DNA of 32,891 nucleotides from an uncultured bacterium (GTDB lineage: Bacteria > Zixibacteria > MSB-5A5 > CAIYYT01), in the NCBI GenBank assembly GCA_903930455.1, contig CAIYYT010000111.1, positions 1 through 32,891 on the forward strand, read 5' to 3'. Positions within the stretch are counted from its first letter, which is position 1. Each line of letters opens with the position of its first letter. The notes beneath the pieces were generated by a model that was not told the DNA's origin, ran no database searches, and worked only from the letters and a program-made list of their open reading frames with translations. A program made the position numbers and the translations under genes. Shown piece after piece: positions 1 to 32,891 of the stretch.

Positions 1-1935
1 GCCCTCTACTACTGGATCTTTGGGCAGGCGCTTTTCATGCCGTTGCTTCTGCAGAGTGTCGTAGGCGCGTTTGCCTGCGTGATGGTCTACATAATTGCGC
101 GCCGCTACTACACCAACAAGATTGCGGTAACGGCAGGTTTGGCGGCGGCACTTTGTGGCCCGCTGATCTTCTTTGGCTCTGAACTGCTCCCCTTCACGCT
201 GGCACTCACTTTGAATCTGATCGCAATTTGGCTGCTGACTATCTACGAAGAGAGTCGAAAGCGGTCTAAACTGCTAACCGCCGGACTGTTGCTCGGACTA
301 TCAGCCGCGGCACATCCAGCAATCCTACTTTTCGCGCCGATAGTCGTGCTGTGGATTCACCAACGGTTGTCGGAAAATCGACAGGAGTGGATCAAGCAGA
401 CAATACCTTTTGTGATTGGTATCCTGATTATTCTTGTACCGGTAGCTGCGCACAACGTTATCGCAGGTGGCGAAGCAGTTGTCTATGAGACGTATGGCGG
501 CGTTAGTTTCGGAGCCGGCAACAACGCTCAGGCTGACGGCGGGAAGCCGGTTCTGCCGGGTGCGGTCTCCGATGCGCAGCCGGGCATCGACGTAGCTTCT
601 GCGCTTGCCAGCCAGCAGACGGGAAGGGAATTGACGGCGACCGAGACCGGCAGCTATTGGCTAAAACAAGGATTCAAGTACATCTTCACCCATCCGCTGT
701 CGTGGATCGGACTTCAAATGCGCAAAGTTGCCTATCTGATCACCGGCTACGAAATTCCAAAGGATAAGCAGATCTACTTCTTCGCCAAGCAAAGCGGTGT
801 GCTCAGATATTTGTTGTGGGAGAAGCTGATCGCGTTTCCTTTCGGGATCCTGCTCCCCTTGGCGTTGCCCGCTCTGGCGGTCGGCTCCACCCTACGTCGC
901 AGCAAGAGGCAGTGTGTGCTCATTGGATATGTGCTCTCCTATGTCTTGATAATGCTTTTGTTTACTGTAACTTCGCGATATCGAGCGATGCTGGTGCCGA
1001 TCATTGCAGTCTGGTCTGCTGCGGGATTCTGGACGTTAGTCCAGCTATACAGAGAAGGCAGCTACAGCAAATTTTATCGCTGGTTGGCAGCATTGGTTGT
1101 CGCGCTGGTCGTGTGCAATGGCATTGCCTATATTCCCGGTTTATCGCCGCGAGTTAATGCAGATTTTGAGGGATTCATGTTTACGGGCAGCGCCTATTAC
1201 AGCGCGGGCAAATATGCCGATGCCGAAAAGGATTTTTACGAGGCGGCAACGCTCAATCCCCGTTCAGCGGCCGTCTTTACCAATCTGGGCGATGCCTGTG
1301 CCCGGCAGAGCAAAGACTCATTGGCCGTCGATTACTATCGGCGCGCAATGGCCATTGATCCAAACGATGATCGACCTAAACAGGCGGTGGCCGAAAACTA
1401 CCGCAAGCGCAACCGTATCAAGGAACTTGCGGACCTGGCGGTGACGGAGATCAAGAAAAACCCTCAAGCGGCTTGGGCATACCACGAATACGCCTATGTG
1501 CATATCAAGCTGGGAGAGTATGCCTTAGCTGCAGATCTATACGAAAAAGCGTTTGTGGCAGACACAACCGACTACGACGCGATCTTTCTCAAAGCGGGCT
1601 GCTATCTGGCTGTTGATATGCGCATGGAAGCGGCAGAGCAATATCAACGCTTCCTGAAGTATGTGCCGAACTCTGTGGAGGCGTATGCCAACCTGGGACA
1701 GGTCTACGCGCGACAGAACAAGTTGGATCTTGCTTTGGAGCAGTTCCAACGCGCCGCAAGTATGCAGCCGCAAAATCCGGCGGGGTATTTTAATCTGGCA
1801 TCAACTTATCTGCAGATGCGCGATTTCGCCAAAGCCGATGAGATGCTTAGCAAGACCGAGTCGCTCGATCCCAAATTCCCGAGCATCGCCGATGTCCGGC
1901 AAATGATTGTCAACGAACGGGCGAGGAAGAAGTAA
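1..1935 (+). CDS. Membrane glycosyltransferase (GT-C / PMT-ArnT type) with C-terminal TPR repeats, 5'-truncated
   Basis: The reading frame is open from base 1, so the N-terminus lies outside the window; an ATG at 37 is internal. The first ~350 visible residues are rich in hydrophobic segments, with motifs such as YYTNKIAVTAGLAAALCGP and GSELLPFTLAL typical of GT39/ArnT-like polyprenyl-phosphate sugar transferases. A soluble loop follows at about residues 150-215, then more membrane segments. From about residue 380 to the end there are at least six TPR units (for example SAYYSAGKYADAEKDFYEAATLNP and AYANLGQVYARQNKLDLALEQFQRAASMQP). By family knowledge it would use a lipid-linked sugar at the periplasmic face; the TPRs probably bind a protein partner. 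The catalytic Asp of the first loop would be in the missing part. A short hairpin at 2008-2024 follows. Confidence 0.8.
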   Translation, partial: ALYYWIFGQALFMPLLLQSVVGAFACVMVYIIARRYYTNKIAVTAGLAAALCGPLIFFGSELLPFTLALTLNLIAIWLLTIYEESRKRSKLLTAGLLLGLSAAAHPAILLFAPIVVLWIHQRLSENRQEWIKQTIPFVIGILIILVPVAAHNVIAGGEAVVYETYGGVSFGAGNNAQADGGKPVLPGAVSDAQPGIDVASALASQQTGRELTATETGSYWLKQGFKYIFTHPLSWIGLQMRKVAYLITGYEIPKDKQIYFFAKQSGVLRYLLWEKLIAFPFGILLPLALPALAVGSTLRRSKRQCVLIGYVLSYVLIMLLFTVTSRYRAMLVPIIAVWSAAGFWTLVQLYREGSYSKFYRWLAALVVALVVCNGIAYIPGLSPRVNADFEGFMFTGSAYYSAGKYADAEKDFYEAATLNPRSAAVFTNLGDACARQSKDSLAVDYYRRAMAIDPNDDRPKQAVAENYRKRNRIKELADLAVTEIKKNPQAAWAYHEYAYVHIKLGEYALAADLYEKAFVADTTDYDAIFLKAGCYLAVDMRMEAAEQYQRFLKYVPNSVEAYANLGQVYARQNKLDLALEQFQRAASMQPQNPAGYFNLASTYLQMRDFAKADEMLSKTESLDPKFPSIADVRQMIVNERARKK

Positions 1936-2003
1936 GCTTTCCTGTCTGCATAACATAAAGGCTTCCCCTATCCGAAGTCGATTGTTCGCTCGTAATTTCG
2001 CGC

Positions 2004-2032
2004 TTGCGCCTGACCTCGTCAGGCAGTATCAT
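2004..2032 (+). promoter_or_regulatory. Weak candidate promoter with a palindrome between -35 and -10
   Basis: TTGCGC (2004-2009) and TATCAT (2027-2032) are 17 bases apart. The space between is occupied by the perfect inverted repeat GCCTGAC-CTC-GTCAGGC (2008-2024), which could be an operator for the envelope unit beginning at 2077 or a hairpin ending the preceding transcript. The -35 matches the consensus poorly. Confidence 0.3.
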
Positions 2033-2076
2033 TGTCTCCAGAACTACGGCTTTGAGTTCGTGGGAGGGAGGTTCTT

Positions 2077-2715
2077 CTGAAACTCTGGTATTCAATCGTA
2101 TCGTTGGTAATCGCAATGACCTGCTGCGCTTTTTCGCAGACCAGAAGACCTGTCTACACGCTGTCCGGTGGTGTTGCCATCCCCTCGCAACCGTGGATTC
2201 TCAAGCATTACTGGGATGCGGGACTGCATGTCAGCGGAGGTGTGGGCTATCCACTCACGAAACATCTGACCGCCCGTGCGATGTTCAGCTACAGCCATTT
2301 CCCCTTTGACCCTGAAGCGGTAATTAAACACGATTCATACCTTGCCCCGTGGATCCGCGTGGATGGATACGCCTCAAAGGCTGTCACGGCAAGTCTCCAA
2401 CTCAAGTTCGACTTCGTGAACTCAACCAGAATGACGAAATTCATACCGTACTTGTTTGGCGGACCATGTTGGCACTACCAGATCATCGGTAAGTATGAGG
2501 AACTCTTCCGCTGGGTCTCGGACGATGATGAGTATTTGACGCGTTGGTTCGAGAAAAAGGTTTCCAGTTTGGGTCTGGAACTCGGGGTTGGACTTGAGTA
2601 TCGCATCTCCTCGCGATTGGGCGTTTTAGTCGAAGCCGCGAGAATCGTCGGTCTATCGGTAGAACCAAGTTGTGGTGCTGGTATTCCTGTCAGAGTAGGG
2701 TTGTCTTATCGTTGA
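2077..2715 (+). CDS. Small outer-membrane beta-barrel-like protein, probably CTG-initiated
   Basis: The protein is 212 residues if translation starts at CTG 2077. I chose this start because the strong Shine-Dalgarno run GGGAGGGAGG (2062-2071) sits five bases upstream, an in-frame stop lies at 2053, and only this start gives a whole signal peptide: basic Lys, hydrophobic core, AFSQ cleavage region. TTG 2104 and ATG 2116 would cut the signal. The mature part alternates hydrophobic and polar residues (GGVAIPSQPW, VSGGVGYPLT, LGLELGVGLEYRISSRLGVLVEA) and ends in GLSYR, as in OmpA/OmpX-like 8-strand barrels. Function is unknown. The next gene starts 10 bases after the stop with its Shine-Dalgarno overlapping this stop, so the two are co-transcribed. 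Confidence 0.65.
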   Translation: MKLWYSIVSLVIAMTCCAFSQTRRPVYTLSGGVAIPSQPWILKHYWDAGLHVSGGVGYPLTKHLTARAMFSYSHFPFDPEAVIKHDSYLAPWIRVDGYASKAVTASLQLKFDFVNSTRMTKFIPYLFGGPCWHYQIIGKYEELFRWVSDDDEYLTRWFEKKVSSLGLELGVGLEYRISSRLGVLVEAARIVGLSVEPSCGAGIPVRVGLSYR

Positions 2716-2725
2716 GGGGATTCTG

Positions 2726-3208
2726 ATGAACTCATACAGCTCACCATACGGTTTGGCGTTGGCCTTCTTGCTTCTCTTGTGTTGCTTGGGATGCAGCACA
2801 CACAGCACAGCACAGAAAAACGAGATCGACGACCTGCCACGAGCAGGTAGTTTCTCGTGGGTGAGCACCGCCGCAATCTACGACACGATCTCTGCAAAGA
2901 AGCCGGTGTCTGTGATGATCGTGGGTGCGTCTTGGTGCGGGTGGTGCAAATTGCTTAAAAGCAAGGCCCTCCGCGATTCCACCGTGATGGGCATGCTCGA
3001 TCAATGGTTTAACGCCTGCATCATCGATGGAAACTCAGACAGTATGATTGTCGTCGGGGATTCAACTATGAGTTGTTATGCGGCGGTGCGTGAGGTGTTC
3101 CACGTCGGCGGTTACCCGACTACGATCTTCTTCAATCACAAAGCCACAAAGTCAGTGTCCTACCCCGGCTACTATGAGCCCGACCAATATGCCAACCTGC
3201 TGTACTGA
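2726..3208 (+). CDS. Thioredoxin-fold lipoprotein with CGWC active site
   Basis: The 160-residue protein begins with a hydrophobic signal ending in a lipobox-like LLCCLGC (Cys at about residue 23), so it should be a lipid-anchored periplasmic protein. VGASWCGWCKLL carries the redox motif CxxC (CGWC), and GGYPTTIFF contains the cis-proline loop of the thioredoxin fold. It belongs to the thioredoxin-like/DUF255-type proteins that reduce or isomerise disulfides or carry out thiol exchange. ATG 2726 is preceded by GAGGGG overlapping the upstream stop. Operon partnership with the barrel protein suggests a role in folding or maintaining an envelope protein. It converges with the acyl-CoA synthetase gene. 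Confidence 0.75.
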   Translation: MNSYSSPYGLALAFLLLLCCLGCSTHSTAQKNEIDDLPRAGSFSWVSTAAIYDTISAKKPVSVMIVGASWCGWCKLLKSKALRDSTVMGMLDQWFNACIIDGNSDSMIVVGDSTMSCYAAVREVFHVGGYPTTIFFNHKATKSVSYPGYYEPDQYANLLY

Positions 3209-3270
3209 GCATATAATTCCTTGAAAGCTCAATAGCGAGGTATTCGTCCGCGGCAGTCTCGCAGGGTACC

Positions 3271-5388
3271 CTACTTCCCTTTCGCCAACACAAACCTTGC
3301 ATCAACAGCTTTAGTGGCGTGTTCATCGGCGGAGACGATAAAGGGATTGATATCGATCTCGGCGAAGTCTGGGAAATCGAGCACCAATTGCGACAACTTG
3401 AGAATTGAGTCTTCCACTGAAGCGATGTTGACCGGTTTTGACCCACGGAAACCGGTAAGCAGTTTGTAGCCCTTGAGTGATTCTATCATGTCGCGAGCAT
3501 CAAGATCAGTCAAGGGCGCAATCCGGAAAGAGACATCTTTCATAACCTCAACATAGATACCACCGAGACCGAACATGATCAATGCTCCAAAAGACGGGTC
3601 GGTGGTCATGCCGATTACGGTCTCGACACCGCCGGTGATCATCTCCTGCACGACAACCGAAAACTGCTCCTTGCTCTTCGGGAAAGCCTTGGTGATGCGT
3701 TTTTCCATATCGGCATAAGCGCTGACCACTTCCGCTGGCGTGCGCAGATCAACCGCGACTGCACCGTATTCGGTTTTGTGAAGGATAAATGGCGTATTGA
3801 CTTTGATCACAACCGGCCCACCAATCTTGGCGGCGATTCTGCCGGCCTCTTCCTTGCTGAAAGCATACTTGTATGAAGCGACAGGAATCTGATAGCAACT
3901 CAGTATCTGAAGCGCTTCGTCACCGATGACGGCCTCTTTCTGTTCCTGCCGGTTCTTCTTGATGATCGCAGCAACCTTCTTTTTGTCCCCCACGACCTTG
4001 ACCAGCGATCCCTCGGGGCGCGACAACCAGCGACGATACTTGTCAATCAGAGCCAGCGTAGTCGCGGCCGATTCGGGGAAAATCATTGCCGGAATGCCAT
4101 GCTCCTTAAGCCGCTCGAAAGCACCGGTGCCGTAAGTGACTCCCATAAAGCAGGCGTATAGCGGCAGTTTGGTGATCTTCGAGGTTTCGATGATTGCGTC
4201 AGCCACCAGAGTTTGATCAATTGTCACCGGCGGTACGCAGATCGCAATGACCGAATCGATATTGGGATCCTTTACGACATGCGAAAGCGCCTTCTTGAAC
4301 TCGACACCGGTGGCGCCGGCAACGAGATCAAGGGGATTGTTTACCGCCGTCCCCGGAGGCAAAATCGGCTGGATGGCGCTGACTGTCTTAGGCGAAAATT
4401 CCGGCAGTTTCATACCGGCGCCGATCAGAGCGTCGGTCGCGAGAATACCGGGCCCTCCCGCGTTGGTAACAATCGCTACACGGTTGCCCTTGGGCACAGG
4501 CATTTTGGCCAAAGCGTTGGCGACATCGAACATTTCCTCGATTGTGTTGACACGGACAATGCCGGTCTGCTCGAACAGCGCCTCGACCGAAACATCCAAT
4601 CCCGCCAGCGCGCCGGTGTGCGAGGAGGCCGCGGCGGCGCCTTTGGTGGTCTTGCCGGACTTTACGATGACGATCGGTTTGTTGCGGGTGATGCGACGCG
4701 CCAGCGTCGTGAAGCCGCGCGGATCGGCGAAATTTTCCAGATATAGAAGAATGACCTCGACAGTCGGATCATCCCCCCAGTATTCGAGCATATCGTTTTC
4801 ATTGATGTCGGCCTTGTTGCCGATCGAGGCGAACATCGAGATGCCAATACGCACGTCCTGTGCTTGCGCCAGAATAGCCTCCCCCATCGCCCCCGATTGC
4901 GAAATCAGTCCTATTTTTCCGAAACTGGGGCGAAGTTTGGAGAAAGTGGCGTCGAGATGTACTCTGGGGTCGGCGTTGATAATACCGAAACAGTTGGGGC
5001 CGACCATGCGCATGCCGTACTTATTGACCATCTCCAATACTTTCAATTCCAGTTCAGCGCCGGCGTGACCGGTCTCTTTGAAACCTGCAGTGATCATCAG
5101 GATTCCCTTGACCCCCTTCTCACCACACTGCGCTAGCACATCGAGAGTATGTTCCTTGGACACGACGATGACCGCCAGATCGACCTGATCGGGAACATCG
5201 AGAATAGTCGAATAGCATTTGATCGAATGAATCACCGATTTGGTTGGATTGACCGGAAAGACTTTGCCCTCGAACTCGTAGTCGATAATGTTGTGCAGCA
5301 GTTCGCGGCCGATTGACCCCTTGCGATTGGTGGCGCCGATAACGGCGATTGACTGGGGTCTAAAGATAAAGTCGAGTTTCCCTTTCAC
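3271..5388 (-). CDS. ADP-forming acetyl/acyl-CoA synthetase, fused alpha-beta subunits
   Basis: This 705-residue protein has the alpha-then-beta order of fused ACD enzymes: a CoA-binding Rossmann domain (residues 8-135, IAVIGATNRKGSIGREL), a ligase-CoA domain (about 155-460), and an ATP-grasp domain (about 490-705, GPVVIKVNTPFILHKTEYGAV; IDINPFIVS). The catalytic phospho-His motif SSHTGALAG places His at residue 257, as expected for the family. The enzyme interconverts acyl-CoA + ADP + Pi with acid + ATP + CoA, conserving energy in fermentation or amino-acid degradation; the acyl specificity cannot be read from the sequence. Protein lysine acetyltransferases share these domains but add a GNAT domain, absent here. 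The start is GTG 5388 with AAGGACAGG upstream. It is a single gene with its own promoter. Confidence 0.88.
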   Translation of the reverse strand: MKGKLDFIFRPQSIAVIGATNRKGSIGRELLHNIIDYEFEGKVFPVNPTKSVIHSIKCYSTILDVPDQVDLAVIVVSKEHTLDVLAQCGEKGVKGILMITAGFKETGHAGAELELKVLEMVNKYGMRMVGPNCFGIINADPRVHLDATFSKLRPSFGKIGLISQSGAMGEAILAQAQDVRIGISMFASIGNKADINENDMLEYWGDDPTVEVILLYLENFADPRGFTTLARRITRNKPIVIVKSGKTTKGAAAASSHTGALAGLDVSVEALFEQTGIVRVNTIEEMFDVANALAKMPVPKGNRVAIVTNAGGPGILATDALIGAGMKLPEFSPKTVSAIQPILPPGTAVNNPLDLVAGATGVEFKKALSHVVKDPNIDSVIAICVPPVTIDQTLVADAIIETSKITKLPLYACFMGVTYGTGAFERLKEHGIPAMIFPESAATTLALIDKYRRWLSRPEGSLVKVVGDKKKVAAIIKKNRQEQKEAVIGDEALQILSCYQIPVASYKYAFSKEEAGRIAAKIGGPVVIKVNTPFILHKTEYGAVAVDLRTPAEVVSAYADMEKRITKAFPKSKEQFSVVVQEMITGGVETVIGMTTDPSFGALIMFGLGGIYVEVMKDVSFRIAPLTDLDARDMIESLKGYKLLTGFRGSKPVNIASVEDSILKLSQLVLDFPDFAEIDINPFIVSADEHATKAVDARFVLAKGK

Positions 5389-5423
5389 GATCCTGTCCTT
5401 TCGTACAGACGCATTTCGTCGAG

Positions 5424-5452
5424 ATTATACGCGAGGAAATGGCGAAAGGCAA
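5424..5452 (-). promoter_or_regulatory. Sigma-70-type promoter of the acyl-CoA synthetase gene
   Basis: On the minus strand TTGCCT (5452-5447) and a perfect TATAAT (5429-5424) are 17 bases apart, about 35 bases upstream of GTG 5388. Confidence 0.55.
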
Positions 5453-5544
5453 GGTGAATGTTGGGGGTCAATGCGTACCACATTACCCCGGGGCGAAGGC
5501 GCATTTGTTTCGTTTCAAACTTGAATGCGGTGCTAAGAAAAAAC

Positions 5545-5573
5545 TTGACTGCCCATATTAAAACAATCATACT
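5545..5573 (+). promoter_or_regulatory. Candidate promoter of the AIPR-like gene
   Basis: TTGACT (5545-5550) and CATACT (5568-5573) are separated by 17 bases. The leader then contains a small hairpin TAGGC-TATCG-GCCTA (5608-5622) before the Shine-Dalgarno GGAGGT at 5651. A second -35-like TTGACG occurs at 5578. Confidence 0.4.
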
Positions 5574-5660
5574 GCCCTTGACGTTGCAGAACGCGCGTCA
5601 CGTATCTTAGGCTATCGGCCTAGATGCGGAGTTCAAGAATCTCTTAACTCGGAGGTCATT

Positions 5661-6845
5661 ATGACCAAGCTTACGTTTCCTGTCCTCTCTTTCAGGCACA
5701 TCGACACACAGAATATTAACCCTGGCCTGAAGAATTATTATGCAGTCGTAAACACGAGGGATTTGCCTGATCTCACAGGCTGGCGAAAGATCAATGTACG
5801 CGATCCCAAGCTAAAAGGTGCTGTTCCTCATGCGATCAGGACTAGCTTTCGCGAGAAGCCAGATATGTTCATATTTATGAACCGCGGAATAGTCCTCTCG
5901 GTAGCTTCGGCTTCATTCGACAATAAGTCATCGCGAGTCACACTCGAGCTCAAGGATCCCGATCTGCACGGCCTTCTTGACGGGGGACACACGTACAACA
6001 TCATGCTTGAAGAAAGAGTGGATCAGTCGATCGAACAGTTTGTCAAAGTAGAAATGTTGGAAGGTCTTTCTCACGAAGATATCACCCAGATTGTCGATGC
6101 GAGGAATACTTCTAATCAAGTTCGGGACGAGAGCTTGATGAACCTTGCAGGTGATTTTGAGAAGTTGAAGAAAGCACTTGACGGTGCTCCCTACGTTGAG
6201 TCAATAGCGTTCAAAGAATACGAGCTTGACAAAGATGGGGACCCGAGACCTATCGATGTTAGAGAGGTTATTGCTATTCTCACTGCATTTGATCGAGACC
6301 ATTTCGACGACAAAGTGCAACCAATAAACACTTACAGATCTAAGGCCGCCTGCCTCAAGCACTTCAAAGAGCATTCCCAATCGTACAAGAAAATCTACCC
6401 GCTAGCTAGAGAGATATTGGAGCTCTATGATCATATTCAAGAGAAGCTGCCGGAACTCTACAATCAGGTAAGGGGCCAGACCGGCGATGTCTCCGGCGGG
6501 AAATTTGGCAAACTGACAGGCGTTACCTTTCATGCGAAGTTTCCAAAGACCCATAACGACTTGTTATTTCTCGACAAGAAGACAATGTATGGTGTGCCAG
6601 ATGGCTTCACTTATCCGATCTTGGGCGCATTCAGGGCTCTCCTAGAGGAAAAGAACGGAAGATATGTCTGGGGTAAAAACCTGCATCCCGTCGTCCTGCT
6701 CAACGGGGAACTCGGGTTGAAACTTGCGGACACTATAGGAAACTTCGCGTTGGATGCCAAAAATCCCTCAAAGACCGGCAAGTCTCCGCTAGTGTGGCAG
6801 GCTTGTTATCAATCGGTTCAGGTGGCGTACCTTACGGCGAAGTAG
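5661..6845 (+). CDS. AIPR-like (abortive infection phage resistance) family protein
   Basis: The protein has 394 residues, starts at ATG 5661 and has GGAGGT upstream. In order I see FMNRGIVLSVASASFD, LLDGGHTYNI and VDARNTSNQVRDESLMNL. They match in order and spacing the AIPR hallmarks: an 'NNGI' strand, the 'VNGxQT / DGxHT' turn and the 'ATNxQxxV' helix. AIPR proteins are found in defence islands and next to phage genes; their biochemical activity is not firmly known to me. This copy is shorter than classical AIPR proteins. By eye the gene looks more A+T-rich than its neighbours, consistent with transfer. It is followed by a DUF5131 gene with its own promoter. Family assignment is by motif, not by search. 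Confidence 0.6.
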   Translation: MTKLTFPVLSFRHIDTQNINPGLKNYYAVVNTRDLPDLTGWRKINVRDPKLKGAVPHAIRTSFREKPDMFIFMNRGIVLSVASASFDNKSSRVTLELKDPDLHGLLDGGHTYNIMLEERVDQSIEQFVKVEMLEGLSHEDITQIVDARNTSNQVRDESLMNLAGDFEKLKKALDGAPYVESIAFKEYELDKDGDPRPIDVREVIAILTAFDRDHFDDKVQPINTYRSKAACLKHFKEHSQSYKKIYPLAREILELYDHIQEKLPELYNQVRGQTGDVSGGKFGKLTGVTFHAKFPKTHNDLLFLDKKTMYGVPDGFTYPILGAFRALLEEKNGRYVWGKNLHPVVLLNGELGLKLADTIGNFALDAKNPSKTGKSPLVWQACYQSVQVAYLTAK

Positions 6846-6850
6846 CCATG

Positions 6851-6871
6851 AGTGAGCATGCTCACTATAAT
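6851..6871 (+). promoter_or_regulatory. 16-bp perfect palindrome overlapping a TATAAT -10 box
   Basis: AGTGAGCATGCTCACT (6851-6866) is a perfect palindrome; its last base is the first base of a consensus TATAAT (6866-6871). No good -35 lies 17 bases upstream, so this looks like an activator- or repressor-controlled promoter for the DUF5131 gene. Predicted transcription start is near 6878. Confidence 0.5.
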
Positions 6872-6878
6872 TAAGTGC

Positions 6879-6914
6879 ATCGCGCCGCCAACTTGTGGAA
6901 AGTGGCGGCGCGAT
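6879..6914 (+). promoter_or_regulatory. Strong hairpin in the 5' leader of the DUF5131 gene
   Basis: ATCGCGCCGCCA (6879-6890) and TGGCGGCGCGAT (6903-6914) form a perfect 12-bp GC-rich stem with a 12-base loop. No T-run follows, so it is a poor terminator. It lies between the predicted transcription start and the Shine-Dalgarno (6919-6923), suggesting control of translation or mRNA stability. Confidence 0.5.
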
Positions 6915-6927
6915 CTTAAGAGGTAAT

Positions 6928-7653
6928 TTGGCCAAATCATCAATCGAATGGACTGAATCAACCTGGAACCCGTTGACGGGTTGTACCAAGGTTAGCGACG
7001 GGTGTAAGCATTGCTATGCCGAACGGATGGCGCGGCGACTTAAGGCCATGGGGCAGGCGAATTATGCCAACGGGTTCAAGTTGACGATGCATCCGCACGT
7101 GCTGGAGAAACCGCTATTGTGGAAATCACCGCAGATGATCTTTGTCAATTCGATGAGCGATCTCTTTCATCCGGAAGTACCTGCTTCGTACATCATGCAA
7201 GTGTTTGACACCATGCGCCGCGCCCACTGGCACACGTTTCAGGTACTGACCAAACGCGCTAAACGGCTGCCTAAACTTGATCCGCGAATCGACTGGCCGC
7301 CCAACGTCTGGATAGGAGTCAGTGTCGAAAATGAAGAAGTGCAATGGCGGATCGATTGCCTACGAGAGACACATGCCCGAACCAAGTTCCTGTCGCTGGA
7401 ACCGCTGCTTGGACCTTTGCCTAACCTGAATCTAGAAGGCATTGATTGGGTCATCGTTGGCGGCGAGTCGGGGCCGAAAGCGCGACCAATGGATCAGTCC
7501 TGGGTGAGTGATATCCGCGATCAGTGCGTTGCTGCCAGCGTGCCGTTCTTCTTCAAGCAATGGGGCGGTGTCCAGAAGAAGCGTAATGGTCGTCTTCTCG
7601 ATGGCCGAACTTGGGACGAACTGCCGAAAAGCTGCCGGATCCACGCTGCCTGA
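6928..7653 (+). CDS. DUF5131 / phage Gp37-Gp68 family protein
   Basis: The 241-residue protein probably starts at TTG 6928: AGAGG lies five bases upstream and the family's usual N-terminus ([18 protein letters not shown]) begins there. The three cysteines C19, C26 and C29 in [18 protein letters not shown] form a compact C-x6-C-x2-C cluster like an Fe-S or radical-SAM-type ligand set. Later hallmarks are [52 protein letters not shown] and FFFKQWGG. The family occurs in phages and mobile elements, often beside a 'three-Cys-motif partner' (TcmP) gene; no such partner is visible here, the neighbour being an AIPR-like gene. The reaction is unknown to me. Confidence 0.85.
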
Positions 7654-7732
7654 CGCCTGAGTCTGTCCAAAATTCCCTTACCAGCCGATAAAGAATTTCG
7701 TATTGTAGCAGTCAAAACAATGCGGGTTCCGG

Positions 7733-7807
7733 TGTAGGGACAGCCCTTGCAGCTGTCCGGTGATGATAGACGAACACGGTCGCGCAACCGCAAGGGTTGC
7801 GCCTACA
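7733..7807. repeat. REP/MITE-like composite palindromic element upstream of glnS
   Basis: The element is bounded by TGTAGG (7733-7738) and CCTACA (7802-7807). Inside are two hairpins: GGACAGC/GCTGTCC (7738-7758) and GCGCAACC/GGTTGCGC (7782-7802). The cloverleaf-like layout is typical of non-autonomous palindromic repeats dispersed between genes. Only one copy lies in this window. Confidence 0.55.
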
Positions 7808-7841
7808 AAAGACGAGAACAGGAAACGGAAGGTAAATAGAT

Positions 7842-9527
<1,686 letters not shown>

Positions 9528-9579
9528 CAATATAGATGCTGTCAAGAATCCTTTCCTGACGGCACTTGATTTCTACTTC

Positions 9580-9981
9580 ATGCCCAAACGCTTCGAACGT
9601 AGCGGACTCGTCTACAAGATGCTGGGGGTCGAAATCTTCAAGCAGGTGATACTGGCAACTGTTGGCAGATTTGTGAGCCTACTCAGGAAGCGCGAGGCGC
9701 TATACACCTATTTTGTAACCAGTCCCCTATCCATTAAATCCATCGAGAGAACCGAAGCATGGTCGCGATTCAATGAAATCGTGCACCTCGTCCTGATCTT
9801 CATCACGTTCTTCATTGGGCGCACCATCTACTTGAAGGGATACAAATCCGGCGCTGTGCTACTGGGATTAGGAGTCCTGCTTAACATCTATCTTGTAATG
9901 CTGCAACGCTACAACCGGCTGAAGCTGGTGAGGATGATGGAACTGTTGGAACGGCGCGCGAAAAAGACTCTGAGCGGATAA
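9580..9981 (+). CDS. Small membrane protein resembling CrtO-type glycosyl-carotenoid acyltransferase
   Basis: The 133-residue protein begins with KRFERSGLVYKMLGVEIFKQ, has two or three hydrophobic segments (about residues 65-82 and 88-108) and ends with VMLQRYNRLKL. The opening 'R-F-E-x-S-G-x-x-Y-x-x-L-G-V-x-x-F' and closing 'MLQRYNR' patterns resemble the glycosyl-4,4'-diaponeurosporenoate acyltransferase (CrtO) family. The middle is shortened relative to what I recall, and no carotenoid gene is nearby, so the substrate is open. No clear Shine-Dalgarno precedes ATG 9580; it begins 52 bases after glnS and may be co-transcribed. A GC-rich hairpin follows. Confidence 0.5.
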   Translation: MPKRFERSGLVYKMLGVEIFKQVILATVGRFVSLLRKREALYTYFVTSPLSIKSIERTEAWSRFNEIVHLVLIFITFFIGRTIYLKGYKSGAVLLGLGVLLNIYLVMLQRYNRLKLVRMMELLERRAKKTLSG

Positions 9982-9995
9982 CCGAGCAACGAGCA

Positions 9996-10021
9996 AGGCG
10001 GCTCCCTCTCGGCAGCCGCCT
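9996..10021 (+). terminator. Hairpin after the CrtO-like gene
   Basis: AGGCGGCT (9996-10003) and AGCCGCCT (10014-10021) form a perfect 8-bp stem 14 bases after the stop codon. There is no T-run, so termination would be weak or Rho-assisted. Confidence 0.4.
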
Positions 10022-10530
10022 GACGTCCACTAACCTGCTTCAAAAGTTAGTGTCTATTACCGTATCGTAATGTACGATTTTGCTCCCATCACGCCTCAAA
10101 AAGGTCGTGATCTGCCTTCCTATCACTCAAGTTGTGTGCCAAAAGGCGAGGGATCGTAAGCGTATGTTATACAAGGGGAATGGCGCGTCGGCAATGCAAA
10201 ATATTGCAGGGAACGTGACAGCAGGAGTGCAAGAAGACCGCAATAAACGGTTTGCGGTGATACCGGGAACCGATATCTTCAGGAAACTGGTAGCAAGCGC
10301 CGGACGGCCGGCCGGAAACAGCATCGTGCCGTTCAGGATAAGCTGCGCGGCGACTCAACTTCCGGGCAGAAAACGGCGACGGCAGCCGATGAACATTGTA
10401 TAAGATGTGTCAGGCACTGGCCAAGGTGCTTTGGACATAGAGGATAAAATCAAGCGTCGGGACAGACCGGTTGTTCCGACGAAAATGCCTTTGAAGAACA
10501 CGGCTCTCTTAGGATAGGAGAAGTGAACAG
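10022..10530 (+). other. Long leader region upstream of glmS, no recognised gene
   Basis: About 510 bases without a convincing CDS. It contains hairpins ACCGCAA/TTGCGGT (10237-10258) and CGTCGGGA/TTCCGACG (10455-10481, one G-U pair), the second ending about 50 bases before the glmS start. A 107-codon plus-strand frame (10080-10403) has no good Shine-Dalgarno and no recognisable family. I could not fit the conserved core of the glmS ribozyme. It may be a structured 5' leader controlling glmS. Confidence 0.35.
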
Positions 10531-12357
10531 ATGTGTGGAATAGTTGCCTATATCGGTGAACGTGCCGCATGCCCGATTCTGATGAACGGGTTGAAGCGAA
10601 TGGAATATCGAGGTTATGATTCGGCGGGACTGGCGCTGCTCGAAGACGGTCACATTGTGTTCGAGAAAACGGCGGGCAAGATCAAGGTGCTGGAAGAGCA
10701 ACTTGAAGGCAAAACGTTTACCGCGACGGCCGGCATAGCACACACCCGCTGGGCGACGCACGGTGTACCGAACGAGATCAATGCTCACCCGCATCTGGAC
10801 TGCTCGGGCAAGATTGCCGTTGTTCACAACGGCATCATCGAAAACTTCAGCACGTTGCGCGTGTTGTTGGAGCGCAAAGGGCACGCCTTCGAGACCGATA
10901 CCGATACCGAGGTGATCGCGCATCTCATTGAAGAGTATTACGACGGCAATTTGACGCGCGCGGTGCAGTTGGCGATGTCGCAGGTTAAAGGGACTTATGG
11001 AATCGCGGTGTTGTCATTGGAGCAGCCGGACATTATTGTGGCAGCGCGTCATGGCGCGCCTTTGATCGTAGGTCTGGGCGAAGGCGAGAATCTGATCGCC
11101 TCAGACGTCTCCGCCATGCTGGAGCACACCAAAAGAGTGGTCTACCTCGGAGAAGGCGAAGTCGCCACCGTTTCGCGCGAAGGAATTCAGATTTCCACGA
11201 TCGACAATCTGCCGGTGTCCCCCAAGTATCAGGATATTGAGTGGGATCTGGAACAGCTGGAAAAGGGCGGTTTTGCACACTTCATGTTGAAGGAAATCTA
11301 CGAACAGCCGGCAACAATCCGCAATGCCATTCGCGGACGGCTGAACTATGACGCCGGTACGGCAAGGTTGAACGGTCTGAAACTGCAGGCGGAGGAATTG
11401 CTGCATGTCAAGAGGATCATTATCTCGGCCTGCGGAACATCATGGCATGCGGCGCTGATCGGTGAATACATGATCGAGGATCTGGCGCGGATACCGGTGG
11501 AAGTTGAGTACGCTTCCGAGTTCCGTTATCGCTCTCCTATCGTCGACCAAGGCACGCTGGTCTTTGTGATCAGTCAGTCGGGCGAGACCGCCGACACGTT
11601 AGCAGCTCTGCGCGAAGCGAAGCAAAAAGGCGCCACGGTGCTGGGAATCTGCAATGTGGTTGGGTCATCCATTGCCCGCGAATCGGACGGCGGCATCTAC
11701 ACCCACGCAGGACCGGAGATCGGAGTAGCATCGACCAAGGCGTTTACGTCGCAAATCACAGTCTTGGCGCTCTTCACACTGCTCCTGGCCCGTCAACGGA
11801 ACATGTCTCTCGAAAAGGGACGGCAGATCATTGACGCGATGGATCGCATCCCTGATCTGGTGGAGCGGCAGTTGCAGAAAGACGACGTAATCAAGAGAAT
11901 CGCCGAGCTTTTCTACGACAAGAACAACTTCCTCTATCTGGGACGCGGCATCAATTTCCCCGTAGCGCTGGAGGGTGCCCTCAAACTGAAGGAGATTTCC
12001 TACATCCATGCGGAGGGATACCCTGCCGCCGAGATGAAGCATGGGCCGATTGCGTTGATTGATGAAAACATGCCGGTGGTCGTACTCGCGCAGCAGGATC
12101 AAGTGTATGACAAGGTCATTTCCAATATTCAAGAAATCAAGGCGCGCAATGGTCAGGTGATTGCACTGGCTACTGAGGGGGATACGGATATCGCCCGTCT
12201 GGCCAACCATGTGATCTATCTACCGAAAGTGCCCTACCACCTGATGCCGATTGTGTCAATTATCCCCTTGCAGTTGTTGGCATATCATATTGCGGTATTG
12301 CGCGGTTGTGATGTCGACCAGCCTCGGAATCTGGCGAAGTCGGTGACGGTGGAATAA
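10531..12357 (+). CDS. glmS: Glutamine--fructose-6-phosphate aminotransferase (isomerising)
   Basis: The 608-residue enzyme makes glucosamine-6-phosphate from fructose-6-phosphate and glutamine, the entry step to peptidoglycan and LPS amino sugars. The N-terminal glutaminase domain starts with MCGIVAYIG; Cys2 becomes the nucleophile after Met removal, and HTRWATHG and HNGIIENF are typical. Two SIS domains follow (about 285-425 and 455-600) with SACGTSWHA, SQSGETADT and STKAFTSQ. The C-terminus LAKSVTVE is the conserved end. Length is normal. A GGAG-containing Shine-Dalgarno precedes ATG 10531. The OsmC-family gene follows 21 bases downstream. Confidence 0.98.
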   Translation: MCGIVAYIGERAACPILMNGLKRMEYRGYDSAGLALLEDGHIVFEKTAGKIKVLEEQLEGKTFTATAGIAHTRWATHGVPNEINAHPHLDCSGKIAVVHNGIIENFSTLRVLLERKGHAFETDTDTEVIAHLIEEYYDGNLTRAVQLAMSQVKGTYGIAVLSLEQPDIIVAARHGAPLIVGLGEGENLIASDVSAMLEHTKRVVYLGEGEVATVSREGIQISTIDNLPVSPKYQDIEWDLEQLEKGGFAHFMLKEIYEQPATIRNAIRGRLNYDAGTARLNGLKLQAEELLHVKRIIISACGTSWHAALIGEYMIEDLARIPVEVEYASEFRYRSPIVDQGTLVFVISQSGETADTLAALREAKQKGATVLGICNVVGSSIARESDGGIYTHAGPEIGVASTKAFTSQITVLALFTLLLARQRNMSLEKGRQIIDAMDRIPDLVERQLQKDDVIKRIAELFYDKNNFLYLGRGINFPVALEGALKLKEISYIHAEGYPAAEMKHGPIALIDENMPVVVLAQQDQVYDKVISNIQEIKARNGQVIALATEGDTDIARLANHVIYLPKVPYHLMPIVSIIPLQLLAYHIAVLRGCDVDQPRNLAKSVTVE

Positions 12358-12378
12358 GGCGGGCAAGGAGTTCCTGAA

Positions 12379-12792
12379 ATGCATGTCGATGTGAGCTGGG
12401 TCAGCAACAGACAGTTTGAAGCGATCAATGAAGAAGGCGCCAAGTTCCGGATGGACAGCAAGAAGAAGTCGGGTGGTTCCGGTGATTTTGCCAGCCCGAC
12501 TGATCATCTGCTCGCTGCCGTCGCAGGTTGCACAGGGATTGATGTCGTGTCGATTCTGCAGAAGATGCGACAGCAACTTCGGTCATTGCGCATCGAGGTG
12601 GACGGCACACAGGCTGAAGAGAATCCCAAGTACTTCACACAGATACATATCAAGTATGTCATTGAAGGGGACAACGTGGATCGCGACAAAGTTGAGCAGG
12701 CAGTAGCATTTTCGCAGGACAAATACTGCTCGGTCCGAGCGACGCTGACCGACAAGTGCAAGATAACGACGGAGATCGTGATTAAGCCCTAG
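12379..12792 (+). CDS. OsmC/Ohr-family peroxide-reducing protein
   Basis: The 137-residue length is standard for OsmC-like proteins. The two redox cysteines are in AAVAGCTGIDVVSIL (about residue 55) and KYCSVRATL (about residue 116), as in OsmC/Ohr/YhfA proteins that reduce organic hydroperoxides with thiols. The beta-alpha-beta arrangement, with SPTDHLLAAVAGC leading into the long central helix, is intact. The YhfA-like subgroup seems most likely because the sequence is short and opens with VSWVSNRQFEA. ATG 12379 is 21 bases from glmS, so it may be read from the same transcript. A bulged hairpin follows at 12806-12843. Confidence 0.88.
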   Translation: MHVDVSWVSNRQFEAINEEGAKFRMDSKKKSGGSGDFASPTDHLLAAVAGCTGIDVVSILQKMRQQLRSLRIEVDGTQAEENPKYFTQIHIKYVIEGDNVDRDKVEQAVAFSQDKYCSVRATLTDKCKITTEIVIKP

Positions 12793-12805
12793 AAAATGGC
12801 GTGCC

Positions 12806-12843
12806 GTCGGGTCAGATCACGAAGAGTGAGATCTAGCCCCGAC
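12806..12843 (+). terminator. Two-part hairpin between convergent genes
   Basis: GTCGGG (12806-12811) pairs with CCCGAC (12838-12843); inside it AGATC (12814-12818) pairs with GATCT (12830-12834). The hairpin lies just after the OsmC-family stop. There is no T-run, so terminator function is uncertain. Confidence 0.35.
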
Positions 12844-12925
12844 AGAACGGATATCTCTCAAGGTCTGCTATTTCACGGTGAGTTTGGCCTGACCAGATCG
12901 AAACCGCAAAACCAGAAATCAGCTA

Positions 12926-14095
12926 TTACTTGCCTTTGGGCCATTCACCCGTGCAGGGATCGCACAAACTACCGCCTCTAAATATGTAATTGATCTGCGC
13001 TACAATGTCAGCGACGTTAAATACGCCGTCACAGTTGGCGTCGAGCGACGGAAACTGTTGCTTAATTGTCAGTTTGACCACGACTTTCTGCGAACCAAGC
13101 GCTCCGGTGGAAAATACGATGATATCACCGTAGTGAACACCGACGGACAGACCTGCCGTATTGGGAAAGACGCTGACAATCCAACCGGAGGTGCCTGATG
13201 TGGCATCGACGCCGATCCAGGAAGGCGGAGGCGGAGTAAGTGTCCAGTTGAATGACTCTCCACTGGATACTATCGAAAACTGCTGCGGGTCGGGATTCGT
13301 ATAGCCCGCAATGGCTTCAAAAATCAGAGTATCTGGCTGTACGATCATCTTGGGAAAGGCTGATGCCGCAGCAACCACGACTTTTGGAATACCGACCGCG
13401 TAGCTGGGGCCATACACGTAGTTTAGGAACGTGTGCGGTCTGATGGTAACCGTATCCATGCTGACTGTTCCGCCGGGACTCGATGTATAGTGGAAAAAAG
13501 CCAAGGCAAGAAGATTGATGCCGGATGCGATGTCATCCCGATGATCGATGATAGAAAAGGCAATTACGCCGGTGGAACCATTCACAGATTTTGTGCGTAT
13601 TGCTACCGAATTATGCGTTAAGCTGTCGTCCGAATAAAAGAAGCTGTTGATTTGTAGAGAATCGAAAAAAACCGCGCTACCCAGACCATTAACCCGCATT
13701 GGCAGCACCATATCGCTGACCTTTGCGTGATTGATGAGGTAGATCGGCAGCGCAAACTGGCCGCTCCCTGCCGGGACGACGTAACTCGGCAGAATAAGAG
13801 AGTCATCGGTGTTGACCAGTGAATAGGATGGGAACGGTGGACAGCCCGGTGCGGAACCACCGGCAAAAATGTAATCGATAAAATAGCGCATGTCGCCCGC
13901 GTTATAACCCTGACGGTAATCGATATCTCCCTTACCGGTTGGAATAGCAGATCCTCCAATATGCTCATGCATCATGTAAATGATGTCGGAGATGTCGGTC
14001 GCACCATCTCCGTTAGCATCGGCGCAGCTCTGCGCGTAAACGCCCGGTGCGGAGATCAGCATCAGAGTAAGAATCGTTAGCAGCGTTCTTAACAT
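12926..14095 (-). CDS. Exported protein with dockerin-like repeats, a cohesin-like and a BACON-like domain
   Basis: I start this gene at ATG 14095 (389 residues): GAGGAGG lies just upstream and the N-terminus becomes a clean signal peptide (LRTLLTILTLMLISAPGVYA). A frame extension to 14326 has no signal and crosses the promoter. Residues about 24-75 hold a Ca-binding dockerin-like loop (DANGDGATDISDIIYMMHE) and a second degenerate one. A cohesin-like beta region follows (LPIYLINHAKVSDMVLPMRVNG...VIAFSIIDHR), then a BACON/Ig-like domain (FNWTLTPPPPSWIGVDATSG), and a C-terminal dockerin-like repeat (DANCDGVFNVADIVAQINYIF). Such DxNxDG repeats are common in secreted proteins of FCB candidate phyla. 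Partner and function are unknown. Confidence 0.75.
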   Translation of the reverse strand: MLRTLLTILTLMLISAPGVYAQSCADANGDGATDISDIIYMMHEHIGGSAIPTGKGDIDYRQGYNAGDMRYFIDYIFAGGSAPGCPPFPSYSLVNTDDSLILPSYVVPAGSGQFALPIYLINHAKVSDMVLPMRVNGLGSAVFFDSLQINSFFYSDDSLTHNSVAIRTKSVNGSTGVIAFSIIDHRDDIASGINLLALAFFHYTSSPGGTVSMDTVTIRPHTFLNYVYGPSYAVGIPKVVVAAASAFPKMIVQPDTLIFEAIAGYTNPDPQQFSIVSSGESFNWTLTPPPPSWIGVDATSGTSGWIVSVFPNTAGLSVGVHYGDIIVFSTGALGSQKVVVKLTIKQQFPSLDANCDGVFNVADIVAQINYIFRGGSLCDPCTGEWPKGK

Positions 14096-14210
14096 GAAAA
14101 GCCTCCTCGATCTGTTTGATATACTTTCCTGCAGTGCACGCCGCAGGCATACCCGAGACTTCCCCGGTGCGGATCCGAGTCCGAGTCTCTCTACACTGTC
14201 ACTGGATCCA

Positions 14211-14239
14211 AGTATATAGAATCTGCCGCATAATGTCAA
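14211..14239 (-). promoter_or_regulatory. Near-consensus sigma-70 promoter of the dockerin-like gene
   Basis: On the minus strand a perfect TTGACA (14239-14234) and TATACT (14216-14211) are separated by exactly 17 bases. The predicted start near 14204 gives a leader of about 109 bases. This is the best housekeeping promoter match I found in the window. Confidence 0.7.
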
Positions 14240-14471
14240 GAACAAAGTCGAGTCTCCGGTGTTATCTAAGGCAAGAAAGCCGGTCAAACCAACTGGATGA
14301 CGAAGGACACGCCAATGGAAGTCCATCTAGTTCGCCCCGGTCCAGACGTGACAAAACCGGACGTGCCCCATGCGGATTGCATAGAACAAGGCGGCGCACA
14401 TAAATACCCGCTTGCCGATCCTGTTAAGGTCTTGTAGCATCTATGGTGATGGCGATATATGAGGCCCAATA
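14240..14471. other. Intergenic region between divergent genes
   Basis: Apart from the minus-strand promoter next to it and a GAGG Shine-Dalgarno at 14461 for the following gene, I see no feature here. Short frames lack ribosome sites. Confidence 0.4.
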
Positions 14472-14996
14472 ATGTACGATTATTCACAATGGGTCAGGGA
14501 AAATCCGCTGCTTTCGGCCGCGATTCAGTTTGCCATACTGGGCACACTGGGCGAGCTGATCGCTTCCGGCCTTCGCCAGAAGCGAATCGCCTTGCCCTGC
14601 AACGGAATGCAGCTTGCCGGCAAGGTCCTCGCCTGGGCGCTTCTGGGCATCATTATCAAGTATGGTTTTACTGGCATGAAGGGATTCACCAAGGCACTCC
14701 TGGAGCACAATCTGTTGCCCCAGTTTATGGCGGACGGTATCGGTTGGGCGTTCGCCGTATCGTTATTGACGAATGTCTTTTTTGGCCCTCAGATGATGTT
14801 CTTTCATCGGCTGGAAGACAACCTAATACTGTGGGAGTGGAACACCAAAGGAATGACCCGCGCCTGGTGGACGTTAATCTGGTTCTGGATCCCGGCACAC
14901 ACCGTAACATTTTGCCTGCCGCCGGATTATCAGATCGGACTTGCCGCAGTCTGGTCATTGGTGCTTGGTTTGATATTGGGACTGTCCAAGAAATAG
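14472..14996 (+). CDS. Small polytopic membrane protein, function unknown
   Basis: The 174-residue protein has about four hydrophobic segments (roughly 14-31, 47-66, 86-105 and 133-172). GAGG lies seven bases before ATG 14472. The pattern NVFFGPQMMFFHRLED followed by a Trp-rich segment (AWWTLIWFWIPAHTVTF) and a final QIGLAAVWSLVLGLILG faintly recalls the Mpv17/PMP22 fold, where a 'GP..H.WY..LD' motif precedes a 'FVP...R......W..YLS' segment. I regard that as a guess. It stands alone between intergenic stretches and gives no operon clue. Confidence 0.6.
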   Translation: MYDYSQWVRENPLLSAAIQFAILGTLGELIASGLRQKRIALPCNGMQLAGKVLAWALLGIIIKYGFTGMKGFTKALLEHNLLPQFMADGIGWAFAVSLLTNVFFGPQMMFFHRLEDNLILWEWNTKGMTRAWWTLIWFWIPAHTVTFCLPPDYQIGLAAVWSLVLGLILGLSKK

Positions 14997-15307
14997 AGCC
15001 GCACCGGATTGTGCCTCCTCGCCACTGTAGCAGTCTGTAAACGAAGAAGCATAGATCGTGTTGTTCATAATCATTGCCGCGTTGACCACTGGTGTCGCCG
15101 CAGAAGTTCGGAGCATAAGATCCCGGCACCGCCAAAGCCTGCAATTTGATGCTCTGCTAATGCAGTGGCGGCTTGCAGAAAAATGAATCGCAGACCGCTT
15201 CGCCTCGCTGATTCTTACGCTGGCAGTTGAGGGGACATCTTCGGTCAGGTGCTTAGAAACACCAAAACAGCGCTCACAACCCTGAGACCGTGACGACGTA
15301 TAATTGA
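14997..15307. other. Intergenic region, nothing convincing
   Basis: About 310 bases. A consensus-like TATAAT at 15299-15304 has no matching -35. On the minus strand one frame reads like a secreted-protein fragment (TPVVNAAMIMNNTIYASSF) but has no start, so it may be a decayed piece or chance. Confidence 0.35.
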
Positions 15308-15335
15308 TTGACAGAACTACGCGAATATCTATCTT
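15308..15335 (+). promoter_or_regulatory. Promoter of the Rsb-type operon
   Basis: TTGACA (15308-15313) and TATCTT (15330-15335) are separated by 16 bases. A short hairpin TCCCG/CGGGA (15346-15360) lies in the leader. The Shine-Dalgarno region AGAGGAAAGGA precedes ATG 15404. Confidence 0.5.
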
Positions 15336-15403
15336 GACAAGGCTGTCCCGTACTGCGGGAAGGCCAGCGCAAGCCGTAATAAGGAGTTAGAGGAAAGGAC
15401 AAT

Positions 15404-15748
15404 ATGAAGCTTAACAGCCGTGAACAGAATGGTGTGATCGTTTTGGAGCCCAAGGGTAAAATCATGGGTGGACCAGACGCAACTGTTCTAAAGGAAGCTA
15501 TTCGAGAGCACGTCAACCAGAACGCGAAAAATGTGGTGATCGATCTGAAGGAAGTTGACTGGATGAACTCGACGGGGCTGGGAATCATGATTTCCTGCCT
15601 GAAGACCGTGCGGGAAGCCGGTGGTGAAATGAAACTGTCGAACGTGACTGATAAAATCAAGTCGCTGTTAACGATCACCAAGCTGATCACCGTTTTTGAT
15701 GCCTACAACTCCACTGACGAGGCGGTCGCTTCCATCGGGAAGCAATGA
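15404..15748 (+). CDS. STAS-domain anti-sigma-factor antagonist (RsbV/SpoIIAA type)
   Basis: The 114-residue protein is a single STAS domain. VVIDLKEVDWMNSTGLGIMIS contains the regulatory phosphorylation site, Ser56 in NSTGLG, where an RsbW-type kinase would phosphorylate and a PP2C phosphatase dephosphorylate it. In the unphosphorylated form such proteins bind and sequester the kinase, releasing its target. The two following genes are that kinase and that phosphatase, so the set is a complete partner-switching module. Size and fold match RsbV/SpoIIAA. It is first in the operon with its own promoter. Confidence 0.9.
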   Translation: MKLNSREQNGVIVLEPKGKIMGGPDATVLKEAIREHVNQNAKNVVIDLKEVDWMNSTGLGIMISCLKTVREAGGEMKLSNVTDKIKSLLTITKLITVFDAYNSTDEAVASIGKQ

Positions 15749-15764
15749 TTAATAGTCGCTGGCG

Positions 15765-16193
15765 ATGCTGAACAAACCGGAGATTCAACAGAACAGGATT
15801 ACGATTCCTTCCGATCCGGCTTTGATCCGGGAGGTTGACGAGTTTGTCGAGTCGCGACTTAGAGAACGTAATCTCGCCGACACCCTTATTGCCGATATTG
15901 CCATCTGCGCGACCGAGATCGTCAACAACGGCATTAACCACGGCAACAAACAGGACTTGAACAAGACTGTCACCCTCGAACTCAAGCTTGACCCTGAACA
16001 GGTAGTGATTGTCGTCACAGATCAGGGGATCTCCTTTGATCCTCGGCGGGTCGAAGATCCGGTGGACCCGCGGAATCTGTTGCGGGAAGTCGGCAGAGGC
16101 ATTTTCATCGTGAAGCACCTGATGGACACGGTGGAGATTGGTCGCGCTGAAGGCGGGGGAACTGTCGTGACCCTCACCAAAAAAATCGCTTGA
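15765..16193 (+). CDS. RsbW/SpoIIAB-type serine kinase (HATPase_c_2), anti-sigma-like
   Basis: The 142-residue protein has the GHKL ATPase boxes in short form: N-box EIVNNGINHGN (about residues 47-57), G1 box TDQGISFDPR, and GRGIFIVKHLMDTVE, followed by EGGGTVVTL. It should phosphorylate the STAS protein encoded just upstream (16 bases between the genes) and bind an unknown partner, classically a sigma factor. No sigma factor gene is in the window. In several Gram-negative lineages such kinases bind other targets, so the output is open. The C-terminal half matches RsbW closely. Confidence 0.88.
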   Translation: MLNKPEIQQNRITIPSDPALIREVDEFVESRLRERNLADTLIADIAICATEIVNNGINHGNKQDLNKTVTLELKLDPEQVVIVVTDQGISFDPRRVEDPVDPRNLLREVGRGIFIVKHLMDTVEIGRAEGGGTVVTLTKKIA

Positions 16194-16213
16194 TCCCGGC
16201 TTCGGGAGGTAGA

Positions 16214-18424
16214 GTGTATCTCGAACTGGTTATTGCGGTAGTCTATCTCGCGTGCGCTACGCTCCTCTTCATCATCGCTTTTCTGATCTATCAGGAGGAT
16301 CAGCGCAAGCGGATAAATCGCATCACGGCGTTGATGTTCGGTTTCGCGGCATTCGGGCCGTTGTTTTACGGCCTCGGTATGCTCGGCGCCGAGACGCTGA
16401 CCCGAGGGAGTGCGCTCTACAATTCCGTTTACATCTGGGAACTGTTCTTCCCGCAACTGGTATTTTTCGCTCTTTGTTTCCCGACCGAGACTCGCTTCTA
16501 CAGCAGGTTTCCGAGGCTGAAATACATGATTTTCATCCCCCATGTGTTTCATCTGCTTCTGACAACCGTTCTTGCTAATCCCGACAAACTCATCAAGTCG
16601 ATCGCTCCTGGTGAGATGGGGGCGATCGGCAAGGCGATCTTTGGCCCGCTGACTCTGGTGGGCACGGTGTTCTCGATATTGCTTGACAGTCACATCAAGG
16701 CGTTCTCGATCGTCAATTTCGTGTATGTCGTCGTGGCCGCGCTGATCCTCTATCAGGGTACTAAGAGGGTGGTCGCGGTACAATTGCGCAAACAGGTTGT
16801 GGTCGTGATCTACGGCATCATCTCGGCGTTAGCCCTCTATGTAGTTGCCTTTGTTCTGCCCAATCTGGGAATTGTCGAACTTTCACGGGGAACAACGACG
16901 GCAATTACGATTCTGGCGCTGATCCTCGGGTGCGGCTCGATTGTCTGGGCGATAGTGCGCTATCGTTTTATGGACGTGCGCCTGATAGTGCGGCAATCGT
17001 TGGTCTTTTCGGCAACCTCGGCACTCGTGGTTGGCGCCTATGTGTTAATCATCCGGCAACTGGAATCGATCATCGTTACGCTGTTCGGCTTCAAGCTTCC
17101 GGGTGTCGAAGTCGTCTTCATTATTATTGCGCTGATCCTCTTCCAGCCGGTAATGAGCCAGATGGACGAGCTGATCCGCAAGTTGTTCATCCGCGACAAG
17201 GCTGACTATCGCAACATCTCACAGAATTTTTCGCGCAAGATCTCGTCGGTATTTGACCTGCGGGAGATCTTTACACTGGCCAACGACGTACTCAAGAATC
17301 AGCTTTTGATCGAGCATACATACATTTTCATCAAGCAGGATAGCCCGACGCAGCTTTGTACCGTGGTCGCCACGGATCAGCAGGAGGGCGGTGAGGTCTT
17401 TGACGTGGGCGAAGAACTGGTTGTGGAAGTCGCCCGCAGCACCGGTGTCATCAATCTCGACGAACTCATTGCCAAATTCCCGCAGTCCCCGCTGATAGAG
17501 CATCTGGCGCGACTGAAGGTTAGATTTGTGACGCCGTTGGTGTCCGGGGAGGATTTGCTGGGATGTCTGGCGATCTCCGACAAAGTCTCCGGATATCGCC
17601 TCAACTATGAAGATGTCATGACGCTGGTAACCGTAGCGAATCAGTTGGCGGTTGCGATCACGACTTCGCGACTCTACCAGCAGTCGATTGAAAAACAGCG
17701 GCTCGAAGAAGAGATGAACATCGCGCGCACGATTCAACAGGAGTTGCTCCCCAAGGAGTTTCCACGCGGTGTTGATTTTGAGTTTTCGGCGTATTCGGAA
17801 CCATCTCGCCACGTTGGTGGTGACTACTTCGACTTTATTGCCACGCCACGCAAGACTTATGGCGTGATCGTCGGCGACGCCTCCGGCAAAGGAATGCCTG
17901 CGGCGCTTCTCATCACTCAGATTCAGGCCGCTATTCGGTCGGAGGTTAGACATGAGATTCCCCTGGGACAGGTACTCCGCAACGTCAACGACCTGATTCA
18001 ACAGTCTTCCGACTCGGAGAAATTCGCCACGCTTTTTTTCGCCGAATTTGATCCGCACAGCAAAATGCTGAAATATTCCAACGCCGGACACAATTATCCA
18101 ATCGTCGTATCCGACGGCTTGAAGCAGCAGAGACTGGATCGAGGCGGGATGGTGTTGGGTGCGTTTCCGAATCTCTCATACGACCAGGGTGAAGTGCAAT
18201 TGCGCAAGAATGACGTAATGCTATTCTATACCGATGGGCTAAACGAGGCGGCGAACGAAGAGGATGAACAGTATGGCGAGGAACGCATCCTGGAGCTCAT
18301 AACCAATCATCGCCACCTGACGCCGCGTGAAATTGAGCGGAAGATTATCGAAGATGTGAAGAGGTTCGTGGGCTCGGGCAGCTTGCAGGATGATATGACT
18401 CTGGTAGTTTTGAAAGTGACATAG
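16214..18424 (+). CDS. Membrane 7TM-GAF-PP2C (SpoIIE/RsbU-type) serine phosphatase
   Basis: I prefer GTG 16214 (736 residues) because GGGAGG sits at 16204-16209 and the protein then opens directly with a membrane segment; an in-frame TTG at 16190 overlaps the previous stop but lacks a ribosome site. Residues 1-310 hold about nine hydrophobic segments similar to the 7TM sensor region of histidine kinases. Residues about 340-490 form a GAF domain, then a helical linker (EEEMNIARTIQQELLPKEFP) typical of RsbU proteins, then the PP2C/SpoIIE domain with metal-site motifs GGDYFDF, VGDASGKGMPAAL, YTDGLNEA and QDDMTLVVLK. It should dephosphorylate the STAS protein in response to an envelope or small-molecule signal. 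Confidence 0.9.
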   Translation: MYLELVIAVVYLACATLLFIIAFLIYQEDQRKRINRITALMFGFAAFGPLFYGLGMLGAETLTRGSALYNSVYIWELFFPQLVFFALCFPTETRFYSRFPRLKYMIFIPHVFHLLLTTVLANPDKLIKSIAPGEMGAIGKAIFGPLTLVGTVFSILLDSHIKAFSIVNFVYVVVAALILYQGTKRVVAVQLRKQVVVVIYGIISALALYVVAFVLPNLGIVELSRGTTTAITILALILGCGSIVWAIVRYRFMDVRLIVRQSLVFSATSALVVGAYVLIIRQLESIIVTLFGFKLPGVEVVFIIIALILFQPVMSQMDELIRKLFIRDKADYRNISQNFSRKISSVFDLREIFTLANDVLKNQLLIEHTYIFIKQDSPTQLCTVVATDQQEGGEVFDVGEELVVEVARSTGVINLDELIAKFPQSPLIEHLARLKVRFVTPLVSGEDLLGCLAISDKVSGYRLNYEDVMTLVTVANQLAVAITTSRLYQQSIEKQRLEEEMNIARTIQQELLPKEFPRGVDFEFSAYSEPSRHVGGDYFDFIATPRKTYGVIVGDASGKGMPAALLITQIQAAIRSEVRHEIPLGQVLRNVNDLIQQSSDSEKFATLFFAEFDPHSKMLKYSNAGHNYPIVVSDGLKQQRLDRGGMVLGAFPNLSYDQGEVQLRKNDVMLFYTDGLNEAANEEDEQYGEERILELITNHRHLTPREIERKIIEDVKRFVGSGSLQDDMTLVVLKVT

Positions 18425-18425
18425 T

Positions 18426-18956
18426 ATGCGCGAAAAAAACCCGATTTCCAGTTTCAGAAATTGCCCGCTCTGTACGACGCCGCTGGAACTTCGGAAACAC
18501 GATCACAAGCAGCGTATGGTTTGCCCGGCGTGCGATTTCGTCGATTTTCATAATCCGGCTCCGGCGGCAGGAGCAGTAGTTGTCGTTGACGGGAAGTTAC
18601 TACTGGTGAGGCGCGCCGCTGACCCCTACAAGGGTGATTGGTGTATTCCGGCAGGGTTTATTGAGTGGGACGAATCGCCACAGCATTGCGCCGAACGCGA
18701 GTTGAAGGAAGAAACCGGATTGGATATTGTCGTCGGCAAGATCTTTAATGTGTATTCGGGCACCGATGATCCGCGCACCAATGCCGTGCTGATTCTCTAT
18801 TTCGGCCGGGTTGCTGGTGGTGTCGCAACCGCAGGGGACGACGCCGCCGAAGTCGGTTTTTTCGGAATCGGGGAAATTCCCGCAAATATCGCATTTGAGG
18901 CGCATCGGCAGGCGATTGAGGATCTTCGCAAAAATTATCCCGGGTTATTGAGATAG
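18426..18956 (+). CDS. Nudix hydrolase with N-terminal zinc ribbon
   Basis: The 176-residue protein has two Cys pairs, CPLC and CPAC, forming a zinc ribbon (about residues 14-40), then a Nudix domain. The Nudix box is complete: G-x5-E-x7-REL-x-EE-x-G in GFIEWDESPQHCAEREL followed by KEETGL. This architecture resembles the NudC/NADH-pyrophosphatase and ADP-ribose pyrophosphatase groups; the exact nucleotide substrate cannot be read. It starts one base after the phosphatase stop and two bases before the next gene, so it belongs to the signalling operon. Confidence 0.88.
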   Translation: MREKNPISSFRNCPLCTTPLELRKHDHKQRMVCPACDFVDFHNPAPAAGAVVVVDGKLLLVRRAADPYKGDWCIPAGFIEWDESPQHCAERELKEETGLDIVVGKIFNVYSGTDDPRTNAVLILYFGRVAGGVATAGDDAAEVGFFGIGEIPANIAFEAHRQAIEDLRKNYPGLLR

Positions 18957-18958
18957 TT

Positions 18959-20419
18959 GTGAGCTTCAAACAGAGACTGTTCTTTTGGTTCCTGGTGTTG
19001 GCGTTTCTGCCGACGGCGGCGCTATTGCTTTTCTCCTATCGTCTCGCCACCGAGGGCGCCGACCTGCTGGCCGCGCGCGGAGTATCGCAAACTCTGGATG
19101 CCGCTGACAGTCTGGTAGTTAGTCTAGTGGCCAATGAACAGCGGCGGTTGTTGGTGGAGAATTGCTACCTGTTAGACGCTGATGAGCCGCTGCGGAAGAG
19201 ATTGGTGATGGTTGATTCTACACTGGCTTTCATCCACATTTCAGAAGCAAACGGGCTCACGGAATACGGTAGGATAGCCCCGGACGTACAGAGCCTGATT
19301 ACTGCTGTCGAACGGTCAGGCGCACCCGATTCCTGCGGACGGGCGCCGATAGGCAACCGATTGTTGGTGTGGGCAACATCTCAGCGGGACCACTCCCGCA
19401 TCACTGTCGGTAGATTCTTGCCGGATGAAGTTTTCGCACAAGCCAATCAGGTGATGGATGGACGGTCGCATTATCTCAGTCTCTCCAAGAACCTGCTCCC
19501 CGGAGGCAAGAACCTGTTGCTGAAGATCGCGATTGCGCTGATTCTTGTGTCGTTGATAGTCTCCTTGCTGACGGCACAGTCGCTATCCTACAGCTTTTCA
19601 TCACCACTCGAGCGCCTGGTGGACGCTACCAGGCAAGTTAGTCGTGGCGACTTACAGTACCGGATCCCGATTGCAGGCAGCGACGAGATCGGCGCCCTGA
19701 CCGGTCATTTTAATGCTATGACCAAATCTCTGGAGACCGCCACGCAGAATCTGATTCGAGCGGAAAAGGAACTGATCTGGCGTGAAAATGCCCGCACGGT
19801 GGCACACGAAATCAAGAACTTACTCACGCCTGTCAATGTTGCGCTGTTTCAGATTAGACAAAAATTCCTGACCGACCAGACCGCCGATCCGCAGCTCGCC
19901 GGCGCAGTTGATGCGTTGTCGGCGGAAATTGAAGCAATATCCGACCTGGCGAAGCAATTCGCTATTTTTGCGCATCCCGCCAAACTCGCCCGCGTCGCGA
20001 TCGATCTGGGCGCGCTGATCAGTCAGATCGTGGCACTGCATTCGGGATCTGCAGAAAGACGCACGATCACGGCACTGATTGAACCACCAACGCTAAAAGT
20101 GTCCGCCGATCATGATCTTCTGAAACGCGTCGTTTCGAACCTGCTCAAAAACGCGATTGAAGCAACATCGGAAGCAGGCATTATCACGATTAAGGCAATC
20201 GAACAGCCGAACACTTACTGGCTGGAAGTGCTTGATGACGGCATCGGCGCCGACGAGAAACTCGATCTCACGCAGCCCTATCTAACAACTAAGAAGGCCG
20301 GCACCGGTTTGGGACTGGCGATCGTAAAAAAGGTATGTGAAGCGCACGGGTGGACATTCAGCTATGGCAATCTACAGCCGGGATTTTTTGCCCGTGTCGT
20401 GATGATGAAGGATCAATGA
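18959..20419 (+). CDS. NtrY-like membrane sensor histidine kinase
   Basis: The 486-residue kinase starts at GTG 18959. TM1 covers residues about 7-26, a periplasmic sensor about 27-185, and TM2 about 186-207; a HAMP domain follows (about 210-262, SSPLERLVDATRQVSRGD). The phosphoacceptor is His283 in TVAHEIKNLLTPV, followed by the GHKL ATPase with N-box NLLKNAIEAT, G1 DDGIGADE and G2 GTGLGLAIVKK. The 'HEIKNPLTPIQ'-like H-box is characteristic of NtrY and related kinases pairing with NtrX/NtrC regulators, and exactly such a regulator overlaps its stop codon. The signal is unknown. Confidence 0.9.
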   Translation: MSFKQRLFFWFLVLAFLPTAALLLFSYRLATEGADLLAARGVSQTLDAADSLVVSLVANEQRRLLVENCYLLDADEPLRKRLVMVDSTLAFIHISEANGLTEYGRIAPDVQSLITAVERSGAPDSCGRAPIGNRLLVWATSQRDHSRITVGRFLPDEVFAQANQVMDGRSHYLSLSKNLLPGGKNLLLKIAIALILVSLIVSLLTAQSLSYSFSSPLERLVDATRQVSRGDLQYRIPIAGSDEIGALTGHFNAMTKSLETATQNLIRAEKELIWRENARTVAHEIKNLLTPVNVALFQIRQKFLTDQTADPQLAGAVDALSAEIEAISDLAKQFAIFAHPAKLARVAIDLGALISQIVALHSGSAERRTITALIEPPTLKVSADHDLLKRVVSNLLKNAIEATSEAGIITIKAIEQPNTYWLEVLDDGIGADEKLDLTQPYLTTKKAGTGLGLAIVKKVCEAHGWTFSYGNLQPGFFARVVMMKDQ

Positions 20420-21759
20420 AGAATCGAATATTTATAGTCGATGACGATGTCTCCGTCTGCAGGTCGTTGGTCTCTCTGCTTGGAGACGAAGGGTATCAGG
20501 TAAAATCATTCGGAACTGTCAGCGGATTCCGCCAGGCAGTGGCGACAAACACTGTTGCCGTGCTGATGCTGGACATTGCTTTGCCCGACGAGGATGGGCT
20601 GAGCGCACTTCCGAAAATCCGGGTTGAGTTTCCGGAGATTGAAGTCGTGATGATCACCGGCGAAGCGACAATTCAACGGGCCGTGTTGGCGACCAAGTCG
20701 GGAGCTTATGATTTTCTTGAGAAGCCCATCGATCCGGCGAGGCTCTTGTTGACATTGAGAAACCTCTTCACGACAATCGGCCTGAAAAGAGCGGTGGCAG
20801 TCGAACGTGAAGACGAACGCTATCAGATTGTCGGTGAATCGCAGTTGCTTCGCGATATGATTACGCGACTGATCACCGTCGCAACGACGGACTCAACGGT
20901 GCTGATCTCCGGCGAAAACGGCACTGGTAAGGAGTTGGTCGCACAGCAAATATGGCTTCACTCGAACCGCAAGCAGCACCCCTTGATCAAACTCAATTGC
21001 GCCGCACTGCCACATGAGTTGGCAGAATCAGAGCTTTTCGGATTCCGGAAGGGGGCTTTTACCGGCGCCGACCGCAATCGGGATGGCAAGTTCAAGGCGG
21101 CGGACGGCGGCACCATCTTTCTCGATGAAATCGGTGACCTCTCCCCTGCCATTCAGGCAAAGCTGCTGCGCGTGATCGAAAACGGTGAGATCGAGCCGTT
21201 GGGATCAGACACAAGCGAGACAGTTGATGTGCGGGTAATCACGGCGACCAACCGCGATCTCGAGCAACTTGTCGCAGACGGCAAGTTTCGCGCCGACCTA
21301 TTCTATCGCCTCAATATTGTTCCGATCGAAGTACCAGCGCTACGCGAGCGGCGTGAAGATATACCGTTGTTGCTTCAGCACTTTCTGGAACGGCTTTCAC
21401 GTACAACCGGGCTGGGTGTGAAAGGTCTCGCCGCCGATGCCGTGGGGTACCTCTCCGGTTTGGAGTGGCGCGGCAATATCCGCGAGCTGCGCAATGTGGT
21501 CGAGCGGTGCTATATCATGAGCAGGTCAACAGAGATCGACCTGGAGGAAGTGCAGCGCCTTTGCGGCGTTGTCCAGGCGGACGCAACCGGCGATGTCGAA
21601 ACCACAAACAAACTAATGGCGGCGGTCGGAAATTTCGAGCGGTCGTTTCTCAAGGCGGAACTTGAGAAACACGGCGGGAATATCAGTGAACTGGCGCGAA
21701 GCTTGGGCATCGACCGGGGCAATCTCTCCAAAAAACTAAAATCATACGATCTCGTGTAG
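20416..21759 (+). CDS. NtrC/NtrX-family sigma-54-dependent response regulator
   Basis: I start at ATG 20416, which overlaps the kinase stop (ATGA), giving 447 residues; the upstream frame extension is only kinase overlap. The receiver domain has the phosphorylation site Asp53 in MLDIALPDEDG. The AAA+ domain has Walker A GENGTGKE, the sigma-54 contact motif GAFTGA (residues 213-218), Walker B GGTIFLDEIGD and the arginine-finger region FRADLFYRLN. The C-terminal Fis-type helix-turn-helix is GGNISELARSLGIDRGNLSKKL. It should activate sigma-54 promoters after phosphorylation; a consensus sigma-54 promoter lies 128 bases after its stop. Confidence 0.95.
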   Translation: MKNRIFIVDDDVSVCRSLVSLLGDEGYQVKSFGTVSGFRQAVATNTVAVLMLDIALPDEDGLSALPKIRVEFPEIEVVMITGEATIQRAVLATKSGAYDFLEKPIDPARLLLTLRNLFTTIGLKRAVAVEREDERYQIVGESQLLRDMITRLITVATTDSTVLISGENGTGKELVAQQIWLHSNRKQHPLIKLNCAALPHELAESELFGFRKGAFTGADRNRDGKFKAADGGTIFLDEIGDLSPAIQAKLLRVIENGEIEPLGSDTSETVDVRVITATNRDLEQLVADGKFRADLFYRLNIVPIEVPALRERREDIPLLLQHFLERLSRTTGLGVKGLAADAVGYLSGLEWRGNIRELRNVVERCYIMSRSTEIDLEEVQRLCGVVQADATGDVETTNKLMAAVGNFERSFLKAELEKHGGNISELARSLGIDRGNLSKKLKSYDLV

Positions 21760-21845
21760 ATTCAACACGGAGCGACAGACCCTTCGCCGCAAAATTACGT
21801 AGAAAAAACACGGGTCTATGGCCGCAAATAAGCATTTGCCTCTTG

Positions 21846-21882
21846 CAAGCCAAGTGCTGATAATACAGCCGCTTGGCTCTTG
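21846..21882 (+). promoter_or_regulatory. Inverted repeat next to the sigma-54 promoter, possible activator site
   Basis: CAAGCCAAG (21846-21854) and CTTGGCTCTTG (21872-21882) are inverted copies with a two-base insertion and a 17-base spacer. The site is only a few bases upstream of the -24 element, closer than usual enhancer sites. Confidence 0.35.
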
Positions 21883-21886
21883 TAAC

Positions 21887-21902
21887 TTGGCACGCTGATT
21901 GC
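21887..21902 (+). promoter_or_regulatory. Sigma-54 (RpoN) -24/-12 promoter
   Basis: TTGGCACG-CTGA-TTGC (21887-21902) matches the sigma-54 consensus at every informative base, with GG and GC exactly 10 bases apart. Transcription would begin near 21914, 26 bases before ATG 21940. Confidence 0.85.
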
Positions 21903-21939
21903 CCCGCTGTGAGCCAAAACCTGTAAGGAGACGTGTTTC

Positions 21940-23646
21940 ATGAAATATATCATCTGCCTTCTGATTGGCTTGGCGCTGGTGGCGCCGGCGATGGCGCTGG
22001 ATTCAACCGGAACTACTGTCGAGATCAATTTCAGTCGCAGCAGCGGAACGATCGTTGTCATGACAGATCGAGACTCAAGCAAGGTCGAGTTCCAGTTCGG
22101 CGAGCTCCGCAAAACCGGGCATCAGATTCTGTTGCGCGATCGGGTACTGATCTCGGAGGATTCGCTTTTCGTAGGGGACAAGGCAGTCAATCTCGCAGAA
22201 ATGATGCCCTCCGATGTCAGAGCGACCCGCAGCTTCTGCGAAGTGACTTTGACAAGACAAGATGGGAGCACGCGCTCCAGACGCGGTACCGAAAGAAATC
22301 GATTTGCATCCTTCCAACGTCTGTCGATTCCGCCGGGTGACTTTGTCCGCGGCAACGCCCTTTGTATTGGGAACGAGTTGGTGGTTGAGGGTGAGGTTAA
22401 CGGCAACGTTGTGTCATTGTTTGGCGATGTAAAATTGATGTCGAGCGCTGTCTGTCAGCGAGATGTAATGGCTATCGGTGGCTCCGTCCACAAGCACCCC
22501 TTGGCGCAGGTAAACGGCACTTACCAATCGACCGACGATTGGCATCAGGTCAAAGCTCGCTTCCACAGAAAATCGCAAGGCGACAAATCGGCGGTGCAGT
22601 TTGGCTTGGGAGCCGCCTACAACCGCGTGGACGGCCTCTTAGCCGTGCCCGAGATTTCGTTCCAGTCAGAAGAAAAATTCATGCCAAAGTTCTATTTCAG
22701 ATACGGGTACGGGTTTGCCTCCAAGCAGTCGGTCTACCAATTGGGGATCGAGCAGAAATTATTCGACTACAACCAGACCAAGCTCGGTGGTTCCGTTTAC
22801 CGTCTTACCAAGACGGAGGATAACTGGATCAGCGATAGCAGCGAAAACAGCTTTTACGCAGTGCTGGCCAGGGAGGATTTCCGCGATTACTATGGGGCCG
22901 AAGGCGGCAATATCTATGTTGAGCAACATCTCGGATTCGCGCACACCTTCCGCGTTGAGTATTCCTACGAGGCATTGTCGTGGTTGCCGGCGCATACGGG
23001 GCTCTGGTCGCTGTTTGGCGGCGACAAGCGCTTCCGGGAGAATTTTTCCTCAGTCGATGCCACGCGCCGGAACGCCGCCCTGAGCGATTACGACAAGAAC
23101 GAGGCCATACTGAAAGCATCCTACGTGCTCAACACCGTTGAAGACGAACGCGGCGAGTTGGCAAGAGCCGGTTGGGTCGGAGGCGTGCACTATGAGCATT
23201 CGTCCAGTCGCCTCGGCTCTGACTTCACTTTTGACCGCTTCATCGTGGAACTTCGACGCTATCAGCCGCTGACTTACATGCAGAATTTTAATGTCCGGCT
23301 AATGTACGGCGGCGCGACCGGCAATCTGCCGCTGCATCACTTGCTCTATCTCGGTGGCATCCGCACGCTGCGCGGATACGACATCAAGCAGTTCTATGGA
23401 TCACGCCTGGCATTGGCCAACTGCGAATACGTTGTTGATTTTCCCAGAACGATTGTCGGATTGGCACTACTCTTCGACATTGGCAAGACCGGCTGGGAGA
23501 GCGATTTTCTCTCGAAAGGTCAGTGGCGCGGCGATGTCGGAATCGGAGTGCGATTTGACGATTGGCTTCGGTTGGAGTTGACCCGACAGATCAACGGCGA
23601 TACGGATAAACTGCAACTGAGCGCTTTGATAGGCAGTAGTTTCTGA
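21940..23646 (+). CDS. Outer-membrane Omp85-like beta-barrel protein with bactofilin-like rungs
   Basis: The 568-residue protein starts at ATG 21940 with AAGGAG nine bases upstream and a signal peptide (LLIGLALVAPAMA). Residues about 20-125 form a beta-rich N-terminal domain. Residues about 125-195 repeat short strands (GNELVVEGEVNGNVVSLFGDV, RDVMAIGGSV) like bactofilin-type beta-helix rungs. The remainder looks like a 16-strand barrel; LYLGGIRTLRGYD is the RGY-type motif of surface-antigen/Omp85 barrels and the chain ends in LSALIGSSF, with the terminal Phe of outer-membrane proteins. No POTRA domains are visible, unlike BamA. The role may be transport or insertion at the outer membrane. It is driven by the sigma-54 promoter. 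Confidence 0.8.
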   Translation: MKYIICLLIGLALVAPAMALDSTGTTVEINFSRSSGTIVVMTDRDSSKVEFQFGELRKTGHQILLRDRVLISEDSLFVGDKAVNLAEMMPSDVRATRSFCEVTLTRQDGSTRSRRGTERNRFASFQRLSIPPGDFVRGNALCIGNELVVEGEVNGNVVSLFGDVKLMSSAVCQRDVMAIGGSVHKHPLAQVNGTYQSTDDWHQVKARFHRKSQGDKSAVQFGLGAAYNRVDGLLAVPEISFQSEEKFMPKFYFRYGYGFASKQSVYQLGIEQKLFDYNQTKLGGSVYRLTKTEDNWISDSSENSFYAVLAREDFRDYYGAEGGNIYVEQHLGFAHTFRVEYSYEALSWLPAHTGLWSLFGGDKRFRENFSSVDATRRNAALSDYDKNEAILKASYVLNTVEDERGELARAGWVGGVHYEHSSSRLGSDFTFDRFIVELRRYQPLTYMQNFNVRLMYGGATGNLPLHHLLYLGGIRTLRGYDIKQFYGSRLALANCEYVVDFPRTIVGLALLFDIGKTGWESDFLSKGQWRGDVGIGVRFDDWLRLELTRQINGDTDKLQLSALIGSSF

Positions 23647-23647
23647 T

Positions 23648-24334
23648 GTGACAAAACCTTACCGTATCTTAATCCTGATTTTCCTGCTGTGTCAGCCGCT
23701 GCTTCTGGCGGCCGACAAGGAAATGGCCGCATTGCCGGCATTGGTGATGGGCGACACTCTGACAGTAATGGTGCCCTTAGGAACCTTCATTTCTGCCGAA
23801 GATTCGATCTCAATAGTGAACGGCGAAACACTCAGCATCATTTGCCGTCTGGAGTTGTGGCAAAAACGCAAACTCTGGTTTGACCGATTACGACTGGAAT
23901 CGGTTGGTTATGCCGAAGTAACTTATGACCGGTGGGCGGAGAAATTCACAGCATCCGGACTTGGAGCTAATGGCAGGGATTTTGACCTCGAATTCTCGCA
24001 GCTTGACTCGCTTATGTCAGAACTGGAAATCAGGCTGGTCTTCCCGTTTGAACTTGAACCAACTGATTATAGCAGAGAGAGTTATGTCGCGTGTGCCGTT
24101 GAACTGCAATATCTCACACCCGACAAGCTCACTGACCTCAAGGACTGGCTGTTTAGTGGGCAACGTGGCAAGCCGGTAAGCCCGAAAGACCGTCACCAAT
24201 CGCTGCCCGGAAAGCTTGTCAACATGGCGCTCAACTCGACAGGCTTTCGAAACCGTTCCTATTTGAAAAGCTCGCTATCTTTCTATCCCGGACAAATCGA
24301 AGGCGCCATTAAGTTCCCCACGTCGCTTAACTAA
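23648..24334 (+). CDS. Exported protein, tentative DUF4390 family
   Basis: GTG 23648 starts one base after the barrel-protein stop, giving 228 residues with a signal peptide (ILILIFLLCQPLLLAA). The central pattern LSIICRLELWQKRKLWFDRLRL, then YAEVTYDRWAEKFTAS and FSQLDSLMSELE, resembles DUF4390, whose genes often sit beside ntrY-ntrX in Proteobacteria. That neighbourhood is echoed here. No catalytic motif is visible. Translational coupling to the barrel protein suggests a periplasmic partner. Confidence 0.5.
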   Translation: MTKPYRILILIFLLCQPLLLAADKEMAALPALVMGDTLTVMVPLGTFISAEDSISIVNGETLSIICRLELWQKRKLWFDRLRLESVGYAEVTYDRWAEKFTASGLGANGRDFDLEFSQLDSLMSELEIRLVFPFELEPTDYSRESYVACAVELQYLTPDKLTDLKDWLFSGQRGKPVSPKDRHQSLPGKLVNMALNSTGFRNRSYLKSSLSFYPGQIEGAIKFPTSLN

Positions 24335-24407
24335 TTGTCTGGGCAGCCGATATCATCTAAGGAAGGTTTGGATAGCGGAAGTATCTTTGTCCGTAGAGGA
24401 TAGCGTT

Positions 24408-26147
24408 ATGCCTTTTCAGTCAAGAGACATCAAAAGTTTAGAAAAAACCGACAAGTTCATATTGCCGGTCGACAGGGAGACTGTGAATACGAGTATCGAA
24501 ACGAACGCCGAGGATCTCCTTTCTCGCATGGAGCGCTCAGTAAACACCATCACCAAGGCGCGACCCCATCTCTCCAGCGACAAATCAACCGATGGGGAAA
24601 TCAGCAACTACAAGACCTTACTGGAAATCTCCGCGCTGGTCAACAGTTCGCTGGTGACGGATGACATCCTGCAGGTAGTGATGAAGCGCGCCATCGAGCT
24701 GATGAAGGCCGAGCGCGGCTTCCTCATGCTTCTGGATGATAATAACCAGCTCCAATTTCGCACAGTCTACAATCTCTGCAAAGAGGAACTGATGCAGGAG
24801 GATTTCAAGTTCTCCGGTTCAGTGGCCAACAAAGTCGCGTTGACCGGCGAATCGGTCTATACCTCTGACGCGCAAAATGACGAACGTTATTCCAAGCAAA
24901 AGTCGATTGCGGAGTTGAACCTGCGATCGATCATGTGCGTGCCCCTGAAAATTCAGGATAAAACCATCGGCGTCATCTATCTGGACAACTCGAGCGAAGC
25001 GCGACTGTTCCTCGAAAGCGATCTCTATCTCTTCGAACTCTTCGCTTCGCAAGCGGCAATTGCCATCAATAACTCGCGACTTTACGAAAGAATACTTCGC
25101 CTGAAACGGTTCAATGAAGACATCGTGTCAAATACTCCGGTTGGTCTGGTGGTGTTAAACAACCAACTGAAGATTGCCGTGATGAATTCCGCCGCCGAAA
25201 GGATTTTCCACCGCAGCCACTTCCCTGACACCTCATTGGATGCACTGCTGACGGGCAACACTTATGATCGTTGGCAGCAGAGTTGCCAGAGTGTCCTTGC
25301 CTCCGGAGTGGCCGAGTCGATCTCGCGGTGTTACATCGCGGTCGGCGAAGAAGAGCGAGTTTTGTCGGTGAAGTTGTCGCCGATGGAAGAGGTCGATCTG
25401 AACGGTCGGGGCGTCATCATCGTCATTGAGGATATCACCGAAAAGACAATTCTGGAAAACTATGTAACGATCTCCGAAAAGTTGATTGCCAAGGGAGAAA
25501 TGGCGGCGTCAATCGGACACGAACTCAACAACTTCCTCGCTATCATCTCCAACAACGCCGAACTGATGCAGGTGAGACTGAAGAAGGGCGAGCATGAGAA
25601 ACTCGACAAGTCGGCATCCGCTATCCTCGATAACATCGCGAAAATTAAACGGTTCACCGACAACCTGATGGATCTCTCCAAACTCGATCAGGAGGTGGTG
25701 ACTTACAACATCAACCGGCTAATCGATGATCTGCTGTTTTCGATCAAAACGCAGCGGCGGTTCAAGTCAGTCGGATTTGTGGTGAGAATGAGCTCGGAGT
25801 TGCCGGATTGTGAAATAGACGTCGGTCAGATTCAGCAAGTATTCCTCAACTTGCTTTACAACGCGGCTGATGCGCTGGAAAACCGTCTCGGAAAAGCCGA
25901 GATTCTGATCACAACGCGCGCTGAGGAAGGCAAGGTTGTGGCTTCGGTACGCGACTCTGGTTGTGGTGTTCCGCCGGAAAATCAGGAAAAGATCTTTGAA
26001 CCGCACTTTTCGACAAAGACTCACGGCCATGGGCTGGGACTCTCGAACTGCAAGCGGATCATTGAGAACCACAGCGGCACGATTTCCGTGGAAAGCAAAG
26101 TGGGTAAGTATACAGAGTTCAAGATAATCTTGCCACAAAAACGGTAG
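24408..26147 (+). CDS. Cytoplasmic GAF-PAS sensor histidine kinase
   Basis: ATG 24408 is chosen over an in-frame TTG at 24387 because GAGGA lies seven bases upstream; the protein is then 579 residues. There is no membrane segment. A polar N-terminus (1-65) precedes a GAF domain (about 70-225; AERGFLMLLDDNNQL, IMCVPLKIQDKTIGVIYLDN), a PAS-like domain (about 235-350), a dimerisation helix with phosphoacceptor His371 (SIGHELNNFLAII), and a GHKL ATPase (NLLYNAADALE, RDSGCGVPP, HGHGLGLSNCKRI). No response regulator follows; instead a Ser/Thr kinase gene begins nine bases after the stop, suggesting the two act together. Confidence 0.9.
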   Translation: MPFQSRDIKSLEKTDKFILPVDRETVNTSIETNAEDLLSRMERSVNTITKARPHLSSDKSTDGEISNYKTLLEISALVNSSLVTDDILQVVMKRAIELMKAERGFLMLLDDNNQLQFRTVYNLCKEELMQEDFKFSGSVANKVALTGESVYTSDAQNDERYSKQKSIAELNLRSIMCVPLKIQDKTIGVIYLDNSSEARLFLESDLYLFELFASQAAIAINNSRLYERILRLKRFNEDIVSNTPVGLVVLNNQLKIAVMNSAAERIFHRSHFPDTSLDALLTGNTYDRWQQSCQSVLASGVAESISRCYIAVGEEERVLSVKLSPMEEVDLNGRGVIIVIEDITEKTILENYVTISEKLIAKGEMAASIGHELNNFLAIISNNAELMQVRLKKGEHEKLDKSASAILDNIAKIKRFTDNLMDLSKLDQEVVTYNINRLIDDLLFSIKTQRRFKSVGFVVRMSSELPDCEIDVGQIQQVFLNLLYNAADALENRLGKAEILITTRAEEGKVVASVRDSGCGVPPENQEKIFEPHFSTKTHGHGLGLSNCKRIIENHSGTISVESKVGKYTEFKIILPQKR

Positions 26148-26156
26148 AATTTGAGC

Positions 26157-29100
26157 ATGCAAGCTATGTTTCCCGAGTCTACGGGGCTAAGCGGGGCACA
26201 GCAAATCGGAGAAGGTGGGGCGGGTCGTGTCTATTCAGCATGTCACTCCCAATGGGGACAAGTAGCTGTCAAGGTTGCCATTGATTCCGATCCGGCGACG
26301 CAAAATTTCTTTCTCAGCGAATACACACTGCTTCGCAGTCTCTCGCATCCCGGTATCGTCAGGCTCTTCGATTTCGGTCACACGCTTGACCATTGCTCCT
26401 TTATTATCATGGAGTTGCTGCCCGGCGGTGATTTCTATAGCTGGGCTTCAGCACAGCCAGTACAGCGCCGATTCCAGCCTCTCGGCACGATCATCTCAGC
26501 GCTCGACTACATCCACACTCTGGGAATTATCCACCGCGATCTCAAAGGCGAAAACATCCTGCTCGATGACCGCCTTCGTGCTCGGATGATTGATCTGGGT
26601 CTGGCCTTGACCGGTGGCAGCCCAAATACGCGCTCCGGCACTCTGGAATACATGGCGCCGGAGGTCATCGATAATCAGCAAGCGACTCCCGCCGCCGACA
26701 TCTATTCGCTGGGCGTCATACTCTTCCGTCTGGCAACCGGCAGACTTCCTTTCGAATCGTCTGATCCGCTCCAGATTATCTCGCTCAAGCACCACCCGGA
26801 CGAGCTGGAAGGAGAGATGATTGCTGCCGTCGTGTCGGATCGATTTGCGGAAATGGTGCGGCGGTGTCTTGATCCGGATCCGACCCAACGCCCTAGATCG
26901 GTGACTGACGTTGCCGAGCAGTTGCTCCTCACCAATCTGCTGAGCAAAGAGCATGTCGATCCGCAGTCGATTGACCACTACCTGCACCACTACGTCCGCA
27001 GCTACAATGCAAGTTACGCGAAACAGGAACTACGGCATCTGACCACCGACTATCTAATCAGAGACTCCCATCAGGGAGCGACGACCGGTCTGCTGGAAGC
27101 GATCGCTGATTTTTTGAAGACAAGCGGGCACGACGTGATATGTAGCCGTCAGGAGACACTTGCCTATACGGGAACTGACCGTCGCAAGCACACCATCTGT
27201 TTAGTCGACTTAGCGAGCGGTCCCGGCACTCAAAAAATAATCGAGTATCCTGGACTTGACCGTTTTGCGTTTGACACCATCCTCGCGAAGCTGTTTCCCG
27301 CCGGCGTTGATGGCGTTATCAGCGATCTGCTGTACGAGTATTCAGGGGGTAACATCAGCCTTTTCCGACTACTTCTGAATGGATTGGAGCGACAATCGCT
27401 GATCGATTTGAGGGCAGGTCGGATTCTATTGCAACGTGATCGCTTGTTTGCGTTTGAGCCGGATGACGAATATTTCAGGACAATCGCGGCGATGCTGCCG
27501 GAATTGCCTGAAGATCTGGCAGCGGCGGTAGCATTTCTATCAGCCGATCCATTTGGAAATCCTCCAGGCGCCCTCATAGCTACATCGAGAGTCACCAAAG
27601 AGACACTGCCGGCATTGGCCGATCTCGGCATTCTGAGAGACGACGATTACCGGTTTGCGCATAGTTACTATCGCCAGTACTACTATCACTCCCTCTCCTC
27701 TTCGGAGCGGACAACGGTGCATCAAGAATGGGTGGCTCAAATCGATAGAGGTCTGGTGAACGATGAAACAGCTCGCGCTGAGCAACTCTTTTACCATTTG
27801 GCCGGGGCCGCCGAGACCGGCAGAGCCATCGAAACGGCTACCGCGCTGGCGCAGCGTTTCCGAAAAGACCAGCAACCAGACAAGGCGCGTATGCTGCTGG
27901 CTCGCGTATCGGTTCTGCCCATTGCCTCCGTCAGTGTCGATCTGCAATTGAGATTGCGAATGATTTCGGCGGACATAGACAACGACGCCGGAGCCTTCGA
28001 CCGTGCGTTGTCCGATTGTGCCCGCGCAGTCAGCTTGGCAAGACGATTGGGCGACAAGGCGCAATTGGCCAAAGTGTACCAGTTTCTCGGCGAAATCTAT
28101 AAGAGCAAGAGCGACCATCGGCGCGGCAACCGTGTGCTGAATCGCGCAGTCAAACTCTACGGCGAATTGGGCGACGAACATGAGCTCTCGCGTTGCTTCA
28201 ACAATATCGGCAATATCCTCTGGCTCGTCGGCGACCTGAAGGGTGCGGCCGCCAACTACGAGACTGCGTTGGAAGTGCAAAAGCGACTGGGAGTGAAGAA
28301 AGACATTGCCTCCACTCTTAGTAACCTCGGCGCACTCAAGTTCATACAGCACGAAGTCGAATATGCCATACGTCTCTGCAAAGAGTCGATTACGATTAAG
28401 CGCGCCATCGGCGACTGGCCGGAATTGGCACGCACGGCCAACAATCTCGCCAACATATATCTTGAAGTCGATGAATTGCAGACAGCAACCGATTATCTTA
28501 ACGAGTCGCTGCAGATCAACCGCTCACAGGGCGCAGTGCAGGAGATGCTTTACAACTTCTGGAATTTCTATGATGTGGAATCTCGTCGTGGCAATCTTTC
28601 GAAGGCAGCGGAGTGGCTTTACGCCGGACTTCGACTGGCAAAACAGAGCGACCGTTTTCATCGTGGTAATTTTTCCGCTCTGCTGGCTGTTCTCATGCTG
28701 ACCATCGGCAGATACGGTAAAGCCGGCCATCTTCTGCAGGCGGCGAGCAACTTCGGCCGGCAGGTGGACGACCGAATGCTGGCATTGAGACTGACGGAGA
28801 CGTGGGGAGAGTATTACCGGCTGCTGTTTGACTGGGATCAAGCACGTGCGCAAATAGCCGATGGAATCGTCCTCGCTGACACTCTGGGCGAGTCGACCGG
28901 CAAGGCGCGGCTGCTCATCATGAGAGCCCGAGTCGACAGAGCTGCGGGAGAGCGAGACAGCGCAATCTGGGAAGCGTTGACCGAGGCGGAAGCCTTGGTC
29001 AAATCCATCCCCGCGCAACGCGAGAAACTGACGATTCTGTTAGACAAGACCGAGTACCTGATAGAGTCGAATAGGTTGACGGAAGCGCAAGAGGAATATG

Positions 29101-29474
29101 CGCAGGTGCGGTTGCTGCCGCAATTTGAAGGCATCAATACCATGCAGGGGAGGATCAGCCTCCTCAATGGACTGATCGACTTCCGGAGTGGTCAACACAG
29201 TCGAGCCCTTACCCTGTTCAACGATGCCTATCTCGCCTCCAAGACGATGCAGATGCCGGAGATGACTTGGAAAGCTTTAGTCGTGCTGGGAGAAACTTAT
29301 CAAGCGCTGACCGAGTACGAGCGGGCATTCAAGTGCTACATAGAGGCATTTGACATTCTCAAGAGATTAGCGTCGGGCATCGCCGATCCAATAAGCAAGA
29401 GGCGCTATCTCTCCGATGTCGCTAAAATTGCGGTAGCCGAGAAGCTCGAGGAAATGTCGGCGCTGGTGACCTAA
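26157..29474 (+). CDS. Ser/Thr protein kinase - degenerate STAND-like NTPase - TPR protein
   Basis: From ATG 26157 the protein has 1105 residues. A Hanks-type kinase domain fills about 10-265: glycine loop IGEGGAGRVYSA, Lys39, catalytic Asp128 in IHRDLKGEN, metal-binding Asp146 in a DLG (not DFG) motif, and EYMAPEV. Residues about 290-600 resemble the NTPase and winged-helix part of PknK/MalT-like STAND proteins, but at the P-loop position the sequence is RDSHQGATTGLLEAI with no GK[ST]. A Walker-B-like CLVDL follows (Asp351). From about 610 to 1090 there are at least ten TPRs (for example SRCFNNIGNILWLVGDLKGAAANYETALEVQ). It is probably a scaffold kinase working with the upstream histidine kinase. 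An in-frame TTG at 26151 is the alternative start. Confidence 0.88.
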   Translation: MQAMFPESTGLSGAQQIGEGGAGRVYSACHSQWGQVAVKVAIDSDPATQNFFLSEYTLLRSLSHPGIVRLFDFGHTLDHCSFIIMELLPGGDFYSWASAQPVQRRFQPLGTIISALDYIHTLGIIHRDLKGENILLDDRLRARMIDLGLALTGGSPNTRSGTLEYMAPEVIDNQQATPAADIYSLGVILFRLATGRLPFESSDPLQIISLKHHPDELEGEMIAAVVSDRFAEMVRRCLDPDPTQRPRSVTDVAEQLLLTNLLSKEHVDPQSIDHYLHHYVRSYNASYAKQELRHLTTDYLIRDSHQGATTGLLEAIADFLKTSGHDVICSRQETLAYTGTDRRKHTICLVDLASGPGTQKIIEYPGLDRFAFDTILAKLFPAGVDGVISDLLYEYSGGNISLFRLLLNGLERQSLIDLRAGRILLQRDRLFAFEPDDEYFRTIAAMLPELPEDLAAAVAFLSADPFGNPPGALIATSRVTKETLPALADLGILRDDDYRFAHSYYRQYYYHSLSSSERTTVHQEWVAQIDRGLVNDETARAEQLFYHLAGAAETGRAIETATALAQRFRKDQQPDKARMLLARVSVLPIASVSVDLQLRLRMISADIDNDAGAFDRALSDCARAVSLARRLGDKAQLAKVYQFLGEIYKSKSDHRRGNRVLNRAVKLYGELGDEHELSRCFNNIGNILWLVGDLKGAAANYETALEVQKRLGVKKDIASTLSNLGALKFIQHEVEYAIRLCKESITIKRAIGDWPELARTANNLANIYLEVDELQTATDYLNESLQINRSQGAVQEMLYNFWNFYDVESRRGNLSKAAEWLYAGLRLAKQSDRFHRGNFSALLAVLMLTIGRYGKAGHLLQAASNFGRQVDDRMLALRLTETWGEYYRLLFDWDQARAQIADGIVLADTLGESTGKARLLIMRARVDRAAGERDSAIWEALTEAEALVKSIPAQREKLTILLDKTEYLIESNRLTEAQEEYAQVRLLPQFEGINTMQGRISLLNGLIDFRSGQHSRALTLFNDAYLASKTMQMPEMTWKALVVLGETYQALTEYERAFKCYIEAFDILKRLASGIADPISKRRYLSDVAKIAVAEKLEEMSALVT

Positions 29475-29509
29475 GGAAAGAGAGGGTCATCACTATGACA
29501 ACCCTCTCT
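29471..29509 (-). terminator. Terminator of the miniature minus-strand gene
   Basis: AGAGAGGGT and ACCCTCTCT (29479-29487 / 29501-29509) form a perfect 9-bp stem with an extra inner TCAT/ATGA pairing. On the minus strand the stem is followed by TTCCTT; on the plus strand it is followed by CCAACC, so orientation favours minus. It lies 24 bases after the stop of the 25-residue ORF and overlaps the kinase stop codon. Confidence 0.55.
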
Positions 29510-29533
29510 CCAACCGGTCTGAGGTTGCTGGAG

Positions 29534-29611
29534 TTAATGCTGTCCACCCAAGCTGAAACCACCTGGGGCAACTTTCTCCTCGAGCTCCTCAATCATCAGA
29601 TTGTATACCAA
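29534..29611 (-). CDS. Candidate 25-residue peptide gene, possible precursor for the adjacent protease/exporter
   Basis: Translation starts at TTG 29611 and ends at TAA (29536-29534). The Shine-Dalgarno AGGAGGTGA is complementary to nine bases of the 16S 3' end and ends with optimal spacing. The peptide has a short hydrophobic start, an acidic helical segment IEELEEKVA (residues 7-15), and a Gly-rich tail PGGFSLGGQH (16-25) with double glycines at 17-18 and 22-23. The leader-like acidic half followed by a small Gly/Ser-containing end resembles RiPP precursors, but I recognise no family. It sits between a promoter/leader hairpin and a terminator. It is downstream of, and on the same strand as, the PqqD-M50-HlyD gene. 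A regulatory leader peptide or small RNA are alternatives. Confidence 0.45.
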   Translation of the reverse strand: MVYNLMIEELEEKVAPGGFSLGGQH

Positions 29612-29615
29612 AACT

Positions 29616-29627
29616 TCACCTCCTCCT
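29616..29627 (-). promoter_or_regulatory. Exceptionally strong Shine-Dalgarno
   Basis: On the minus strand AGGAGGAGGTGA reads from 29627 to 29616. It is the strongest ribosome-binding match I saw in the window. The GGAGG core is seven bases from TTG 29611. There is no corresponding start on the plus strand. Confidence 0.6.
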
Positions 29628-29649
29628 ATGAGTTAAATGAACCGGTAAT

Positions 29650-29686
29650 CAGGCGCCAAGGTGAGTGGCGCCTGTGTTTCTTTCCT
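29650..29686 (+). terminator. Rho-independent terminator of the kinase operon (plus strand)
   Basis: CAGGCGCCA (29650-29658) and TGGCGCCTG (29666-29674) form a perfect 9-bp stem with a 7-base loop, followed by the T-rich TGTTTCTTTCCT. On the minus strand the same hairpin would form at the 5' end of the miniature gene's transcript and has no T-run after it. Confidence 0.7.
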
Positions 29687-29713
29687 ATAGGTCCGGTTGT
29701 CCTCAGAAGTCAA
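29684..29713 (-). promoter_or_regulatory. Candidate proximal promoter of the miniature gene
   Basis: On the minus strand TTGACT (29713-29708) and TATAGG (29689-29684) are 18 bases apart. The predicted start near 29677 is immediately before the leader hairpin. Confidence 0.4.
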
Positions 29714-29735
29714 ACCGGATATACCACTTAAAACA

Positions 29736-29763
29736 AAGATAAAGCGGAGTCGGAGTTTGTCAA
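29736..29763 (-). promoter_or_regulatory. Candidate distal promoter of the miniature gene
   Basis: On the minus strand TTGACA (29763-29758) and TATCTT (29741-29736) are 16 bases apart, the same hexamers and spacing as the promoter at 15308-15335. Confidence 0.4.
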
Positions 29764-29886
29764 GAGAAATCTGAGCTTGGAAGTCGGTCTTTTGGTTGAT
29801 AAATGCTAACTACAACATCTGGTGCTCTGTCATCTTTTACAAACTACGGCTTGTGTCTGTAGTACTGCAAAGAAACTCCAAGTTCG

Positions 29887-32136
29887 CTAGAACCAGGACC
29901 AGAGTTCGAGGCGGAAGAACCGAGATATCTTCCTGCCAAGCCAACCGGCCAGAGAGATTCGACCGCAATCGACCTTTGCATATCCCGTCATCTCTGCCAG
30001 CAGATTATGATTTGTGTTCGCTACGGCTGCGACGGCTCTTAGCTGTGGTGACAGTTTGAACTTGAGAATCTTGCCGTGATGGCGTGTTCCCGGGAAAGCG
30101 CTAACACGCAGTTCCACGTCGGCCCCCGGGTTGAGCAGATCAAGATCGGACTCACGTAGATCGACTTCGACCATCAGCGACTCTGTGCGGGCAAGTTGCA
30201 GAAGATCTCTGGCGTCGGCGGTACCGACCATTACACCGGCAAAAGGGCTGACTATTGTGGAAGCAGACAACTGATTTCGCAGGTAGCTGGTGCGCGCCTG
30301 CAGTTTCTCTATGTCGGCATCTATCCTTTCGACTTCGGCGGCCTTGGGCGCAGACTTGAGCAGCTTCAACTCGCTCTTCTTTGCATCCCACGCGGAAGAA
30401 GCAATCTTAAACTGGGAGACTGAGCGATCATAGTCGTCGTCGGAAATGAGTTGCTTGGAATGCAGTTCCTTCACGCGGTTGAACTCTTTGCGTGCAGCTT
30501 CGTAAATGGCTTCAGTCTGCCGGATGTCGGCGCGCTTCGTAGCAACCTCTTCAGCTTTGGGATCAGAGAGAAGCAATCTTCGGTCGGCCTCTGCCCTTTT
30601 CAGGTCAGACTCGGCTTCGGCCAGAAGCCCGGCATTCATGGCGGAGTTGATGCTCAAAAGTGTGTCTCCTGCGCGAACAGTATCGCCGATTGAGAAACGC
30701 GGTTGAATCTGGGTGATTGCATAGTCGGAGGCAGAGAGTTGGAAAATCTGTGACGTCTCCTGATCTTCGATTCCGCCACGGAAATACCGTCCCTCCAAGA
30801 GGCTAGGGCCAACACGTTTTACGACGTACGATTCCGCCGCAAAAAGTCGTGCCGCACCACCGGTCGTCTGACCTACGCGAATCAGAACACTTGCTGCGAC
30901 GACAAGCACAATGATAACGATGTCGATTGCGATGCGCTTCGGTTTCATCCAAACCTTGTTCCGCTCTCGCCATACCGAGGCGAGTGCTTGCCACCATTTG
31001 ACCAAAAGCCCTTTGAAAATAATCAAACTCAGAATCAGGAACAACACAAATCCGACACCTTCCCACTTTCCAATCAAGAACTGCCCACCGCGGTAGAGAA
31101 CAAAGACGATTAGAAAGACGGAGTAGGCAATCGCCAGCAGGCCGTAACGCCGGTAGATTCGTGCTTCGCGCGCGCTTGGTACGATGCTGGTCGGGAGACA
31201 TCCGAAAAGACGGACTCTGAAACGTGTCCAGATGTAGTCGAAGGCTTTCTGGCGCAGATTGGGAATGCGCAGGTAGTCGGCGAGCAAATAGTAGCCGTCG
31301 AGTTTGATCGCCGGATTGAGATTGAAGACCGTAGTCGCAAAACAGATGGCAGCTACCAGATAGAAAACGCGGTTGAGAAAATAGCCTTCGACAGTGATAC
31401 GCCAGAGGATCGTGAAACCACCCCAGAGAACTAGTTGCGCACCGATTCCGGCGAGAGTTACCAGCAGCCGTTGACGGCGTTCGGGAAAGAGATAAGCGTC
31501 CGAAACGTTGCAGTAGAAGCAAGGTTGAAAGTAGAGGAGCAGAAATCCCATTTCGCGAACATTACCGCCAAAGTGTCGGCACGTAAGAGCGTGAGCAAAT
31601 TCATGGACGATCGTAATCAGAAAGAGACAGACGATGATGGTCAGGATATCGGCAGCGCGAAAGATGGCCGCGAGTTTGAATGGAAACTGATCGATGTTGG
31701 CGAAAAAGACAACCAGTCCAAGTAAAACGACAATGGTCTGGACCCAGATCATCGGAGTTGAAAGCAGCCAACGAATCTTCGGATAGAGCCAGTCGAGCGA
31801 ACGCTTAGGGTTGAAAGCCTTGAGCGGAATGAAGAGAGCCGAACGACGCTTCTCCCTCTTTGCCTCCGTGCCTTCCAGGAAGCCGAGGTCTGCGATTTTG
31901 TCTGCAAATTGCGCTACGGCCTCGGGGGAGATCGTCTTGTTGAAGGTCTTGACAAAAAGATCGGCGGCTTCCGTAGGAGTGCGGGTACCATCAAGTGATG
32001 TCAGTAGGAAGTGCTCAGGTTCACGAAGGCGGATGAATTTGCCGGAAGTCGGTTCTTTGATGATGTAGTAGAGGACTCCTTCAGCGGACTCGCTCAACAT
32101 CTGGAGATTGGTCTTGATCTTCGGATAGGTTATCAT
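29887..32136 (-). CDS. PqqD-like / M50 site-2-type protease / HlyD-type adaptor fusion (peptide processing and export)
   Basis: The 749-residue protein begins with a PqqD-like winged-helix domain (residues about 10-90; FIRLREPEHFLLTSLDGTRTPTEAADLF). It then has an M50 membrane protease with zinc motif HEFAH (178-182), a Cys pair in QPCFYCNVSDAYLFPE, and the second metal motif in LNPAIKLDGYYLLADY (Asp280). A further membrane block (about 330-395) and a single TM (about 405-425) lead into an HlyD-like periplasmic adaptor: lipoyl-like halves (ITQIQPRFSIGDTVRAGDTLLSI; STIVSPFAGVMVGTADARDLLQL) around a coiled coil (515-625). PqqD domains bind RiPP leaders; 'putative peptide zinc metalloproteases' of this layout accompany peptide natural-product genes. 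No ABC transporter or modifying enzyme is visible in the window. ATG 32136 is preceded by AGAGAAG. Confidence 0.85.
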   Translation of the reverse strand: MITYPKIKTNLQMLSESAEGVLYYIIKEPTSGKFIRLREPEHFLLTSLDGTRTPTEAADLFVKTFNKTISPEAVAQFADKIADLGFLEGTEAKREKRRSALFIPLKAFNPKRSLDWLYPKIRWLLSTPMIWVQTIVVLLGLVVFFANIDQFPFKLAAIFRAADILTIIVCLFLITIVHEFAHALTCRHFGGNVREMGFLLLYFQPCFYCNVSDAYLFPERRQRLLVTLAGIGAQLVLWGGFTILWRITVEGYFLNRVFYLVAAICFATTVFNLNPAIKLDGYYLLADYLRIPNLRQKAFDYIWTRFRVRLFGCLPTSIVPSAREARIYRRYGLLAIAYSVFLIVFVLYRGGQFLIGKWEGVGFVLFLILSLIIFKGLLVKWWQALASVWRERNKVWMKPKRIAIDIVIIVLVVAASVLIRVGQTTGGAARLFAAESYVVKRVGPSLLEGRYFRGGIEDQETSQIFQLSASDYAITQIQPRFSIGDTVRAGDTLLSINSAMNAGLLAEAESDLKRAEADRRLLLSDPKAEEVATKRADIRQTEAIYEAARKEFNRVKELHSKQLISDDDYDRSVSQFKIASSAWDAKKSELKLLKSAPKAAEVERIDADIEKLQARTSYLRNQLSASTIVSPFAGVMVGTADARDLLQLARTESLMVEVDLRESDLDLLNPGADVELRVSAFPGTRHHGKILKFKLSPQLRAVAAVANTNHNLLAEMTGYAKVDCGRISLAGWLGRKISRFFRLELWSWF

Positions 32137-32525
32137 TGCGCTTCTCTTATGGGAAGATGCGAGATTGTAGAAGCGAGGGCAATGGGAAAGGTTGAGCCAG
32201 ACGATTCAAGCTCGCAAGCAGGCAGACACCCAGAATTGGGGAGTCAATGATATGGCGCGAATAATCCAATTCGCGATGTCAAAGAACAAGCGAACCTCGA
32301 CTTGCGTCTTCCTGTGACGGATGAACAGTCTGTGCGGTCTCGCTATGCCTTTCAGAGATTGTCCAGGGTCGCCGTTTTCGCGGGAATGGCCGTCGCCGCT
32401 GACACGCACTCCGGACACTGGCCGGGCGCGGACAGGACAAGAGATCCTCCAGACACAGTCTGATCGACTCATCCGAGACTCATAAGAAGAGTCAGGAAAC
32501 GCGAACGGGTTGCGGGGAAAAGGGG

Positions 32526-32726
32526 ACGCTCCTCCATAAAGTCATCGACATCGCAAACGTCCGCTATTGTAGCGAGGTCGATTGGACTAGCGGTTGTCAC
32601 GATACGCTCTATTACTGGGTTCCGGTTGACGGCGTAAACTGTTCTTGCGAAGCTTTCGTCATGACAGGTTTGACCCAAATCGAAGACGATCGCTACGGAA
32701 GACTTACGAGACCCATCAAAAGTTGA
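32526..32726 (+). pseudogene. Possible 3' remnant of an unidentified gene
   Basis: This plus-strand frame is open upstream and ends at TGA 32724-32726. It reads like real protein (HKVIDIANVRYCSEVDW, then HDTLYYWVPVDGVNCSCEAF, then TQIEDDRYGRLTRPIKS), but no ATG, GTG or TTG with a ribosome site is present. A 69-residue minus-strand frame overlaps it. I do not recognise a family. Confidence 0.22.
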
Positions 32727-32730
32727 TGGG
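32712..32730. repeat. Short palindrome CCCATCAA-AAG-TTGATGGG
   Basis: A perfect 8-bp stem with a 3-base loop overlapping the stop of the possible remnant; it could be a terminator or a dispersed repeat unit. Confidence 0.4.
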
Positions 32731-32766
32731 GCACCTTCGCGATGATGTGGCGATGTTCATGGCGCA

Positions 32767-32806
32767 CCCTTCGACAGGCTCCCTTCGACAGGCTCAGGGC
32801 GAACGG
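32767..32806. repeat. Tandem and inverted 'CCCTTCGACAGGCT' repeat
   Basis: CCCTTCGACAGGCT occurs twice head-to-tail (32767-32780, 32781-32794). The second copy continues to CGAACGG at 32806, forming a near-palindrome with CCCTTCG. The sequence is the widely dispersed environmental-bacterial intergenic repeat 'TTCGACAGGCTCAGGGCGAACGG'. Confidence 0.6.
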
Positions 32807-32891
32807 CGCGCACAGGCATAAACACATCAAAGCGTGTCAGCCGGACGGCATGTATCTGACAACGCGAGCCACTTGGTTTACAGCGACAGAC

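Follow-up and report, generated by a model that had tools for sequence, protein, structure and literature searches.

The window, a stretch of 32,891 nucleotides on contig CAIYYT010000111.1 from an uncultured member of the Zixibacteria, carries on its minus strand a 25-codon ORF with a TTG start at 29611 and a stop codon ending at 29534. It encodes a short peptide and lies beside the gene of a 749-residue protein that combines an RRE (PqqD-like) domain, an M50 peptidase and an HlyD-type adaptor (Table 1). Both genes converge on a protein kinase gene, which we call KIN; it is a third conserved gene, and was overlooked when the region was previously interpreted from its letters alone.

The peptide gene and its surroundings

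Table 1. Features of the peptide locus, in window coordinates
Feature	Position	Strand	Basis or remark
GAF/PAS histidine kinase, upstream of KIN	24387..26147	+	Pfam; also syntenic
KIN, Ser/Thr protein kinase with C-terminal TPR repeats	26151..29474	+	Pfam; conserved partner, role unknown
Hairpin with 14-nt arms, between the peptide gene and the convergent KIN	29479..29509	.	Probable bidirectional terminator
Peptide gene, TTG start	29534..29611	-	Product MVYNLMIEELEEKVAPGGFSLGGQH, 25 aa; homology and coding constraint
Peptide tail, residues 17-25	29563-29537	-	
Peptide leader, residues 3-16	29605-29564	-	
Shine-Dalgarno sequence AGGAGGTGA	29616..29624	-	AGGAGG core to TTG, 7 nt
Leader hairpin, 9-bp perfect stem and 7-nt loop	29650..29674	-	Mostly retained in the same-genus genome G001
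Promoter-like TTGACA-16-TATCTT	29736..29763	-	Consensus scan; identical hexamers in G001
749-aa processing/export protein, RRE (PqqD-like) + M50 + HlyD	29887..32136	-	Domain and structure searches
HlyD/periplasmic adaptor part, residues 478-730	29947..30705	-	HlyD_D23; MacA/EmrA structures
Second-site Asp280 in LDGYY	31299-31297	-	Invariant in alignment
HEFAH zinc/catalytic motif, residues 178-182	31591..31605	-	Invariant in alignment
RRE domain, residues 1-90	31867..32136	-	AlphaFold2 model and Foldseek

Most of the expression signals that a sequence-only reading had proposed for this ORF are borne out. The nine-base match to the anti-Shine-Dalgarno sequence is present with its 7-nt spacing to the TTG, the ORF has the proposed length and end, and hairpins occur on both flanks (29674-29650 and 29509-29479). 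Two -35/-10 pairs had also been proposed; one of them, TTGACA-16-TATCTT, passes a consensus scan, but the second does not. The downstream hairpin begins ~24 nucleotides past the peptide stop and is directly followed on the minus strand by TTTCCTT, and is probably a bidirectional terminator. The 291-nucleotide minus-strand RNA is predicted to fold far below its shuffled versions in energy (z -4.95).

A genome of the same genus, G001, encodes MELYNLMIEELEEKVAPAGISQGGQGG at the equivalent position, with the same -35/-10 hexamers, Shine-Dalgarno sequence and TTG start codon; the leader hairpin, too, is largely preserved there. From the start codon to the variable tail, the sole indel between the two genomes is of three nucleotides, and further small indels are found in the tail region and the UTRs. 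A competing plus-strand frame of 78 codons was rejected as a gene; in G001 it contains stop codons and has no equivalent ATG start. Upstream of the 749-residue protein gene, the window has more than 700 bp without a clear gene (32172-32891).

The existence of a conserved small ORF in relatives had been set beforehand as the test on which the proposal could fail. We looked for such ORFs and found them across the phylum, and the 25-codon ORF is a real gene. A scan for relatives of the 749-residue protein returned 21 loci, mostly from Zixibacteria, two of which (L010 and L027) are truncated by contig ends. When the surroundings of the partner genes were examined in six frames, nearly every locus that no contig end truncates proved to have the peptide. 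Within the loci of relatives, an HMM of the peptide separates members (E < 4e-11) from the next non-member (E = 0.94) by a clean gap, and the model matches 105 of 133 Zixibacteria genomes. The peptide has no real match in Pfam or NCBIfam.

From the loci that were fetched we extracted 117 copies, representing 111 distinct peptides of 21 to 36 amino acids, every one of which carries LE-x-x-[IVLT]-[ASV]-P. The leader, at residues 3-16, has the consensus Y-x-L-x-[VI]-E-x-LE-x-[RK]-[IV]-A-P. The tail that follows the AP has a median length of eight residues and is rich in glycine (35%) and serine (14%), and 78 of the 111 distinct peptides have S-x-GG[Q/E/G..]-like endings. The predicted pattern of an acidic segment and then a glycine-rich one is conserved in peptides encoded downstream of the PqqD-like/M50/HlyD gene. 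The division into leader and tail was also foreseen, but its boundary has to be moved: the conserved part runs to the AP, and therefore the variable tail starts after these two residues and not at the proline. A conserved leader followed by a variable core, as seen in peptide alignments and in the 111 distinct peptides, is what is expected of RiPP precursors.

Shine-Dalgarno sequences of at least six nucleotides precede 107 of the 117 copies, compared with 1.0% of 66,569 background starts. Over the 13-codon leader, pN/pS is 0.16 in the true frame (375 pairs); of the remaining five reading frames, four give values above 1. The value of 0.19 in the fifth, an antisense frame, is expected, because its wobble positions are shared with the true frame.

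Tandem arrays of four to seven peptide genes occur at some loci (L018, 7428-9165; L013, 7466-8580) and in the genomes of genus g16 (G024-G027). Tails in these arrays are of the type SR[YW]GA[DE] in place of GGQ, and the genomes have no detectable Ser/Thr kinase-TPR gene.

The partner protein and joint inheritance

Among the matches listed, a Foldseek search with the whole partner protein gave solely HlyD-type adaptors, and for this reason residues 1-103 were modelled alone with AlphaFold2 (mean pLDDT 74.5). The top PDB entries for this model are complexes with leader peptides, namely TbiB1-leader (E = 9e-4) and lasso B1-leader (E = 0.03), which indicates that the assignment of a PqqD domain in the sequence-only reading was right in fold, though Pfam support for PqqD is weak (5 of 20 homologues, best E = 0.007). 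The N-terminus is accordingly predicted, at the confidence of the model, to adopt a leader-binding RRE fold.

Peptidase M50 (PF02163) scores 35.1 bits against a cut-off of 27.2, and the site residues H178, E179, H182 and D280 are invariant in a 14-member alignment; the protein satisfies the M50 criteria of HExxH, a second-site Asp and a multi-TM core. HlyD_D23 is found in 20 of 20 members, and the fold matches MacA and EmrA, which satisfies the adaptor criterion of a barrel-sandwich domain with a coiled-coil hairpin. No ABC or other energized transporter or pump adjoins the Zixibacterial partner genes; TolC adjoins several proteobacterial homologues. An ABC exporter was considered as a third partner and rejected, as the upstream gene in many relatives encodes a ClC chloride channel. 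This channel was not found in the source genome.

Two kinds of unusual homologues were seen. Those in Competibacteraceae (L029 and L030) lack HExxH and follow polyketide- or fatty-acid-synthase-like genes, and no peptide was found in their genomes. In another case (L023, 5001-5366; G059:C23), an intact peptide accompanies an RRE-M50-HlyD frame that breaks off near residue 121, which reflects either an assembly error or a recent inactivation.

The peptide and the RRE-M50-HlyD protein form a real two-gene unit. A model of the RRE-M50 region finds the partner in 101 of the 133 Zixibacteria genomes; 97 have both genes, 24 have neither, 4 have the M50 gene without a detected peptide and 8 have the peptide alone (Fisher p = 1e-15). 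At least one of the eight peptide-only genomes is a contig-edge case. Because the genomes are related, this and our other co-occurrence p-values overstate independence. In all 58 fetched loci that contain both genes, the peptide is on the strand of the M50 gene, at a median distance of 262 nucleotides downstream. Co-occurrence persists in other families in which the two are unlinked or separated by ~22 kb (G007, G008, G077 and G089). Two genomes, G014 and G015, have an empty site: 35 nucleotides separate the ClC gene from the kinase gene, and both the peptide and the M50 gene are missing, whereas the congener G013 has both genes between the same flanks.

Wherever KIN was detected (92 of 92 loci), its orientation is convergent with that of the peptide gene, also at loci whose M50 gene is elsewhere, and the two co-occur (p = 9e-12). 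Five genomes have KIN and no peptide; two of these are real empty sites, and in the rest the kinase gene is at a contig end. The locus thereby fulfils one criterion of RRNPP signalling, a TPR protein gene next to that of a short pro-peptide. No match to KIN was found in the four g16 genomes, which have the SR[YW]GA[DE]-type tails and up to seven tandem copies.

Similar leaders in other phyla

In Acidobacteriota, the peptide is present in 12 of 297 genomes, all of them among the 52 that have an RRE-M50 gene (p = 3e-10), and the two genes are mostly on the same contig and within 1 to 2 kb. Tails attached to the leader here range from ~8 to 80 residues; in one example, MKHLNLELEKLEQRIAP is followed by a Gly/Ser/His-rich tail, and in another case three different peptide copies surround a single M50 gene. 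The 297 genomes are those of the phylum of the Aminicenantes locus L025, which GTDB names Acidobacteriota. At loci L282, L285 and L280 of the same phylum, the LExRIAP leader is followed by repeats, GYEGQPGNQGG among them, that make up the tail.

A tblastn search of plasmids with the 749-residue protein leads to operons of Pseudomonadota that encode a giant protein, adaptors, often TolC, and an RRE-M50-HlyD protein. In most annotated plasmid cases the gene for a giant or large protein precedes the partner operon; the operon in pMSR-1 has an ELWxxDGT protein, and that in CP081100 has no annotated giant protein. Several of the giants have a box near their N-terminus (LHVEPIEPRILLSAD, IIFDTLEPRVLLNAD, VHFEALEPRLLLSAD and ALEPRFMFDAA) that resembles the peptide leader, and no box was found in the Alisedimentitalea giant protein with its annotated start. 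Large proteins of Planctomycetota have similar boxes as well. The NCBIfam model LEPR-8K matches 41 of 399 Pseudomonadota genomes and the partner is found in 95, with both in 40 (p = 2e-27), where the two usually adjoin. By a hand count from coordinates, at least 25 LEPR ORFs adjoin an RRE-M50 gene.

When peptide and LEPR profiles are compared, a score of at least 4 is reached in 43 of 113 cases, versus 68 of 11,300 for shuffles. By profile alignment the similarity is moderate (hhalign E = 2e-4, probability 47%), and the LEPR-XLL model NF012209 (>17 bits) does not recognize the peptides, with only 1 of 22 matched, at E = 0.13. We therefore regard a shared origin of the peptide leader and the LEPR-XLL box as likely, but not proven.

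Interpretation and known systems

We consider it probable, with real room for error, that the ORF encodes a substrate of the neighbouring RRE-M50-HlyD protein; the binding, the cut site, the export and the role of the tail are inferred. The cytoplasmic RRE domain would bind the conserved leader, which serves as an address label, and the M50 domain would then make an intramembrane cut close to the AP junction or at it. From there, the adaptor part (HlyD) would pass the short glycine-rich tail over the envelope, probably via a TolC-like channel, so that the tail would be the product of an RRE-guided intramembrane protease and exporter. M50 cleavage with export has a precedent in EpeP (PMC10885120). 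This sequence of labelling, cutting and export is well supported by the anatomy of the proteins and by inheritance, and there are no biochemical, RNA or other experimental data. Points that weigh against it are the weak Pfam support for PqqD, an RRE assignment that rests on a structure model, the only moderate profile similarity between peptide and LEPR box, the lack of an energized transporter beside the gene, and the genomes with one of the two genes but not the other. The earlier proposal of a two-component system for peptide maturation and export is supported by the conserved small ORF, the co-inheritance, the empty site and the RRE fold, but the status of the peptide as a RiPP is unproven.

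The conserved convergent gene with TPR repeats raises the hypothesis of peptide signalling, in which the tail is a pheromone that RRE-M50-HlyD matures and exports and KIN senses, in the manner of RRNPP systems. This would extend the preferred explanation and not exclude it. The TPR repeats of KIN are confirmed, a tail of ~8 residues suits a pheromone, KIN co-occurs with the peptide and is convergent with it even where the M50 gene is elsewhere, and the g16 genomes, whose tails are of the SR[YW]GA[DE] type, have no KIN match. However, G014 and G015 retain KIN without the peptide and M50 gene, the Aminicenantes arrays were not seen to have KIN as a neighbour, and genes may stay together in a conserved block although they share no function. 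RRNPP receptors, whose TPR domains bind short peptides that the M50 protease Eep helps to mature, are moreover known from Gram-positive bacteria; their targets are mostly DNA or partner proteins, and they are not known to act as kinases. Signalling through KIN is therefore possible, but we would not expect it. Slightly less credit goes to a RiPP with antimicrobial or cofactor function, whose tail would be modified by an enzyme encoded elsewhere before being cut and exported. An RRE domain, an M50 family that resembles those of RiPP systems (daptide and epipeptide models match below cut-off), a variable tail and tandem copies in some genomes are all in keeping with this idea, but none of the neighbours examined was recognized as a gene for a radical SAM, YcaO, lanthionine synthetase, PEARL or ABC protein, cysteine occurs in only 2 of 111 peptides, threonine is scarce in the tails, and the gene is single-copy in most of the phylum, unlike a variable weapon. 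Since no modification enzyme was recognized among the clustered neighbours, the peptide has not been shown to be a RiPP, although an enzyme encoded elsewhere is not excluded.

The functional part could instead be the leader, as a small regulator that restrains the M50-HlyD protein, with the tail merely a degradation tag. The leader is far better conserved than the tail, and L, E, A and P are invariant in the peptide alignment; yet the S-x-GGQ-like endings are kept across families (78 of 111), and the long tails in Acidobacteriota also speak against such a regulator, which we regard as improbable. That the ORF is no gene, and arose by chance within a conserved intergenic RNA or terminator region, might be suggested by the strong RNA hairpins on both flanks, but the selection on the true reading frame, absent from most others, and the occurrence of the same leader in another phylum leave this idea virtually no standing: conservation refutes it.

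The preferred reading, of a labelled peptide cut and exported by its partner, extends to other phyla. Acidobacteriota show the same logic of label and processor, only with tails that are longer, and Pseudomonadota probably do so with the LEPR-XLL box of giant proteins as the label. In its broadest form, which we offer tentatively and hold to be slightly more doubtful than an even bet, this is an undescribed route in several phyla: a near-N-terminal hydrophobic-x-hydrophobic-E-x-LE-x-[RK] box (LExR-AP or LEPR-XLL) is read by a single RRE-M50-HlyD protein, the cargo ranges from ~8 residues in Zixibacteria to tens in Acidobacteriota and thousands in Pseudomonadota, and in Zixibacteria the TPR kinase may sense the product as a signal used throughout the phylum. 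If so, one recognition logic would serve substrates whose sizes differ by some three orders of magnitude, and a core gene of an entire phylum may escape small-ORF annotation. An uncultivated bacterial phylum would have a nearly universal peptide and, dedicated to it, one processing protein; with two genes and no tailoring enzyme seen, the system is very small. For LEPR-XLL, the box that NCBI named on giant surface proteins, a receptor and a protease could now be proposed and its role as a signal put to the test; the literature we searched on the PqqD/M50/HlyD combination, on DUF4347 with TolC and on LEPR-XLL offers no mechanism.

Several known systems share parts of this architecture. The daptide protein MpaP (NF041824) has an RRE/PqqD-like N-terminus and an M50 core that match residues 24-379 of the partner (E = 7e-69). 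Unlike MpaP, the partner is fused to an HlyD half, and neither a daptide precursor nor tailoring genes were seen nearby. Membership was rejected, the score of 232.8 bits being below the curated cut-off of 300. Epipeptides (EpeX/EpeP, or YydF/YydH) likewise pair a small precursor with an M50 protease. They need the radical SAM epimerase EpeE and are encoded with an ABC transporter, neither of which was seen at the peptide locus. Membership in YydH/LiaK (NF058609) was rejected as well (48.9 versus 225 bits, and no radical SAM gene among the neighbours). The M50 protease EpeP is thought to cut and export the epipeptide precursor (PMC10885120). Pearlins also involve a membrane M50 protease that acts on a scaffold peptide, where TglG or TmoG releases single C-terminal amino acids (PMC10885120). 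Here, extra residues often follow the S-x-GGQ, and no peptide-aminoacyl-tRNA ligase was seen; because the motif is not strictly C-terminal, a pearlin-like C-terminal release was rejected.

RRNPP systems with Eep resemble ours in having a short peptide, an M50 protease and a neighbouring TPR protein. The differences are that the TPR protein is a Ser/Thr kinase, that the envelope proteins are of Gram-negative type and that the leader would be read by an RRE domain, and there are no binding data. The LEPR-XLL proteins have LLSAD after the box, not APxx, and cargo of thousands of residues, and their operons add TolC and extra adaptors, but they share with the Zixibacterial peptide a near-N-terminal hydrophobic-x-hydrophobic-E-x-LE-x-R box and a cargo encoded beside an RRE-M50-HlyD gene.
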